Assembly (NCBI RefSeq): GCF_001561995.1
Contig: NZ_LLWC01000003.1
Location: 27,917-91,916 of the forward strand
Source of the DNA: Polycladidibacter hongkongensis
Lineage (GTDB): Bacteria > Pseudomonadota > Alphaproteobacteria > Rhizobiales > Stappiaceae
Reading direction: 5' to 3'
Length of the DNA stretch: 64,000 bases
Part shown: in pieces, positions 1 to 64,000 of the stretch
Numbering within the stretch: the stretch's first letter is position 1
Layout of the letters: each line of letters starts with the position of its first letter
Notes under the pieces: model-generated
Seen by the model: the letters and a program-made list of their open reading frames with translations, nothing else
Told to the model about the DNA's origin: nothing
The model's database searches: none
Translations under genes and position numbers: made by a program

Positions 1-783
1 GTGAGTTTGTGGCAAGGCGGCAATGATTGGCTGCCCATCCAAAGACAGTATTTTGCAGGTAATATTAAAGACCTGAGAAATTGTGGTCTCGTTCAAGACT
101 TCGGTAACGCTGCCTTGCTTTGCGATTTGGCCTTTTTCAAAGAGGACAACATGATCGGCGTAGCGCGCAGCAAGATTAAGATCGTGTAGGACTACGATTA
201 TATTGCGACCTTGCTGTCTATTCATGCGATGTACTAACTCTAAAACGTCAAGAGCATGGGCGATGTCCAGATGATTAGTTGGTTCATCAAACAGAATTGT
301 GTGGGATTGCTGCGAAAGCACCATGGCGATCCAGGCCCGCTGTGCCTGCCCCCCAGAAAGAGATCCAATTGGTGTTTGTGCAAGCTTGGTCATTCCAGTT
401 GCCAGCAAAGCTTCTTCACAGGCTGCTTTATCCAAGGCAGAGGGTCCGGTAAAGGGTTTGCGATGTGCAAAACGCCCCATCATTACAAGGTCCTTAACCA
501 ACGTATCCTCTGGCGCCTCGGGGGTTTGGGTGAGCAAAGCGATGTTCTTTGCAAGCTCTCTGGCGCTCCAGTCTTTAAGATCGCGTCCTAGCAGTTGAAT
601 GTTGCCGCTGGATAGGGGCAGGAGATGCCGCAGTGAACGCAAGGCAGTGGATTTACCACTGCCATTTGGCCCGCAAAACGCAATGACTTTTCCTGACGGT
701 AAACTCAGGTCAAGTCCCTCAAAGACAGGGTGCCCATCATAGCCGGCACTGGCGGCTTGCATCTGAAAAAGAGTGTCAGGCAT
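1..783 (-). CDS. Iron-siderophore-type ABC transporter ATP-binding protein (C-terminal end beyond window)
   Basis: Reading the minus strand from the ATG at 783 gives 261 uninterrupted codons to the window edge, so only a few C-terminal residues are missing if the family length of about 255-270 holds. Walker A (GPNGSGKST), the LSGGQAQRAW signature, Walker B (ILFDEPTNHLD) and the H-loop (VVLHDLNLAARYADH) are all visible. It is the FepC/FhuC type that powers ferric siderophore, haem or B12 uptake from the cytoplasmic side. Its start overlaps the stop of the upstream FecCD permease by 8 bp, so the two are translationally coupled. Substrate cannot be told from sequence alone. Confidence 0.9.
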   Translation of the reverse strand, partial: MPDTLFQMQAASAGYDGHPVFEGLDLSLPSGKVIAFCGPNGSGKSTALRSLRHLLPLSSGNIQLLGRDLKDWSARELAKNIALLTQTPEAPEDTLVKDLVMMGRFAHRKPFTGPSALDKAACEEALLATGMTKLAQTPIGSLSGGQAQRAWIAMVLSQQSHTILFDEPTNHLDIAHALDVLELVHRMNRQQGRNIIVVLHDLNLAARYADHVVLFEKGQIAKQGSVTEVLNETTISQVFNITCKILSLDGQPIIAALPQTH

Positions 784-1813
784 TGATCGCCCTCCGCTTG
801 GTCAGCAGGAAGAGAAACAGCGGTGCGCTGATAAAAGCAGTTAACGCCCCAGCCGGTAGCTCCAGAGGGGGAAGGCTGACACGTGCGATGATATCAGCGG
901 CTAAAACAAGCGCAGCGCCAGATAAAGCGGTAACCGCAAGATAGCTTGCGACTTTTTCTCCCACAATCAGGCGTGCAATATGGGGTGAAACCAAGCCGAC
1001 AAAACCCAGTGCGCCGACAAAGGCGACAGCAATGCTGGTGAGGTACACGCTTAGCAGCAGCAGCACCAATTGTGATCTGCCTAGGTTTAAGCCGGTAGCG
1101 CGTGCAGTAAGCGGATCCAGCCGCAGTTGAAACAGTGATCGTGCCATGCAGCCGAGCAGAGGCAAAGCAACGGCAAGCGCGCCAAACAGAATGGCCACAT
1201 CGCTCCAATGAGCCGTGCTTACCGATCCTGTAAGCCATATCTTGGCTTGAGAGGCCCGATGTATCGGACCAAGAATCATCAGCAGGACCACCAGAGCTTT
1301 TGCCAGCGCCGCCATGGCAATGCCGTAAAGAATAAGAGACAGGGGGGAACGCTTGGGATCTGAAAGCGTTAGTGCTCCTGTGACGAGGGTGAAGAGCAAC
1401 GCGCCAACGATGGAGGCTACGGGCATCCAGTGGATCGATAGCTGTAAGGCGCTTGTTTGATCGGAAATCAACCAGAGGAACACCAGAGTTCCAACTGCCG
1501 TGCCGTCGGTAACGCCAAGCACTGAGGGAGCTGCCAAGGGATTTCTGACAGTGCGTTGAAGTATGGCGCCTGCCAGGGCAAGTGCGCAACCACTTAGCAG
1601 TGCAAGCAGAACACGCGGCAGGCGCAGCTTCCACAAGATGATATAGTCGGCGCGCTTGCCCTCACCCAGCAGCGCAGCAATGACTCGCTCTGGCGGCATA
1701 AAGCTAGCGCCTATGCCAGCGCCCGCAATAATGAGGATTGTCAGCACGACGAGCAGTCCGCAAATCGCTAGTGTTTGCCGGTTTTTTGCAAAGACTGTGT
1801 TTTCACAGAGCAT
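776..1813 (-). CDS. FecCD-family iron-siderophore ABC permease
   Basis: 345 residues with about nine to ten hydrophobic segments and the usual FecCD landmarks: RLPRVLLALLSGCALALAGAILQ near the N-terminus, GLVSPHIARLIVG for the coupling helix that contacts the ATPase, and an intact C-terminal ELPAGALTAFISAPLFLFLL block. It forms the inner-membrane channel for a ferric chelate together with the neighbouring permease. It starts 2 bp after the ancestral stop position of the upstream permease (1816-1818) and overlaps the ATPase start downstream, so the three form one minus-strand operon. Confidence 0.92.
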   Translation of the reverse strand: MLCENTVFAKNRQTLAICGLLVVLTILIIAGAGIGASFMPPERVIAALLGEGKRADYIILWKLRLPRVLLALLSGCALALAGAILQRTVRNPLAAPSVLGVTDGTAVGTLVFLWLISDQTSALQLSIHWMPVASIVGALLFTLVTGALTLSDPKRSPLSLILYGIAMAALAKALVVLLMILGPIHRASQAKIWLTGSVSTAHWSDVAILFGALAVALPLLGCMARSLFQLRLDPLTARATGLNLGRSQLVLLLLSVYLTSIAVAFVGALGFVGLVSPHIARLIVGEKVASYLAVTALSGAALVLAADIIARVSLPPLELPAGALTAFISAPLFLFLLTKRRAINA

Positions 1814-1838
1814 GGCTAGCCTTGCCTCTTGCGTCTTA

Positions 1839-2747
1839 TCAGTGACACCAGCATGGGTGCGCCAAAACGGCGGCTAGCAGGACAGTTGTTACGGCAAGTG
1901 AGGCGTGCCCTGTATTTGGAGTTATGCGCTTGGCAAGATGAGGCGCAACAAGGCCTAGAAAGACAATGGGACCAGCAATTGCAACAGCTGCCGCAGCCAA
2001 GCTCGCCCCTAACGCGAGGAAGCCGAGGCGTGTAGGCAAAACGGCGACGCCAAGTGCGGCGGCACTTTCGTCATCCATTTTCATTGCGTCCAGCGAACCT
2101 GCAAAGTAAAGCGTGGCGAGCATGCCAGTTAGCAAAACCGGCAGAGCCAATTGCAGCAGCGCAAGCTCACGGTCTGCAAAGCTGCCTGCAAGCCAAAAGA
2201 GTAAGTCTTCCAAAGCGCTTTCATTGGTAATCAGTACCAGCTGGGTGAGAGAGGAAAGCATCGCAGCGAGCGTCACCCCTGCCAGCAGCACGGCAACCGG
2301 GCTCATCCCCTTATGCAGGCTACCTGATACCGTAAACACCACCAGCATCGTCAGGATTGCACCAAGGAATGCTGCGAGCGCGATCTCCCAAAGATTGGTG
2401 GTTCCTGTCAGGGTAAGCGCAAGGACTACGGCAAAGGCGGCACCGGTATTGACACCCAAGAGGCCGGGTTCTGCAAGCGGATTGCGTGTCACGGATTGCA
2501 AGTGTAGCCCTGAAAGTCCAAGCAAAGCGCCACATGTGATTGCAATAATGCTGCGGGGTAGACGTAACCGGGTGATTACAAGGTCTTCTGCTGTTTTCGC
2601 ATCTTGTAAAGCGCCCCAGACAACCTTTGGGGAATAGAAGTGCAGGCCAATATGCAAACTAGCCAACCAAGCAACGACCAAGCCAAAGATTAGCAGGATG
2701 TTCATTTGCAGTGGCGAGGTTGAGTGCCTGCGAAAACCCATTGACAT
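1839..2747 (-). CDS. FecCD-family ABC permease, C-terminus lost by frameshifting deletion
   Basis: 302 residues. The N-terminal and central regions are normal FecCD (RLPRSIIAITCGALLGLSG, GLVAPHLAKRI), but after LLAAVLA the frame runs into HPCWCH and stops. In another frame immediately afterwards one reads GAPMLVSLIRRKRQG and a TAG at 1816-1818, which is the standard FecCD C-terminal tail and ends just before the next gene. About 25 codons containing the conserved ELPxGxxTAxI segment are therefore missing, and the deletion is not a multiple of three. The last membrane helix would be absent, so the importer may be inactive. ATG at 2705 (MNILLIF) is an alternative start. Confidence 0.85.
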   Translation of the reverse strand: MSMGFRRHSTSPLQMNILLIFGLVVAWLASLHIGLHFYSPKVVWGALQDAKTAEDLVITRLRLPRSIIAITCGALLGLSGLHLQSVTRNPLAEPGLLGVNTGAAFAVVLALTLTGTTNLWEIALAAFLGAILTMLVVFTVSGSLHKGMSPVAVLLAGVTLAAMLSSLTQLVLITNESALEDLLFWLAGSFADRELALLQLALPVLLTGMLATLYFAGSLDAMKMDDESAAALGVAVLPTRLGFLALGASLAAAAVAIAGPIVFLGLVAPHLAKRITPNTGHASLAVTTVLLAAVLAHPCWCH

Positions 2748-2768
2748 TTGTGTAGTATTCCGATTTTA

Positions 2769-2789
2769 AGTTGAATTGAATAATCAACT
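2769..2789. promoter_or_regulatory. Inverted repeat in the divergent iron-uptake promoter region
   Basis: AGTTGA at 2769-2774 and TCAACT at 2784-2789 are perfect inverted arms around a 9-bp A/T-rich centre. They lie between the divergent permease (start 2747) and binding-protein (start 2942) genes, where an iron-responsive repressor site would be expected. No specific Fur, Irr or RirA consensus can be claimed. Confidence 0.35.
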
Positions 2790-2941
2790 ATTCTTAGCCA
2801 ATCCACAAGTGATCAGCCAGTAGAATTACGCAGCCAAAAAAATGTTGGTCTTTCAATGCTCGCTTATGTGGTGTTGTCACTACCCCTCGGTTTTTTGGCA
2901 ATATTGGGCATGGCTGCCCATATGAAATAGGTGGATTAACA

Positions 2942-3847
2942 ATGTTAAAGCAGGCATTTCTTGCGGCAATTACAGTCTTAGCGCTCTTTGCTGGGCCAGT
3001 GCAGGCGCGTGAAATAAAGCATGCGATGGGCACAACGGAAGTGCCGGATGCACCAAAGCGAGTTGTTGTATTGACCAACGAAGGCACAGAGGCCCTCATT
3101 GCCTTGGGTGTTGTTCCTGTTGGCGCTTCCAACAGCTGGAACGGCAATCCGTGGTGGAAGCACATCTCTGATGTCATGGTTGATGCTGACCCACTTGGCA
3201 AAGAAAACTCTATTAATCTGGAGTTGGTTGCTGCACTTGAGCCAGACTTGATTATCAGCAATAAGCTGCGTCATGAAGCGATCTATCCGCAGCTGTCCGC
3301 TATTGCTCCCACTGTCGCCTCTGAGCGTCTAAAAGGCGACTGGAAGGTTAATTTCAGGCTTTATGCACAAACTCTTGGTCTTAGCGAAAAAGGTGATGCG
3401 TTGATCAAGGACTACGAGGCGCGTGTTGCAGCGCTGAGCGGCGCGCTGGCTTATAAGCTGCAGGAAAAAGTGTCAGTTGTCCGCTTTGTACCTGGTCAGA
3501 TTCGGATCTATCAGCTGGATAGCTTTTCAGGTGTTGTGCTGAAGGATATTGGCTTTAAGCGACCAGAAAACCAGAATGTAGAGAAGTTTGCGATCCGTAC
3601 CGGTAAAGAGAGCATTCCAGACATGGATGGCGACCGGATTTTTTACTTCACCTATGACAATGGCAATGGTGATGGCAATGCGCTGCGAGAAGACGTGCTG
3701 GCTGATCCGTTGTGGCAATCGCTATCTGCTGTCAAGGCAGGCCGCGTACATGCTGTGAGCGACGCTATCTGGAATACCGCCGGTGGTGTATTGGCGGCGC
3801 GTAAGATGCTGGATAACGTAGCAAAGATCTATTCTGTCGAGCCGTAA
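2942..3847 (+). CDS. Periplasmic ferric-siderophore-type binding protein
   Basis: 301 residues with a signal peptide ending near VQA-RE at about residue 23. It belongs to the FecB/FhuD/BtuF class: PKRVVVLTNEGTEALIALGVVPVGAS is the typical first strand-helix, ALEPDLIISNKLRHEAIYPQLSAIAPTV follows, and the long central helix links the two lobes. It captures the ferric ligand and delivers it to the FecCD permeases. It is transcribed away from the permease/ATPase operon and ends at a strong terminator. Confidence 0.88.
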   Translation: MLKQAFLAAITVLALFAGPVQAREIKHAMGTTEVPDAPKRVVVLTNEGTEALIALGVVPVGASNSWNGNPWWKHISDVMVDADPLGKENSINLELVAALEPDLIISNKLRHEAIYPQLSAIAPTVASERLKGDWKVNFRLYAQTLGLSEKGDALIKDYEARVAALSGALAYKLQEKVSVVRFVPGQIRIYQLDSFSGVVLKDIGFKRPENQNVEKFAIRTGKESIPDMDGDRIFYFTYDNGNGDGNALREDVLADPLWQSLSAVKAGRVHAVSDAIWNTAGGVLAARKMLDNVAKIYSVEP

Positions 3848-3862
3848 CTTAAACCAATAAAA

Positions 3863-3897
3863 AAGGCGGTCGGTATGGAGAGCCGACCGCCTTTTTT
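3863..3897. terminator. Terminator between convergent genes
   Basis: GGCGGTCGG (from 3865) pairs with CCGACCGCC around a short loop and is flanked by an A-run and a T-run, so it can stop transcription from both the binding-protein gene and torA. Confidence 0.85.
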
Positions 3898-3913
3898 GCC
3901 AAGCGATAAACTG

Positions 3914-6583
3914 TTAGTTCGCGTCGGCTGCATTTTTCATTAGGTAATCCATCACCAGTGCCGCTTCGTCTTCATCCAGACCAGCACGGGGGAACATGGA
4001 CGGGGTGATGCCCTTCCATTGCTGTCGGGTGAAGTGGGAGACTTCGCGCGGACCATGACAGACGGTGCAGCGTTCGTAGAACAGCTTTTCGCCCGGGCTC
4101 ATATCTGCATAGAGCTTTTCGGTCAATTCATAGAGACGATCCAGACCCAACTTGTCCTCGTCAATCTCGGTTAGGGCGTAATCATCGATGATCGCCGGCT
4201 TGTCATAGGCAGTATTCGGCCCTTCCGGATCAGTACACTTGCGCATTTCAACAAGAGTGGTGTTGGCGGTTGTCGCTTCACTAAGACCAGAAGAGCGCTG
4301 TGTTGAGGTTAGGAAATTCACAAGACCTGAGTTACAGCGGCCTTTGCTATCCAGTTGTGGCCAGCAGCCTTCATAGATAGAGACCACACCCGGCATGATT
4401 TCGTCGGAAACGACCGCACCTGCGATGACTGTTCCGCGCTCATTGTACAGCTCTACCAGATCGCCATCCGCAATTCCGCGCTCGGCTGCATCTTGTTCGT
4501 TGATGCGTACCGGTTCGCGGCCCTGTACCTTGTAAAGACCCCGCAAGGTTTCTGATTGGTCCATCTGGCTATGCAGGCGGAACCAAGGGTGAGGGGAGAC
4601 GACGTGCAGCTGACCCTTCTTGGCAACACCAAGATACTCGTGCTTTTCCATCCACATAGGCATGCCCGGGCAATCGTCAATGTCCATGTTGGCGATGTTT
4701 TCACAGAACATTTCAATTTTACCGGAAGCGGTATGCAGCGGATTGGCCTGTGGATCCTCGTAGAAAGCGCCATGGCGGGTCCACTGACGGGCTTCTTCCG
4801 GCACTTCCATAAGTGCGTAACCTTTCTTCCAGAACTCTTCGAAAGGCGTGTCCTTGGCGGCAGAAGAGCGCTCATAGGCGTTCTGCACATGGGTCATGTA
4901 GTCGTCACTGTTGGTGAACTGTGCCCACAGGCCGAGCTTGTCGGCTAGACCCTCAAAGATTTCATAGTCAGACAAGCTCTCGCCAATCGGTTCGATGACC
5001 TTTTTCATGGCGTAGACACGATCATTGGAATAGGTGCCGCCAGATGTAATGTCATCGCGCTCCAAGGTGGAGGAGGCAGGCAGCACGATATCGGCCCAAC
5101 GGGTCGCTGCTGTCCACCAAATATCGACACTAACGATTGTCTCGACTTTTTCCAGTGCGCGGATAAGGCGGTTTGTGTCCTGCTGGTGCGACATGAAGTT
5201 GTTGCCTGCATTGAAAATCATCTTCACATCTGGATAGGTGTAGGTGTTGCCGTTGTAGAACACCTCTTTACCCGGGTTTTCTAGCATCTCGGTGATGCGG
5301 GACGCCGGGCAAACACCTTTTACCCAGTTCCGCCCCTGGCTGAGGCCGGATGGCGTGGATTTGCCAGATTGCGGCATGCCGCCATTGCCGTAGTGCCAAG
5401 AGAAGCCGACGCCTTGACCTTTCTTGCCGATTTTACCAGTCAGCGCCGCGAAGTTAATAATCGCCCAGTGGGTCATCTCGCCATGTTGTGCCCTTTGCAA
5501 GGACCATGCGCCAGCAATCTCAGTGCGAGATTTGGCCAAGAGTTCGGCTAGCTCGCGGATTTTGTCGGCTTCGATACCGGTAATTTTTGCAGCCCACTCA
5601 GGTGTTTTGGGCTCTTTGTCTGTTTCGCCCTTAACGTAGGCAATCCACTTGTCCGCACCGACGGTGTATTTTTCGATGTAGGCTCTATCTTCCAGCCCTT
5701 GTTCCAGCACGTGGTAAGCCATGGCAAGGAACAGGGCCACATCTGTGTTTGGTACAATGCGAACCCAGTCCGCATCCATGTATTGATCTGTTGCGGTGCG
5801 TTGCGGGTTGATGGAGATAAACTTGACGCCTGCGTCACGGATTTCTTCCCAGTGCGCATACATGCCATGATCTGCCACGCGGTATTCAACGCGGTTGTTT
5901 TTGATCGGGTCACAGCCAACCAGAACAAATACCTCGGTGTGATCGCGGATTGTTTCCCAAGCAGATTGTGCGGAGTAAACCTCCATATCGCCAATGATAT
6001 GGGGCAGGGACACTTGGCTTGCACCAGCAGACCAGTCACCTTGCGTATTGGTGCATCCGCCCATGAGGTTCAAAAGACGGCCTTGCAACACATTCGGGCG
6101 GAAGACACCAGCATTTGACCAGCCGCCATAGGATGAGGAGAAGATCGCTTCGTTGCCGTGGTTGGTGGCCGTATCCAGCAGGGCTTTGGCCGCTAGGCTG
6201 TAGGCAGTATCCCAGTCCACCTGCACATAGGGTTCCTTGCCGCGCAACTCTGGCTTTACATCGCCGTTTTCCCAGCCCTCTAGGTAGGATTTGCGTACCA
6301 TCGGGTAGTTGATGCGTGACTTGTCATAGGTGCGGTCTTTTACACCGTAGGCCATCATCTCGGTCGGGCGTGCGTCCAGCTCCATCATGTTGCTAATGCC
6401 GACCAATTTGCCATCACGTACAACGGCTTCGAATGGGCCGAAATGCGATGCGTGGAAAACGCGGTCAGGGAAAGAGTTCGGGTCGATGGAGGCGAAACTG
6501 GTTGAGCCAAGCAAGCTGGTTGAGCCGACAAAGGCGGCGCTACCTTGCAAAAATCTACGGCGGGTAGGGCTGGCGAAAGACAT
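3914..6583 (-). CDS. torA: TorA-type TMAO reductase with C-terminal haem c motif
   Basis: 889 residues from the ATG at 6583, chosen because GGAG lies 6-8 bases upstream and because a Tat signal follows at once (TRRRFLQGSAAF). The ATG at 6595 sits inside that ribosome site. It is a molybdenum bis-MGD enzyme of the DMSO/TMAO reductase family: SSYGGWSNAG carries the probable Mo-ligand serine, and WTAATRWADIVLPASSTLERDD and VSPHPWFRLHSQMD are family blocks. Residues about 839-843 read CTVCH, a covalent haem attachment site in a C-terminal extension that classical TorA lacks; it may replace part of a TorC-type electron donor. Neighbours torR, torS and torT fit TMAO respiration in the periplasm. 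No torD or torC is in the window. Confidence 0.88.
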   Translation of the reverse strand: MSFASPTRRRFLQGSAAFVGSTSLLGSTSFASIDPNSFPDRVFHASHFGPFEAVVRDGKLVGISNMMELDARPTEMMAYGVKDRTYDKSRINYPMVRKSYLEGWENGDVKPELRGKEPYVQVDWDTAYSLAAKALLDTATNHGNEAIFSSSYGGWSNAGVFRPNVLQGRLLNLMGGCTNTQGDWSAGASQVSLPHIIGDMEVYSAQSAWETIRDHTEVFVLVGCDPIKNNRVEYRVADHGMYAHWEEIRDAGVKFISINPQRTATDQYMDADWVRIVPNTDVALFLAMAYHVLEQGLEDRAYIEKYTVGADKWIAYVKGETDKEPKTPEWAAKITGIEADKIRELAELLAKSRTEIAGAWSLQRAQHGEMTHWAIINFAALTGKIGKKGQGVGFSWHYGNGGMPQSGKSTPSGLSQGRNWVKGVCPASRITEMLENPGKEVFYNGNTYTYPDVKMIFNAGNNFMSHQQDTNRLIRALEKVETIVSVDIWWTAATRWADIVLPASSTLERDDITSGGTYSNDRVYAMKKVIEPIGESLSDYEIFEGLADKLGLWAQFTNSDDYMTHVQNAYERSSAAKDTPFEEFWKKGYALMEVPEEARQWTRHGAFYEDPQANPLHTASGKIEMFCENIANMDIDDCPGMPMWMEKHEYLGVAKKGQLHVVSPHPWFRLHSQMDQSETLRGLYKVQGREPVRINEQDAAERGIADGDLVELYNERGTVIAGAVVSDEIMPGVVSIYEGCWPQLDSKGRCNSGLVNFLTSTQRSSGLSEATTANTTLVEMRKCTDPEGPNTAYDKPAIIDDYALTEIDEDKLGLDRLYELTEKLYADMSPGEKLFYERCTVCHGPREVSHFTRQQWKGITPSMFPRAGLDEDEAALVMDYLMKNAADAN

Positions 6584-6660
6584 TGTGATCTCCATATATT
6601 TTTCTTGCCCTAAAGGTATCCCCGGCATGCAACCAGCAGCCTTGACGCGGCGCAAAGGCA

Positions 6661-6690
6661 TTTGTAGGAAGATGTAAAGAGATGTAACAG
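6661..6690. promoter_or_regulatory. Tandem decamer repeats, candidate TorR (tor box) operator
   Basis: Three 10-bp units follow each other exactly: TTTGTAGGAA, GATGTAAAGA and GATGTAACAG. E. coli TorR binds tandem 10-bp direct repeats (tor boxes) upstream of torCAD; the sequence here differs but the spacing and place, between divergent torA and torR, fit. Confidence 0.5.
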
Positions 6691-6698
6691 GTTGGCAC

Positions 6699-7403
6699 AT
6701 GTCCCAACATATTCTGATTGTTGAAGATGATCGTACGACACGCATGCGCCTTTCCGCGTACTTGCGCGGCCTTGGCTACCGTATCAGTGAGGCGGGAAAT
6801 GCCGAGGAGATGGAGAGCGTTCTTTCGCTGGACCCGCCAGATTTGCTGCTTGTAGATATTAATCTAGATGGAAAAGATGGCCTAACAATTACCCGAGAGC
6901 AAAGAGCCCATTCGCGTGTCGGAATCATTTTACTCACCTCCCGTGATGATCAGGTTGATAAGATAATCGGTTTGGAGATGGGTGCAGATGACTACGTTAC
7001 CAAGCCGTTCGATAAACGTGAACTGGCCGCGCGAATCAAGAACCTTCTTAGCCGCATTGCAGATATTGGTCGGGTGCAATCCAGAGCGGTGCCGCTGGAG
7101 TATTTCGGGCCGTGGTGTTTTGATCGGATACGCCGGCGCTTGGTTTCAACAGCACGTACGGAGCAACTTACCCCTCAAGAATATGCAGTCATGACATTGC
7201 TTGCTGATCATCCGGGGCAGACTCTCAGCAGAGAGTGGTTACAGGAGAAAATCGGGCGCAGCCCCGCGCGGACAAATGATCGTATGATCGACGTAGTGGT
7301 GGGGCGTTTGCGTAAAAAAATCGAGAAAGATCCGTCAAATCCAGAGTGGATCTTGACCGAGCATGGTCAAGGCTATCATTTTGTCGATCCTTCGACCAAC
7401 TGA
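6699..7403 (+). CDS. torR: TorR-type OmpR-family response regulator
   Basis: 234 residues. Receiver domain at about 1-120 with the acidic pair D10/D11, phospho-acceptor D53 (LLLVDINLDG) and a conserved lysine in DYVTKPFD, followed by a winged-helix DNA-binding domain at about 135-230 (LTPQEYAVMTLLADHPGQTLSREWL). It is divergent from torA across a 115-bp region that holds tandem decamers, and its 3' end overlaps that of torS by 28 bp tail to tail. The TorR assignment rests on context with TorA, TorS and TorT; the fold itself is certain. Confidence 0.88.
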   Translation: MSQHILIVEDDRTTRMRLSAYLRGLGYRISEAGNAEEMESVLSLDPPDLLLVDINLDGKDGLTITREQRAHSRVGIILLTSRDDQVDKIIGLEMGADDYVTKPFDKRELAARIKNLLSRIADIGRVQSRAVPLEYFGPWCFDRIRRRLVSTARTEQLTPQEYAVMTLLADHPGQTLSREWLQEKIGRSPARTNDRMIDVVVGRLRKKIEKDPSNPEWILTEHGQGYHFVDPSTN

Positions 7404-10189
7404 ATTCCAAGATCGCTTGCGGCACTGTATAGGAGCTCAAGCGCATCTAGTGCCGCTGCTTCGAGTGCTGCGCGCTGGCTCGCATCCAACTCTTCCGTAT
7501 GTTTTTCTATTTTGCACAAAAGGTCACAGAGTGTGGCAAGTTCGAAGTTCGCTGCCGAACCCTTGAGCCTGTGGGCAGCCTTGGCGCGCTCTGCTCCTGC
7601 CGTGTTGAATATTGCAGTGATTTCCTGCGGTAAACCTTCCATGAATTCTCTGAGGATAGCGCTCAGTGTGTCGCCTCCAAGGTCATCAAGGTCACTTTTC
7701 AGCGCCCTGCGTATACAAGCATACTGCGAGCTATCAGTCTTGGCCTCCTTAGGGATTTGGTTGTGACACTCGACCGTCTTGGTGGAATTCAGGACGTCGG
7801 CTAGGGCGCGGGGGGATAGGGGTTTTGTCAGAACGCGTTCAACAGAAAGCCTGTGGCGATTTTGTTCGTCATCTGCAATGGAGTGGGCGGTTAATGCGAC
7901 CCGTCGGGTATGAGGTGAGGTTTTGGCGAGTTGCCTAGCGATGTGGTCGCCTGACAAGTCAGGTAGGTCTAGGTCAATCAAAGCAAGATCAAAGCCTCGT
8001 TTGACGGCCCAATTTAATGCCTCATTACCAGTTCCAGCTTCGGTGACCGTGCAGCCAAGCTTCTCAAGATAACCGCGTGCGACCATCCTGTTCACTGTAC
8101 TATCGTCAATAACCAAAACGGAGAGATTTGCATGAAGTGGAGATAGTTCTTGTGTTTGTTTATCGATTTCTTCCGCCTCTCCGAGAAGGAGAGGAACAGT
8201 TAGTATAAAGCGGCTGCCGACACCGCGCTCGCTTTCCACTGTTAGCGAGCCATCAAGAGCCTCAGTTAGCTTGCGAGAAATGGCAAGGCCTAGTCCTGTG
8301 CCTTCTATCCCTGTTCGCCTCACATGCCCGGCACGCATATATGCATCAAAGGCGCTGTTGATCTCATCGCGCGTCATGCCTAATCCCGTATCAGATACGG
8401 AGAAGCTGAAAATGAAACGACCTGTCTCCTCGTGAAACGCCCAGTCACTTGTAAGACTTACTTGACCCGAAGGGGTGTATTTGACGGCGTTCGAGATGAG
8501 GTTGCTCAAAACCTGACGGATTTTGAGCATGTCGCCGTAGAGGATTTGCGGCGCTGTCTCGTTTACCTCCACATACGCCTGAAGTTTGTGTTGGTCGGCC
8601 AAAGTGTAGAGCTGCTGCGCAAGTTGGCCCATCAAATCACGCAGGGAAAAATGAACGAGATCACCACGGTTTGATCCACGATCACTGCCAGCGTATAGAA
8701 GGATATCATTTGCAATGGCCAGCAAGTCTTTTGCGGAGCCATGCGCGATGCTCGCCTTTTCTCGCGCTCCTTCATCATTTAGCTCGCCCTTCAAAAGGTC
8801 CAACATGCCAAGCAGGCCGTTGAGCGGCGTGCGTATTTCATGGCTCATGCGCGCAAGAAATTCACTCTTACTTTCGTTGGCTGCCTCTGCCTCTGCCCGT
8901 GCTACGTCGGAAGCTTGCATTTCTGCCACCACATCTCCTGTTCGAGCAATCACGGCCTCTTCAAGGTGCGTTCTTAATTTGGCAGCATCTTTTGCGCGTC
9001 GCCTCAGAACGTTGAGAGCCTTTTCCATTTTGCCTATTTCATCATGGCCAGACAATTTCAGTGGAGGCCCGAAGTCTCCTTCCGCGACAGCAACAATGCG
9101 CTTGGATAAGTAGGATAGTCGTTTAACAAGCCCATTGCGCGCGTATGTCCAAAGGGTTATCGCTCCGAAAAATGCGATGAGTACGAGGCCTACCAAGAGA
9201 ATGATAGCAAGGCGTGACGTTTGCTGCGCGTTGTATGTGGCCTGTTGACTTGCCCGTTTCGCCTCTATCCCGATTTGAGCCGCTTGCTTGGTGAGTTGCG
9301 TTATTGCAAATTGCAGCTTTTCTCTATTCTTTTTAATGTCTTTTCGAAGTAGCACACGCTGGCGGCTTTGCTCCAATATGCCACCAGATCCGACCAATGT
9401 GCTATAGTGCGCCAGCAGTTTTTTGACCTCTTTGCCGACCGTCTTTGATAGCAAAAAACCGCTGCGTGACCGCGCTTGCTGCAGTTGCTGTGAAATTGCA
9501 GTTTCAAGGGAATCTAATTGTGCGTTTGAGCGAGCACTTCGCACTTGCTTTGCATAGAGCCTAACTGCGTCAATGCTGCGCGCAAACTCACCAAGCCGCT
9601 CAAAAACAAAAAAGTCCCGATCCGCGAGCCTATTCAGACTTGCTTGCATATCAACGGCTTTATCCAAATACAGGCTTGCGATGCCAGAGGTGATGCGCAG
9701 GCGTGCCAACTTCGTTTCTTGGTTGATGAGACTGGCTAATCGTTCGCCGGAGTTTTCAAGCCGCAGAAGATTTGCGTCAATTGTCTCTCCAATCTCCAAT
9801 TCTCTCCCGCTGGCGATTGCCATGTGATCTACTATTTCCTTGATTTTTTGAACCGGTATCGATGCGATCTGAGCACCGCTGATTATCCGTAACTGGCTGG
9901 CTGTATGTTCTATTGTGTCGGTCGTCGCATTGAGAGACGCAGAAATCTGCGCAAGTTCTTCAGGGTTACTTGCCTTTGCAAATGCACTGGCGAGAGGGCC
10001 AACCAACTTGGCATCCGCACTTAGCTTGCTGCTAATCTCGATTATCGGCAAGTTAACTCGAACTAAATCCTCGTAGGTGTTAGTGAGATAACGGTTGACC
10101 GCGATTGAAGCAGCGCCCACCATAACGGTGATAACCCCTAAGGCTGAGAGAATTTGGATTAGCTGAGTGTCAAAGCGACGTGTTTTCAT
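7376..10189 (-). CDS. torS: TorS-type hybrid sensor histidine kinase
   Basis: 937 residues. A first membrane helix at about 13-35, a long helical periplasmic sensor domain (about 36-330), a second membrane helix at about 333-357, then a HAMP linker. The transmitter has [15 protein letters not shown] with the phospho-His near residue 447, N-box ([12 protein letters not shown]) and G-boxes (GTGLGLAIS). A receiver follows ([11 protein letters not shown], Asp near 741) and a C-terminal Hpt domain ([11 protein letters not shown], His near 873). This His-Asp-His relay and sensor layout is that of TorS, which senses TMAO with TorT and phosphorylates TorR. Its start codon overlaps that of torT head to head. 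Confidence 0.88.
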
Positions 10190-11186
10190 GAGTGGACTTT
10201 ACGGCTGTTTACGCGGCGCCGCAATTATTGCCTATGCGGGAGTTGTCGCATTGGCTTCATTACACAGTGTACGTGCTGATGATGCAAAGTCGGAGCTTTG
10301 CGTGTTGGTGCCGCATTTTAAAGATGAGTATTGGCTCAGTGTTGGCTATGGAGTTGAGCAACAGGCCTCCCGTGAAGGAGCGGATATTATCTTCTACGAA
10401 GCTGGCGGCTATAATTCGGTGGCGAAGCAGATCCTGCAGATCGACCGTTGTATTGCCTTACAGCCAAAAGCAATCTTGATTGGTGCGGTCAGCTCTAACC
10501 ATCCTGACCTTATAGCCGCGCTTAAGCGGGCTGAGGAGATCATGCCGGTATACGGGCTTGTCAACGAATTGCATGCACCGGCTCTTGCGGGCATGATTGG
10601 TGTCGATTGGGAGCAAATGGGCAGCAAGCTTGGTCGCTATCTGCAAGCCAACTCTCTGGGCAAAAAAAGTGAAATGGCTGTCTTAGTTTCGGGGCCCGCC
10701 AAGGCTGGTTGGACCGGGCCATTAGAAAAAGGGCTGCGCAGCGCGCTAAAGAATTCACCAATTGCAATTGCTGCGGTCTATGGTGCAGATACTGGGCTCA
10801 GTCAGCAGCTCGCGCTGGTGCGACAAGCGCTGCAAGAGTACCCTAATGCGGATTACTTGATCGGCAGCGCTCCGGCGATTGAGGCTGCGATGGGCTTACG
10901 TGCCGCAAGGCCCGACTTGCCACAACCAGCACTCGCCGCGACCTATATTAGCCATACAGTTTTGCGAGGTGTTGTAAACGGTAGTGTTATTGCTGTCGCC
11001 TTTGACGACCCGATTGAGCAAGGGCGACTGGCGGTAAAGCTGGCGCTAACTAAAAGAAATATTAAGAAGAATTTAGCTGAAAATTTGCAATTTATAGGGC
11101 CTGAAGTAAAAGTTATTACTCGGATTTCGCGTCCAGATAACGTCAGACTTGTATCGCCCTCAAACTACTTTCCTTACATCCAGTAG
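10188..11186 (+). CDS. torT: TorT-type periplasmic TMAO-binding protein
   Basis: 332 residues from the ATG at 10188; an in-frame GTG at 10167 would add seven. The N-terminus is a signal peptide cut near VRA-DD. The rest is a type I periplasmic binding fold (LCVLVPHFKDEYWLSVGYGVEQQASREGADI, then a D-substrate hinge and DPIEQGRLAVKLAL), as in TorT, which binds TMAO and docks on the TorS sensor domain. The ATG at 10188-10190 and the torS ATG (10187-10189 on the other strand) share a CATG, so any torT promoter must lie inside torS. Confidence 0.85.
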   Translation: MSGLYGCLRGAAIIAYAGVVALASLHSVRADDAKSELCVLVPHFKDEYWLSVGYGVEQQASREGADIIFYEAGGYNSVAKQILQIDRCIALQPKAILIGAVSSNHPDLIAALKRAEEIMPVYGLVNELHAPALAGMIGVDWEQMGSKLGRYLQANSLGKKSEMAVLVSGPAKAGWTGPLEKGLRSALKNSPIAIAAVYGADTGLSQQLALVRQALQEYPNADYLIGSAPAIEAAMGLRAARPDLPQPALAATYISHTVLRGVVNGSVIAVAFDDPIEQGRLAVKLALTKRNIKKNLAENLQFIGPEVKVITRISRPDNVRLVSPSNYFPYIQ

Positions 11187-11655
11187 TGTCGCCTTCACCT
11201 TCATTGAGGGGAGTTAGTTGGTATCACACTCTACTAAACTTTCGTCTAATATGGGTGCTTGCCACTACATTTTTGCCCTTCTTGCCCTAAGGAAATAGAA
11301 ATGATTACCTTTCTGACTAAGAAATCTGCGGGAATCCGCATAGATACACAGCGCATGCATTAAGTAAACTTCAGCATTTTGGGGAGTTTACTGGCGCGTA
11401 ATGCTGGCCTTGCACAGCTGAATTGTAAAGTCATTAGCTGGCTGTCCACTGAAAAGCGACCATATCCTACAAGAAGTCTGCCTGTTTTGAGCCTGCAACC
11501 ATTGCGTTAGTCATGGAAGTGTCTATCTTGCACAAAAGGCTCCATTTTTTATCCTAGGGTCAAAAACGCTGGTAAGGCACCGACCTTTTTCGTAAGAAAC
11601 TGAGCATATGTGAGTGATTTTATTTAGGTTATTAGCAGATTATGGTGTTCATACC
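11187..11655. other. Gene-free region with interleaved inverted repeats
   Basis: No credible ORF. AGTAAACT (11363-11370) can pair with AGTTTACT (11385-11392), and CAGCATT (11372-11378) with AATGCTG (11400-11406). The pairs interleave, so an RNA copy could form a pseudoknot. The rest shows nothing I can name. Confidence 0.4.
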
Positions 11656-12351
11656 ATGAGATTTAGTTATTTTTCGCAGGTTGATGCTTCATCCCTTATT
11701 GACAAGGCGTACAGCGAACTGCGTCGCGCTATTATTGCCGGGGAGTTAAGGGCCGGACAAAAGCTAAGAATTCGCGAGTTGTGCCAGTCCTTTGAAATTG
11801 GTCCAACTCCTATGCGAGAGGCTTTGTCACGCCTTGTTTCTGAGGGACTTGTAGCCAATCAAAGCCATCGCGGCTTCTATTTGCCCGAACTTTCCTTCGA
11901 GGAAGTATTGGACATTATTGAGCAACGTGCCGTATTAGAATGTGCAGCTCTTAAAACCGCGATGAAACTGAATGATCCGGAGTGGATTGAAGATGTTCGT
12001 TCAGCTTTCCACCTCCTTCGTCTAGTAGAAGAGCGTTGGCAGGCGTCTCGCCGTAGCTTCTGGACCGAGTGGGTGCAGCAAAATCGCCTCCTGCATGAGA
12101 CCATCGCGTCAGGGGCGCTATCCTACTGGAATGCCAAGTTCCTTAGTATATTGTATGACCAGAGCGAGCGTTACACTATGGCCTGCCCTCCTTCTGGTTT
12201 CGTCTACGAAAGCTGTATCACCAATCATGAACGTATTTTAAAAGGGATCATGGCTGGCGATGCAGATCTGGCTGTTCAGTCCATGCATGACTACGTCATG
12301 AGCCTTAAGGACGCCGCAGCAGATGCCATGAAGGCGAGAGAGACGATATAG
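11656..12351 (+). CDS. GntR-family transcriptional regulator (FCD type)
   Basis: 231 residues from the ATG at 11656; a GTG at 11614 would add 14 residues with little support. Winged-helix domain at about 10-75 (AYSELRRAIIAGELRAGQKLRIRELCQSFEIGPTPMREALSRLVSEGLV), then an all-helical FCD effector domain with possible metal ligands (the D and H residues around NRLLHETI and ITNHERI). FCD regulators respond to small organic acids. It lies upstream of the sulfur operon, but a probable terminator separates them, so a regulatory link is not shown. Confidence 0.85.
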   Translation: MRFSYFSQVDASSLIDKAYSELRRAIIAGELRAGQKLRIRELCQSFEIGPTPMREALSRLVSEGLVANQSHRGFYLPELSFEEVLDIIEQRAVLECAALKTAMKLNDPEWIEDVRSAFHLLRLVEERWQASRRSFWTEWVQQNRLLHETIASGALSYWNAKFLSILYDQSERYTMACPPSGFVYESCITNHERILKGIMAGDADLAVQSMHDYVMSLKDAAADAMKARETI

Positions 12352-12378
12352 GCTTCAGTTGATACTGAATAACAGTTC

Positions 12379-12424
12379 AACCGGCTTCATGGCGCTTCAA
12401 TGCGTTGTGGCCGGTTTAATTTTA
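12379..12424 (+). terminator. Probable terminator after the GntR gene
   Basis: AACCGGC (12379-12385) pairs with GCCGGTT (12410-12416), followed by a T-rich stretch. The loop is long, so the call is tentative. Confidence 0.5.
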
Positions 12425-12428
12425 TCTC

Positions 12429-12470
12429 TTGACTAGTATTAGCAAGTGCTTAAATTAGAGAAAACTAATT
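12429..12470 (+). promoter_or_regulatory. Promoter with overlapping inverted repeat upstream of the persulfide operon
   Basis: TTGACT (12429-12434) and TAAATT (12451-12456) make a plausible -35/-10 pair with a 16-bp spacer. The -10 region is covered by the inverted repeat AATTAG (12453-12458) / CTAATT (12465-12470), a natural repressor position. BigR/SqrR-type persulfide sensors bind A/T-rich palindromes in front of similar operons. Confidence 0.45.
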
Positions 12471-12482
12471 ATAGGGGTGGTT

Positions 12483-12917
12483 ATGATAACCCAGTTTACA
12501 CCTTGGTCATCACTGCTTGGTGGTGTGCTGATCGGCTTTTCGGCCATTGTATTGTTGATCCTGAATGGACGTATCGCAGGAATTAGCGGGGTGCTTAGCC
12601 GCATCTTATTGCCGGCCCATTGTAAATCAGAATTGCCGTGGGAGCTTGCTTTTGTTGTCGGCCTTGTTGCTGCACCATTTATCTATTCGCTCGCAGGTGG
12701 GGTATTACCTGCCTTGGCAATAAGCCCAAATGCATTGCTTGTCGGGGTCGCCGGGCTACTGGTCGGCTTTGGCTCCGTGCTTGGTGGGGGGTGCACGAGT
12801 GGGCATGGGGTTTGTGGTTTGTCGCGGCTGTCCAAGCGCTCCATAATCGCGACACTTAGCTTTATGACAACCGGTGCGGTAACAGTTTACTTGATCCGCC
12901 ACGTATTTGGAGGCTAG
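12483..12917 (+). CDS. YeeE/YedE-family sulfur transporter subunit (PmpA-like)
   Basis: 144 residues, start at the ATG 12483 because GGGG lies about 5 bases upstream. Four hydrophobic segments and the YeeE signature [21 protein letters not shown], whose cysteines are thought to pass thiosulfate- or persulfide-type sulfur through the membrane. This is a half-size YeeE protein; the next gene supplies the second half, the arrangement called PmpA/PmpB. First gene of a tight operon. Confidence 0.85.
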
Positions 12918-12919
12918 CA

Positions 12920-13342
12920 ATGCGCGTGTTTTATGGTTTATTGGCTGGCCTGCTATTCGGTGCAGGATTGACAGTTGCCGAAATGGTCAATCCCCTTAAG
13001 GTACAGAATTTCTTGGATGTCTTTGGCAATTGGGACCCGAGTCTTGCCTTTGTTATGGGTGGTGCGATCCTTGTGGCTTACCCATTCTTCCAAATGGCCC
13101 ACAAAATGCGCCGCCCAGTAGCCTGTGAAGATTTTCAGATGCCAACAAAAATCAAGCTGGAAAAACGCTTGGTCATTGGCTCTGCGATCTTCGGTGTTGG
13201 CTGGGGGCTTGCTGGCCTTTGCCCGGGCCCTGCTGTTGCAGTGCAGTCATTTGCGCAAGACAGTAGTTTCCTGCTGTTTTTAGCTACAATGGCTGTCGGC
13301 ATGTTCTTGGCCCGCGCAGTGAATCTCTACGTTCTGCGTTAA
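12920..13342 (+). CDS. YeeE-family (DUF6691-type) sulfur transporter subunit (PmpB-like)
   Basis: 140 residues with three to four membrane segments and the conserved GLAGLCPGPAV block near residue 100, whose cysteine parallels that of the partner protein. It follows its partner by 2 bp and precedes the MBL-fold gene, so the pair probably moves sulfane sulfur for persulfide oxidation or detoxification. Confidence 0.83.
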   Translation: MRVFYGLLAGLLFGAGLTVAEMVNPLKVQNFLDVFGNWDPSLAFVMGGAILVAYPFFQMAHKMRRPVACEDFQMPTKIKLEKRLVIGSAIFGVGWGLAGLCPGPAVAVQSFAQDSSFLLFLATMAVGMFLARAVNLYVLR

Positions 13343-13369
13343 TTCTTAAACGCCCGCTTATTGGAGAAA

Positions 13370-14257
13370 ATGATGACGTATCCTGTAAACCTGCAGGTAA
13401 AGCCGCAGGTAACGAACTTTTTCGACCCGGTTTCCAACACCATCTCTTATGTGGTGAAAGACCCTGCATCTAACGCGTGTGCCGTAATCGATTCCGTAAT
13501 GGATATTGATTATGCTGCGGGGCGTATCAGCTTTGACCACGCGGACGAGATCATTAGCTTCATTCAGCAAAACGGGCTTGAGTTGCAGTGGTTGATTGAA
13601 ACTCATGTTCATGCAGATCACCTTTCTGCTGCGCCTTACATCCAGAAGAAGCTAGGTGGGAAAATCGGTATTGGCGAGCATGTAAAGACTGTTCAGGATG
13701 TGTTCGGCAAGGTGTTTAATGAAGGCACTGAATTTGAGCGTGATGGCAGCCAGTTTGATCGGCTTTTTAAAGACGGTGATACCTATAAAATTGGTCAGTT
13801 AGAGGCTTTCGCTATTCATGCACCCGGACATACGCCTGCCTGTATGGTGCATGTTGTTGGTGATGCCGTCTTCGCTGGCGATACGATTTTCATGCCAGAT
13901 AGTGGGACCGCGCGAGCGGATTTCCCTGGCGGTGACGCTGCTACCCTCTATGACTCTATCACCAAGGTGCTTTCTCTGCCAGAAGAGATGCGCCTATATA
14001 TGTGTCATGATTATGCCCCGAACGGGCGAGATATTCTGTTTGAAACAACTATTGGTGAGGAACGTCGCCGCAACATCCATGTGGCAGAAGGGGTGAGTAA
14101 AGAGGAGTTTGTGCGTATGCGTGAAGCGCGCGATGCAACGCTGGATATGCCCACGCTTATTGTTCCTTCCATCCAAGTTAACATGCGTGCCGGAAATCTT
14201 CCAAAGGAGGAAGAAAACGGTACGGTCTATTTGAAAGTGCCCGTCAATGCCCTCTAG
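13370..14257 (+). CDS. MBL-fold persulfide dioxygenase-like protein (Blh type)
   Basis: 295 residues from ATG 13370; ATG 13373 is equally possible with GGAG at 13363-13366. Metallo-beta-lactamase motifs are complete: ETHVHADHLSAA (HxHxDH), HAPGHTPACM, AGDTIF and CHDYAP. This matches the ETHE1-like part of the Blh proteins, which oxidise glutathione persulfide or similar to sulfite with non-haem iron. Here the sulfurtransferase/phosphatase part is a separate gene that overlaps its 3' end, whereas in some bacteria the two are fused. Confidence 0.87.
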   Translation: MMTYPVNLQVKPQVTNFFDPVSNTISYVVKDPASNACAVIDSVMDIDYAAGRISFDHADEIISFIQQNGLELQWLIETHVHADHLSAAPYIQKKLGGKIGIGEHVKTVQDVFGKVFNEGTEFERDGSQFDRLFKDGDTYKIGQLEAFAIHAPGHTPACMVHVVGDAVFAGDTIFMPDSGTARADFPGGDAATLYDSITKVLSLPEEMRLYMCHDYAPNGRDILFETTIGEERRRNIHVAEGVSKEEFVRMREARDATLDMPTLIVPSIQVNMRAGNLPKEEENGTVYLKVPVNAL

Positions 14258-14636
14258 TTTTTTCGATCGCGTCAAAGAAATGTTTAAGCCCGGCCCCTTG
14301 CAGCCAACGAAAGTCTCGGCAGACTTCTCTATCTGCGCTCAGCTGAGCGAGGAGCATATTGCCCAAGCAAAGCAACTTGGTTTCGCATCTATTATATGTA
14401 ATCGCCCGGACAATGAAGAATCGGGGCAGCTGAATTACGCTGAAATGGCGCAGCTTGCTGAAAAACAGGGACTAAAAGCTGCAATGGTTCCGGTTTCGCA
14501 AGGCAGTGACCCGCACAGCATAGGCAGCGCTATGGCGAGGGCACTGGATGATCTGCCGGCACCCGTGTTGGCTTATTGCCGCTCTGGCAATCGCTCTAAC
14601 ATTGCGTTTAACGCTGCAAAACCCTACCGCAAGTGA
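14247..14636 (+). CDS. DUF442/TIGR01244-type phosphatase-like sulfurtransferase
   Basis: 129 residues, starting 11 bp before the MBL gene stops, so coupled to it. The core is a tyrosine-phosphatase-like fold with the P-loop LAYCRSGNRSNIAF (Cys then Arg), as in the N-terminal half of the beta-lactamase-hydrolase-like (Blh) proteins. It probably acts on persulfide sulfur together with the dioxygenase rather than on phosphoproteins. Confidence 0.85.
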   Translation: MPSSFFDRVKEMFKPGPLQPTKVSADFSICAQLSEEHIAQAKQLGFASIICNRPDNEESGQLNYAEMAQLAEKQGLKAAMVPVSQGSDPHSIGSAMARALDDLPAPVLAYCRSGNRSNIAFNAAKPYRK

Positions 14637-14753
14637 GTAACTGGGCGCAGGAAACGCGCCCGGCCACTTTTCCTCTTCAAATCCTAGATAAAGTGACCAG
14701 CTGCCGCGCAGCAGGCCATATTGTCATGCATTTCATAATGAGTAGGCTAGATC

Positions 14754-16529
14754 ATGCATAGTCCATCGCAACCTCGTCAAGGGCACAAGGACGCAGACAA
14801 ACCTTGCTGCTCACGAATGGCAAAGATATTGCCTATTATCGGCTGGGCGCGCACCTACAATGGAGCGACATTATCCGCAGATCTTATCGCAGCGGTTATC
14901 GTGACAATTATGCTCATCCCCCAGTCACTCGCCTATGCATTGCTTGCTGGTCTGCCTGCAGAAGCTGGGCTTTATGCTTCCATAGCGCCGCTTGTTGTAT
15001 ATGCGGTTTTTGGCACAAGCCGAACCCTCGCGGTGGGGCCGGTAGCGGTTGTAAGTTTAATGACCGCGGCAAGCCTGGGGGCTCTGGATCTACCAGATAC
15101 AGCTTCCTACGTTGCCGCGGCTATGCTGCTGGCCTTGTTATCAGGTGTGTTTCTAACGAGCCTAAGCCTGCTGCGGCTTGGCTTTCTTGCTAATTTTTTA
15201 AGCCATCCTGTCATCTCTGGCTTTATTTCAGCAAGTGGCCTGTTAATCGCCACAGGGCAATTACGCCACATTCTAGGTGTTTCAGGCGGTGGTCATAATT
15301 TACCTGAAATGCTCGGAAGTATGGCCGCGCAAGTTGGGGCTATGAACATTACTACTGTGATGCTAGGGGGAGGTGCGATCGCGTTTTTGTTTTGGGCAAG
15401 AAAATGGTTGCTGCAACTTTTGTTGCGTTTGGGCTTTTCGAAAGCCTTGGCAGCGGCGCTGACCAAAGCAGGGCCTGTCTTTGCGGTAATTGCCACAACG
15501 GCGGCCACCTACGCTCTGGGTCTTGATAAAGATGGCGTCAAAATCGTCGGCAATGTGCCAAACTTGTTGCCAGGCTTTAATATGCCAAGCCTTGACCGTG
15601 AGCTCATCATGCAGCTTTTGGCCCCTGCGGCACTTATCAGTATCATTGGGTTTGTAGAAACAGTGAGTGTGGCGCAAACACTTGCCGCCCGTCGCCGTCA
15701 ACAAATTGACCCTAATCAGGAGTTGCTCGCACTTGGCACGGCAAACCTCTCTGCGGCATTTACAGGTGGATATCCGGTAACAGGTGGTTTTGCACGCTCC
15801 ATCGTCAATTTTGATGCGGGGGCGCAAACGCCAGCTGCGGGCCTATTCACAGCTCTTGGCATTGCGTTGGCGACTGTGTTTCTGATGCCAATGCTGTACT
15901 TCTTACCCAAGGCAACCCTGTCCGCGACGATTATTGTCGCCGTGCTTTCGCTGGTAGATTTCTCGGTGCTAAAGCGAACATGGAGCTACTCAAAGGCCGA
16001 TTTCGCGGCGGTTTCCACCACAATGCTTGTCACCCTATTGGTTGGTGTAGAGCAGGGGATCAGCGCTGGCTTGCTTATTTCCTTAGGCCTTTATCTTTAT
16101 CGCACTTCGCGGCCCCATATTGCCGTTGTGGGGAAAGTGCCGGGAACCGAGCACTACCGTAATGTAAAGCGCCACGAAGTGGAAACCCAAAGGGAACTGC
16201 TGTCCATCCGCATCGATGAAAGCCTTTACTTTGCCAATGCACGCGTTTTGGAAAGTGAAATCTACCGATTGGCGACGGAAAATAGTGAGACCAGACATGT
16301 AATTCTACAATGCAGTGCGGTCAACTTCATTGACGCCAGCGCCTTGGAGTCCTTGGAGGCGCTAGATCATCGTCTGAAAGATGCTGGAATTGTGTTGCAT
16401 CTATCCGAGGTGAAGGGGCCGGTGATGGACCGGTTGGAGAAAAACAATTTTTCAAATGATCTTTCCGGGGAGATTTTTTTAAGTCACCATCAAGCAATCT
16501 GCACTCTCTCATTGAGCGGTGTGGCTTGA
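14754..16529 (+). CDS. SulP-family sulfate permease with STAS domain
   Basis: 591 residues. SulP membrane domain at about 25-430 with the family blocks IPQSLAYALLAGLPAEAGLYAS, SRTLAVGPVAVVSLM and GGYPVTGGFARSIVNFDAG, then a cytoplasmic STAS domain (about 450-580; LQCSAVNFIDASALESLEAL). SulP proteins carry sulfate, bicarbonate or organic acids. Its place behind the persulfide genes suggests a role with sulfate or sulfite, possibly exporting the oxidised product or a regulated import; direction is not known. Confidence 0.88.
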   Translation: MHSPSQPRQGHKDADKPCCSRMAKILPIIGWARTYNGATLSADLIAAVIVTIMLIPQSLAYALLAGLPAEAGLYASIAPLVVYAVFGTSRTLAVGPVAVVSLMTAASLGALDLPDTASYVAAAMLLALLSGVFLTSLSLLRLGFLANFLSHPVISGFISASGLLIATGQLRHILGVSGGGHNLPEMLGSMAAQVGAMNITTVMLGGGAIAFLFWARKWLLQLLLRLGFSKALAAALTKAGPVFAVIATTAATYALGLDKDGVKIVGNVPNLLPGFNMPSLDRELIMQLLAPAALISIIGFVETVSVAQTLAARRRQQIDPNQELLALGTANLSAAFTGGYPVTGGFARSIVNFDAGAQTPAAGLFTALGIALATVFLMPMLYFLPKATLSATIIVAVLSLVDFSVLKRTWSYSKADFAAVSTTMLVTLLVGVEQGISAGLLISLGLYLYRTSRPHIAVVGKVPGTEHYRNVKRHEVETQRELLSIRIDESLYFANARVLESEIYRLATENSETRHVILQCSAVNFIDASALESLEALDHRLKDAGIVLHLSEVKGPVMDRLEKNNFSNDLSGEIFLSHHQAICTLSLSGVA

Positions 16530-16696
16530 AGAGCAGGTTGTGCTTTTACGTTCCACAACGAACTAACGGGGATTTTGCTTTACGTTTGCCGGTTTCCAGT
16601 GAAACATATGTATTGATGTGCTATGCTATTAAATTAAGGTGCTTCACTACCTAAAAACAAAGCATAGTACGCATATAAGCGAAGAAATTTCAGCAA

Positions 16697-17338
16697 ATGA
16701 AAGCTATTTACGCGCATCAATATACATGGGAGCCGGTCAAGCCCGGGGCAGTTCGAGGCAGTGACGCTGCGCTGCATCCGTTGACAAGAAACATTTGCCA
16801 GGGTCAGTCAGTTGAAAGCGCTGCAGGGTTGATGCCGAACTGGGCACTACAGCTCTTGGATATTGAGGAGCGCGCTCTGCTCTGTAAGCCAGATCTGACA
16901 TCTACAATTTTTGTTGGGGTAAAAGGTAGCGGCCGGTTGGGCGCAACGAGTGGCGCAGCCTTGCAAAGCCCGTTTAGCATGAGCGATATTCGCAGCTTTT
17001 CTGGCAAAGAGAAGGTAATGGCGGAGCGGGAAGAGGAAGCCTACGAAATTCTTCGCTTGCGTTATGTTCCAAGCGCCATCTGTGCCTCAGCGGAGGTTGT
17101 TGAAGTGGCAGATGAAGTGCCACTGCGTGCTCAAGCTGGGGAGGTTCTTGCAATTCATGTGTTGCACGGGCCCGTGTCGCTTCGCTTTGGTAACGCAACC
17201 GAGCATGATGAGACTTTAGGGCATCGTGACACATTGTTGCTCACCGAGAAGGATGGCCCGATGTTTTTTCGTGATCTTTCCAAGGGTGTTGGTGTCAGCG
17301 TTTTTGTGAAGATCTCCATGTCGAAGCGAGAGCATTAA
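16697..17338 (+). CDS. Unrecognised protein with cupin-like C-terminal half
   Basis: 213 residues, no signal peptide or membrane helix. The C-terminal half (about 125-205: PLRAQAGEVLAIHVLHGPVSLRF, then GHRDTLLLTEKDGPMFF) has the strand-turn rhythm of a cupin or HutD-like barrel, but I see no clear metal-binding HxH set. The N-terminal half is unfamiliar. It stands alone between the SulP gene and convergent lapG, so context gives no function. Confidence 0.6.
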   Translation: MKAIYAHQYTWEPVKPGAVRGSDAALHPLTRNICQGQSVESAAGLMPNWALQLLDIEERALLCKPDLTSTIFVGVKGSGRLGATSGAALQSPFSMSDIRSFSGKEKVMAEREEEAYEILRLRYVPSAICASAEVVEVADEVPLRAQAGEVLAIHVLHGPVSLRFGNATEHDETLGHRDTLLLTEKDGPMFFRDLSKGVGVSVFVKISMSKREH

Positions 17339-17374
17339 CAGGGAAATGGGATAGGGCGCGGTAGGAGTTTTATC

Positions 17375-18472
17375 TCAACCGGTCGTGTACAGCCAGACGT
17401 AGGAAGTAAGATCCTGTTTGCGTAGCACGCGCATGCTGCGATTATCGAGAATATAGTCAGCACCGAATAGCTTGACGTGCAGGACCGCATGATAATCTTC
17501 AACAGATCGATCATAAACCGCGACGACTTGCATGGCCCCGCGATCAAAACCAAGAGCTGCCAAACTCCAGTACTTCAGGATTGCGTAGTCTTCGCAATCG
17601 CCCTTGCCTTTGGCCAGAGTTTCATCCGGGCTTGCCCAATAGTCGGCTTGCCCCCACACCTCTTCATCACTTGCATATGTGAGCTGCCTGTTTACCATTT
17701 GGTTCACTCGGGCCAGTACGGGGCCGAACTGGTGTGGATCAAGCTGCACCGCTGAGCTTCGTTGGCGGCTGTTTTGGAAATACTCTTGAACCTCTATGCT
17801 TTCCTGTTCTTTTTGCCGATCTTCGCGCAGGCGCGGGGCCATTTGTGCTGCAATTTGTTGCCACCGCTGATCGAGCGCCGCAGTGGAGGATTGGTGAGCA
17901 GCTAAGTTCCTCTGCAGTTGTTTCTTGCTTAACGTCCCGCTGATGATACCGGAATTTGCAAGGCGGGCCCGCAGCGAAAGGGGTATCTGCGCTACGCCTC
18001 CTTGAGGAGGTGCGGCGGCTTGCTGCTGAGATTTGTACTTATCAGTCGCAGTATGCAAGGTGCGTGCGCGCTGATGGCGCGCTGTGTTTGGCCGTGAAAC
18101 TTTTATGACCAATTGTTCTTGGCGTTGGCTCGCAATCACGCTTTGACCAGTGGTTAGGTCCAGTGTCCGTTGATAGTCATAGGCCACTGGCGTGGAGGCC
18201 GCATGTGCTTCTTGACCAAAAACGTGCAGCAACAGAACAACCAGCAGAGCGAGCGCTGAGATATATCCAATTGCTATGCCGAGCTCCCGCTGGGGCTTTG
18301 GCTTTAAAGATGACGGTGAGATGGAGAAAAGATGATGGTCACCTCTATTTAATGATTGAGGCAACAGCCGGTCCAAAAGACTGGCAATGATAAGCGACAT
18401 AGATGCGCGCCTTGCGATATACGCAATGCAACGGCGAAATAAAAATTCTCTAAACATAACCCGACGCCCCAA
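17375..18472 (-). CDS. lapG: LapG-type transglutaminase-like cysteine protease
   Basis: 365 residues. A membrane segment at about 80-103 (IGYISALALLVVLLLHVFGQEAHA) could be an internal signal peptide, so the true start may be later. The BTLCP catalytic triad is visible: Cys near 293 in GKGDCEDYAI, His near 328 in EDYHAVLHV and Asp near 343 in YILDNRS. LapG cuts large surface adhesins in the periplasm when c-di-GMP is low. It is encoded downstream of, and co-oriented with, a type I secretion system, as in other lap loci. No LapD-like receptor or adhesin lies in the window. Confidence 0.85.
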   Translation of the reverse strand: MGRRVMFREFLFRRCIAYIARRASMSLIIASLLDRLLPQSLNRGDHHLFSISPSSLKPKPQRELGIAIGYISALALLVVLLLHVFGQEAHAASTPVAYDYQRTLDLTTGQSVIASQRQEQLVIKVSRPNTARHQRARTLHTATDKYKSQQQAAAPPQGGVAQIPLSLRARLANSGIISGTLSKKQLQRNLAAHQSSTAALDQRWQQIAAQMAPRLREDRQKEQESIEVQEYFQNSRQRSSAVQLDPHQFGPVLARVNQMVNRQLTYASDEEVWGQADYWASPDETLAKGKGDCEDYAILKYWSLAALGFDRGAMQVVAVYDRSVEDYHAVLHVKLFGADYILDNRSMRVLRKQDLTSYVWLYTTG

Positions 18473-18495
18473 TTGTTCTGGCCGGGTTTTGAGAA

Positions 18496-19821
18496 TTATC
18501 GTTCCCTTAAAGCCTCGGTTCGAACTTTATTTATAGGCTTTAGAAGGTAACCTAGAACGGTATTTTTGCCAGTTAATATATCTATACTGGCCACCATTCC
18601 CGGTATTATTGGTAAACGTTCCGTTTCACTTTCCAAGTAGTTCTTTTCCGTGCGCACCAATAGTTTGAAGTAACTATTTCCCTGTTCATCTTTGTTCGAG
18701 TCTGCACTAATACGTTCTAGTGTGCCTTTTAAGCCTCCATAAGTTGAGTAGTCATAGGCCGTGATTTTTACCGTAACCGGTTGGCCGGGATGAAGAAACG
18801 CGATGTCCTGCGGGCGAACCTGCGCTTCAATGAGCAGCGTATCTTCCAAGGGCACCAACTCTATGAGTGCTTCGCCCGGCTGCACCACAGCTCCAATTGT
18901 GCTGATTTTGACATGGTTAATTATGCCATGAACAGGAGAGCGTAGTTCCGTCCGTTTGGCCCGATCCTGTGCAGCCTGTAAGGTCTCGGTGGCGATAGCG
19001 CGTTCTGCCTGCGCTGCACTTAGTTCTTCTCTGGCGCGAGTCGCAAAATTGGAGCGAGCGCTGCGTAGCCGCTCGCTGGCTTCATCCAGCCCTGATTTCG
19101 CACGAAGTATGGACGCCTGTGTAATGGCCAGCTGCCCCTGCATTTCGCTGAGCTGTCGCTGCAATCTAAGAAACTCGATTTCGGGCAATACCTTGCGTTT
19201 AAATAGCTCGGAATTGATTTCCACCTCTCGTGCAAGCAGCGAGATAGAGGCATTAAGCTTGTCGCGCTCGGCTATGAGCTGCCGGCGCTCTTGCGTGCGT
19301 TGATTTGCCTGCGCCTGCAGCACAGCAAGATCATTGGAAAGTTGTTGTTGGCGAGCGAGAAAAACCTGCTCTTCTGCGGCGAGGAAGCCACGGTAGAGCT
19401 CGGGTTGCTTTTTCGCTTGTTCGCCAGCAGCGGCAAAGTCCGGCAGTTGACCTGTGGCCTCTGCCTGTAAACGGAACACGCGCGCATTCAGCGAACTATA
19501 GCGCTGTTCAACTTCACCAAGCTGCGCGGCGAACAGCGTGTCTTCCACCTGCACCAGCACATCCCCTTGATCAACCACTTGGCCCTCTTGCGCATTGATT
19601 GCAAGCACGATGGAACGCTCCGGCGCTTGTACCACTTGCAATTGGCGAGATGGAACAACGCGGCCTTCGCCTCGGGTAACCTCTTCTAGCTCTGCCATGG
19701 ATGCCCAGAGCAGTGCCGATCCGAGCAATAACAAACCGAGATACAGAATTCGGCTGGCGGCGCGGGGAGGGCGGGTCCGCAATGCATCGCGAAGATCGGT
19801 TGCATAATTGGGCTTGATCAT
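18496..19821 (-). CDS. HlyD-family type I secretion membrane fusion protein (LapC-like)
   Basis: 441 residues. One N-terminal membrane helix (ILYLGLLLLGSALLWASMA, about 25-45), a lipoyl/biotinyl half (INAQEGQVVDQGDVLVQVEDTLFAAQL), a long alpha-helical hairpin with coiled-coil character (about 110-290) and a beta-barrel region (LRSPVHGIINHVKI). It bridges the ABC transporter and the TolC-like pore. Its start overlaps the ABC gene stop by 4 bp (ATGA). Confidence 0.9.
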   Translation of the reverse strand: MIKPNYATDLRDALRTRPPRAASRILYLGLLLLGSALLWASMAELEEVTRGEGRVVPSRQLQVVQAPERSIVLAINAQEGQVVDQGDVLVQVEDTLFAAQLGEVEQRYSSLNARVFRLQAEATGQLPDFAAAGEQAKKQPELYRGFLAAEEQVFLARQQQLSNDLAVLQAQANQRTQERRQLIAERDKLNASISLLAREVEINSELFKRKVLPEIEFLRLQRQLSEMQGQLAITQASILRAKSGLDEASERLRSARSNFATRAREELSAAQAERAIATETLQAAQDRAKRTELRSPVHGIINHVKISTIGAVVQPGEALIELVPLEDTLLIEAQVRPQDIAFLHPGQPVTVKITAYDYSTYGGLKGTLERISADSNKDEQGNSYFKLLVRTEKNYLESETERLPIIPGMVASIDILTGKNTVLGYLLKPINKVRTEALRER

Positions 19822-22046
19822 AGTTCGGCCCTCTCATGTTGCTTGGAGCGTTCTGCGCCTTTTCGTTGCAAGTCGGCCAACACTTGATCACGCGGTCCGT
19901 CGGCTACAACGCGCCCGCCATCCAGAGCAATCAGCCGGTCAGTAAGTTTCAAGAGAGACAGGCGATGGGTTGAAATAAAGATCGTCATGCCAGCGGAATT
20001 AAACTCTGCAAGACGCTGCAACAGGCGTTCTTCTGCCGCCATATCAAGGTGCGAGGAGGGCTCATCAAGAAACAGAACTTGAGGGCGTCGCAGCAAAATG
20101 CGCGCCAGCGCAACAGATTGTTTTTGACCACCGGAAAGCAGTCGCCCGCCCTCGCCAACGGGCATATCATAGCCTCTGGGGTGAGCATTGACAAAATCCT
20201 CAACGCCCGCAAGGCGCGCGGCATGCAAAATATCATCATTGCTGGCATGGAGCTGCCCCATGGCAATGTTCTCCCGCAGCGTGCCCGAAAAGAGAACGTT
20301 CTCCTGCGAGAGAAAGCCAACACCATTGCGCAAATCGGCTGGGTCAAATTGGCGAGTGTCAATTCCATCTATCAGCACGGAGCCGCCTGAGGGATAGTAG
20401 AGCCCACACAGCAACCGACCTAGTGTAGATTTACCAGCGCCGACACGGCCAATTAGGCCAACTTTCTCTCCTTGACGGATGTTCAGGCTGATGTTCTTCA
20501 ACGCTTCGGTTTCAGCGTCCGGATAGGAGAAGCTGACATCTTCCAGCTCAACACCGCCACCGGCGACAGCACGATTGACGTATGTTTTGCCCAATGTGCG
20601 CTCTGTCGGGATCTTCATGAGTTGATCGAGCATATGATAGGAGTGCATCGTCTGGCGCAATCGGGTGAGGGCACCGGCCACAGAGGCAAGCGGGGCAAGA
20701 ACGCGACCAGAAAGCATCATGGCCGCAACAAGCGCGCCCATGTTCACCCGGCCTTCATTCACAAGATAAACGCCCCAAATTACAATCAAGACCGAAACCA
20801 TCGCTTGCGTAAAGCCGGTCAGTGACTGTGCTAGCGAGGACCACTTTTTACCACGTAAAAGCGCACTCGCACTCGCCGCGACAGAGCGTTCCCATTTGGT
20901 CTGCATCTGAGCTTCGGCATTTAAAGCACGCAAAGTGTCCATATGCGCAACACTTTCCACCAACACAGAGTGTCGTGCCGCGCTTTCCCTTGTGGCGCTG
21001 GCGACAGAGCCCGCCAAAGGCGCTTGCACCAGCAAATTGATAGCAATCACAACCGGCACGGCTGCAAGCGGGATCCATGCGATCGGCCCGACCACAAAAA
21101 ACAGCGCTCCAATGAAAATGCCGATAAACAACAAATCAATCAGAGCGACCAGTGAGGAGGAGGTAAAAAACTCCCGCACGCTTTCAAACTCTTTGATCTG
21201 GTTAGCGAATTGCCCGGTAGAGCCGGGCCTCTGATCCATGTTTAAAGCCAAAGCGCGTGAGAAAATGCGGCTGGCCAGTTCAAGGTCTGCCTGCTTCCCT
21301 GTGATGTTTATTATATTGGATCGTGCTGCTTTGAAGATACCGTCAAATGCTAATGCCAGCATTACCCCTGCTGCCAACGCCCAAAGTGTTGGCAGAGCAT
21401 AATTTGGCAATACACGATCATATACATTCATCACAAAAAAGGGTGAGGCCAGCGCCAACAAGTTGATCAGCAATGCGGCCAACGCGATATGCAGATAGTC
21501 TTTCCAGAACGATCCAACAACAGACCAGAACCAATGCCCTTGGTCTTGTGCGCCTGAAGCGCTGAAACTGTCGCTTGCAGTCCCTATTGAATTAAAGAAG
21601 ACACCGGAACCGATGTATAGTTGCTGCAATGCTTGCAAGCTCATTTTTTCCGGTTGCTCTGGCACTAGTGGATCTACGAGTGTGGCAATACTGGCTGTCT
21701 CATCCAGTTGCGTGAGCAGACGCAGCCCGCCGTTTTCCAAGATCAAGAGTGCAGGCAATGCAATCCTTGGAATTTCCTTTAGTGGCTTTTTAAGAATAAC
21801 CGCCTGCAAGGCACAGTTTTTCGCTGCTCGACCGACAAGCTTGATCGGCAACGGTCCGCTTGCCACAGGCAAGCCTGCAAGGATAACAGAAGCGCTAGCA
21901 AAGTTACCAAAGTGTCTTGCTATGTAGCGCAGTGCCTCCACTAGCGGATCTGCAGGCGCATCAGATGATTGCGCGTCAGCCGGAGCAGCGTCGGATCCGC
22001 CTGCTGATGAAGACGTGCTTTTTTGTGGCGTAGGCAAGTTTTCCAC
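19818..22046 (-). CDS. Type I secretion ABC transporter with inactive C39-like domain (LapB-like)
   Basis: 742 residues. The N-terminal 160 residues form a C39-peptidase-like domain with no catalytic cysteine motif, typical of exporters of large repeat proteins. Six membrane helices follow, then an ATPase with GRVGAGKST, LLSGGQKQS and VLFLDEPSSHLD. The first 30 residues are rich in S, A and D. With HlyD, the TolC-like protein and LapG it should export a large adhesin that LapG later cuts. Confidence 0.9.
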   Translation of the reverse strand: MENLPTPQKSTSSSAGGSDAAPADAQSSDAPADPLVEALRYIARHFGNFASASVILAGLPVASGPLPIKLVGRAAKNCALQAVILKKPLKEIPRIALPALLILENGGLRLLTQLDETASIATLVDPLVPEQPEKMSLQALQQLYIGSGVFFNSIGTASDSFSASGAQDQGHWFWSVVGSFWKDYLHIALAALLINLLALASPFFVMNVYDRVLPNYALPTLWALAAGVMLALAFDGIFKAARSNIINITGKQADLELASRIFSRALALNMDQRPGSTGQFANQIKEFESVREFFTSSSLVALIDLLFIGIFIGALFFVVGPIAWIPLAAVPVVIAINLLVQAPLAGSVASATRESAARHSVLVESVAHMDTLRALNAEAQMQTKWERSVAASASALLRGKKWSSLAQSLTGFTQAMVSVLIVIWGVYLVNEGRVNMGALVAAMMLSGRVLAPLASVAGALTRLRQTMHSYHMLDQLMKIPTERTLGKTYVNRAVAGGGVELEDVSFSYPDAETEALKNISLNIRQGEKVGLIGRVGAGKSTLGRLLCGLYYPSGGSVLIDGIDTRQFDPADLRNGVGFLSQENVLFSGTLRENIAMGQLHASNDDILHAARLAGVEDFVNAHPRGYDMPVGEGGRLLSGGQKQSVALARILLRRPQVLFLDEPSSHLDMAAEERLLQRLAEFNSAGMTIFISTHRLSLLKLTDRLIALDGGRVVADGPRDQVLADLQRKGAERSKQHERAEL

Positions 22047-22074
22047 CTCAAGGGCAAGAGGGGCGTGGCGTTTG

Positions 22075-22137
22075 TTTGCCTAAAACGGCAAACAGTGAGA
22101 ACAGCAGCGGCGCCTCGTGCAAAAGCAAAAGGCGCCG
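22075..22137. repeat. Two small inverted repeats between the TolC-like and ABC genes
   Basis: TTTGCC (22075-22080) / GGCAAA (22087-22092) and CGGCGCC (22108-22114) / GGCGCCG (22131-22137). Neither has a clear T-run on the minus strand, so they are more likely mRNA-stabilising or attenuating hairpins inside the operon than full terminators. Confidence 0.45.
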
Positions 22138-22159
22138 TGAAAACTGAGTGCTCGAAAAA

Positions 22160-23518
22160 CTATTGACGCAGCGGCTCTAGTTGGAAGGCCGCAGGTTGCG
22201 GCAAAATGGAAACGTTGTCGCGTGTATCTGCCACGGACTCAGCCGGGGGTGTCACGCCCATCATCGCGAGAAGATTGCCGGTTGTTCCTTGTAGTTGATA
22301 GGTGGAAAATGTCAGTACAGACTGTGCCGAAAGCAAATTAATCCGGCTGTTAAACAAGGCGTTCTCCGCATTAAGCAAGTCAAGAAGAGTGCGCTGTCCA
22401 ACGTTGTATTCGTCCTTGTAGCCCTTCACGACCTTTTCGTTGGCTGCAACGGTTTGGCGCAGTGCGGCAATACGTTCGCGGGTTGTTTGAACTGCCGCCC
22501 AGGAGCGTTCGACAGCTTCGCTTGTCTCTCGTTTGGCGCGGTCTGCACGCGCATGTGCCTGTGCGAGTTGTTCGTAGGCGCGGGCCGAAAGAGCGGTGTC
22601 GCGGCCACCGCTGTAGAGGTTCCAGCGCATTCTCAGCATGACCCGGTAATCGTCGCGGCGGCCTTCAATGCCATCAACGTCGTCGCCTACGGCTGCTCTC
22701 CCTTCGAGAGAGACCCGTGGAAAGAAAGTGCCTTTTGAGCCTTCAGCCCGGAATGCGTCAGCGTCGACATCAGCGAGTGCCGCTTGAATAAACGGGTTGT
22801 TTTGTCCGGCTATGGTGAGCACGGATTGCAGGTTATTGCCCGGGGATTTTATTGCAGAGACAGGTTGTAGGTTAGAAGGATTTTCGCCGACCACCCTACG
22901 GAATTTCGCCATAGTATCTAGTAGGGATTTACGCACTTCTGCGGTGATCAAGCGGGTCGCTGCGACGCGCTCCTGCGCTTGAGCAAGGTCCGCCGCACCG
23001 ACAGATCCACCATCAAAGCGCGCTTTAACATCGCTATAGAGTTTTTCATGGCGTGAAGTGTTGCGCTTTGACAGCGTTAGTACGCGCTGGTGACGTAGAA
23101 TGTCGATATAAGCCTCAATCGCATCCAGTGCGGTGGCCTCGCTGCGTTCCAACACGCGAAGTGCGGCCCCATCTACGCGCGCACTTTGGCGGTAGACTTC
23201 GTTGGTAGAATAGAAGCCATCGAAGAGTAACTGTTCTACGTTAACCTCAATTTGTTTCGCGGTACGCCATTTGCCCTTGTCCTTATCGCGGTGGCGGCGT
23301 TCAGGACCGATATAGCCTGCTACATTTAAGGAGGGCATGAAGGCTGCCTGAGCGGAACGCAAATCCTGACCGCGGGCTCTTCGGTTTGCAGAGGCTTCCA
23401 AAATATCCGGATTGGTATGAACCGCACTTTCTACAGCGTCACGAAGGGACATCGCGTGCCCTGATACACTAGAGGCCAAAGTAAATGCGCAGGCCAACGC
23501 AAGACATCGGAATTTCAT
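22160..23518 (-). CDS. TolC-family outer membrane channel (LapE-like)
   Basis: 452 residues from the ATG at 23518, chosen for its upstream GGGG and for the signal peptide that follows (MKFRCLALACAFTLASSVSGHA). It shows the repeated TolC layout of two long helical hairpins with strands between (SLRDAVESAVHTNPDI at the mature N-terminus; YNVGQRTLLDLLNAENALFNSR in the second repeat, a TolC hallmark). It is the first gene of the secretion operon and forms the exit duct. Confidence 0.9.
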   Translation of the reverse strand: MKFRCLALACAFTLASSVSGHAMSLRDAVESAVHTNPDILEASANRRARGQDLRSAQAAFMPSLNVAGYIGPERRHRDKDKGKWRTAKQIEVNVEQLLFDGFYSTNEVYRQSARVDGAALRVLERSEATALDAIEAYIDILRHQRVLTLSKRNTSRHEKLYSDVKARFDGGSVGAADLAQAQERVAATRLITAEVRKSLLDTMAKFRRVVGENPSNLQPVSAIKSPGNNLQSVLTIAGQNNPFIQAALADVDADAFRAEGSKGTFFPRVSLEGRAAVGDDVDGIEGRRDDYRVMLRMRWNLYSGGRDTALSARAYEQLAQAHARADRAKRETSEAVERSWAAVQTTRERIAALRQTVAANEKVVKGYKDEYNVGQRTLLDLLNAENALFNSRINLLSAQSVLTFSTYQLQGTTGNLLAMMGVTPPAESVADTRDNVSILPQPAAFQLEPLRQ

Positions 23519-24822
23519 TCCCCAGACTCCAAACTTGTCGCTTTTTGGGGATCTGACCAAAATCAAGGCGCATCATTTAACGACCCTAAAGTCACTATGT
23601 GCACTAGGTAAATATATGGCTATGATCCCGAAAATGATCCGTAGTATTGACATAGTTGAAACATGTTATGATGTAATTATCAACCATCAGATATAGCTGG
23701 ATATTAGTCCAAAAAATTTGGTAGAGGTAATTGATTAATTTTTATCAGCATTTATATTTGGTAATTCATTTGTATTGTTGTTGCGAGTTGTTTGATTATT
23801 GAATCTAAAAGAGTAATTTTCAAAATTCAGTCGGTTTGGATTTAGAGTGGTGCGTGCAGCGCGTTCAACGGCTCAACTAACCTTAACGAATGATATAGAT
23901 AAAATTGTAATTAAAATTTCTAGCGCGAGCAAATTTGATCCGATGTTTTAGAATCATGCCCATTTTTAACTGAAGAGGGGAACGGCGTCTTGGGGTGATA
24001 CCGTTCCCCTTCTTGGCAAAGAAGCACTACGGAGGAATTGGAGTGCCTCAGCTCCCAAACCCAGAGGAGGGCCCTGACAAACAGGTCTGGGCTTGGTTCG
24101 ATGGGCCGGGGCTGGAGAGTGGGGTGGAGTGGTGCGCCCCGGCGCCATCAAATTGATAAATTTAGGTGTTGCTAGAAAGCGACAGGATAGTTGGTGCAAC
24201 TGCACTGCCGTTCATCACTATGCTGCACCTGAGGCAATTCTCATTGATGCAAAGATTTGGGGGGTGTGAACGGCTTAATTACAATAAAGAAATTTAGTTT
24301 GCTACGTTTAGAAGGCCTCCCAACCTAATTTTACTTTCTGTCCCCCTAGGGGGTGTTGTCTCTATAGCGCCACCATATCACTTTATTTTGTAGTGTAAAT
24401 TAAAAAATGTAATCGCTTACATTATTTCATTATCACTATTTATCTCGTAATAAACAGCTAGTCGCAACCTATTCTAATTCATAGGTAAATCTTTGTGTTC
24501 ATTTATAACGCGCTGGATGGCTTGTGAAACAAGCTGGGTAAAACCTGTTACAATTCATCAGAATCAGGCGGAAATTCGTCGCTTTTTACGCATGTGTATT
24601 ACCGGCCTTGAGAGAAGTCTTCCGCAGAGAAACACTTAATTTTCAATCATTGAATGGATAAGGTGTTGGCTACGCAACGCGCCTCTCAGTAGTTACTCCA
24701 TATATGTCGATGTTTTGATTTTTTGCGTCGACTACATGATACTTCTTTTCATTTCCATAAAATAGTCTGTACCTGTAAGTCTACAAATGCAGTATGCATT
24801 ACTGGGCTTTAGGGAGGGACAG
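23519..24822. other. 1.3-kb gene-free region between lap and opuC-type operons
   Basis: Mostly A/T-rich with no convincing ORF; a 79-codon minus-strand frame (23966-24205) is proline/arginine-rich and unlike a protein. It holds a G/C-rich cluster of hairpins near 23976-24147 and a perfect palindrome CCCCCTAGGGGG at 24342-24353. Promoters for both flanking operons must lie here. Confidence 0.6.
23976..24147. ncRNA. Candidate structured RNA: four consecutive hairpins
   Basis: Hairpin 1: AGGGGAACGG (23976-23985) with CCGTTCCCCT (24001-24010). Hairpin 2: GCACT (24024-24028) with AGTGC (24042-24046). Hairpin 3: CCCAGA (24060-24065) and CCTG (24073-24076) pair with the unbroken CAGGTCTGGG (24082-24091), leaving a 7-nt bulge. 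Hairpin 4: ATGG plus GCCGGGGC (24101-24112) with GCCCCGGC plus CCAT (24136-24147). The block is G/C-rich in an A/T-rich surround. It fits no RNA family I recognise. Strand is unknown and no T-run is obvious. Confidence 0.35.
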
Positions 24823-25473
24823 ATGGATATATTGGTATTCATTCAGAATAACATTTGGGCAATTGCCAATATGACGATGGAGCACATTTCCGTTGTTGGT
24901 GTCGCCGTTGGGCTTGCTATACTTACAGGCGTGCCACTGGGTATAGCGATAACTCAAAATCGGGTCGCCGCCGATATTGTTTTGTACGTCGCATCTATTG
25001 TGGTCACGATTCCATCTATTGCACTGTTTGGGTTGTTGATACCCGTGCTATCGATAATTAATCAGGGGATCGGTTGGCTACCAGCGGTGATTGCCATTTT
25101 GTTGTATTCCCAATTGCCGATCATTCGCAATACTTATACCGCAATCACAAACGTTGATCCTGCCTTGAGAGAAGCCGCGCGCGGGATGGGCATGACCCCT
25201 TTTCAGCGCCTTCTCAAAGTCGAAATACCGATTGCGATCCCGGTTATCATGGCTGGTGTCCGCACGGCTGTCGTTATGAATATTGGTGTCGCCGCTATTG
25301 CCGCCTACATCGGAGCAGGTGGGCTCGGCCTTCTTATATCCCGAGGTATTAGTCAGACAGACCCGCGCCAGCTTATCGTTGGAGCTGTTGCGGTATCTTT
25401 GCTCGCTATTGTTGCTGATTGGGTCCTTCTGAAGGCACAAAAATTCCTCACCCCAGCTGGCCTAACTCGATAA
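24823..25473 (+). CDS. OpuCB/ProW-type quaternary-amine ABC permease
   Basis: 216 residues from ATG 24823, preceded by GGAGGG; the frame is open 36 bp further upstream. Five to six membrane helices and the coupling loop EAARGMGMTPFQRLLKVEIPIAIPVIMAGVRTAVV that docks on the ATPase. This family imports glycine betaine, choline, carnitine or related compounds. First gene of a four-gene importer operon. Confidence 0.87.
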   Translation: MDILVFIQNNIWAIANMTMEHISVVGVAVGLAILTGVPLGIAITQNRVAADIVLYVASIVVTIPSIALFGLLIPVLSIINQGIGWLPAVIAILLYSQLPIIRNTYTAITNVDPALREAARGMGMTPFQRLLKVEIPIAIPVIMAGVRTAVVMNIGVAAIAAYIGAGGLGLLISRGISQTDPRQLIVGAVAVSLLAIVADWVLLKAQKFLTPAGLTR

Positions 25474-25501
25474 TAAGTCCAAGCTCATAAAGGTAAAAAC
25501 A

Positions 25502-26656
25502 ATGATCCAGCTTGAAGATCTGACAAAAACCTTTTCTACCCCCAATGGGCCTGTTGTTGCGGCAGATAAAGTGAATATGACCGTTCCGACGGGTGAAATA
25601 TGCGTTCTTTTGGGCCCGTCAGGATGTGGTAAAACAACTGCCCTCAAAATGATTAACCGCTTGATTATGCCCACGAGTGGTCGCATTTACATCAACGGGG
25701 AAGATACGACCCAGTTAAACAAATTTGAGCTGCGTCGTCGAATTGGGTATGTCATTCAACAAATTGGCTTGTTCCCTAATATGACCATTGAGGAGAACAT
25801 TTGTGTTGTTCCCAAAATGCTTGGTTGGGATGCAAAGAAAGCAAAAGAACGCGCTGCTGAACTAACAGACTTAGTCGGTTTGGATCCCCATCAGTTTCTA
25901 CACCGCTTCCCTAAAGAACTCTCTGGGGGTCAGCAGCAGCGTATTGGTGTTATACGCGCCTTGGCAGCTGACCCGCCAGTTATGCTGATGGATGAACCTT
26001 TTGGTGCAATTGACCCGATCAATCGGGAGATCATCCAAAACGAATTCTTAAAGATGCAAGAGGTGTTGAAGAAGACGATTATTTTTGTGAGCCACGACAT
26101 CGATGAAGCGGTAAAAATGGCTGACAAAATCGCTATCTTTAGAGGCGGGAAAATAGAGCAATATGATAGCCCTAGCCAGGTTCTTGCTCACCCGGCCAAT
26201 CCTTTTGTTGCTGACTTTGTTGGTTCTGATCGGACGCTTAAACGTCTGCGCCTGCTCACTGCTGTTGACGTGCGTGATATTGATGCGCCTGTCGCGTCTA
26301 TGCAAGCAAGTGTTGAAGAAGTTCTTGTCTCGGCGAAATCCCATGCAAACCGTATCGTTGTCTTGATTGATGCAGATCGACATCCAGTTGCATATGTAAC
26401 TGCAGACGAGTTGTCTGGGGCCACTGGCGTCGTGAGCGACTTCGCGCACGACTTGCCAACAACAGTTCCTGTTGGTGCAGATCTGCGCGCTGTTGTTTCG
26501 GAAATGCTGTCCCATGACACGATGTGGATTACCTGCGTAGATGAACGGGGCCATTTTGCCGGTGTTGTGACTCAGCCGGCTGTTACGGCTGCGTTGGGTC
26601 AAAAAAGCAGCAGTGTCCGTGATCAGGCAACCGATGCGAGGCTCGCGAATGTTTAG
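25502..26656 (+). CDS. OpuCA/ProV-type ABC ATP-binding protein with CBS region
   Basis: 384 residues. ATPase domain with GPSGCGKTTALK, LSGGQQQRIGV and VMLMDEPFGAIDPI; the C-terminal 120 residues resemble a CBS pair (VLIDADRHPVAYVTADEL and THETMW-like DTMWITCVDERGHFAGVV), which senses ionic strength in osmotic transporters. It overlaps the next permease start by 8 bp. Confidence 0.9.
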   Translation: MIQLEDLTKTFSTPNGPVVAADKVNMTVPTGEICVLLGPSGCGKTTALKMINRLIMPTSGRIYINGEDTTQLNKFELRRRIGYVIQQIGLFPNMTIEENICVVPKMLGWDAKKAKERAAELTDLVGLDPHQFLHRFPKELSGGQQQRIGVIRALAADPPVMLMDEPFGAIDPINREIIQNEFLKMQEVLKKTIIFVSHDIDEAVKMADKIAIFRGGKIEQYDSPSQVLAHPANPFVADFVGSDRTLKRLRLLTAVDVRDIDAPVASMQASVEEVLVSAKSHANRIVVLIDADRHPVAYVTADELSGATGVVSDFAHDLPTTVPVGADLRAVVSEMLSHDTMWITCVDERGHFAGVVTQPAVTAALGQKSSSVRDQATDARLANV

Positions 26657-27371
26657 TGCCAAGGACTTTTCCCGCAAGCTTCAGCTACTCGCGATGTTGT
26701 TTATCGGCTTTTATATTAGCTGGTCTGGATTGTATGATGAGATAGCGACTTACTGGGAAGATATCGTTTACCTAACCCAGCAGCATATTTTTTTGGTTGC
26801 TACATCTGGTTTGGCCGCAATTTTGATTGGCGTACCTGTGGGTATATGGCTATCGCGTCCTGCAATGGAACGTTCGGCAGAAGCTATTATGCAGGTGTTC
26901 AATATTGGTACGACAATACCGACATTGGCTGTAATCGCGCTCTCCATGACTATTCTTGGGATCGGGTTTGCACCGGCATTCTTTGGCCTGTTTGTTGCAT
27001 CCTTGCTTCCGATTGTCCGCAACACATTTACGGGACTTCTTGCGGTCCCAGATCACCTTTTGGAAGCCGCAACCGGTATGGGGATGACGCCGCTGCAAAT
27101 CTTGATCCATGTGGAGTTGCCCAACGCTCTATACGTGATCCTGTCTGGCATTCGTACCGCGCTTGCAATCAACGTTGGCACGGCGCCACTTGCCTTCCTC
27201 ATTGGAGGGGGAGGGCTGGGCGAGCTGATCTTCACAGGCATAGATCTTATGGAGACAGGGATGTTGTTAGCAGGGGCAATCCCAACAGCAATGCTTGCCG
27301 TTACGGTCGATTTTCTAACGGGTCAGGGGCAATTTTATTTTGTCTCTAGGGGGGTAAACCCACTTCGTTAA
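26649..27371 (+). CDS. Second OpuC-type quaternary-amine ABC permease
   Basis: 240 residues from the ATG at 26649, which overlaps the ATPase stop and has GAGG a few bases upstream. About six membrane helices and the coupling loop EAATGMGMTPLQILIHVELPNALYVILSGIRTAL. OpuC-type importers use two different permeases, and this pairs with the gene at 24823. The longer frame from 26613 would run deep into the ATPase gene and is not preferred. Confidence 0.87.
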   Translation: MFSAKDFSRKLQLLAMLFIGFYISWSGLYDEIATYWEDIVYLTQQHIFLVATSGLAAILIGVPVGIWLSRPAMERSAEAIMQVFNIGTTIPTLAVIALSMTILGIGFAPAFFGLFVASLLPIVRNTFTGLLAVPDHLLEAATGMGMTPLQILIHVELPNALYVILSGIRTALAINVGTAPLAFLIGGGGLGELIFTGIDLMETGMLLAGAIPTAMLAVTVDFLTGQGQFYFVSRGVNPLR

Positions 27372-27408
27372 AACGTAAATTCAAAGATCATAATAAGAGA
27401 GGGAACTT

Positions 27409-28293
27409 ATGTTTAATAAAGCTAAAAAACTACTGACTGGACTCGCATTTTTTGCGCTTACAGCCAACGCGCACGCAGATGAAATCACTATCGGCGGTAA
27501 GAACTTTACCGAGCAGCAGTTGCTGTCTTCGATTACAGAACAACTGTTGCAGGCAAAAGGCTTTGAAGTAAGCAATCGTGCAGGCATGGGCACAGCAGCT
27601 GTGCGCGCCGCAATGGAAAATGGTCAGATTGATGTCTACTGGGAATACACCGGTACATCGCTAATCAATTTCAACAAGGTAAAAGAGAAGCTCAGCGCAG
27701 AAGAAACCTACTCACGGGTTAAAGAGTTAGACGCAAAGAAGGGCATCGTTTGGCTCAACGCATCCAAAGCAAATAATACATATGCACTAGCAATGCGTGC
27801 TGCCAAATCGAAGGAAACAGGCATCAGCACTCTGTCAGATTTGGCAAAATCAGTAAATGGTAATGAAGGCTTGACGCTCGGTTGTAACGCAGAGTTCTAC
27901 GCGCGTGCCGATGGCCTTAAGCCACTGCAGAAGGCATATGGTTTCAAGTTTTCTCGCTCCGATGTGAAGCGCATGGATTCTGGCCTTGTGTATCAGGCGC
28001 TGCGTGACGCGCAGGTAGATGTTGGTCTGGTATTTGCTACCGATGGCCGGATCCCCGCATTCGATTTTGTTGTACTTAAAGATGACAAGGGCTACTTCCC
28101 AGCATACGCGCTCGCACCTGTCGTTCGCACAGAAGTACTTGAGGCTAATCCATCTCTCGCAGGTCTGCTAAATGAGGTTTCCGCGAAGCTGGATGACAAG
28201 ATTATGGCATCGCTAAATGCTCAAGTTGACGTTGAAAAAGTCTCTATCGAAAATGTGGCTAAGAAGTTCTTGAAAGACAACGGCTTTATCTAA
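27409..28293 (+). CDS. OpuCC/OsmF-type substrate-binding protein
   Basis: 294 residues, signal peptide ending near AHA-DE at about residue 24. Type II binding fold of the OpuAC/OpuCC family: ITIGGKNFTEQQLLSSITEQLLQAKGF opens the mature protein and QIDVYWEYTGTSLINF is the usual ligand-loop region. No lipobox is visible, so it should be a free periplasmic protein. Last gene of the importer, followed by a hairpin in the mRNA. Confidence 0.88.
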   Translation: MFNKAKKLLTGLAFFALTANAHADEITIGGKNFTEQQLLSSITEQLLQAKGFEVSNRAGMGTAAVRAAMENGQIDVYWEYTGTSLINFNKVKEKLSAEETYSRVKELDAKKGIVWLNASKANNTYALAMRAAKSKETGISTLSDLAKSVNGNEGLTLGCNAEFYARADGLKPLQKAYGFKFSRSDVKRMDSGLVYQALRDAQVDVGLVFATDGRIPAFDFVVLKDDKGYFPAYALAPVVRTEVLEANPSLAGLLNEVSAKLDDKIMASLNAQVDVEKVSIENVAKKFLKDNGFI

Positions 28294-28305
28294 GCAAATC
28301 TAAAG

Positions 28306-28332
28306 GATCAGGGCGATTTCGGTCGCCTGATC
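28306..28332 (+). repeat. Hairpin downstream of the binding-protein gene
   Basis: GATCAGGGCGA (28306-28316) pairs with TCGCCTGATC (28323-28332) with one bulged G and no T-run. Such hairpins often protect the mRNA 3' end of an abundant binding protein while letting some transcription continue to the downstream enzymes. Confidence 0.5.
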
Positions 28333-28364
28333 AACTACAGCCTTACAACAAGTTTGATAAAAAT

Positions 28365-29210
28365 ATGGCGAACTCTCTAAAGGTCGGCGCGGCGCAAATT
28401 TCTAGCGCAATAGGTGATATTGCCGCAAATACTCACAAGCATCTCAGTTGGATTAAGCGGGCAAAAGACTTGAATGTCGAGCTGCTGATCTTTCCCGAGC
28501 TTTCGCTTACCGGCCACTATGGATCAGAAACACTTCTGGATTGTGCCAGAAAAGAAACCGATGCTTGTGTTCATGAGCTTGTTGACGCAGCCGGCGATAT
28601 GACGGTTGTGTTCGGATTGATCGAAGAGGGGAAAGCCGCGCAGTTTTACAATTCTGCACTAGCTATTGCCGGTGGGAAAATACTGCATAAACACCGCAAA
28701 ATAAATATCCCGACCTACGGTAAACTTGAAGAGGGTAAGCACTACGGAAAAGGCCAGAGTATTACACCCTTCTCACTGGCTGAAAACTGGGAAGCTAGCC
28801 TGTTAATTTGCGCAGACTTGTGGAATCCTGCGCTGCCTCATCTGGCATTCATGCAAGATACCACGCTGCTATTGTCGCCCGTTAGTTCTGGTGTGGAAGC
28901 TGTTGGCATGGGTTTTGACAACTCATCAGGCTGGTCCTTGGCGATGCGCTTTTACTCGATGATGTATGGTACTCCGTCTGTCATGGTAAATCGCTGCGGT
29001 GTTGAGAAAGATCTAACGTTCTGGGGTGGATCGCGCATAACCGATGCGTTTGGCAATGAAATTGCAGTCGCTGGCGATACGGAAGAGCTGATTACCGCAG
29101 AGCTCGACTATGAGACCACACGAAGGGCTCGCTATCGATTGCCGACAGTTCGGGATTCCAGTTTGCCATTCATTGCAGACAAAGCCTCAAAAATTTTAAG
29201 GCACCAATAG
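28365..29210 (+). CDS. Nitrilase-superfamily amidohydrolase
   Basis: 281 residues, cytoplasmic. The Glu-Lys-Cys triad is visible: E45 in IFPELSLTG, K112 in HRKINIP and C149 in LLICADLWNP. This superfamily splits C-N bonds in nitriles, amides or carbamoyl compounds. It follows the importer operon by about 70 bp, so its substrate is likely a product of the imported compound. The exact substrate cannot be read from sequence. Confidence 0.82.
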   Translation: MANSLKVGAAQISSAIGDIAANTHKHLSWIKRAKDLNVELLIFPELSLTGHYGSETLLDCARKETDACVHELVDAAGDMTVVFGLIEEGKAAQFYNSALAIAGGKILHKHRKINIPTYGKLEEGKHYGKGQSITPFSLAENWEASLLICADLWNPALPHLAFMQDTTLLLSPVSSGVEAVGMGFDNSSGWSLAMRFYSMMYGTPSVMVNRCGVEKDLTFWGGSRITDAFGNEIAVAGDTEELITAELDYETTRRARYRLPTVRDSSLPFIADKASKILRHQ

Positions 29211-29284
29211 TTCTGCCAAATGTGCAGTTCTCTCCTTCAAATCAGAGCAAATTTACGAGTTTTGCTCTTAAAGAGTGGGCGTCA

Positions 29285-30619
29285 ATGATGCGCGACAACA
29301 AGTTTTATGCGTTCATCACCAATCTCCGCTGGGGTGATGTTCCAACTAGCGTACAAGAGCGCGCACGCCTTTGGCTACTGGATCTGTTGGGCGTGGCGGC
29401 ATCAGGCACGACGACACGCTTGCACGAAATCATTTCGGAGCACGCACGCGAACATTTTGCAGCCGGAAAACAAAGCGTCAGGACCCTCTTTGGTGGTGAT
29501 CGTGTTAGTCCTGTCGGTGCAGCGCTCGTTGGCGGAATGACTATTGACTCGATTGATGCACATGATGGACACAAAATTACCAAGGGGCATGTTGGGTGTG
29601 GCGTGCTTCCCGCACTTTTGGCGAATGGTGATTTAAACCCAGACATGGATGCGAGTGAGTTCTTAACCCAGCTGGTCATCGGATATGAAATTGGCACACG
29701 CGCTGGTATTGCGATGCATAAAACAGCATTGGATTACCATACATCCGGATCGTGGATATCACTTGCTGCCGCCACTATTGTTTCTCGCCACTTAGGCTTG
29801 TGTGAGCAAAAGTTGCGCGAGGCGGTGGGCATTGCTGAGTTCCATGGTGCGCGCGGCCTCATGATGCGCTGTATCGATTATCCCACTATGGTCAAAGATG
29901 GGTCTGGTTGGGGGGCAATGGCCGGGACCTCCGCAGCATTTCTGGCAAACTCTGGTTTTACGGGAGCTCCAACACTGCTTATTGATGCGCCAGAGGTTGC
30001 AGATTTGTGGGCAGACCTTGGTCATCGCTGGCTGACACTGGAGCAGTACTACAAGCCTTATCCGGTCTGCCGTTGGGCTCAACCTACTGTTCAGGCAGTT
30101 TTGAACCTGAAAGAGCAGTATGGTATCGATGCTTCAGATGTAAAAACTATAGAGATTCAGACATTTCACAATGCATGCCGCTTGGCAGTAAAGCACCCGA
30201 AAACCACGGAGCAAGCGCAGTACTCCACGGCCTTTCCCGCTGCCTCTGCCTTGGTCTACGGTAAACTAGGGCCAGAGCAAATTCACGAGAATGCCTTTGC
30301 AAACTCTGAAGTAATTCGGTTGTCTGAAAGCATAACCCTTTGTGAAAACGAGGAGTTTGACAACCACTTTCCGGCTAGGCGCTTCGCTGATGTTAAGTTA
30401 ATCCTAAATGACGGCACCGAATTGAACTCTGGTGCGACGGAAGCCAATGGCGACCCCGAAAACCCGCCCGAGCCAGCTGAAATGCGGCGTAAGTTCTTTG
30501 AATACGCCGAGCCAGTTATAGGCCGAGAGCGGGCAGCAAATATTGAGCAGCAGGTTCTGGGCTTAACACCGGGGCGCTCGATCAAGCCGCTTCTGGATGT
30601 GATACTTAGCGCTCCATGA
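29285..30619 (+). CDS. MmgE/PrpD-family protein
   Basis: 444 residues from the ATG at 29285, where the family's usual opening begins (FITNLRWGDVPTSVQERARLWLLDLLGVAASG); a GTG at 29222 would add 21 odd residues. The family includes 2-methylcitrate dehydratase, aconitate decarboxylase and itaconate-related enzymes. The DSIDAHDGHKITKGHVGCGVLPALLA block near the N-terminus is typical. It is 74 bp behind the nitrilase-like gene and probably co-transcribed. Confidence 0.85.
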   Translation: MMRDNKFYAFITNLRWGDVPTSVQERARLWLLDLLGVAASGTTTRLHEIISEHAREHFAAGKQSVRTLFGGDRVSPVGAALVGGMTIDSIDAHDGHKITKGHVGCGVLPALLANGDLNPDMDASEFLTQLVIGYEIGTRAGIAMHKTALDYHTSGSWISLAAATIVSRHLGLCEQKLREAVGIAEFHGARGLMMRCIDYPTMVKDGSGWGAMAGTSAAFLANSGFTGAPTLLIDAPEVADLWADLGHRWLTLEQYYKPYPVCRWAQPTVQAVLNLKEQYGIDASDVKTIEIQTFHNACRLAVKHPKTTEQAQYSTAFPAASALVYGKLGPEQIHENAFANSEVIRLSESITLCENEEFDNHFPARRFADVKLILNDGTELNSGATEANGDPENPPEPAEMRRKFFEYAEPVIGRERAANIEQQVLGLTPGRSIKPLLDVILSAP

Positions 30620-30669
30620 CGCTATCCGTTAGCGTCTCGACCACTAAGGTGGATTGGGGATAGAGCGCC

Positions 30670-31701
30670 TTAGTTGGGGTTTAGTCCTCGCTTAATCTGC
30701 TCTCTCACCAATACACGTTCCTGACCTGGTGTGAGGCCATATTGTTTTTTATAAGCGCTACCCAGATGAGAAGATGAGACGAAACCGCACCGAAGTGCAA
30801 TGGATGAGATCGCCTCAGTGCTTTCTTTAAGAAGTCGTTGCGCCTCTTTAAGGCGGATTTTGGAGTAAAACTGCTGGGGCGTGATACCAAAGAATTGATG
30901 CCATAAACGTTCTAGTTGCCGCTGACTGAGGTTACTGAGTTTCGCGAGTTTTTGAATTTCGAGTGGATGTTCAAGGTTTTCTTCCATGTGCGATATTGCT
31001 GTGACCATGCGACTATCGTTTATGTTGTAGCGAAGCTGGATCTCCATTCGCTGGTTTTCTCTTGCACCTCGGATGCGACTATGCAAAAACTGCTCAGCAA
31101 TATTGGAAGCTAGATTGGCGTCGTAGTCAGATGATATTTGCATCAACATCAAATCAATTGCGGCGGTGCCCCCTGCGCACGTCCAGCGCCGACGATCTTG
31201 CACATAGATTTCACGGCAGACATTGATATCCGGAAACTCCTCGAGGAATTCAGAGAGGGATTCCCAGTGCAACGTGCAACGATACCCATTCAATAGGCCG
31301 CCCCGTGCAAGCACATATGAGCCATTGCTAATTGCTCCGATTATGGCCCCGCGCCTTGCTTGCGTGCGCAAGTAGTTGGCAATCCGCTTGCTTTGAAGAC
31401 TTGCGGTATCCATACTTGCAATGATAAAAATCCGATCAAACTCCGGCGCACTATCAATTGAAATTGTATTGATCGGGTGACCGCCGCTGGAGGGAACAAG
31501 CCCCCCCTCATCGGACAGTACGGACCATTCATACAAGACTTCGTTCGCAAGTCGATTTGCAGCACGCATCGGATCTGAGAATGAAGCGAAAGCCATCATG
31601 GAAAACTCTGGAAAGAGGATCAGGCCTATCCGAATAGGAGAGGAAGCTGAGCTTACCGCCTGCGGCTTTTCATTAACGCCATAAAGTGCAGTACCGGACA
31701 T
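30670..31701 (-). CDS. GlxA-type AraC-family regulator
   Basis: 343 residues. The N-terminal half (about 22-190) is a DJ-1/PfpI-like amidotransferase fold (RIGLILFPEFSMMAFASFSDPMRAAN) and the C-terminal half (about 225-330) has two AraC helix-turn-helices (KLSNLSQRQLERLWHQFFGITPQQFYSKIRL and ISSIALRCGFVSSSHLGSAYKKQYG). Relatives GbdR and CdhR control glycine betaine and carnitine catabolism. Convergent with the MmgE/PrpD gene and next to a betaine-type importer, it is the likely regulator of this locus. Confidence 0.87.
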   Translation of the reverse strand: MSGTALYGVNEKPQAVSSASSPIRIGLILFPEFSMMAFASFSDPMRAANRLANEVLYEWSVLSDEGGLVPSSGGHPINTISIDSAPEFDRIFIIASMDTASLQSKRIANYLRTQARRGAIIGAISNGSYVLARGGLLNGYRCTLHWESLSEFLEEFPDINVCREIYVQDRRRWTCAGGTAAIDLMLMQISSDYDANLASNIAEQFLHSRIRGARENQRMEIQLRYNINDSRMVTAISHMEENLEHPLEIQKLAKLSNLSQRQLERLWHQFFGITPQQFYSKIRLKEAQRLLKESTEAISSIALRCGFVSSSHLGSAYKKQYGLTPGQERVLVREQIKRGLNPN

Positions 31702-31787
31702 TCCAAAGGCTTTCTGATTATGAACACACGCTGCAATCTAATCAATTGCGATCTAACAGAAAACCACCCTTGGCATGTCTTGGGACT

Positions 31788-34700
31788 TTAGTTGGTGCAC
31801 AACAGTGATTTCAATGCCGACACAGGGTGTTGTAAGTGCAAGCCTTCAGTCTCTTTAACCTGACAGCGACAGGAAAATCCGTCTGCAAGATAGGGCTGGT
31901 TCTCGTTGTGCTGTGAGAGGTGCTGCTTCCAGCTAAGGCTATAGATCTTATTGGACAACTCTCTATTTGCAGCCTCATGCCCGAATGTACCAGCCATGCC
32001 ACAACACCCCGCTTTGGTCGAACTAAGCTGAATGCCAAACTTTTTAAAAACTTGTTTCCAAGCCTCAATCGCGCCCGGTGCAATAGCTTGTTCGGTGCAA
32101 TGACTTAGCAAACGATAGGACACGTGTTCACGGTGGCACTCGTATTGACGGAAATCCTGCTTAAGCATCCACTCCTGCAAAAGCTGCACTTGCACCACCT
32201 GCTCTTGCCCCACCACCTCGCGATATTCACTGCGATATACAAGCGCCATGGAGGGGTCTAAACCAACAAGCGCGATGCCGCTTTGCGCGAGTTCTTTCAA
32301 TTTTGCATTGCTGGCCCTAGCCTGCTTTTCAAATGTTCCCAAGAAGCCATGCACATGGAGGGCTTTACCATTTGCAAGCACCGGTGCCACCCAGACATTC
32401 ACACCCAAGCTTTGAAGCAGATCGACACTATCAAGCACAACCTGATTATCAAAATATGCAAGAAAAGGATCTGGCACTAAAATTACATGATTGTCTGTTT
32501 CATTAATGTGCGAAAGGTTTTCGGGATCCGCAAAGCTGACATTTCGCCGCGCAAGCTCGGCTTGTAGTGATTTTTGCGAGAGTTTTGGTAGCGCGACCAA
32601 ACCCAGCGCGTGAGGCAAGGGGCTTGCAAGCAGCATGTTGGAAAGGCGAGGCAATTTGCTCATCAGTGGCAAAAAGCTCTCTAGAAGGCCAATGGCATAG
32701 TGGCGGAGAGGGCGCAAATACCTTCCATAATACACCTCAAAAAACTTGGCGCGAAATGACGGCACATCGACCTTTATTGGACATTTACCGCTGCAGGATT
32801 TGCATGCCAAGCACGTATCAAGCGCTTCGCGAACTTCGTGAGAAAAGTCGGTAGGGTTTGAACGCAGGGATGTAAAAAGGCGCCTTGAAAAACTCAACAC
32901 CCTGTTTTTTTTTCGCTGCTCTAATGCGGTTTTCCACGGGTCTACACTCAAGGCGCTGAGCTGTGCTAGCCATTCTCTGATGAGTTGCGCTCTACCCTTC
33001 GGTGACTGCCTTCTATCTCGAGTACCTTTCCAAGAAGGGCACATTGCATCGTTGAAATCCCAATTGAAACAAGTACCATTCCCATTGCAGTGCACTGCAT
33101 TTGCGCTTTGCTGGCGAACGTGTGCCGGGATGATACGGTCCCTTTGCCCTTTTGTAGGGACTTCATCGATCTTAAGCAGCTGTCCTTCTACTGGTGCGAC
33201 GATCTTTCCAGGGTTGAACTGGTTGCGCGGATCAAATATTCGTTTCACCTGCTGCATAACCGGATACAACTCACCAAAATACAGCGGTGAAAACTCAGAT
33301 CGAACTCCCTTGCCGTGCTCGCCCCAAAGCAATCCTCCGTAGCTTCTGGTTAAGTTGACAACCTTTTCGGTAACTTCCCTCACAAGGGCTTCAGCGCCCG
33401 GTGCTTTCATATCTAGAGCCGGTCGCACATGCAGAACACCAGCATCCACGTGTCCGAACATGCCATAGTCAAGATTATAACTATCCAAAATGGATCGAAA
33501 TTCAGCGATGAAATCGGCAAGCTTTTCAGGTGGAACAGCGGTGTCTTCTACAAAGGCAACAGGGCGCTTTTCGCCGCTCATATTACCAAGTAACCCAACT
33601 GATTTTTTCCGCATTTCCCAGATGCGTGCAATGTCGTGTCGATTTTTAAGGATCTGGAAACCGCGGCGTCCTGCTTTTGTTTGCGGCTTGGCGAGCGCTT
33701 GGTCTACTCTGCTCAAAGCACTCGTTAGGTCAAGAGGTGAGTAGGCGACGAACTCTACTAGGTTTACCCCTTTTGCAAGTTGCCCTTCATCTTTTGGGAA
33801 AAAATCAGCAACTTCACGCCAGATTATGTCTTGTTGGGCAAGCGTTAGGATTTTTTCGTCAACGGTCTCGATTGATGCTGCACCTAGCGACATGAGAGCA
33901 GGGGCATCACGAAGTGCAGCATCAAAACTCTCGTAACGAACTACCACCAGCGCACTATGCGAAGGAATTGGCAACACGTTTAGTGTGGCCTCTGCAATAA
34001 ACCCTAAAGACCCTTCTGCACCGCAGAACACCGCATTGATATCAAACAGGCCCTCATCATTTCGTAGATGCGCGAGGTCGTAACCTGTTAAGCACCTATT
34101 TAACTTAGGGAATTGGCGTTCGACCACTTCTGCATTCGCGCGCTGCAATTCATCAAGCTGAGAATACACATGACCAGCTAAACCACTATTAATACTTGCT
34201 TGTGTTAGCTGGGCGTCATCCAGTGGCTCAGTGTTCAGTTGGCTTCCATCCGCCAGAATGACGTTTAGCGCGAGTACATGGTCACGAGTTTTACCGTATA
34301 AACATGAGCCTTGACCACTTGCATCGGTAGAAATCATTCCGCCGATAGTGGCTCTGTTAGACGTCGACAGTTCGGGTGCAAAGAACAGTCCATAAGGCGC
34401 AAGGGCTGCGTTTAACTGGTCTTTTACAACACCTGCCTGAACACGCACTCGGCGGTTTTCTGGATCGATCTCCAGAATTTGGTTCATATGCCGCGACACA
34501 TCAACCAAAATACCATTGGTGAGTGACTGCCCGTTAGTGCCCGTTCCGCCGCCTCTGGCTGCCACATAGAGCTCAGAAAACTGCGGTTTTGATAGCAGCT
34601 TTGAAATGCATACAAGGTCGGACGTTGCGCATGGGTAAAGGACGGTCTCTGGAATGAGCTGATAGATTGAGTTGTCTGTGGCCTGAACGATGCGCGTGCT

Positions 34701-34805
34701 TTGTTGACGCGCGATGTCCCCCTGAAACCCTCCGTGCTTTAACTCCTGGCAAAAAGCATCATGAAGAGCATTTGTCGGTGTCTCGGGAAGAAGCTGAGGG
34801 ATCAT
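31788..34805 (-). CDS. FAD- and Fe-S-containing 2-hydroxyacid dehydrogenase (YdiJ type)
   Basis: 1005 residues. A GlcD-like FAD-binding half (VAARGGGTGTNGQSLTNGILVDVSRHMNQI; C-terminal DPRNQFNPGKI), then a ferredoxin-like Fe-S region (CLACKSCSGKCPIKVDVP, about residues 665-682) and a C-terminal CCG-type domain (GCCGMAGTFGHE). This is the one-chain D-lactate/D-2-hydroxyglutarate dehydrogenase layout that passes electrons to quinone. It lies behind a hydrolase and an amidohydrolase on the same strand, separated by a terminator. Confidence 0.87.
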   Translation of the reverse strand: MIPQLLPETPTNALHDAFCQELKHGGFQGDIARQQSTRIVQATDNSIYQLIPETVLYPCATSDLVCISKLLSKPQFSELYVAARGGGTGTNGQSLTNGILVDVSRHMNQILEIDPENRRVRVQAGVVKDQLNAALAPYGLFFAPELSTSNRATIGGMISTDASGQGSCLYGKTRDHVLALNVILADGSQLNTEPLDDAQLTQASINSGLAGHVYSQLDELQRANAEVVERQFPKLNRCLTGYDLAHLRNDEGLFDINAVFCGAEGSLGFIAEATLNVLPIPSHSALVVVRYESFDAALRDAPALMSLGAASIETVDEKILTLAQQDIIWREVADFFPKDEGQLAKGVNLVEFVAYSPLDLTSALSRVDQALAKPQTKAGRRGFQILKNRHDIARIWEMRKKSVGLLGNMSGEKRPVAFVEDTAVPPEKLADFIAEFRSILDSYNLDYGMFGHVDAGVLHVRPALDMKAPGAEALVREVTEKVVNLTRSYGGLLWGEHGKGVRSEFSPLYFGELYPVMQQVKRIFDPRNQFNPGKIVAPVEGQLLKIDEVPTKGQRDRIIPAHVRQQSANAVHCNGNGTCFNWDFNDAMCPSWKGTRDRRQSPKGRAQLIREWLAQLSALSVDPWKTALEQRKKNRVLSFSRRLFTSLRSNPTDFSHEVREALDTCLACKSCSGKCPIKVDVPSFRAKFFEVYYGRYLRPLRHYAIGLLESFLPLMSKLPRLSNMLLASPLPHALGLVALPKLSQKSLQAELARRNVSFADPENLSHINETDNHVILVPDPFLAYFDNQVVLDSVDLLQSLGVNVWVAPVLANGKALHVHGFLGTFEKQARASNAKLKELAQSGIALVGLDPSMALVYRSEYREVVGQEQVVQVQLLQEWMLKQDFRQYECHREHVSYRLLSHCTEQAIAPGAIEAWKQVFKKFGIQLSSTKAGCCGMAGTFGHEAANRELSNKIYSLSWKQHLSQHNENQPYLADGFSCRCQVKETEGLHLQHPVSALKSLLCTN

Positions 34806-34823
34806 TAGTCAGGCCTTAAAACT

Positions 34824-34859
34824 AAAGGCTGATGCAAAGTAATTTCGGCATCAGCCTTT
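34824..34859. terminator. Strong hairpin terminator
   Basis: AAAGGCTGATGC (34824-34835) pairs perfectly with GCATCAGCCTTT (34848-34859); both sides carry A/T tails. It separates the hydrolase gene (ends 34871) from the flavoprotein gene (starts 34805). Confidence 0.75.
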
Positions 34860-34870
34860 TCCGTATGATC

Positions 34871-35848
34871 TTAAAGGGTACTGCGAATACCTTCATCGAT
34901 CTGATGTATTAGGCCTTCAAAGACCGGGTTATCTGCTTGGTTTTGTTGACCGTGAGCCATGCCCTCTACAATCAAGGCACTATCCCCTTTTGGCCCCGGA
35001 TAAACGGAGTGGAGGCGAATAGATTCGGCAGGAGCATGCAAGGAGTTTAATTCCCCATGCACAATCAAAGCAGGAGGAAAATCACCGCTAACACTTGCGA
35101 GTTCCGCTTCTGGGTCAAACTTAACGTAGGTCTTGTAGGATTTCGCACTGATGAGATTACAACCCGGCCAGCGGTCTTCACCAGCTGCCTCTGTGTAGTC
35201 GCCAAGCTGTGAATCTGTATAGGCTTGGGTCGCGGGATCAAGCGGGTAATAACCCAGTTGTGTATCTGTCGTTCCTAAATCGAAGGGAGGAATGCCTGCT
35301 TTGTCATCAAGTGCGGATATACCAGTCTCCGCAGCCTCCGGATTTGCGCGCAGGCTTTGCAGAGCACGCAAGTTTGTGTAGTTCATCGGCACAAAGTAGG
35401 CGATTTGCTCCTTGCCTGCTTTTGCAAGATCGGCAATTGCTGCTAGCGTCGCAACAGAGCCCATCGCCCATGATAGCACTGCAGGCATCTTGCCAAGACG
35501 TTGCTTTGTGGCATCAATCAATGCAAGAAGCTCAATTTTTTGATCTTCTAGGCTGACGTTTGTAACGTTTTGGCCATTGTGATCGTAGTTGTTCCGTACC
35601 GCACGGTTGGTGAAAAAGCCCGTTACATCATAGGTTGTAACTACGTAACCACGCGCCGCAAGCGCGTTGCCGACCAGCTGACCATACATGGAAACGCCAC
35701 CGGTAAAGCCTGAGTTGAAAACCACAGGCGGCAGGTTTTTATCAATGGCTGCATCGTTCGCAGGGCGATAAAGAAACCCTTTTAATTCCAGTTCACCGTC
35801 TTCGAACTTCACCGGAAAGGTGAACTCTTCCTGAATGACTTCAGACAT
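34871..35848 (-). CDS. Alpha/beta hydrolase
   Basis: 325 residues, no signal peptide. The fold shows in VVFNSGFTGGVSMYGQLVGNALAARGYVVTTYDVTGFF and the nucleophile-elbow-like VLSWAMGSVATLAAI, which has A-M-G where many hydrolases have a G-x-S-x-G, so the catalytic serine is uncertain. The C-terminal histidine may be in EGMAHGQQNQ. It overlaps no neighbour but follows the amidohydrolase by 2 bp, so the pair is an operon. Substrate unknown. Confidence 0.78.
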   Translation of the reverse strand: MSEVIQEEFTFPVKFEDGELELKGFLYRPANDAAIDKNLPPVVFNSGFTGGVSMYGQLVGNALAARGYVVTTYDVTGFFTNRAVRNNYDHNGQNVTNVSLEDQKIELLALIDATKQRLGKMPAVLSWAMGSVATLAAIADLAKAGKEQIAYFVPMNYTNLRALQSLRANPEAAETGISALDDKAGIPPFDLGTTDTQLGYYPLDPATQAYTDSQLGDYTEAAGEDRWPGCNLISAKSYKTYVKFDPEAELASVSGDFPPALIVHGELNSLHAPAESIRLHSVYPGPKGDSALIVEGMAHGQQNQADNPVFEGLIHQIDEGIRSTL

Positions 35849-35850
35849 GT

Positions 35851-36762
35851 TTAGTCTTTCTCTTTATGTGGTGTAAAAATCGCATCACATGCATTTTTAA
35901 GCAAAGCTGATGCTTCGACATCAGTTTCTGCGGTGGCCTCATTGGCAACATGCGCGACAAATTGAAGAGCTGTGTATGCTGTGAAGTGATCTGTGAAGGG
36001 AACGCCACTTTGATCTTTCCCAACGTGTGGCGCATCGCTCGCTTCTAGAAGGAGCTTGTTCGCGCCTAGTTTTTCCGTGATGGTACGAACATACATGGCG
36101 ACCATGGCCGGATCGGTGGAGGTGCGGTAACCGGGCCCTTTAAACCAAACGTTTCCCCGACGTGCTGCTTCATCTAATAGTTCGACATAAGGGGACTGCG
36201 TTGTACCCAATTCCGGTTGGCATGTTCCCAAGTGGTCTAAGATTACATTTATGTCTTTGGGAAGCTGCTTAAGAACGAGATAGTTTACTCTTGGGTCTTG
36301 CGCATAGATGTGTAGATGCTGGTCTTCCCGCAACCGGCCTAGCATGCAAGACCACTCAGCACTGCGATAGAGAGCTGGCTCAATCTCTTCAGGCTTGGCA
36401 TCGTGCAACACGATCCGCAATCCCTTGACTTGCGGATGGTTCATGCGCTTCGAAGTTGCATAGGCCGGATCGGCAAGGAGTGTTCCAACCAGTGTAATTG
36501 CACCGTATCTTTGCGGGTTCTGCTGTTGAAGTGCATCAAGTTCTTTGAAAGAGGCAAATACGTTTTCCGAGTCCGGCAGAATACTCAGATGAACATTATT
36601 TATAAGACGTGGACGAAGCCCCATGTCGATTAATTGATCTAAATAGGGCTTTAGGGGGTGAGGCTCCGGCAACGCATATGGCAATGCCTCGCTAATTCTT
36701 GAAAGGTCTTGCTCAGTATAGAGATGTACGTGTGCATCAATAACTTGCCGCAGCGTCTGCAT
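35851..36762 (-). CDS. Amidohydrolase 2-family TIM-barrel hydrolase
   Basis: 303 residues, cytoplasmic. VIDAHVHLYTEQDL near the N-terminus gives the HxH metal site, DVNVILDHLG-type text (INVILDHLGTC) the barrel histidine, and LLLEASDAPHVG the metal aspartate region. These enzymes are lactonases or decarboxylases of small ring compounds. It heads a two-gene operon with the hydrolase. Confidence 0.8.
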   Translation of the reverse strand: MQTLRQVIDAHVHLYTEQDLSRISEALPYALPEPHPLKPYLDQLIDMGLRPRLINNVHLSILPDSENVFASFKELDALQQQNPQRYGAITLVGTLLADPAYATSKRMNHPQVKGLRIVLHDAKPEEIEPALYRSAEWSCMLGRLREDQHLHIYAQDPRVNYLVLKQLPKDINVILDHLGTCQPELGTTQSPYVELLDEAARRGNVWFKGPGYRTSTDPAMVAMYVRTITEKLGANKLLLEASDAPHVGKDQSGVPFTDHFTAYTALQFVAHVANEATAETDVEASALLKNACDAIFTPHKEKD

Positions 36763-37217
36763 GGTTTTTATCCTTGATTTTCAAGAAAACAATACTGACT
36801 TTTGCGAGTTATAAGTGCGGCAAGCTCGACAAAAAGTATCAAAAAATCGCCATCAGCAGCGCGCCTATAGTATGAAGGTGGCTCGTAAGAAAAAAAAGAT
36901 CTGGCGTAGGTTCTCTCAAGCTAAGCGAATTACGGGACTGAATCAGTGAGTACCGGCAACACCGTAAGGACAAGGAGCATCGCCTTTATCGTGGACGAGA
37001 GCAGGCCTCTTCCACAAAAGCGGTACAATAAAACCGACAGGAGTAAGTGGGAAGTCGCTCTGATTTGCGTTTAATACGCCAGATTTCCGATTTATACGGC
37101 CTCACCAAGTATTCTCGGTGAGGTACCAAGCGAGGTTGATAATTGGATTGATAAAAGTGATTGAAATAGCGCTTGCCAGTCTATGACTGGCAAGCAAAGT
37201 AAAACTGGCAAGATTGC
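36763..37217. other. Gene-free region upstream of the amidohydrolase and behind nrdF
   Basis: No ORF of note. It holds two hairpins: CTCACC (37101-37106) / GGTGAG (37117-37122), and the stronger one at 37171-37195 listed as a terminator. The middle part may be decayed coding sequence but I cannot assign it. Confidence 0.5.
37171..37195 (-). terminator. Probable terminator of nrdHIEF
   Basis: GCTTGCCAGT (37171-37180) and ACTGGCAAGC (37186-37195) form a perfect 10-bp stem with a 5-nt loop just past the nrdF stop. The T-run on the minus strand is weak. Confidence 0.6.
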
Positions 37218-40332
<3,115 letters not shown>

Positions 40333-40351
<19 letters not shown>

Positions 40352-40737
40352 AACTTTTCTAGTCCTTGACGAACCCGCTCAACGTCGCTCTGCGTGCCTG
40401 CAAGCTCAAACTTGTAAAGACACGGGCAACCGCATTTGGCGGAGATAACAGTTCCTGCATGGGCGAAAAACGCCCCGAAATTTCGATTGCCCGAAGCGAT
40501 GACGCCGCGTAGCAACTCACGATTGGCCGCAACATTTAAGAAGCGAATGACCTGTTTGTGCACCGCGCCGCGGCCTTCGCCATCTGCATAGGTTGGCGAT
40601 ATCAGGACATACGGCTTGCGTATGATCGGTAGAGGCTCGGCATCACTTAGCGGCAAGCGCTGCGCAGGTAGGCCAAGCCTCTCAATAAATCGCTGGGTGT
40701 TGCCTGAGGCACTGGAGAAATAGACAAGCTCCGCCAC
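40333..40737 (-). CDS. nrdI: NrdI flavodoxin
   Basis: 134 residues. [18 protein letters not shown] is the FMN-binding loop and [25 protein letters not shown] the NrdI signature. It supplies the oxidant that assembles the manganese-tyrosyl radical of NrdF. Sits 12 bp behind nrdH. Confidence 0.93.
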
Positions 40738-40749
40738 AGCAAAATGCGC

Positions 40750-40971
40750 CTAGGCCAGTGCGCCGATTTTATCAGGGCGGAAACCGGCCCAGTGTTGATC
40801 GCCGGCAATCACAACCGGGACCTGACGGTAGCCAAGCTCTTCCACGGTGGCCAGCGCGTCGCTGTCCTTGGTCAGATCAATGATGTTATAATCTAGTCCG
40901 GCGCTTTCAAGTGCGCGGGTGGTTGCGGTGCACTGCACACAGGCAGGCTTGGAATATACGGTAATGCTCAT
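40750..40971 (-). CDS. nrdH: NrdH glutaredoxin-like electron donor
   Basis: 73 residues with the redox pair C11-V-Q-C14 and the thioredoxin-fold QVPVVIAGDQHWAGFRPDKI. First gene of nrdHIEF, downstream of a cobalamin riboswitch with about 110 bp of leader between. Confidence 0.93.
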   Translation of the reverse strand: MSITVYSKPACVQCTATTRALESAGLDYNIIDLTKDSDALATVEELGYRQVPVVIAGDQHWAGFRPDKIGALA

Positions 40972-41083
40972 GCCATTTTCCCCAAAGCATTAGGGAGAGC
41001 GCAGCGCAAAGCTGCAACGACAGAATTGTCATTGCATCACTTCAATTGCCCCTGCGGACCCTCCGTCCGTGGTCATCATCTGT

Positions 41084-41250
41084 CCTTGGCAGGTCTCCTG
41101 ACTTCACAGCGTAACAGCAACTCCCACCTTCCCAAGGCTTAACGGCCTCAGTGGTATCTGGGAGCCGCCTACTGCATACAGTTGCGGGGGCAGTACCGGA
41201 ATTGAACCGGTTTCCCTCTTAGCTCACTTGTCAACACGCAAGAACCAAAG
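41084..41250 (-). promoter_or_regulatory. Cobalamin (AdoCbl) riboswitch upstream of nrdHIEF
   Basis: On the minus strand the region carries the class landmarks in order: GAGGGAAACCGGTT with CAATTCCGGT, ACTGCCCCCGCAACTGTA, and near the 3' end the B12-box-like GTCAGGAGACCTGCC (41088-41102). P1 can form between CTTTGG (41245-41250) and CCAAGG (41084-41089). Because class Ib reductase needs no B12, the likely logic is repression of nrdHIEF when B12 is present and a class II (NrdJ) enzyme can work. No nrdJ is in the window. No terminator with a T-run follows, so control may be at translation. Confidence 0.93.
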
Positions 41251-41287
41251 ACACTTCATATAGTGCAGCTTGGCCGAACATGGTCAA
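41251..41287 (-). promoter_or_regulatory. nrd promoter with candidate NrdR box
   Basis: Minus-strand TTGACC (41282-41287) can serve as -35 with a TATATG-like -10 near 41258-41263. GCACTATATGAAGTGT (41251-41266) matches the published NrdR-box consensus, as I recall it, at 13 of 16 positions and overlaps the -10, ending where the riboswitch begins. I did not find the second box that usually accompanies it. Confidence 0.5.
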
Positions 41288-41700
41288 CATCTTGGGGCTA
41301 AACCCACAGGTTATTATTGTGGAAACACGTAGGATCGAATAGGTCTGTACTTGAAATTTCACAGGTGCAACACTTTACGGAAATCAGCGCCGCCCGCTGG
41401 CCAATCAGCATGGATAAGCATTGCTTGACTATTGTATCAAGCAGGCCAAGTCTTAAGTAGAAGAGAACACGAGTAAATTTAAATAGAGAAAGTCAACGGA
41501 CCAAGGGTCGTGCGATACAATCATAGATTCTTGCCAAGGTGAACCTTAGGCAATGGGTGCCTCCGTGCATTGTCGGGACAGCGATAGAAGGAAGTCGTAT
41601 GAGCACAAAGAAGCAATGGCCTGAATCCTTAAGGGAAAGGTAGTGGCGCAAAGCGCCACACCTAAAGTGCGATGCGATTTATAACCTAGAGGATTGGCTA
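41288..41700. other. Gene-free region between nrd promoter and the FCD regulator
   Basis: Contains small inverted repeats CCACA/TGTGG (41304-41322) and GCTTGA/TCAAGC (41423-41442), and a perfect hairpin GTGGCGC-AAA-GCGCCAC (41643-41659) that could end transcription of the minus-strand regulator gene. A 14-codon plus-strand frame at 41600 with a good ribosome site ends in TAG and looks like the start of a lost gene. Confidence 0.4.
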
Positions 41701-41701
41701 G

Positions 41702-42388
41702 CTATTTCTTTAAGAAACGCTGACCTGCTCGCTCGGCAGCGTTTTCCAAATGCTCTCGCATCGCAGTATCAGCAAGTTCAACATTGCCCTCACGAATTGC
41801 AGTGAGAATGCGCTCGTGACCAAGCTGCGAATAGCTATTATGAAGACGCGGCTCTAACACAACGTCTCGGGTTCGCATGATCCAGTCCATGAGTGTTTCG
41901 TGGGCTGATACTAACAAGGAATTTCCAGTTATGGCGCAAAGATACCTATGAAACTTCTGGTCAAGCTCCAGATACAACTCCAGATCATCAAGCGCTTGGT
42001 CTCCAGCTTCGACAATCATTGAGAGCTCGGCGATATCCTCGTCGGTTGCATTTTCGGCAGCTTCCCTTGCAAGGCTACGCTCGAATATCAATCTTGTTTC
42101 GTTAAACTCGCGTACGCCAACAGGGTTGGCTAACAAGGAAGCTGCGATATGATTGAGTTCGTTAAACAGGGCCCGGGGATCTTGCTCAACCACCAGGGGG
42201 CGATCTCCTCTACGGATTTTGATTAACCCCTGGCGCTGAATAGAAAATAATGCCTCTCTTACAGAAGGGCGGCCAACATCAAACATCTCCATCAGAACTC
42301 GCTCAGATGGAAGTTTGTCGCCCGGTTTATACTCGCCCGATTGGATCATTCGGAGGAGTTCTTTTTCGACTGCATTCGAAAGACGCAT
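41702..42388 (-). CDS. FadR/GntR-family regulator (FCD type)
   Basis: 228 residues. N-terminal winged helix (KELLRMIQSGEYKPGDKLPSERVLMEMFDVGRPSVREALFSIQRQGLIKIRRGDRPLVV) and an all-helical FCD domain with candidate metal ligands (D and H in ELDQKFHRYLCAITGN, GHERILTAI). Related regulators (NanR/UxuR/DctR types) control uptake of sugar acids or sialic acid, in keeping with the TRAP binding protein upstream on the same strand. Confidence 0.87.
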   Translation of the reverse strand: MRLSNAVEKELLRMIQSGEYKPGDKLPSERVLMEMFDVGRPSVREALFSIQRQGLIKIRRGDRPLVVEQDPRALFNELNHIAASLLANPVGVREFNETRLIFERSLAREAAENATDEDIAELSMIVEAGDQALDDLELYLELDQKFHRYLCAITGNSLLVSAHETLMDWIMRTRDVVLEPRLHNSYSQLGHERILTAIREGNVELADTAMREHLENAAERAGQRFLKK

Positions 42389-42840
42389 ATTATGACGCTA
42401 CTGCTGTTGCTCGTAGAGGGTGGGTTGCCAACCAATGAGCAGATTTCATTTTGTTGTCGGCAACATAACTAAACAAACTGCTTTTCGCAATCGAGCAAAT
42501 TAAGTAAATATCTATTTTTTCTTTCGTTAACCTAATAAATGGCAGGATTAGACTGCCTGACAATTAGACTTTCATTGAGCAAAAAGGGTATGTGCATTGT
42601 TGTTATATTAGTTGACTGGCGTAACAATTGTAAAATCCATCAGTAAAACTTCTGCAAATATGTGTTGACGGTAAGTAAAAATTAGCTCTTTAGAAATGAT
42701 CGCATTCATATAGGTAAGGAATATAGGTTGTCCTGTCAAAGGTGTTGCACCAAACTGCTCCGTATGTTTTTGTCGGGAAAGCCATTTAACATATTGATAA
42801 ATATATATAATAGTAGTTTTCCATTCTTTGTGATCGCGAG
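42389..42840. other. A/T-rich leader of the FCD regulator
   Basis: No credible ORF. Two short dyads lie upstream of the regulator start: GGTTG-C-CAACC (42423-42433) and TGTTG-TCGG-CAACA (42452-42465); the spacing and T-G-T/A-C-A pattern suit a GntR-type operator and hint at autoregulation. Confidence 0.4.
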
Positions 42841-42845
42841 GCGAA

Positions 42846-42882
42846 AAAAAACCCACCGAAATGAGGTTGGGTTTTTTTCTAG
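42846..42882 (-). terminator. Terminator of the TRAP binding-protein gene
   Basis: On the minus strand AACCCAACC and GGTGGGTT pair with one bulge and are followed by eight T residues. It lies just past the stop at 42896. Confidence 0.85.
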
Positions 42883-42895
42883 CTCCTAAGGGAGT

Positions 42896-43879
42896 TTAGT
42901 TCGCCAATGCTTTAATTCGCTTAATGTAGTCACCTACCTTGGCGTTGGCAGCTGCGGCTTCTTCGTGCATCGGCAGCACCTTATCAATGAAGGGCTGTTT
43001 TTCCACATCAACGAAGTCAACCTTTAGCTGGTTCTTCGCAATATCGATCGCTTCCAAAGTTTGCTTGTTGTACAGCTCGCGGTGGAAGTCCATCATGTCC
43101 CTGGATGCTTGTTTAAGTGCAGTCCGGTGCTCATCTGGCAAACTATCCCAAACTTGGGATGACATGATAAGGACCCCTGGGATCATGGTATGTTCGTCCT
43201 TGGAATAGACCTTCGCAACTTCACCGTGGCGCACATCTACAAGCGCCTGAGGATTGTTTTCAGCGCCGTCGACCACACCTTGTTGCAAAGCAGAGTATAG
43301 CTCACCAAAAGCGATCGGTGTTGGGTTACCGCCGAGCAGTTCAACCATCTTAATCGCAGAGGGAGATGGTTGAACTCGAATTTTCATGCCGTTAAGATCA
43401 TCCGGTGTCTTGATTGCTTTGTTTGCATAGAACGAACGGGAGCCATCCACCATGAAAGCCAGCCCTACAAAGCCCTTATTGTGCGTCGCATTGTAGATAT
43501 CCTCAGCGATGTCGGAGGTGAGAACTTTGTAGTAATGTGGCTCGCTTGTGAAAATATAGGGAAGGGTCAAGGCCGAGTATGATGGGTCAAAGGCTTCCAT
43601 CTCACTGGCATTTGAGCGCGCCATATCCAGCAGACCGTTTTGCACCAGCTCCACCGACTCCCGTTGAGAGCCAAGCTGTGCGTTGGGGAACACGCGGATG
43701 CGTAACTGCCCATCTGTGAGTTCTTTGACCCGGCCAGCCATAAACTCTAATGAAATGTGGGCGGGGTTATCCGTGGGCAAGTTGTGGCTCAGGCGGAGTG
43801 ATTTCGCCTCGGCTGCGGCAGAGAATGTAAGGGCTGCAGTTGCTAAAGTGACAGCAAAAGCATTGCGCTTGATGAACAT
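42896..43879 (-). CDS. TRAP transporter solute-binding protein (DctP family)
   Basis: 327 residues with a signal peptide ending near AEA-KS. DctP landmarks: RLSHNLPTDNPAHISLEFMAGRVKELTDGQLRIRVFPNAQLGSQRE at the mature N-terminus, the ligand-arginine region GMKIRVQPSPSAIKMVELLGGNPTPIAFGELYSALQQGVVDGAENNP. It captures an organic acid in the periplasm. No DctQ or DctM membrane partner is adjacent: the gene is bounded by a terminator downstream and by the prophage-side region upstream. Confidence 0.9.
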   Translation of the reverse strand: MFIKRNAFAVTLATAALTFSAAAEAKSLRLSHNLPTDNPAHISLEFMAGRVKELTDGQLRIRVFPNAQLGSQRESVELVQNGLLDMARSNASEMEAFDPSYSALTLPYIFTSEPHYYKVLTSDIAEDIYNATHNKGFVGLAFMVDGSRSFYANKAIKTPDDLNGMKIRVQPSPSAIKMVELLGGNPTPIAFGELYSALQQGVVDGAENNPQALVDVRHGEVAKVYSKDEHTMIPGVLIMSSQVWDSLPDEHRTALKQASRDMMDFHRELYNKQTLEAIDIAKNQLKVDFVDVEKQPFIDKVLPMHEEAAAANAKVGDYIKRIKALAN

Positions 43880-44094
43880 GTTTTTCTCCCTTTTGCGGGT
43901 TATTGGCTCAACGGGTGAGCAGTCGAAAGCGCCGAAAACAGTGCTTAAGATCAGTGTTTCTAACAGATTACTGAGCGTTACAGTTTAAGACTGCGTAAAA
44001 GAAATTCCTTTGAAGCGCAGAACAAACGAAACTGTGCTGATTGGTGGACCAAAGCTAAAGTGCATAGGTAAAAACGATGAAATCAGCGATATTA

Positions 44095-44122
44095 AAATTC
44101 CATAATCCAAATTATGCGCAAT
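44095..44122. other. Left prophage attachment site, dif-like (attL)
   Basis: The 16-bp core CATAATCCAAATTATG (44101-44116) recurs at the right end. The 28-bp window has two 11-bp arms around a 6-bp centre (44106-44111), the geometry of Xer sites. On the minus strand the prophage-side arm reads ATTGCGCATAA, 9 of 11 identical with the XerC arm of E. coli dif. Confidence 0.75.
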
Positions 44123-44233
44123 ATAAAATTGATTTAATATAATGAATTCAGCCACTTATAGTTAACGCAATGCTTACACACGCACATTACCGAGGTTAAC
44201 CCTCAAATGTAAAATGCAATTAGGGGTTGTGTT

Positions 44234-44632
44234 GTGTACTTACCTTTTAAAGATGAGCTGATAGAAAAAGAAATCGACGTGCTTGTTAAGCATCTAGAGT
44301 GGGAATTGATTTTACTTAAAAAAATGGCTGTGGAGAAAAAACGGTCCCGCCTACGGCGCAATGATCTCGAAAAGGTGTTTGCAAGTCTCCCCCTTGATGT
44401 TAACCCCCAGAAGTTCGCAGAAATCAACGGCCTAAGTATCGATCTAGTAAACTACTGGTATTTGTGTAAGCGCAGGAGCGCCGAATACATAAGCCGCGAA
44501 AAACGGAATCGCGAAATCATGCTGATGATGCGACGCGGCGCGACAAATCGGCAAATCGCGAACCGCTTTGACCTGCATCCAAGCTCTGTTAGCCGGATTA
44601 TTCGCAAATATCGGGAAAGCGTGCGGGTATAA
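44234..44632 (+). CDS. Prophage helix-turn-helix protein
   Basis: 132 residues from a GTG at 44234 with AGGGG upstream. The C-terminal 45 residues (MLMMRRGATNRQIANRFDLHPSSVSRIIRKY) are a clear helix-turn-helix of the resolvase/Trp-repressor style; the N-terminal half is charged and helical. It stands alone on the plus strand at the left end of the prophage, facing away from attL, so it may regulate the late operon or help recombination as an accessory factor. Neither is shown. Confidence 0.7.
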   Translation: MYLPFKDELIEKEIDVLVKHLEWELILLKKMAVEKKRSRLRRNDLEKVFASLPLDVNPQKFAEINGLSIDLVNYWYLCKRRSAEYISREKRNREIMLMMRRGATNRQIANRFDLHPSSVSRIIRKYRESVRV

Positions 44633-44666
44633 AAAAAGCCCTTGTCGATCACACAGCGACAAGGGC
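44631..44666 (-). terminator. Terminator ending the prophage minus-strand transcription
   Basis: GCCCTTGTCG (44638-44647) pairs with CGACAAGGGC (44657-44666); on the minus strand a run of seven T follows. The stem lies partly inside the last codons of the 97-residue gene, whose stop is at 44649-44651. Confidence 0.88.
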
Positions 44667-44942
44667 AAGAAGTAAGACCGCCAGCAAGCTAATCAAAAGT
44701 GACGGTACACTGCGGATTCTAGCAGGCTGGTTGCCTGTGTCCAGACCCGACCAACCGGAAAGCCACAGCTGAGTTAAATCAGGTCCTGACGGCGCAGGGC
44801 TTGCCGTGGGCAGCAGATTAAGCGGTTGCCCTCCCCCTGCAGCGCCCTTTTTTTTGCACTCCTTCATGCGGGCATAGCCCAGCATGTCAGGATGAGGTTC
44901 CCAGCCGCATGGCGCGCGGATTGTGCCTGCATCAAGTGCCAT
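44649..44942 (-). CDS. Prophage small membrane protein, 97 residues
   Basis: AGGGG lies upstream of the ATG at 44942. The protein is glycine/proline-rich in the middle and ends in one hydrophobic helix (SLLISLLAVLLLALVAV) that runs to the last residue. No known family recognised. It is separated from the rest of the late genes by a terminator at 45081-45109, so it has its own promoter or receives read-through. Confidence 0.6.
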   Translation of the reverse strand: MALDAGTIRAPCGWEPHPDMLGYARMKECKKKGAAGGGQPLNLLPTASPAPSGPDLTQLWLSGWSGLDTGNQPARIRSVPSLLISLLAVLLLALVAV

Positions 44943-45080
44943 TTTTTCCCCTAGTCAAAAAGAATGATTTTGCGCGGATCCACCCCTATGAGGGTTTGAT
45001 AAGCGCAACCAGGTTGCAATCCTATTCTATAAAAGCCTGTGCCAGGAGCGACTATTTTAGAATTTCATTCCCAGCGATGG

Positions 45081-45109
45081 ATAAAGAAAAGCCCCGCAAC
45101 AACGGGGCT
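45081..45109 (-). terminator. Terminator of the prophage late operon
   Basis: AGCCCCG (45090-45096) pairs with CGGGGCT (45103-45109), followed on the minus strand by TTTCTTTAT. Confidence 0.8.
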
Positions 45110-45114
45110 CAGTG

Positions 45115-45258
45115 CTAGCGCTTCTTGGTGGCGAACCAGTAGACGCCAAGGCCTGCGACCACAGCAAACAGGAACATTTTGTTATTCTGTTTTTGCTGCG
45201 TGGTTTCGCCGCCCATCCAATCAACGGCCCAATCAGGCAGGTAATCATAGATGTTCAA
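45115..45258 (-). CDS. Prophage small membrane protein, 47 residues, TTG start
   Basis: The TTG at 45256-45258 follows directly on the TAA of the upstream gene, with GGAGGG 6 bases before it, so it is translated by re-initiation. The product begins NIYDYLPDWAVDWMGG and has one helix (MFLFAVVAGLGVYWFA) before a basic end ATKKR, the layout of a virion-membrane protein. Too short for most gene callers. Confidence 0.7.
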   Translation of the reverse strand: MNIYDYLPDWAVDWMGGETTQQKQNNKMFLFAVVAGLGVYWFATKKR

Positions 45259-45477
45259 TTAGTTGCCCTCCTTCAGCAGCATTGCAGCCAGTCCGGAAAG
45301 CGTCAGGGCGCTGCCGGTAGCCAGATCGGATGTGGTGAGCGATGTTGCCAGTTGCTGGACGGTGTGCGGATCCACAACGCCGAACAACTGAGCCAAGCCA
45401 AGGCCAACCAGCGGCAGGCCTGCAAATGTAGAGGGCTCTTGCATACGGCGTACAAGCCCTGTGAACAGTGAAACCAT
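45259..45477 (-). CDS. Prophage small hydrophobic protein, 72 residues
   Basis: Two weakly hydrophobic stretches (TFAGLPLVGLGLAQLFGVV and ATGSALTLSGLAAMLL). Its ATG overlaps the previous stop (TAATG) and its own stop abuts the next start, so it is part of a chain of coupled tiny genes. Unrecognised; a membrane-associated virion protein is the likely role. Confidence 0.7.
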   Translation of the reverse strand: MVSLFTGLVRRMQEPSTFAGLPLVGLGLAQLFGVVDPHTVQQLATSLTTSDLATGSALTLSGLAAMLLKEGN

Positions 45478-45638
45478 TATTTTTGTTCCTTCAGGTTTTC
45501 GATTTGAACCGCGTTGATTTTGATCTCTGCGCGGTTGTCGGCAATTTCTCGGCTGTTGTTGACCAGTTGCAGCGCTGCCCAGCCCAGCAGTGCGGCGGTG
45601 AGTGTCGAGGCGATCGAGTTGAAATCAAGCTTTGCCAT
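45477..45638 (-). CDS. Prophage small protein, 53 residues
   Basis: ATG at 45638, stop at 45477-45479 overlapping the next ATG by one base. It begins MAKLDFNSIASTLTAALLGWAA with one hydrophobic helix, then a charged amphipathic tail rich in N, E and K. The layout resembles small holin- or spanin-like proteins, and it sits next to the lysin, but identity is unproven. Confidence 0.65.
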   Translation of the reverse strand: MAKLDFNSIASTLTAALLGWAALQLVNNSREIADNRAEIKINAVQIENLKEQK

Positions 45639-45795
45639 TTAGCCACTTCCCCCCGAAATAAACGGCGATCCCTGCAACGCTGGCATATGCCAGCGGCGCG
45701 CTTTTCTGTGCCGCTTCGCCGGTTTTGTGCGCGGCCACTGCCACGGCCAGCGCATCAACTGCCACCAGTAGGCCCACAGCAATGACCAGCGGCAT
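45625..45795 (-). CDS. Prophage small membrane protein, 56 residues
   Basis: Starts at the ATG 45793-45795, directly after the lysin stop, and overlaps the next gene by 14 bp. Two hydrophobic stretches (LVIAVGLLVAVDALAVAVAA and APLAYASVAGIAVYF) around a short polar turn suggest a two-helix membrane protein; its place right behind the lysin makes a holin the first guess. Confidence 0.65.
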   Translation of the reverse strand: MPLVIAVGLLVAVDALAVAVAAHKTGEAAQKSAPLAYASVAGIAVYFGGKWLNGKA

Positions 45796-46530
45796 TTAGG
45801 CAATCCCCGCGTAAAACATATGCACGCCATATTCCGCCGTTTTGCGCGCGTTGGGGCTGGCGGCAATCCAGCGCGGCTGCGCAATATAGTTTGCGTAATA
45901 GTGGGTTGCTCCGCCTGTGTTGTCCGGCAATTGCCCTGCGGTGGCTCTGCGGGCCACAATCAGGCAGTCCTCAAACAGCGCATTGCCCTGATTGGGTTGC
46001 AGGTTCTCAATGCGCGCGCGCATAGGGTCGCTAGCGTTCCAGCAGGAGAACTGCCACGGCTGCAAGCACACGCTGGCAACGGAGTTCGGCCAACGCCGTG
46101 AGCGTACACGGTTCAAGATGACGGAGGCCACGGCTTGCTTGCCTTGATACTTCTCGCGGTTGGCTTCGCCGTACAGGGTACGGGCCAGCGTTAGGGTGTC
46201 ATAGTCCACCCCCGCCCCTTGCTGCGGTGTATGCAGTACAGGAGCGGGGAACTGGACGACTGGTGCGCCGGTTGCTTCCGGCTTGTTATTATCGTTCACG
46301 TTGTTTCCCCAGTCGAAAAGATTGGATAGGCTCTGCGTAAATCCGGAAAGCCAGTTTTCAGGAGCGGCAGCCGGTTGCCAGCTTCCGCCTTGGTGTGTGG
46401 GTGCCTGTTGCGCCTGCGGCGCTTGTGGCGTCGTTGTGGTGGTGGTTGTGATACTGCCCTTGCTGCGCACAACCTGCCATGCAGCGGCTCCGCCTGCCCC
46501 GACAATGATGAGCGCAGCTAGGGCCTTCAT
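45796..46530 (-). CDS. Prophage SleB-type cell wall hydrolase with membrane anchor
   Basis: 244 residues. An N-terminal helix (LAALIIVGAGGAAAWQVV), a T/Q/P-rich linker, then the Hydrolase_2/SleB domain at about 108-244 (LARTLYGEANREKYQGKQAVASVILNRV, with the catalytic Glu near 120; GATHYYANY). Such muralytic enzymes can serve for entry, as virion proteins of membrane phages, or for lysis. Its start overlaps the upstream gene by 4 bp. Confidence 0.83.
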   Translation of the reverse strand: MKALAALIIVGAGGAAAWQVVRSKGSITTTTTTTPQAPQAQQAPTHQGGSWQPAAAPENWLSGFTQSLSNLFDWGNNVNDNNKPEATGAPVVQFPAPVLHTPQQGAGVDYDTLTLARTLYGEANREKYQGKQAVASVILNRVRSRRWPNSVASVCLQPWQFSCWNASDPMRARIENLQPNQGNALFEDCLIVARRATAGQLPDNTGGATHYYANYIAQPRWIAASPNARKTAEYGVHMFYAGIA

Positions 46531-46838
46531 GTGGTCACCGCTGGCAGTGCCTCAGCATAAATGCTAACCGAGTGTTCAACTGAGCAAGTGTATTTGAGGG
46601 CTTTCCCTGCTGACACTATGAAATCGGAAAACTCGTATTCCCCACCGCCAGTTAATTCCTGATTCATTTGCAGTGGTACGCCGTGCAATTGTAAGGTCGC
46701 GCCAGACTGTTTTTTTACCTTGAAATGAAGCTTGCGGACGATAAAGCCATCATTCTTATCAGGCTGAATGAGATTGAACCAATCATGACGTCCGCCGCTA
46801 GACTTTAAGATTACACTATGTGCGGGAAGACTTGTCAT
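46527..46838 (-). CDS. Prophage putative virion protein, 103 residues
   Basis: All-beta in appearance, with no membrane helix or signal. Coupled at both ends by 4-bp overlaps (46835-46838 and 46527-46530). In content and place it resembles a minor capsid or spike protein; I recognise no family. Confidence 0.6.
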   Translation of the reverse strand: MTSLPAHSVILKSSGGRHDWFNLIQPDKNDGFIVRKLHFKVKKQSGATLQLHGVPLQMNQELTGGGEYEFSDFIVSAGKALKYTCSVEHSVSIYAEALPAVTT

Positions 46839-47371
46839 TCGCTAACCTCAAATACGACCAAGCGACCTCTGTTGTTTCCAACTTCCAGTGCACTAAAGGC
46901 ATCAGTTGCGTTGGTTTCAAATGAGTCTAATGAACGCAGCCAAATGCCTGAATTCAAAACTATGGATGAGGCCGACAGGTTTTGAAACCGAATGGAGCGG
47001 CGTTTCGGGTTATAATCGGCAACCTCCATTTCTCCGTTTACCTCGTACACCCGCACATCACCGTTTTTGGGCTTGCTTTCCAGCATCAATCCGCCGCCGG
47101 TGATGTTCAATCGGTCGTCGGTGAGATCACTGTCAGAAACAACCAGAGTTGCAGTGATTTCCGCATCCGTGTTGTTCATCAAGGTGAAGCGGCTGAACGC
47201 TTCATTAGCGCGTACAGAAAGCCCCTTTTCAAAGGTGATACCGCCCTGCCCGTTTTCAAAGGCAATTTTGAACGGCGCTGTGGAAGCCGTACAGCGTACG
47301 GCATAACCGGACGCGGCCCGCTCAATGACAGCCCCAGCGGGTAGAACAATTTCAAACTCGTTGACCTGCAT
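46835..47371 (-). CDS. Prophage putative virion protein, 178 residues
   Basis: Beta-rich, starting MQVNEFEIVLPAGAVIERAA; strand-turn-strand text throughout and no helix-forming membrane segment. The composition is that of a jelly-roll or spike protein. Between structural genes of the late operon. No close family recognised; could be the penton or spike protein of this virus. Confidence 0.6.
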   Translation of the reverse strand: MQVNEFEIVLPAGAVIERAASGYAVRCTASTAPFKIAFENGQGGITFEKGLSVRANEAFSRFTLMNNTDAEITATLVVSDSDLTDDRLNITGGGLMLESKPKNGDVRVYEVNGEMEVADYNPKRRSIRFQNLSASSIVLNSGIWLRSLDSFETNATDAFSALEVGNNRGRLVVFEVSE

Positions 47372-47372
47372 G

Positions 47373-47741
47373 TTAATTCCTTAACAGATACGCGATTGTC
47401 AGGACGCTAACGCCCATCAATAGTGCGTTGTTGCGCGATTTGGTGTTGCTTGGTGCCTCCACTGGCGAGCCCTGCGCCACTGCGGCGGTGGTTGCGCTTT
47501 GCCGGTCCACAATATCCATGGCGCGGGTCACCAGCTGCCCTGCCCCGTTGATTGCGTTGCTGGTAAAATCCAGCAGCTCTTGCGGGGCTTGCTCGATGTA
47601 GATATCTCCATTGCCCCCTTGCGTGGTGGCAACGAAAGAACCCGCTTCGGCAGCAATCTTGTTGTCGGTGTTGCTCGTGCTCTGGTGCGAGCTGCTACTG
47701 CTGGAACTATCGCCGCCCAAGTGAAAACACCCCGCTGGCAA
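47373..47741 (-). CDS. Prophage membrane protein with serine-rich start, 122 residues
   Basis: The first start is a TTG at 47741; a second TTG at 47720, which begins MGGDSSSSSSS, is equally likely and would reduce the overlap with the upstream gene. A serine run is followed by a polar region and a C-terminal membrane helix (NALLMGVSVLTIAYLLRN). Likely virion membrane protein. Confidence 0.6.
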   Translation of the reverse strand: MPAGCFHLGGDSSSSSSSHQSTSNTDNKIAAEAGSFVATTQGGNGDIYIEQAPQELLDFTSNAINGAGQLVTRAMDIVDRQSATTAAVAQGSPVEAPSNTKSRNNALLMGVSVLTIAYLLRN

Positions 47742-48135
47742 GTGGTAGCGCCATCAGTGTTGAAATGGCCTTGAAATTCAACCGCTCAAGGGCGGCCTTC
47801 AGCGTGGTTCTGGAAACACCAACGGTAATGCGGTTGCAGTCGTTTTCCTCGGCAATGCGCATAAACGCATCGCGAAGCGGCTCCAGCCATTTGCCACCAT
47901 TGGCGCGGCTGACATTGGCAGCCATGACAGCCAATTCGCGGCCATGGGCAAAGCTGCGGAACTCATAGGCAGCGGCCACCTGAAGAACGCCCTCGCTATC
48001 GCGCAAGGTGATAGCGAAAACGCCTTCAAGCCGGTCCTTGCTCATATAATCCGGATCATGCTTGCGCGTGCTTTCGGCCAAATATTCCAGTGTGTCGCCT
48101 TCGACGCGTTCCGCCAGATTTACAAACAATTTCAA
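47707..48135 (-). CDS. Prophage GNAT-like protein, 142 residues
   Basis: EGVFAITLRDSEGVLQVAAAYEFR, then GRELAVMAANVSRANGGKWLEPLRDAFMRIAEENDCNRITVGV and RTTLKAALERLNFKAISTLM follow the strand order of a GNAT acetyltransferase. The acetyl-CoA loop is not clear, so it may be a non-catalytic relative. It lies among structural genes, where similar proteins of unknown role are found in other small phages. Confidence 0.5.
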   Translation of the reverse strand: MKLFVNLAERVEGDTLEYLAESTRKHDPDYMSKDRLEGVFAITLRDSEGVLQVAAAYEFRSFAHGRELAVMAANVSRANGGKWLEPLRDAFMRIAEENDCNRITVGVSRTTLKAALERLNFKAISTLMALPLASGVFSLGRR

Positions 48136-48359
48136 AACAGTTTTTTCCCTTTACTCAGGTACAAAAGCGCCGCGCCTGCGGCAATTATCGCCCAGATCGG
48201 CAGGCCCATGATGGTTCCCTGCTGCTGCTGGCGTCCAAATGGATCCCAGTTGCCTGCGTTCCAATTGGCGTTATAGCCAACATTCTGGCGGGCTCCGGAT
48301 ATCGCGGGCCCTGTGCTCAAGGCCAGTTGCGGCATGGGGCTTGGTGCTGGTGCTGTCAT
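48132..48359 (-). CDS. Prophage small membrane protein, 75 residues
   Basis: A proline/asparagine/glutamine-rich N-terminal 48 residues and a single C-terminal helix (IMGLPIWAIIAAGAALLYL) with a basic end. Coupled by ATGA overlaps on both sides. Typical of virion membrane proteins of PM2-like phages; no family recognised. Confidence 0.65.
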   Translation of the reverse strand: MTAPAPSPMPQLALSTGPAISGARQNVGYNANWNAGNWDPFGRQQQQGTIMGLPIWAIIAAGAALLYLSKGKKLF

Positions 48360-48706
48360 TTTTTCATCACCATCAACAGCGCAACCAGCGCCACTGCCCC
48401 AATTCCCATAAGCGGCCCGATTGGCAATTTCGCCGGCGTCTGGGTCACCGTGGTGACGGGTACCGGCTGTGGTGCCTGTGGCTGCGGGTCAACAGTGTTG
48501 CCGAAGCCGTTGAAGGCGTTCAGCACATTGCCAAGGGTGTTGGCTGCGCCGTTGAGAAAGCCGTTGACGCTGTCCCAAAAACCGCCGCCGCCCCCTGTGG
48601 GGGAGCCGCCACTTGTCGGCGCTGGCAGCGTGTTGCCACCGCCTCCGGCAGGTGAAGCAGTTTCCCACCCCATGCCGCCCCAGCTCCCCCCGTTTGGCCC
48701 TCCCAT
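48356..48706 (-). CDS. Prophage glycine-rich membrane protein
   Basis: 116 residues from the ATG at 48706, rich in G, N and P with a C-terminal helix (IGPLMGIGAVALVALLMVM). That ATG has no ribosome site. The frame stays open upstream to an ATT at 48785-48787, which lies 5 bases behind a perfect AGGAGG in the end of the capsid gene; starting there adds 27 residues (ISIDEFVNSRFAQSG...). A rare ATT start is therefore worth considering. Confidence 0.65.
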   Translation of the reverse strand: MGGPNGGSWGGMGWETASPAGGGGNTLPAPTSGGSPTGGGGGFWDSVNGFLNGAANTLGNVLNAFNGFGNTVDPQPQAPQPVPVTTVTQTPAKLPIGPLMGIGAVALVALLMVMKK

Positions 48707-48782
48707 TTGATTGTATGGGATGAGCAGATCCCCAGACCCTGAACCGCTTTGAGCAAACCGCGAATTTACAAATTCGTCGATG

Positions 48783-49637
48783 CTAATTGCGGCCTCCTAC
48801 GTAGCTATAAACGGCGTAGAACGGGGTTGCCTTGGTCATGGTGAATTCAAACTGGGTTGGCACGCGGCGCGGCACACCATTGGTCAACACCTGATTGCCC
48901 AGATTGAGGCTCTGGCGCTGTTCCTTGTCCATGCGCAAAGCAAAGACCTGATCAGGAACCGTCGCGCCATAGGCTTTCAGTGGCTCGTCATTGATATGAC
49001 GGGGGATGTCGACAATGGTTTCGCCATCACGATCCAGCTTAATGCGGGCAATGTCGCCCTTGGCTCCCTCGAAGCAATAAAGCGCCTGTAGGTTGCCAAT
49101 GGCCGGAACGTCCGGTTCTGTGTGAATGCCAGTGGCAGAAACCGGAATTTGGCGCCTGATGATCTTCCGGATAAAGCCCAGATCAGGGCGACCAGTCGCA
49201 CCGCCTACCGCCATGCGGTCGTAATCCGCATAGGCTTCTAGGCGCGGGCTTTTCACATCGTCAGCCAGTGTGAGCTCGATGTTGAAATCGGTGATGCCAG
49301 TTCCCTTCAGGCTCCACGCGGTTTGGTCCTGTCCGCTGGTGGATTCGCGCCATGGCTCAGAGAAGCAAAGCGGGATAATCCCGTCCTGAATTGGATACCC
49401 ATTAAGGTCCAGAATAGCGAACAGCTCTTTAGCTGTTAGCTCCCATTGTGCGCGCCCGTCCAGCAGCACACGAATAAGCTTGATCTTCTCTTCCATCACG
49501 GCGCGTTTTGCCAATGCACCGCCTGCCTCAAACGAGATTTTTACCGCGTGATAGCGCCGGTCTGTCGGCAGGTCTACGGCGGCAATCTGCCCCGCCACAA
49601 CGTTCTGAAATTCTTTTAGTTTTCGGTATGAACGCAA
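48783..49637 (-). CDS. Prophage double jelly-roll major capsid protein, PM2 P2-like
   Basis: 284 residues, beta-rich throughout. As I recall the PM2 P2 sequence (269 residues), the N-terminus matches in pattern: MRSY..L....NVVAG, then a hydrophobic LP-strand, and RVLLDGR at about 70, with YSYVGGRN at the C-terminus against a similar ending in P2. The pairing with a P9-like ATPase in a 9-kb element strengthens this. It should form the trimeric capsomers around the internal membrane. A structure or profile comparison is needed to confirm. Confidence 0.75.
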   Translation of the reverse strand: MRSYRKLKEFQNVVAGQIAAVDLPTDRRYHAVKISFEAGGALAKRAVMEEKIKLIRVLLDGRAQWELTAKELFAILDLNGYPIQDGIIPLCFSEPWRESTSGQDQTAWSLKGTGITDFNIELTLADDVKSPRLEAYADYDRMAVGGATGRPDLGFIRKIIRRQIPVSATGIHTEPDVPAIGNLQALYCFEGAKGDIARIKLDRDGETIVDIPRHINDEPLKAYGATVPDQVFALRMDKEQRQSLNLGNQVLTNGVPRRVPTQFEFTMTKATPFYAVYSYVGGRN

Positions 49638-49640
49638 CGT

Positions 49641-49769
49641 TTAAACCCCAAAGCCCTGAGTGATTTTCTGCGCGAATGCGTTGTCCTTGAACGCATGGAG
49701 CGCCCAACCCGCAATGAGCACACCCACGGTGCAGCCCAAAATCAGCTTAATGTCACCTTTGCTAAGCAT
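49641..49769 (-). CDS. Prophage small membrane protein, 42 residues
   Basis: ATG at 49767-49769 with AAGGA upstream, stop just before the capsid gene start. One helix (IKLILGCTVGVLIAGWAL) followed by an amphipathic tail (HAFKDNAFAQKITQGFGV). PM2 places such small proteins next to P2. Confidence 0.65.
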   Translation of the reverse strand: MLSKGDIKLILGCTVGVLIAGWALHAFKDNAFAQKITQGFGV

Positions 49770-49786
49770 TGTTATTGTTTTTTTCC

Positions 49787-49882
49787 TTAGTTTGGTTTTC
49801 GAAATGCCGGTTTTACTACAAACTCAAATAAGCTCATTGCAATGATACTTGCAGCAACCGAGTAGATGATTGTTTTCGGCAT
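49787..49882 (-). CDS. Prophage possible membrane peptide, 31 residues
   Basis: ATG at 49880-49882; one helix (TIIYSVAASIIAMSLFEFVV) and a basic tail (KPAFRKPN). No clear ribosome site, so it is less certain than its neighbours. First possible gene after the terminator at 49918-49944. Confidence 0.45.
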   Translation of the reverse strand: MPKTIIYSVAASIIAMSLFEFVVKPAFRKPN

Positions 49883-49917
49883 GGGCAAAGAGTGGCGTTT
49901 TTAGCTGGAATTGCAAC

Positions 49918-49944
49918 AAAAAACCCGCCATAAACGGCGGGTTT
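49918..49944 (-). terminator. Terminator between prophage early and late genes
   Basis: AAACCCGCC (49921-49929) pairs with GGCGGGTTT (49936-49944), followed by a T-rich stretch on the minus strand. It splits the rep-to-ATPase unit from the structural unit, which therefore needs a promoter or antitermination near 49.9 kb. Confidence 0.82.
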
Positions 49945-49984
49945 CTGCGGGTTCATACGGTGTACACTCTGTATAAGTATTGCC

Positions 49985-50641
49985 TCAGGGATTTAACTTG
50001 AATTTCCCCGTTTTTGTGGTTTTGCCCCTCTTTATTGCGCCGTTTTCTAGCAACAGGAAGTTAAATGGCTGCATCTGGTTTAGCTCCTCTTTGTACTTCG
50101 GGCCGATGGTCTGCAAGATTTGCTGCTTGTCGACATGAGCGGCCAACGGGAACACATATTCTCTGGCGCAATTCCCGCGGAACGTGGTCGATATCTGAGC
50201 GGGTCGCTGAGTGATCGCAATGCAGCCTAGACCACGGTGGCGCCCCTGCAAGATGAGCTGTTGCATGCCGGTGATATGGCTCTTTTGGGCTTGGTTCGGA
50301 ATAGCTAGATTTGCCTCTTCCACCACCAGCAGCATTTGCTTTTTGTGGCGTGGGTAATCAGCATTTGCCAGCCATAGGAACTTGGTTAGCCGGTCCAAAT
50401 TCTCCACATGATCGCCCGCGCTCACATAGGAGATTTTAAAGCCGCCCCGCCAGCGCTTTTTAACTGCGCCAGCCAGCTCTTCCAGTGTACGAACACGCGT
50501 CCACCCTGTGCCGCCATATTCCGCCAGCGGATCAAACACAATCACGCGGGCGCCGCTTGGCAATCCCCGAAGCCGTGCCTTTGTGATAGTGCTTTTGCCG
50601 CTGCCTCGGCGACCATAGACAGCCTCAAGCTCAGCCTGCAT
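49985..50641 (-). CDS. Prophage genome-packaging ATPase (PM2 P9 / FtsK-HerA class)
   Basis: 218 residues. Walker A GRRGSGKST at 10-18, Walker B QMLLVVEEAN near 105-114, and a sensor-like CIAITQRPAQISTTFRGNC near 155. Small size and the position upstream of a double jelly-roll capsid gene fit the packaging motors of membrane-containing phages (PRD1 P9, PM2 P9), which pump DNA into preformed capsids. Overlaps the upstream gene by 11 bp. Confidence 0.85.
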   Translation of the reverse strand: MQAELEAVYGRRGSGKSTITKARLRGLPSGARVIVFDPLAEYGGTGWTRVRTLEELAGAVKKRWRGGFKISYVSAGDHVENLDRLTKFLWLANADYPRHKKQMLLVVEEANLAIPNQAQKSHITGMQQLILQGRHRGLGCIAITQRPAQISTTFRGNCAREYVFPLAAHVDKQQILQTIGPKYKEELNQMQPFNFLLLENGAIKRGKTTKTGKFKLNP

Positions 50642-50954
50642 CGTCTTCCTCTGTGTATCTCAGATCATGCGCGCGTTGCAGCTTGTCAAAAGCGCGTTTT
50701 CTACTGTCACACACCAGTTGGCGGAGCCGCTTCCGTGCCAGATCGGGGCGCGTTGATTCATACAAATCAATAGCTTGCTCAACAATTCGGTCAAAATTGT
50801 CGTATTCCGAGAGGACACCGGCAGCAAAGGCCTCGTTAAAGATTTCATTTTCTTTATGTTGAAACTCTGCGCGCATCTTATCTACATACGCGAACTTGGC
50901 TTCAAGCTGTGCGTGCAAAAACTCATGCATAAGAGTGGAAACTTCAGTCGTCAT
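50631..50954 (-). CDS. Prophage protein of unknown function, 107 residues
   Basis: Mostly alpha-helical and charged, starting MTTEVSTLMHEFLHAQLEAKF; no membrane helix. HEFLHAQLE resembles a zinc HExxH only loosely (HEFLH has the H-E-x-x-H spacing), so a metal role cannot be excluded but is not argued. In the early unit between the 175-residue gene and the ATPase. Confidence 0.55.
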   Translation of the reverse strand: MTTEVSTLMHEFLHAQLEAKFAYVDKMRAEFQHKENEIFNEAFAAGVLSEYDNFDRIVEQAIDLYESTRPDLARKRLRQLVCDSRKRAFDKLQRAHDLRYTEEDDAG

Positions 50955-51482
50955 TTATACCTCCGGATAACTGGCAACCCGTGCTGAGCGGCGTTCGCTC
51001 AGCTCGGCGCTAACCGCAAACATTTTGGGCAGGGCAAACATGGCAATGGCCGAAAGTGCGGCCACGTTCTCCGTTTTTTCCGTAACCATCCAGCGGAACC
51101 AGCTGGACTTTTGCGCCAGCTCGTAAAGCCCTTTGGTGGCCTTGCGGGCTTGATCTTCTTCATGCTCGGCAATTGGCAGGGATTTCAGGCCAGTCAGGCC
51201 GCCAAGCGCCGCAAGGGCAAACTCGATATTGGCGTGAAACGCCTCCGCACTGACCAGTTGGACCTCTGGCGCACTGGCAGGGGCCGCGCCCTCCACCTGC
51301 ATATCAATTCCGGCCTCTTTCGCAGCCTCCTCGATGTCTGGCATGTCCTCGCTTGGGCTGGGCTGTGTCGGCTCGGCAGCTTCAGGAGCAACAGGTGTGT
51401 CGCTAAGCGAAATTTTCTGCAATCCAGTCGTCTCTAACAGGTTGATTTTCAATGGTTTTTTCTTCTTTCTTGGTGTTGTCAT
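50955..51482 (-). CDS. Prophage protein of unknown function, 175 residues
   Basis: A basic start (TTPRKKKKPLKINLL), an acidic proline-rich linker to about 75, then a helical region ending in a hydrophobic helix (NVAALSAIAMFALPKMFAVSAEL, about 138-160). Could be a membrane-associated replication or assembly protein. Overlaps the zinc-ribbon gene by 80 bp, a long overlap in another frame. Confidence 0.55.
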   Translation of the reverse strand: MTTPRKKKKPLKINLLETTGLQKISLSDTPVAPEAAEPTQPSPSEDMPDIEEAAKEAGIDMQVEGAAPASAPEVQLVSAEAFHANIEFALAALGGLTGLKSLPIAEHEEDQARKATKGLYELAQKSSWFRWMVTEKTENVAALSAIAMFALPKMFAVSAELSERRSARVASYPEV

Positions 51483-51693
51483 TGGCCAGTTGCTGGCCCT
51501 CTTTTTGCGCTAGTAACTGCGCTTTGAGCTGCTTGGAACGCCCCTTCCCCATCACCAACTTGGAGCCACAGGAGGGCCGCTCGTCCTCAAAATCGCCGTT
51601 GCACTGGTAGTAAAGCTTGCCGCTCCGGTCCTCGCGCAGCATCACCCGCGATTGACATACAAGGCAGACACTTTCTGCAATATCTTCAGCCAC
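51403..51693 (-). CDS. Prophage zinc-ribbon protein, 96 residues
   Basis: CLVCQSRVMLREDRSGKLYYQC and a later C in PSCGSK give a CxxC...C...C zinc ribbon in the first 45 residues; the rest is charged and disordered-looking. Starts directly after the RepC-like gene stop, so part of the replication unit. Confidence 0.65.
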   Translation of the reverse strand: MAEDIAESVCLVCQSRVMLREDRSGKLYYQCNGDFEDERPSCGSKLVMGKGRSKQLKAQLLAQKEGQQLANDNTKKEEKTIENQPVRDDWIAENFA

Positions 51694-52896
51694 TTACCCT
51701 CTCTTTCTAATGTTTTTCCTGTAAAGCTTGCGTAGCTCGGCCATCAGATCCACCTCTCCGGCCGCAATTTTGCGGCAGTAGGCCCGATAATAGCCGCCCA
51801 TACTGGTGATTGGCGGTGCTGTGCCGCCGTTGGCGCGGTCTGATATGATTTGATAGGCCGCAAAAAACGCCAGAGAAGCCCGCTCAAGGCCAATCAGCTG
51901 AACGCTGGCCCGCCACCCCTCTTCGCTCAATTGCAGCGCGCCACGGTGCATTTCTGCAAGCTCTGGTAGGTCTCGCCAGCTGGTCAGGCCCCCAAAATCC
52001 TCAAAAACAGGGATTGCCCGCTCCAATTCCGTCAGTGAGAGCGGCAGGGCGTCGATTTTTTCCCCGTCCAATTCCTCAAAGCCGCTTTGGCAGGCGTCAG
52101 CCTGCCCCCCTGCAAACTGAGTAATCGCGCAATCAGCGCGATTGCCGCTTGTTACAACGGAGTATTTTAATTCTGTGTTTGTTTCTATGTGCCGGAAGTT
52201 TTTACCGGCTGAGCCGGAAGTTTTTTGTTTTAAATAACTGAAAATGCGCGTTTTTAGCGAAGCGTAGTGTTCAAGGGTCAGGGCGTAGTCAATCCCCGCC
52301 TGTCGCCGGTTCGGCGTGTTGTATTCGTACTCGCAAAAGGTCTGGTAAAGGTCGCTATCTTGGGGCAGCAGCTCCGCTGCCTCTTTGGTGTCAATGCGAA
52401 GCGCCTTAAGCGCTGTCCACTGTTGTTTTTGCCGCTCTTCCTGCGACGCGTTGGCGTTAATGATTGCCTCGTAATCATTAGCCTGCGCCACCATCGGAGT
52501 GAGGTCGAAGCCGTAAGCGTCGACTATCTGGTCTCCCCTGCGCACAGGAAAACGTTTGCGATTGGGCGCGTCCTTGGCCTTTATCAGCCCCAGCTCAATC
52601 AGTTTTGATAGGGTGTTGCGTAAAGCGCGGTCCGTGATGCCAACACGATCACAAAGCCATTCATTCGACGGCCAGACGATTAACGCCCCTTGAACGAGTT
52701 GTTCACCCCAGCTTGCGCTTAGTGTATTAAGTACAGCCCTAGGGGTTGGCTTCAGCGCTAAAGCGATTCCCGCTTTGTGCGCTATGCTCAGCAGCTTTTT
52801 ACGGCTTAGGTCTGTAAAATCGGCGGTTAAATCGGAAAATTGAATACTTTCTTGTTTTAATTTCCGGAAACCGCTTGTTGCTTGATTAGCTTGCAT
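51694..52896 (-). CDS. RepC-family replication initiator of the prophage
   Basis: 400 residues from the ATG at 52896, which has AGGGG upstream; the open frame extends to 52980 but with unlikely residues. The N-terminal half carries the RepC/RP-C text of repABC plasmids: IVWPSNEWL, LIELGLIKAKDAPNRKRFPVRRGDQIVDAYGFDLTP, and the C-terminal half GGYYRAYCRKIAAGEVDL. RepC binds an origin inside its own gene. Here two direct repeats and a dyad sit at 52191-52226, inside the coding region. PM2 itself uses a different, rolling-circle-type initiator. Confidence 0.83.
   Translation of the reverse strand: MQANQATSGFRKLKQESIQFSDLTADFTDLSRKKLLSIAHKAGIALALKPTPRAVLNTLSASWGEQLVQGALIVWPSNEWLCDRVGITDRALRNTLSKLIELGLIKAKDAPNRKRFPVRRGDQIVDAYGFDLTPMVAQANDYEAIINANASQEERQKQQWTALKALRIDTKEAAELLPQDSDLYQTFCEYEYNTPNRRQAGIDYALTLEHYASLKTRIFSYLKQKTSGSAGKNFRHIETNTELKYSVVTSGNRADCAITQFAGGQADACQSGFEELDGEKIDALPLSLTELERAIPVFEDFGGLTSWRDLPELAEMHRGALQLSEEGWRASVQLIGLERASLAFFAAYQIISDRANGGTAPPITSMGGYYRAYCRKIAAGEVDLMAELRKLYRKNIRKRG
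52191..52226. repeat. Direct repeats in the RepC gene, candidate replication origin
   Basis: GCCGGAAGTTTTT occurs at 52191-52203 and again at 52213-52225, two helical turns apart, with the dyad CCGGC-TGA-GCCGG between. The surround is A/T-rich. In repABC plasmids oriV lies in an A/T-rich part of repC. Confidence 0.5.
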
Positions 52897-53072
52897 GTCG
52901 GCCCCTAAGGGGCGGGTTTGCGCCGTGTGTGTAAAAATGGTGGCTCGAACCCGCCCCCTCTGCATTGAGATAGTTATCACTCCTCAAAACATCCATACGG
53001 CCCTTAAAATTGCAAGCAGGTGCCCTGCGTGCTAGTATGATGGCTGTGTGTGTGTTTTACTTTGGTGGCCCA
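52897..53072. promoter_or_regulatory. Divergent control region of the prophage
   Basis: Lies between the RepC-like gene and the plus-strand XRE gene. GCCCC-TAA-GGGGC (52901-52913) is a near-palindrome that covers the RepC ribosome site, and GATA-GT-TATC (52967-52976) is another. This is the lysis/lysogeny control region by position. Confidence 0.45.
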
Positions 53073-53366
53073 ATGAATATTGGAATTTTACTCGAAAAAG
53101 CGCGGCTCGCTGGCGGCTTCTCCAGTAAGAGAAAGCTGGCCTTGGCTGTAGGCGTGGCCAATAATCAAATTGGTTATTACGAGCGCGGAATTCAAATACC
53201 ATCTGACAAAACTATGATGAAACTCAGTGATTTAGCTCATGAGGATACTGGGTATTGGCTGATGGTGGCAGCCTACTTGCGTTCAGACGAAACTGCTCGC
53301 GCTAAATGGGCCTCTATCATTGACCTCTATGTAATGACTAAGCAAAGCGACAGTAAAGCAGCGTGA
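53073..53366 (+). CDS. XRE-type helix-turn-helix protein (DUF3693-like), prophage repressor candidate
   Basis: 97 residues from ATG 53073 (TGGTGG upstream). HTH at about 15-50 (SSKRKLALAVGVANNQIGYYERGIQIPSDKTMMKLSDLA); the tail GYWLMVAAYLRSDETARAKW resembles the DUF3693 proteins found in filamentous and PM2-like phages. Divergent from the RepC gene, like a phage repressor. Confidence 0.75.
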   Translation: MNIGILLEKARLAGGFSSKRKLALAVGVANNQIGYYERGIQIPSDKTMMKLSDLAHEDTGYWLMVAAYLRSDETARAKWASIIDLYVMTKQSDSKAA

Positions 53367-53396
53367 AGCACGAAACGAGAACAAATGAACATGCTT

Positions 53397-53424
53397 TTCT
53401 GACATAATCCAAATTATGAGAGTA
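53397..53424. other. Right prophage attachment site, dif-like (attR)
   Basis: Same 16-bp core CATAATCCAAATTATG at 53403-53418 with different outer bases; the 6-bp centre (53408-53413) is identical with that of attL, as needed for Xer strand exchange. Confidence 0.75.
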
Positions 53425-53522
53425 ATTGAACGGTGAACGACCTCTTAGCCTCTTCTTGCTCTGTGCCGATGAAGCAAAACTATTTCATCAAACTGTCGTG
53501 AGTTAATGCGTACCCTTTTTCT

Positions 53523-54020
53523 ATGTTTACAATTCCAAAGCTAAGGTGTGAACGCCTGAATTTACGGGCTTTTTGCAGGGATGACTGGCCTAATTTTTTG
53601 GCAATGATGCAGTCTTCACGCGCTAAATTCATGGGAGGGCCACTTGATCTTTATGGCGCTTGGGGGATGTTTTGCCATGAAACAGCTCTGTGGAGACTGA
53701 TGGGTCATGGTGGGTTGGCAATTGAGCTGAGCGACACTGGAAACGTCGCGGGGATGGTGGATATAAACGCAGGTCCATTGTTTCCAGAACCGGAACTTGG
53801 GTGGTTCCTATATGATTATGCCGAAGGCAATGGCTATGCCAGTGAGGCGGCAGCTCTCCTAAAAGATTGGGCAAGAAAATCTATCCGGCTACCTTCTCTA
53901 GTGAGCTATATTGATGAGGAAAACAGGGCTTCCATTCAGGTCGCACGGCGTCTTGATGGAAGGCTGGACCCCCACGCGGAACGCGAGGATCCAACAGATT
54001 TGGTCTATCGTTACTGGTAG
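53523..54020 (+). CDS. GNAT N-acetyltransferase (RimJ/RimL type)
   Basis: 165 residues. LRCERLNLRAFCRDDWPNFLAMMQS opens a RimJ/RimL-type GNAT, with GWFLYDYAEGNGYASEAAALLKDWA as the acetyl-CoA loop region and ENRASIQVARRLDGRLD as the last motif. First host gene to the right of the prophage. Substrate unknown; could modify ribosomal protein termini or small amines. Confidence 0.85.
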   Translation: MFTIPKLRCERLNLRAFCRDDWPNFLAMMQSSRAKFMGGPLDLYGAWGMFCHETALWRLMGHGGLAIELSDTGNVAGMVDINAGPLFPEPELGWFLYDYAEGNGYASEAAALLKDWARKSIRLPSLVSYIDEENRASIQVARRLDGRLDPHAEREDPTDLVYRYW

Positions 54021-54030
54021 TTTTGTTCTG

Positions 54031-56319
54031 TCACGCCGCGATTGCCGTCCCTGCCTCCAACTGAGCGAGGATTTGCAGAGCAATTGTGCGTTCAGCGGTC
54101 TGGGTTTGGCAGCGTAGGCAGAGCTGTTGTTTAACTGCTTCACTCCACACTCCCTGTGGCAATTGGTTTAGCTCTTTGGCAAGGATTGAACCAAGCGCAC
54201 CACTTTCCAGCAGAGCTGCGCCCAGTAGGGCTGTAGCCTCTCCAGTTCCCTCAGCGCAAGCCCGTGTAATCGCGGCAGCACGAACGACACGGTCGCGGCT
54301 TGCGAGCGCCTGTTGCATCACAGGTTGCGTAAGTTCATTTGCGGGTGCGTATTTGATGGCCTCAGCTCTTTCCTGAGTTGCGCCGGTTCGCAGTGCAATT
54401 GTAAAGAGCGGTTCAGCAACGTCCTTCGGCGCATAGGCGAGCAGTTGCACAACAATGGAGCGGAGCGGGAGATGATTGTCTTTAACGAGAGCAGGAAGAG
54501 CCTGCCATAAGGTAGGATCTGGCAGGACGCCCCGCCGCGCGCGTGACAACAGACTTTGTAAGGCCGAAAACCGAATTTGTGCATCAGCGGCGAGAGCTTG
54601 CTCGCATAGCAATTGCGTATAGGTTGTGTCATCCTGTTCACCAACGAGGCGCAGCGCTATAAGTTGGCAATCACGTATTTTATCTGCGGCAATGTCGGGC
54701 CTTACGCGCTTTTTCTTCAAGGTTGATTGTGCTAGCTCCAACAATTTTAGATCTGATTGAGAAAGCTCAACCTTCTCCTCAGGCGCTGTTGCTTGTGCCG
54801 CATCACCTTGCAATACAGCAGCGAGTGTAGATTGAGGGAAGCTGTCTTCCTCATGTTCACAAGCGATCTTTGGTTCACTGTGCTCTGAACTGTCTGTTGC
54901 GGACTGTATTTGCGAGGCGGGCTCTAGGACGTTGCCATCACGATCTATTCGGATGCGCGACTTGCTCTCTTCGTCGGTGCGCCCTGCTCTTTCCTGAGAG
55001 ACTTCTTCTTGCGCTGCATCGACATTTTCTGCATCAGTAAGCGTGCCTTTAGCGGCTTCTGCGAGCAATGCTTGTGCACTCGCAGCGCCCTCACCATGCT
55101 CAGCAGCGAGAGCTGCCAGCGTGGCCATGGCGTGCAAGCGAAGGCTTTGGCTATTGCCTGCTATGGCGCCAGCCAGTATCGAAAGTACATTTTCGCAGTC
55201 GGGAAACTGTCGAAAGGCTTGCACCACAGCGCATTGAACGGAGGGGGCCGTTCTTTGTGCTTGAATATCTAGCAGCAAAGCTTGTGCCGCCGGGGAGGCA
55301 ACTCTCGCCAGCACAGCAATCAACGCACAAATATAGGGATCTTCCGATCGGCGCAGCAAAGGTACGATATCTTGCAACAATTGCTCTTCGGCAGCATGAT
55401 CTATTCGAGTTTCCGCAAGGCGCTCCAACGCGGCTATTCGCTCTTCGGCTGATGCCCCCCTCACCGCAAAGTCGATTAATTTTGCCGGGCTGATATCCTG
55501 AGCGTTTCGCAGGGCAAAGATGCGCAGCTCACTAGAGGTATCTGTGAGCAATCGTGCCAAGGGCAGATCTGCCCCTCGCGCCAGTAAAGCCTCACAGGAT
55601 GCCAACCGAACCTCGGCAGCTTGATCTTGCGTTAAGGCATTAAGCGCTCGCTCTGCTAATGGCTCCGCGGTTCGCCCAAGGGCGGCAGCTGCTCGGCGGC
55701 GTAAGCGGCTGTTCGGGAGTTGCCCGATGGCAATAAGCTCCATAACCCCCGCTTCGCCAAACTGCGATAAGGCGGTGAGAACATCCTCCCAAAGATCTTG
55801 CCCCATCTCGTCTCGTGTAACTTGCAGAAGTGCCGGCAGGCAATCAGTGATTTTCAACCGGGCGATGGCAGCGATTACGCCTTTTTGCACATCAAGCCAG
55901 TCATCCCATTGCCCTGCCTCATCTTCCCAAGCAACAGTTTCTTCGCAGCGATCTAGCAACAGCTTTTGCAACAGTGGTGCTGCTGTATCTTTGTCTTTTT
56001 GCCCAAGCCCTTTAAGGGCTGCAAGTTTACTGTCCCCAACAGGATCATTGAGCAGGCTCCACAGGAAGTGTTCGCCAATATCCGGTTCTTGTCTGGAAAC
56101 AAGGGCACAGAGAGCGTCGACCCGCACATCAGGATCATCATTTCTGGTCAGATCTAGCAGCACACGACGGGTGTCCGCATCCGTTGCAGAGTGCTTTCCG
56201 TTCGTAAGGGCTTTTAAGGCAAGACATTGCTCTGCCGGGCTGCCCTCCTGCGCGATTTTAAGTAGTGTTTCGCTTATCACGCGGTTTACTGCTTCTGGTT
56301 TTTGAATTGTTGCGCACAT
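54031..56319 (-). CDS. HEAT-repeat protein downstream of idrA
   Basis: 762 residues from the ATG at 56319, chosen for AGAGG upstream; the frame is open to 56397. It is built of many HEAT-like helical pairs (for example RNDDPDVRVDALCALVSRQ and GRTAEPLAERALNALTQDQAAEVRLASCEALLARG) with an acidic insert at about 440-540. No signal peptide, so cytoplasmic. It follows idrA by about 105 bp on the same strand and may act in enzyme assembly or haem/cofactor handling, as scaffold proteins do; no direct evidence. Confidence 0.78.
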   Translation of the reverse strand: MCATIQKPEAVNRVISETLLKIAQEGSPAEQCLALKALTNGKHSATDADTRRVLLDLTRNDDPDVRVDALCALVSRQEPDIGEHFLWSLLNDPVGDSKLAALKGLGQKDKDTAAPLLQKLLLDRCEETVAWEDEAGQWDDWLDVQKGVIAAIARLKITDCLPALLQVTRDEMGQDLWEDVLTALSQFGEAGVMELIAIGQLPNSRLRRRAAAALGRTAEPLAERALNALTQDQAAEVRLASCEALLARGADLPLARLLTDTSSELRIFALRNAQDISPAKLIDFAVRGASAEERIAALERLAETRIDHAAEEQLLQDIVPLLRRSEDPYICALIAVLARVASPAAQALLLDIQAQRTAPSVQCAVVQAFRQFPDCENVLSILAGAIAGNSQSLRLHAMATLAALAAEHGEGAASAQALLAEAAKGTLTDAENVDAAQEEVSQERAGRTDEESKSRIRIDRDGNVLEPASQIQSATDSSEHSEPKIACEHEEDSFPQSTLAAVLQGDAAQATAPEEKVELSQSDLKLLELAQSTLKKKRVRPDIAADKIRDCQLIALRLVGEQDDTTYTQLLCEQALAADAQIRFSALQSLLSRARRGVLPDPTLWQALPALVKDNHLPLRSIVVQLLAYAPKDVAEPLFTIALRTGATQERAEAIKYAPANELTQPVMQQALASRDRVVRAAAITRACAEGTGEATALLGAALLESGALGSILAKELNQLPQGVWSEAVKQQLCLRCQTQTAERTIALQILAQLEAGTAIAA

Positions 56320-56424
56320 CGCGAAGCCTCTTGCAGTCGTTAAGGCACATGGGACAGGCCTGCTTAGAGTGAGATAGGTGGGAGCGAGCGCCCCCACCCT
56401 GATCGGCGTTTTTTCTAGTGTTTG

Positions 56425-59100
56425 CTAAGCGATGTCTCGCCGCGCAAAGGACATGGACCGGAAACTGTTTTTGTAAGGCGATGTGCCGATCTTGCGTATG
56501 CGCCCTACCCCCATCTTGTAGTTGTAGTTGCCGCTGATCCAGTCTACCACGCGCCCTGAAAGTGCGTTGGCAGGTTGGGCCGTGTGCAAAAAGTCCATGT
56601 AAAGCAAGCCTTTCTTCACGGCAGGCGTAACAATTGCCACTGCAGTTATTGCAGCTTTTGTCAGCTCGATATGGCCATTCTCCATGAGTTTGCTAAAGGA
56701 GAAATCATCCCCCTCGACACCGACGATGGTGTCGGTCTGGACAGGAATGCGTTCCGAGTAGAGCATGACGTAATCGCCGTTCTCAATCCCGCGTGCCTTA
56801 GCATCATCAGGATGAATCTCCACCCAGTTTTCTGGCCAGCGCTGCACAATGTATGGGCGCCTGCGATCATCATAGCCAGATTGCCAGCGCTCGTTAATTC
56901 GCCCGGAGGTCACCCACAACTCATCCTGCTTTGGCTTCAACCATGCCCAGTAATCGGAGAAAAGGCTCCACGGCGATTTCTGGATGTTGCATTTGCCGGT
57001 CTGCGAGTTGAAGTGCGTCAACTTCTTGCCAAGGCGGCTGGCACCAATCGGCCCGTCCTCCGGCAAGACACGTGTGGTATCATGCAGGCGCTTGGTTCCG
57101 ATAAGCGAACCGTCGTCCGCCATCAGCACGGGTCCTTGAATACCGGCCGTGCCGTACTCGCCGAGTTTTTCGTGTAGGGTTTTGCCTTCCCGATGCGCCG
57201 CAACCTTGACCAGATGAAAGTCTTTTCGGCTTCCTCGGGAGAAGCGCGCCCCCTCCTCTAGAACCTCGTTCGAGTTTTTCCAATCAAAGCCGGTATATCC
57301 CATCTCTGTGGCGAGACGGGCAATGATCCACCAGTCAGGTTTTGCGTCACCCGGGGCATCATAGAATTTTGGATAAAGGCGAATACGCCGCTCTCCATTG
57401 GCACGGGTAAAGCTGTCTTCCCCCCAACCAGAGGCAGGGAAGACAATGTCCGCATAGCGCGCCCCGATGGGATCGACCAGATAGATATCTTGGTTGACGA
57501 CGACCATCCCTCCGCTATCAACGCGCTTGATAAGCGTATCAATGATTTCCTGCTTGTCGAAGGAGTTGATCTGATGCGGGTTTTGCACTGTCAACTCATC
57601 AAACTTCGCCGCGAGGGATTGCGACCCACACATGGACTGGATCCAGGTGTTGCCAATGACGTGAGCAAAGCGGGTGTGCCCGGACATGAGGTAACGATCT
57701 GTGTCCATAGCTCTGCGACGACGACCGGGCAGTTTTTCGGGAGATTTGTTGCGCGGATATTTGCCGCCACGCAGACCGCCACGTTGGTGACCGCCTGCCC
57801 GGCCGATGACCTGCCCGGGGCGTCCGCCTGCTCCCACAACAATGCCAAGTGCGGAAATCGCCTGCGTATTGCCGGTATTATTGGACCAATAGAACCCCTT
57901 TTCGATCATCAAAGATGTTTTGGGGCGCGTGCCGTCTTCTCGCGGTTTGGCCATCCACTCCGCGGCCTTGTAGATTTTTTCGATGTCGATCTGGGCAATT
58001 TCTGCAGCGTTTTCAGGAGCAAATTCGTCCTGAGACAGCAGCCACTCTTTCCAGTCTTCGAAGCCGGCAGTTTGGAACTTGCCCCACGTGGTTCGCCACT
58101 GCCAAGGTGTGTTGCGCGTGCCCTGCCCAAAGCCGGAGGAGCTTTCCCATTTGTTGTTCACCCATTTCTGGATCCAGTCGGTATCCTCCCAGCCATTTTC
58201 GACGATCACGCGAGCTATTGCATTGACAACGAGCAGATCGGTGCCGGGTTGAATATCGAGCCACATGCCGCCGTTCTTTTCAGCATAGGCGATGCCCCCT
58301 GTTTTACGGGGTACCATAAAGATGGTGCGTTGGCCGTTTTGTATCCCCGGCATGATCCAGTCTGTAAACAGGATCGTTTTGGTTTCATAAGGATCGGTGC
58401 CGCAAATCAGCAAGGTCTCAGCATCACGCCAGTCTTCATAGGCAGGGCCAAAATTGTCGAACCCGGCATCGCGGAAACCCGGCGTAGATGTTACATCCGA
58501 AGGCGTATCGTGGAACGTAAAGTTGGCCGTACTGACGCTGTTTAGTGCGTACTTGGTGATTGCGTAGGTGTTCTCCATAAAACCGTAGGAGAAGGTCTTT
58601 ACGCAATAGGCGTTCTCGCCATGTTTCTTGATAACGTGCTTGCCGACTGCTGCGGCAATTTCCATGGCGAAGTCCCATGTTACCGGCATCAGGACGCCAA
58701 ACATGCGCACCATGGGAGATTTGAGGCGGTCACGCGTTGGGGTCTGCGGATTGTAAACTTTTTGTGCGATCGCGCCGCCACGAATTGAGGAGTTGCCTGC
58801 GATATTGACGTGTTCGGAATCTTTGTCCGGAATGATGATCACGTGATGAGGCTCGCCATTGTGCATGACGGTGTTGTATTGATTTGGTGCAACCCAAGGG
58901 CCAAGCGGATCAACAGGGAAATCGACATTAAAGGCGTTTTCTCCCGCCATTGCTCCGCCAACTTTGCCGCCTTTTACCGGCCAGCGATACACCTTGTAGC
59001 CGCAAGCGACGATGCAGTAGTCGCACGCGGTTGATATGACATCTGCATCAACTGGAGGCAGGGGAATGTTCGTCTCTGGAATATAGTAGGGAGTGGACAT
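56425..59100 (-). CDS. idrA: Molybdopterin oxidoreductase, probable iodate reductase large subunit
   Basis: 891 residues from the ATG at 59100 (GGAG about 8-10 bases upstream). The N-terminal C26-x2-C29-x3-C33 motif binds a [3Fe-4S] centre as in arsenite oxidase AioA (CDYCIVACGYKVYRWP), and the family-wide text GGRPGQVIGRAGGHQRGG and WGEDSFTRANGERRIRLYPKFY is that of the AioA/IdrA group. No Tat signal is on this subunit; it is probably carried by the Rieske partner. Two di-haem peroxidases in the operon and an FNR-type regulator instead of arsenic genes point to IdrA over AioA. Confidence 0.78.
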   Translation of the reverse strand: MSTPYYIPETNIPLPPVDADVISTACDYCIVACGYKVYRWPVKGGKVGGAMAGENAFNVDFPVDPLGPWVAPNQYNTVMHNGEPHHVIIIPDKDSEHVNIAGNSSIRGGAIAQKVYNPQTPTRDRLKSPMVRMFGVLMPVTWDFAMEIAAAVGKHVIKKHGENAYCVKTFSYGFMENTYAITKYALNSVSTANFTFHDTPSDVTSTPGFRDAGFDNFGPAYEDWRDAETLLICGTDPYETKTILFTDWIMPGIQNGQRTIFMVPRKTGGIAYAEKNGGMWLDIQPGTDLLVVNAIARVIVENGWEDTDWIQKWVNNKWESSSGFGQGTRNTPWQWRTTWGKFQTAGFEDWKEWLLSQDEFAPENAAEIAQIDIEKIYKAAEWMAKPREDGTRPKTSLMIEKGFYWSNNTGNTQAISALGIVVGAGGRPGQVIGRAGGHQRGGLRGGKYPRNKSPEKLPGRRRRAMDTDRYLMSGHTRFAHVIGNTWIQSMCGSQSLAAKFDELTVQNPHQINSFDKQEIIDTLIKRVDSGGMVVVNQDIYLVDPIGARYADIVFPASGWGEDSFTRANGERRIRLYPKFYDAPGDAKPDWWIIARLATEMGYTGFDWKNSNEVLEEGARFSRGSRKDFHLVKVAAHREGKTLHEKLGEYGTAGIQGPVLMADDGSLIGTKRLHDTTRVLPEDGPIGASRLGKKLTHFNSQTGKCNIQKSPWSLFSDYWAWLKPKQDELWVTSGRINERWQSGYDDRRRPYIVQRWPENWVEIHPDDAKARGIENGDYVMLYSERIPVQTDTIVGVEGDDFSFSKLMENGHIELTKAAITAVAIVTPAVKKGLLYMDFLHTAQPANALSGRVVDWISGNYNYKMGVGRIRKIGTSPYKNSFRSMSFARRDIA

Positions 59101-59113
59101 GGTTCTGCTCTCC

Positions 59114-59710
59114 TCAACCCTGTAAATTGTCGTGGCGGCCATAGATTAGGCCAAACATGCCAACGGCGTAGATGTCGTCGCCATCCAGCTCCAGCAGTAC
59201 CTGCGGCAAGCTTTGATATGCCTGCCCAGAGATAAAAATGCCGTGCCGGGTGAGATCGAATGTGGTCAAATGCAGCGGACAAGGCCCTAGCGCTTTATCG
59301 GCTGCTTTGTAGGTATCCTGAAGTGGACCACCTTGGTGCGTGCAGGTGTAGCTAAAAGCGACAATGTCTTTTTGAGGTCCTATACCCCCGCCAGCTTCAC
59401 GGCCAAGCTTCACCAGAATGGATTCCGCATAAGCGCCCTCATCTGGATAGGTGAAGTCCAACGGTTCATCCTGTTTGAGCTCTGAAAGCTTGGCGATGAA
59501 TTTTCGCTTGTAAGTCGAGACCACCGCGGGCACTTTCGCCGCGCTTGGTCCTGACTTCAGGGCCACCATGATTGTGAATGTGCTAATCCCGGAGGTAAGT
59601 AAGAACTGTCGACGGTTCATCACACAACGCTTGCCGGTTTTCGCAACTTCCTCTGGCCCGTTAATGCTTGCCACTAGGGCCGGGTCGAGGGGGGAATGCT
59701 GTACAGTCAT
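59114..59710 (-). CDS. idrB: Rieske iron-sulfur small subunit, probable IdrB
   Basis: 198 residues from ATG 59710 (AGGAG upstream). A Tat signal RRQFLLTS at 33-40 follows a 30-residue lead. The [2Fe-2S] Rieske ligands are C123, H125 (CTHQG) and C144, H147 (CPLH). It is the electron-transfer partner and Tat carrier of the molybdenum subunit, as in AioB and IdrB. It lies 13 bp upstream of idrA in transcription. Confidence 0.82.
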   Translation of the reverse strand: MTVQHSPLDPALVASINGPEEVAKTGKRCVMNRRQFLLTSGISTFTIMVALKSGPSAAKVPAVVSTYKRKFIAKLSELKQDEPLDFTYPDEGAYAESILVKLGREAGGGIGPQKDIVAFSYTCTHQGGPLQDTYKAADKALGPCPLHLTTFDLTRHGIFISGQAYQSLPQVLLELDGDDIYAVGMFGLIYGRHDNLQG

Positions 59711-59722
59711 AGTCCGTCTCCT

Positions 59723-60865
59723 CTACTGGGTGCCCGTGCCTAGCACGGCATAGGGGGGCAGCTCTGGCTCTTCCATAGTGATCCGCTCTCCAGATAAGCT
59801 ATTCAAAAAGGCAAGCAGATCGGCTTTTTCTTTGCTAGTGAGACCAAGCGGCTGAATAAGTGAGCTCTTGGTCTGGGAAAATTCGTTGGCCCCCCCACCT
59901 TGATTGTAAAATTCAATGACCTCTTCAAGGGTGGCCAACATCCCGTTATGCATGTATGGCGCGGTGTATTTCGTGTAGCGCAGCGAAGGGACTCTAAATT
60001 TACCTAAGTACTTTTTGTCTTTAGCACGGAAGTAGACCCCTGGGTCATCCTTGAAATCTCGGTACATCTTCTCGGTGGAGCCTTTGGCATAAAGCTCATA
60101 GCGGAAGGTAATTTGCGCCAGTTCGTCGTCTTGCCAGCCGTCAAAGGCGGGCACACCGATATTGTAGTATCTCTCGTTGGAAAGCAGCGCGCCATTGTGG
60201 CATTGCGAGCAACCGGCCTTGCCAGTGAAGAGGTCAAGCCCGCGCTTTTGCGCGGCATCAAGGGACGTGTCATCGCCGCGCATGTATGCGTCAAATGGCG
60301 TATCGGTCTGCACAAGTGTGCGTTCAAAAGCTGCAATGGCCATCCATGCGTGGTTAAGACGCGGGTAATCGGTGCCAAAGACATCCTTGAAGCGCTGACG
60401 GTACTCCGGAACAAAGGCGAGCCGGGCTTCGAGCATGTCGTCTTCGCCGTTGCCGGCAACTGCGCCTTTGGCTGCCGACTTGGCTTGGGCCTCTAGCGAT
60501 TTCGCGGCGCCCGCCCAGAATAAATTCCCGTAGTACGCAGCGTTAATGACCGTTTGTGAATTGCGCCAATGCACTGTGCCCGGATAACCCAGTGAAATCT
60601 TGTCGGGAAAATCCCAACCTGCGTCTGGAAGGTGGCACGCTGAGCATGGCATCGCCCCGTTACCAGACAATCGCGGATCGAAGAACAGCAGCTTGCCGAG
60701 CTCGATTTTTTCAGGTGTTTGCGGGTTGTCCGCAGGGATTGGCGGTGGGCCAAGCGGGGCCAGCTCTTTTGGCCGCTCTGAGGCTTGCGCGGTTGCAGCA
60801 ATCGCAATTGCTGAGACGCCGGCTAGTATCCATTTAGAGAGGATTGATCTCATGGCAGTTGGCAT
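59723..60865 (-). CDS. Di-haem cytochrome c peroxidase-like protein, probable IdrP
   Basis: 380 residues with a signal peptide ending near AQA-SE. Two haem c sites, CSACH near residues 74-78 and CSQCH near 224-228, and the MauG/CcpA text LSGNGAMPCSACHLPDAGWDFPD and YTAPYMHNGMLATLEEVIEFYN. In idr clusters the paired peroxidases are proposed to remove hydrogen peroxide or hypoiodous by-products. AGGGAG precedes the ATG at 60865; ATG 60853 is an alternative. Confidence 0.87.
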   Translation of the reverse strand: MPTAMRSILSKWILAGVSAIAIAATAQASERPKELAPLGPPPIPADNPQTPEKIELGKLLFFDPRLSGNGAMPCSACHLPDAGWDFPDKISLGYPGTVHWRNSQTVINAAYYGNLFWAGAAKSLEAQAKSAAKGAVAGNGEDDMLEARLAFVPEYRQRFKDVFGTDYPRLNHAWMAIAAFERTLVQTDTPFDAYMRGDDTSLDAAQKRGLDLFTGKAGCSQCHNGALLSNERYYNIGVPAFDGWQDDELAQITFRYELYAKGSTEKMYRDFKDDPGVYFRAKDKKYLGKFRVPSLRYTKYTAPYMHNGMLATLEEVIEFYNQGGGANEFSQTKSSLIQPLGLTSKEKADLLAFLNSLSGERITMEEPELPPYAVLGTGTQ

Positions 60866-60877
60866 GATCTTGACTCC

Positions 60878-61951
60878 CTAGTTTTTGGCGTTGTTCCAGT
60901 CAGAAACGACATGGTATTCGTAGTCGTCTTCTTCCCAGACATAATATGGTTGATTGAAGCTCTCGCCAGAGAGTGCTTGCAGGAAGGCGAGAAGATCTGC
61001 TTTTTCTCTATTGCTGAGGTTTAGAGGCTTCAGTGCCTTATCCTTCAGGGTGTCTTTGCCGCCGCCCTGATTGTAAAACTCGATGACGTCTTCAAGCGTG
61101 GCAATCATGCCATTGTGCATGTAGGGAGCGGTGTAGGTGAGCTCCCGCAGGCTTGGCGTTACAAATGAGCGCTTTGCAGCTGGCGTGTGGTCTTGAATAT
61201 AGGCGCCCAAATCTTCACGCACATTCATGTAGTTTTCAACACCCATGAACTTGGCATAGGCCACATATGTCTGATGGCGTAGCGGATCCGCCCATATCGC
61301 AGGATTGTCCGGAACGCCGGTATTGTGCCGCTTGTCGTCGGTAAAGCGATTGCCACTGTGGCATGTGCTGCAACCAGCCTTGCCGGTAAACAGCTCATAA
61401 CCTCGCTTCGCCGCAGCACTCATGTTTCCTGCATCGAAATCTGCCCCAGCGGAGGTGATAGATTTCAAAAATTCCTGCAAGGCAGAGCGTGCACCGCCAT
61501 TTGATGGCTCCCCTTTGCCTGCGGCGGCAAACATCTTGATGTAAATTGGATCCTGCTTCAAACGCTCTTGCATCATCCGCATGTCCATATTCATAATATA
61601 ATCTTCAGTGATCATCTCGCGGGAGACGTCATTTAAATTGGTGCCGAGGCGACCATCATGCATCCAGTTGACGCGGTGGCCAACATTGGCAAGGGTCGGC
61701 GTGTTGCGAAAGCCTTCCGAGCCGCTATAGGCTGTTGAGAGTGGCTCACCGTCGGTAAAAGCCTTTTCCGGCTGATGACAGCTGGAGCATGAGAGATTGG
61801 TATCTCCAGAAAGCCTTGAATCATAAAACAGGCGCTTGCCAAGCGCGGCCAGATCTTCATTCACTTGCAGCGGCTCAACCGGCCCCAAATCTGCCGATAA
61901 AGCAGAGGAACTGGCAAAAAGCAATGCAGCAAGACTTGCAGGTAGGCGCAT
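60878..61951 (-). CDS. Di-haem cytochrome c peroxidase-like protein, probable IdrP
   Basis: 357 residues from the ATG at 61951 (GGAGGG 5 bases upstream); the open frame extends to 61996. Signal peptide MRLPASLAALLFASSSALSA; haem sites CSSCH (about 56-60) and CSTCH (about 210-214); conserved YTAPYMHNGMIATLEDVIEFYNQGGG as in its neighbour, so the pair arose by duplication. First gene of the operon. Confidence 0.87.
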   Translation of the reverse strand: MRLPASLAALLFASSSALSADLGPVEPLQVNEDLAALGKRLFYDSRLSGDTNLSCSSCHQPEKAFTDGEPLSTAYSGSEGFRNTPTLANVGHRVNWMHDGRLGTNLNDVSREMITEDYIMNMDMRMMQERLKQDPIYIKMFAAAGKGEPSNGGARSALQEFLKSITSAGADFDAGNMSAAAKRGYELFTGKAGCSTCHSGNRFTDDKRHNTGVPDNPAIWADPLRHQTYVAYAKFMGVENYMNVREDLGAYIQDHTPAAKRSFVTPSLRELTYTAPYMHNGMIATLEDVIEFYNQGGGKDTLKDKALKPLNLSNREKADLLAFLQALSGESFNQPYYVWEEDDYEYHVVSDWNNAKN

Positions 61952-62058
61952 TGAACCCTCCGTTTTGGAGAGGAGCGGAATGTCTTTGCCCATCAAATAC
62001 GATGCGAACTTTGGCTCCCCCGACTAAGCCCAGTATTTGCAGAATGTGATATACAGCA

Positions 62059-62072
62059 CTGATTGCAATCAA
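62059..62072. promoter_or_regulatory. FNR-type box upstream of the idr operon
   Basis: CTGATTGCAATCAA agrees with the FNR consensus TTGAT-N4-ATCAA at 9 of 10 fixed positions. Its centre is about 114 bp before the first gene's start codon. Confidence 0.7.
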
Positions 62073-62153
62073 GGCGTACGTAGAAAAGAAAAAGAATCGA
62101 GATTTACCCATAACCTATTGAAAATCATAGTTAATACGTAAAAATAGGTAGAT

Positions 62154-62167
62154 TTGAGCGATATCAA
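62154..62167. promoter_or_regulatory. FNR-type box upstream of the FNR-like gene
   Basis: TTGAGCGATATCAA agrees with TTGAT-N4-ATCAA at 9 of 10 fixed positions and lies about 121 bp before the regulator start, so autoregulation is likely. Confidence 0.65.
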
Positions 62168-62281
62168 CTCGCATTTGCAACTTTATGCGTACATTACGCT
62201 TACCTAGAGTTTTAGGGCTAGGTGTTTTTGGGGGTTACTAGAGAGCGTGTCTTAGAGGCGAGTAATGTTTGGGGGCATTGC

Positions 62282-63058
62282 ATGCATGAAACAAGTGGGG
62301 CGGCAGCTGCCGTGCGCGCGGATAGGGGCAAGCAGCCGCGACACTGTACTATTGTTAGGCACTGCGGTTTTGAGCACAGTAATTGTCTTTGTGGGGAGTT
62401 GCGGGCCGTGCACGGGGCAAGCCCGTTAAGGGGCAGTCACCGCGTACACCTTTCTGTGGCAGATGAAATTGAGCCACGAGAGCTCAGTGGAGAGCCGGTG
62501 CTAAGCGTGCTTGCTGGCGCAATGGGGGTTGTTGCGCACCTTAGTGATGGTCGGCGCACGATTACCGGCCTATTTTTACCCGGCGATTACATAAACTTGG
62601 CGGCGCTCTCCCGACAAATTAGTGGGACGATCACCGCGCTTGGTCCTAGCACGTTGCAGATCATTGACCAGTCGGTCTTTGACAGTTTGTTGGAGCATTC
62701 GAGACAAACCCGAGAGCACTTTGTCTCTCGCAGCAATGCGCTTCTTTTTCAAATGCTCGATCATAGTAATGATTTGGCCAAGAAAACGCCGATTGAGCGC
62801 ATTGCCGCATTCTTGTTCGAACTGCGCAGCCGAAGAGATCGGAATAAAAGTCACGAGCTGAACCATGTCCAAATTCCGTTTGGACGCCGTGACATCGCCG
62901 ACTACCTCGGCTTGCAACCGGAAACGGTAAGCCGCGGGTTCACCGCTCTAGCGCATGAAGGCGCAATCAAGCTGCTCGCGACCGACAAGATAGAAATACT
63001 TAACATGAAAGGCCTGCGCTACATTGCAAATGGTGGCCGGCCAAGGAAGAAAGGTTAA
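62282..63058 (+). CDS. FNR-type oxygen-sensing transcription regulator
   Basis: 258 residues from ATG 62282, which has GGGGG about 5 bases upstream; a GTG at 62222 is less likely. The N-terminal cysteines C22, C28, C35 and C37 fit a [4Fe-4S] sensor; a cyclic-nucleotide-type beta roll follows and a C-terminal HTH with the FNR recognition motif ETVSRGF. It should activate the idr operon when oxygen is low. Divergent from the idr operon, with an FNR-type box on each side. Confidence 0.86.
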   Translation: MHETSGAAAAVRADRGKQPRHCTIVRHCGFEHSNCLCGELRAVHGASPLRGSHRVHLSVADEIEPRELSGEPVLSVLAGAMGVVAHLSDGRRTITGLFLPGDYINLAALSRQISGTITALGPSTLQIIDQSVFDSLLEHSRQTREHFVSRSNALLFQMLDHSNDLAKKTPIERIAAFLFELRSRRDRNKSHELNHVQIPFGRRDIADYLGLQPETVSRGFTALAHEGAIKLLATDKIEILNMKGLRYIANGGRPRKKG

Positions 63059-63065
63059 CCCGCTG

Positions 63066-63554
63066 ATGACCAAGAGTGTAACGCTCATCGCCGCGTTGGT
63101 TTTGGCGTGTGCAGGCGCAATGTCTACCTCAGGAAATGCGAGTGAAAACAGCAAACAAAACGCAGTTGCCATAGATCAGGTAAGTGATCCTACGGTCGAT
63201 TACGTCTTGGATATGTTTCGTTTCGAGCCAGACTTCGTTCGCATTCCAGTGGGTGGCAAGATAATTTTTAATAACTCGCGCGGACAACACACAGTCAAAA
63301 GCGTGCGTGGCTTGATCCCGGAAGGGGTAAAATCGATATCAATTGCAAACACGCAGTCGCATACTCAAGTTATGGATGCCCCGGGCCTCTATGTGATGAC
63401 CTGTAAGGTGCATGGTCGCTATGGAATGGTGATGTTAATTGCAGTGGGGCCACGCGAAGCATGGCGTAATCCTCCTGAAAGTTGGAGCAAGAAGCTTAAC
63501 GGACGCGCGGATGAAAAACTACAGCAGCTCCTTGCGCGCCTAGAACAAAAATGA
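63066..63554 (+). CDS. Pseudoazurin-like type 1 copper protein
   Basis: 162 residues from ATG 63066, signal peptide cut near GNA-SE. The copper ligands are visible: H in RGQHTVKSV, and C-x2-H-x4-M in CKVHGRYGM. It is a small periplasmic electron carrier. It begins 7 bp after the FNR-like gene, so the two are one operon, and it could feed electrons to the iodate reductase or to the peroxidases. The C-terminal 35 residues form a charged helix not usual in pseudoazurins. Confidence 0.85.
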   Translation: MTKSVTLIAALVLACAGAMSTSGNASENSKQNAVAIDQVSDPTVDYVLDMFRFEPDFVRIPVGGKIIFNNSRGQHTVKSVRGLIPEGVKSISIANTQSHTQVMDAPGLYVMTCKVHGRYGMVMLIAVGPREAWRNPPESWSKKLNGRADEKLQQLLARLEQK

Positions 63555-63586
63555 CAAGGGCGCCCTTTGCAGGACGAATAAAGTTG

Positions 63587-63619
63587 GGTCAGGCGAGTTG
63601 ATGCGCCTGACCTCTTTTT
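63587..63619 (+). terminator. Terminator after the pseudoazurin-like gene
   Basis: GGTCAGGCG (63587-63595) pairs with CGCCTGACC (63604-63612), followed by TCTTTTT. Confidence 0.85.
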
Positions 63620-63635
63620 GTTGGGATATATGCCC

Positions 63636-63968
63636 TCAAACCAACCGTAGATCATTGGAGAGATATTTGCTAAGCGATTCAAGAGAGCTGACTGCTGGAC
63701 AGTCTTTTTCGATCCATGCAAGTGCAGTTTGAACACTGGGAAACATGCCGCCAGAAACACCGAAGACAGCTTCAACACTGGCCCGCTTGTTTGCCTGATA
63801 CTCTTCCACTGGCATCACAATCACCATTTTGGAAACGTATGCCTTGATCTGGTCAGCGGCACCACCGGCAAGCCAGGCTTTTGTCTCCTTAGCTATGTTG
63901 GTTTCTTGTTGGAGTTCCGCCCGATTTCCGGACAGTTTGATTAAACATATTACGCTGCCCTTTTCCAA
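63636..63968 (-). CDS. Small protein of unknown function (STAS-like in appearance)
   Basis: 110 residues from a TTG at 63968 with AAAGGG upstream; no signal peptide or membrane helix. The alternation of hydrophobic strands and helices (MVIVMPVEEYQANKRASVEAVFGVSGGMFPSVQTALAWIEKDC) recalls the SpoIIAA/STAS-like or AAA-protein-associated families but no motif settles it. Near the right edge, so its operon cannot be judged. Confidence 0.55.
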   Translation of the reverse strand: MEKGSVICLIKLSGNRAELQQETNIAKETKAWLAGGAADQIKAYVSKMVIVMPVEEYQANKRASVEAVFGVSGGMFPSVQTALAWIEKDCPAVSSLESLSKYLSNDLRLV

Positions 63969-63979
63969 GCCCTTTGTTC

Positions 63980-63999
63980 AAACACCTGACAAGGTGTTT
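63980..63999. repeat. Hairpin at the right edge
   Basis: AAACACCT (63980-63987) and AGGTGTTT (63992-63999) form a perfect 8-bp stem with a 4-nt loop, perhaps a terminator; its flank is cut off. Confidence 0.45.
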
Positions 64000-64000
64000 T

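Follow-up and report, generated by a model that had tools for sequence, protein, structure and literature searches.

What does a RepC-family initiator do in a tailless, PM2-like prophage, and how would such an element copy its DNA? The question is raised by positions 44095-53424 of the window (the whole 64,000-nt stretch of Polycladidibacter hongkongensis DNA analysed here), where a complete-looking prophage of 9,302 bp is embedded in a 91.9-kb contig and flanked left and right by host genes. It is integrated, with dif-like direct repeats at either end, and the contig is likely chromosomal, judging from the adjoining NrdE and YdiJ genes. The element is a PM2-like prophage of the tailless order Vinavirales; a preliminary description had proposed a prophage of this kind with a RepC-family initiator, and indeed the capsid protein, packaging ATPase, SleB lysin and RepC were all found. 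Starting from the observed gene content, predicted capsid fold, direct repeats, synteny with a Rep_1-bearing prophage and a gene order placing a relative at dif, we consider it highly probable that RepC replaced Rep_1 in this dif-bounded prophage, which after excision would replicate as a theta-type circle and be enclosed in a membrane-lined capsid.

Three genes are identified by profile matches, and the first two carry the assignment to Vinavirales (orthologue counts, here and below, come from comparison of the element's ORFs with 13 relatives):

48783..49637, minus strand: major capsid protein P2, double jelly roll (Pfam, AlphaFold2 model, profile match)
49985..50641, minus strand: packaging ATPase P9 (phrog_2666, 1.4e-20; profile match to PM2 P9, 97.9%; in 13/13 relatives)
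45796..46530, minus strand: SleB-type cell wall hydrolase, CWH (PF07486, 1.5e-25; in 7/13 relatives)

The 284-aa capsid protein, read from a TTG start, matches P2_N (7.6e-12) and P2_C (8.3e-9), both above the Pfam cut-off. Its earlier identification as a PM2 P2-like capsid protein was upheld when the AlphaFold2 model (mean pLDDT 87.9) was compared with the PDB, where PM2 P2 was the top match (2vvf_A, E 3.8e-21, TM 0.79/0.83). The nearest capsid sequence (P0002) is 47% identical. A tblastn search with the capsid protein gave one plasmid record and, at 22-26% identity, seven records of Vibrio phages, and scans of viral_contigs, whether with the single capsid sequence or with a capsid alignment, gave no relatives. 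A P9-type ATPase gene lies near the capsid gene, as membership of Vinavirales demands, and the profile comparison confirmed its likeness to PM2 P9. The statement that the cluster has no terminase holds only in part, as a PHROG titled 'terminase large subunit' matches the P9 ATPase; the PM2 P9 record bears that name too. The reported lack of an integrase was reproduced, none being matched in a Pfam scan of 16/21 ORFs (the remaining five are each <80 aa), and the SleB lysin, with one hydrophobic stretch, appears membrane-anchored as described.

The remaining genes outside the replication region are as follows:

44234..44632, plus strand: HTH regulator, TR_Z1-like by position (HTH_23, 2.9e-6; orthologues in 10/13)
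44649..44942, minus strand: 97-aa ORF with one hydrophobic segment (orthologue in L006 only)
45115..45258, minus strand: 47-aa ORF (orthologues in L006 and L013)
45259..45477, minus strand: 72-aa membrane protein, holin-like by position (11/13)
45477..45638, minus strand: 53-aa ORF (orthologue in L006)
45625..45795, minus strand: 56-aa membrane ORF (0/13)
46527..46838, minus strand: 103-aa ORF, role unassigned (0/13)
46835..47371, minus strand: spike/penton candidate, P1 position (13/13)
47373..47741, minus strand: P10 candidate (10/13; PM2 gp j 14% only)
47707..48135, minus strand: GNAT-position protein, 142 aa (47% identity to L006 orthologue; 4/13)
48132..48359, minus strand: P8 candidate, membrane protein, by position (3/13)
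48356..48706, minus strand: P3 candidate, membrane protein, by position (2/13)
49641..49769, minus strand: P7 candidate, 42-aa membrane protein, by position (12/13)
50631..50954, minus strand: 107-aa orphan gene overlapping the ATPase start (0/13; database search matched itself only)
50955..51482, minus strand: ORF h position, assembly-factor candidate (10/13; no PM2 gp h match, 0.4%)

The spike/penton candidate is named by position because it has no profile match to PM2 P1 (1.1%), and the GNAT-position protein because it has no Pfam match. Of ten pairings with PM2, those of the other core proteins gave profile matches of only 0.4-14%; P1, P7, P10 and ORF h recur in 10-13/13 relatives and P3 and P8 in 2-3/13. 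The 'about ten' tiny membrane proteins counted earlier proved too many: at a Kyte-Doolittle cut of 1.6, a membrane segment is present in 6/10 small ORFs of the structural module (P7, P3, P8 and the 56-, 72- and 97-aa ORFs). The left HTH protein weakly matches transposase families, and does so only within its HTH. PADLOC gave no match for seven proteins, and a near-DNA search of phage records with the element gave none either.

Related islands in other alphaproteobacteria, which the preliminary description suggested looking for, do exist. The most informative is a prophage (L006) in a Pseudovibrio-group genome (G003), syntenic with all 21 ORFs except repC and the 107-, 103- and 56-aa ORFs; a stretch identical to it occurs in record CANMBS010000017.1 (uncultured Pseudovibrio). 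The two prophages are alike in capsid (41% identity), ATPase (46%), lysin (43%) and dif-like ends, whereas L006 has a Rep_1 rolling-circle initiator and is without the 107-aa ORF. In the capsid tree L006, L013, L081 and L083 join the window's element at 99/97, and all of them (4/4), the nearest relatives in which a rep gene could be read, have Rep_1 above cut-off at the initiator's place. RepC occurs in 0/19 other Vinavirales elements readable at the rep position, so that the combination of RepC with PM2-like modules is as unusual as had been supposed; a further family search around G634 added nothing. It is thus likely, from these comparisons, that RepC replaced Rep_1 in an otherwise ordinary clade A-like prophage, and because RepC stands where the kin carry a rolling-circle gene, the element likely copies its DNA differently from them. 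Swaps of replication genes have been published for Vinavirales (PMC9502842, PMC1950889). Within the searches made, RepC is a new initiator for the order; among the matches listed from the main texts of the openly licensed literature, there was no report of it.

The ends of the element point to the way in which it may have been inserted:

44095..44122, minus strand: attL, dif-like hybrid site (minus strand ATTGCGCATAA-TTTGGA-TTATGGAATTT)
53397..53424, minus strand: attR, dif-like site (6-bp centre same as in attL)

The limits first proposed, 44101 and 53418, coincide with the outer edges of two identical 16-bp direct repeat copies (CATAATCCAAATTATG; 44101-44116 and 53403-53418) that show dif architecture. 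A dif pattern with an E. coli-like XerD arm was wrong, as it matched 3/16 genomes, the host genome not among them; the Rhizobiales dif form (PMC2731167) matched 14/16. With up to one mismatch allowed, attL is the only match in the host genome to GCATAAN6TTATGGAANTT, and has 0 mismatches. Boundary pairs of dif type were found in 6/16 elements (mismatch score 0-4, control patterns never <5); the other 10/16, several of them truncated by contig ends, had no dif-like pair better than controls. In 6/9 sibling dif regions a 287-aa gene, dif and a 1088-aa gene follow one another. None of the six genomes concerned gave a P2_N match, and the G003 prophage is inserted between these same two genes. As the G003 prophage thus sits between genes that flank dif in six prophage-free siblings, integration at dif through XerCD is supported for this relative; for the window's element, insertion at the chromosomal dif is only suggested. 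The motif GGGNAGGG, which we take to be KOPS, points towards the element in the window (left 5/0, right 0/2, small counts; left 6/1 once the rest of the contig is included), and the GC skew does not flip across it (left 0.034, right 0.023). One exception to the KOPS polarity was the right side of L152.

These ends bear on the idea that the element is an immobile, decaying remnant in which RepC and the orphan genes are chance insertions. Three ORFs do lack an orthologue in the 13 relatives, the capsid gene requires a TTG start, the window's flank genes were absent from nine sibling dif regions, and no empty site of this insertion was matched, right-flank matches within the genus being weak and scattered. 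Nevertheless, the conserved genes are open and keep the L006 order, the 16-bp cores are identical at both att sites, and the TTG start yields an N-terminus resembling those of homologues. We therefore regard decay as unlikely and keep to a Vinavirales prophage with a probably exchanged initiator. The region around repC comprises:

51403..51693, minus strand: P14-like zinc-ribbon transcription factor (PM2 P14, 92.7%; 11/13)
51694..52896, minus strand: initiator RepC, 400 aa when read from the ATG (428 aa if the open frame is taken back to the GTG at 52980)
52131..52280, minus strand: candidate replication origin, the lowest-GC 150 nt of repC (41% vs 53%)
53073..53366, plus strand: HTH repressor, divergent from repC (HTH_3, 2.7e-7; 9/13)

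That the initiator belongs to the RepC family is borne out by both of its domains: ORF 51694-52980 matches RP-C (8.6e-30) and RP-C_C (1e-7, exactly at the cut-off of 32.6 bits). The 400-aa form from the ATG at 52896 has the length of a database copy (P0008). Its predicted model (pLDDT 84.2) has a disordered linker at 232-283 and resembled no solved structure at E<=0.001. In trees, the window's RepC grouped with RepC of viral contigs and outside the rows taken as plasmid RepC, although the viral rows were gathered by a profile containing the window's RepC, which may favour that grouping, and the plasmid rows were classed mostly by name, context unseen. RepC of phage RHEph10 (L059) is among the viral rows joined to it at 100/99. 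AU tests rejected neither a grouping with Pseudovibrio-group RepCs (p 0.149) nor one with other database RepCs (p 0.134); a third (p 0.451) is irrelevant to the placement because both splits fit one tree. A viral_contigs scan with the single RepC sequence gave no relatives, and no P2 capsid was matched in the stretches covered of 36 RepC viral contigs.

The preliminary description suggested that the element may represent a new phage-plasmid lineage. On such a reading RepC would maintain it during lysogeny as a free circle of low copy number, and the integrated state would be incidental. RepC is, after all, the initiator of repABC plasmids, a related RepC occurs in the siphophages B1VFA and V1VFA-S, which are phage-plasmid-like with parA, parB and repC (PMC12509600), and one P2 capsid gene lies on a 908-kb Thalassospira plasmid, within an apparent inserted element. 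Yet the element is integrated in its contig between host genes, its dif-like ends resemble those of integrated relatives, and no near-identical DNA was found among 72,556 plasmid records. Neither RepA nor RepB (ParA/ParB), which stand beside RepC in a repABC replicon, was matched in the 16/21 ORFs scanned, the neighbours of repC being the HTH and P14-like genes. Given this, and with RepC grouping with that of viral contigs, AU tests being inconclusive, a phage-plasmid is quite improbable and the description as a new lineage of them was not sustained.

Under the preferred reading, a prophage that exchanged Rep_1 for RepC, host XerCD would be the likely recombinase for excision, the divergent HTH gene would control repC by the logic of PM2 P15/P16, the excised circle would undergo theta-type replication from an origin predicted within repC, and the replicated DNA would be packaged into a membrane-lined capsid, yielding virions. 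The candidate origin, an AT-rich stretch of repC, contains a 13-nt repeat whose copies are 22 bp apart and read in two frames. Among synonymous shuffles of repC, 57/1000 were equally AT-rich, so AT-richness by itself is within the shuffle range, and 1/200 had such a repeat, which was chosen post hoc. There was no exact DnaA box, the three single-mismatch matches all lying outside repC, and no repABC-type antisense RNA, Rfam giving four sub-threshold matches at E<=1. In p42d, RepC acts in cis, and repC together with a promoter and a ribosome site makes up the minimal replicon (PMC3155836); a single gene might thus suffice as a replication module. We would give even chances to the further proposal that a tailless phage with a membrane was converted into a RepC replicon, with a single gene serving as initiator and as origin around the disordered-linker stretch, and replication moving from rolling-circle to theta. 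That RepC instead serves competition, keeping out or ousting RepC phages or plasmids through incompatibility, with phage replication left to another gene, is very unlikely, for although the RepC of p42d acts as an incompatibility factor (PMC3155836) and the host genome has three other RP-C matches, repC sits at the initiator's place, between the HTH and P14-like genes, and no second initiator was matched in 16/21 ORFs scanned.

If the element is a RepC replicon, this phage and its hosts' RepC phages or plasmids would have an incompatibility system in common, and a capsid lineage and plasmid competition would be joined in one 9.3-kb genome. Escape from defence or plasmid-like incompatibility has been proposed as the reason for rep swaps in Vinavirales (PMC9502842), and for RepC incompatibility has been demonstrated in a plasmid (PMC3155836). 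The syntenic Pseudovibrio-group pair, Rep_1 against RepC, offers a clean natural comparison, and gene-order evidence is added for insertion of such prophages at dif.

Among known systems, PM2 shares the capsid fold, ATPase and P14-like factor, but its capsid sequence is remote and it has the P12 rolling-circle initiator and P5 lysin in place of RepC and SleB. As PM2 also falls outside the window's 16-row group in the capsid tree (99/99), the element is not one of the Corticoviridae; of the label 'corticovirus-like', the likeness to PM2 stands and the corticovirus proper does not. The large tailed rhizobiophages RHEph10, B1VFA and V1VFA-S have RepC of ~30% identity over 84-94% of the query, but are 115-122-kb phages. 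Jorvik, a Rhodobacter phage of the Mestraviridae, likewise has an alphaproteobacterial host, no integrase and a proposed XerCD/dif-type att site (PMC10589892, PMC12451628), integration of this kind being proposed for NO16 as well, and its Gp2 replicase has a winged-helix stretch in common with the RepC profile (82%, E 1.1e-5). In contrast to the window's element, it has a remote capsid (E 8e-11), Slt and M15 lysins and an ATPase operon on the opposite strand, so that the element, which neither groups with Jorvik nor carries these lysins, lies outside the Mestraviridae. The gene content of the window's element agrees with clade A, the alphaproteobacterial clade of Vinavirales, with which, according to the text of PMC9502842, it shares the P2/P9 core, a GNAT-position gene, the P14-like factor of some genomes and frequent rep swaps. 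The clade A initiators named in the main-text passages are Rep_trans, HUH (Rep_1), DnaD-like and PolB, RepC not among them, and the SleB hydrolase at the P5 position, a feature of the clade, is present in our element.

The prophage is real and well bounded, and it is probably intact. It is compact, 9,302 bp at window 44095-53424, with the 16-mer CATAATCCAAATTATG identical at both boundary sites (44101-44116 and 53403-53418), and each end carries one plus-strand HTH gene, the two enclosing one long block of minus-strand genes:

44234-44632, plus strand, HTH gene (left end)
53073-53366, plus strand, HTH gene (right end)
Right to left, first stretch: HTH, RepC, P14-like zinc-ribbon factor, ORF-h-position gene, 107-aa orphan, P9 ATPase
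Second stretch, after the P9 ATPase: P7, P2 capsid, P3, P8, GNAT-position gene, P10
Third stretch, after P10: P1-position spike, 103-aa ORF, SleB hydrolase, five small ORFs, HTH

The names P1, P3, P7, P8, P10, ORF h and GNAT were assigned from gene position and from orthologues in relatives. Ten pairings with PM2 were assessed by profile comparison, which backed only P2 (99.5%), P9 (97.9%) and P14 (92.7%), the seven others reaching 0.1-14%; the P2-like capsid and P9-like ATPase of the preliminary description are borne out. The 107-aa gene (50631-50954) sits within the otherwise conserved ORF h-ATPase block and overlaps the ATPase start. A database search with it (6 candidates) returned only the gene itself, and it matched the PHROG 'partition protein' at an E value of only 0.038.

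The 284-aa capsid protein exceeds the Pfam cut-offs for both P2_N and P2_C. Its AlphaFold2 model, built on 14 sequences, has a mean pLDDT of 87.9 and a pTM of 0.87, and its top PDB match is PM2 P2 (2vvf_A; E 3.8e-21, TM 0.79/0.83, 20% identity), followed by the double jelly-roll capsids of PBCV-1, STIV and PRD1-like phages. The double jelly roll proposed earlier for this protein is therefore what the model predicts, with PM2 P2 as its best match. The prophage belongs to the known order Vinavirales; the idea that it may be a phage-plasmid was not demonstrated for it.

The host genome (3.74 Mb, 38 contigs) has a single capsid match, and the contig carrying the prophage is 91,916 bases long; neighbouring genes include DctP, GNAT, NrdE, YdiJ and an arsenite-oxidase-like gene. 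Scans for P2_N, with the own genome counted at every level, were positive in 2 of 87 genomes at family level, 4 of 397 at order level and 10 of 385 at class level. A syntenic prophage, L006, lies in G003, a genome of the same genus, with identities of 41% (capsid), 46% (ATPase), 43% (lysin) and 47% (GNAT-position gene); gene by gene, the match breaks only at the initiator and at the window's 107-, 103- and 56-aa ORFs. Because the genes flanking L006 differ from those beside the window prophage, the doubt raised in the preliminary description, that the cluster might lack relatives at other sites, falls away. Positions 1-9486 of L016, a contig assigned to a Sulfurimonas MAG, resemble a complete Vinavirales genome in circularly permuted form, its initiator being of the winged-helix type; this contig is likely misbinned.

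Rhizobiales dif sites resemble CGCATAA-N6-TTATGGAACTT, according to PMC2731167. Within the genus, the pattern GCATAAN6TTATGGAANTT, with one mismatch allowed, matches 14 of 16 genomes, and in the own genome it occurs once, as attL, with 0 mismatches. Of 9 sibling dif regions, 6 have a 287-aa gene on one side of dif and a 1088-aa gene on the other; the six genomes concerned gave no P2_N match, and the G003 prophage is located between the same two genes, which places its insertion at dif. For the window prophage, insertion at dif is likewise suggested by the polarity of GGGNAGGG, which we take to be the KOPS motif: counts are 5/0 to the left (6/1 once the rest of the contig is added), 0/2 to the right and 1/4 within the element. 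Polarity flips at dif in the siblings G010 (6/0, 0/6) and G005 (2/0, 0/4), as it does in smaller sibling regions, with one exception in L152. GC skew, showing no flip across the window prophage (0.034 and 0.023), counts against insertion at dif. Dif-like boundary pairs were found in 6 of 16 elements tested, and XerCD integration has been proposed previously for Jorvik and NO16. Two inverted dif copies, 0.5-5.3 kb apart, were seen in sibling genomes of the genus (L146-L150, L152); in G010 the segment between them holds a 338-aa ORF that looks dehydrogenase-like by eye.

The RepC-type initiator claimed earlier holds, as both RP-C (8.6e-30) and RP-C_C (1e-7, at cut-off) domains are present. In the capsid tree (27 rows) the window's capsid joins those of the elements L006, L013, L081 and L083 and two database proteins at 99/97, and all four elements have Rep_1 proteins above the Pfam cut-off at the initiator's place. 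Among farther relatives, L015, L036, L038 and L040 have Rep_trans matches below cut-off at the rep position, L016 has a winged-helix (HTH_36) protein, and L017, L018, L019, L023, L034, L037 and L039 gave no Pfam match there; in L033, a Vinavirales element from a genome of the same class, the replication gene is a DNA polymerase B (1681-3474). The RepC profile had no match in 21 other Vinavirales elements, a count stated as 0 of 19 because L035 and L041 end short of the rep position. Our reading of these sequences is that Rep_1 was replaced by RepC on the window's branch. Replacement of this kind is already published for Vinavirales (PMC1950889, PMC9502842), and the parts of these accounts available to us do not name RepC; as far as our searches reach, it is an initiator type new to the order. 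The RepC profile and Jorvik Gp2 share a winged-helix stretch (82%, E 1.1e-5), so RepC is less far removed from known Vinavirales initiators than its name implies; the L016 protein matched weakly (13%).

As to its donor, 50,697 phage records were searched by tblastn. RepC turned up in 10 records of Rhizobium phages, 115-122 kb in size and with RHEph10 represented twice, and also in two faecal 'Bacteriophage sp.' records, L004 (MT837541.1) and L005 (MT837988.1). In L005 a ParB-like gene, judged by eye, precedes repC, and this record may be a piece of a repABC plasmid. Scanning viral contigs with a RepC profile yielded 36 loci, RHEph10 included (L059), the P2 capsid being absent from the examined stretches of all 36. 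In RepC trees of 84 and 43 rows, the window's RepC groups with the viral rows at 100/99, on a long branch and apart from every row treated as plasmid RepC (48 and 22). Forcing it to the Pseudovibrio-group RepCs (AU test, p 0.149) or to other database RepCs (p 0.134) gave no significant result, and a phage-type RepC would be the favoured donor. The own genome has three more RP-C matches besides the prophage RepC. Divergent RP-C proteins also occur on long contigs of sibling genomes (L115-L118), some adjoining mobilisation-like genes by eye; these are perhaps a separate type of RepC-bearing element.

Replication of the prophage would presumably be theta-type. The lowest-GC 150 nt of its repC are coding positions 617-766, which overlap in part the code for a predicted disordered linker (residues 232-283); synonymous shuffles were equally AT-rich in 57 of 1000 cases, which makes base composition by itself weak evidence for an origin. 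A 13-nt repeat in repC, its copies 22 bp apart and read in two frames, was equalled in 1 of 200 shuffles, the repeat having been chosen after the fact. It has no counterpart in the repABC plasmid p42d, whose repC, unlike the window's, has no repeats >8 bp according to PMC3155836. In the same account, the p42d minimal replicon consists of repC, a promoter and a ribosome site, RepC is cis-acting and also an incompatibility factor, and the origin lies inside repC, where silent changes to its AT-rich stretch abolish replication; the stretch altered in p42d spans 658-822, as against 617-766 for the lowest-GC stretch of the window repC.
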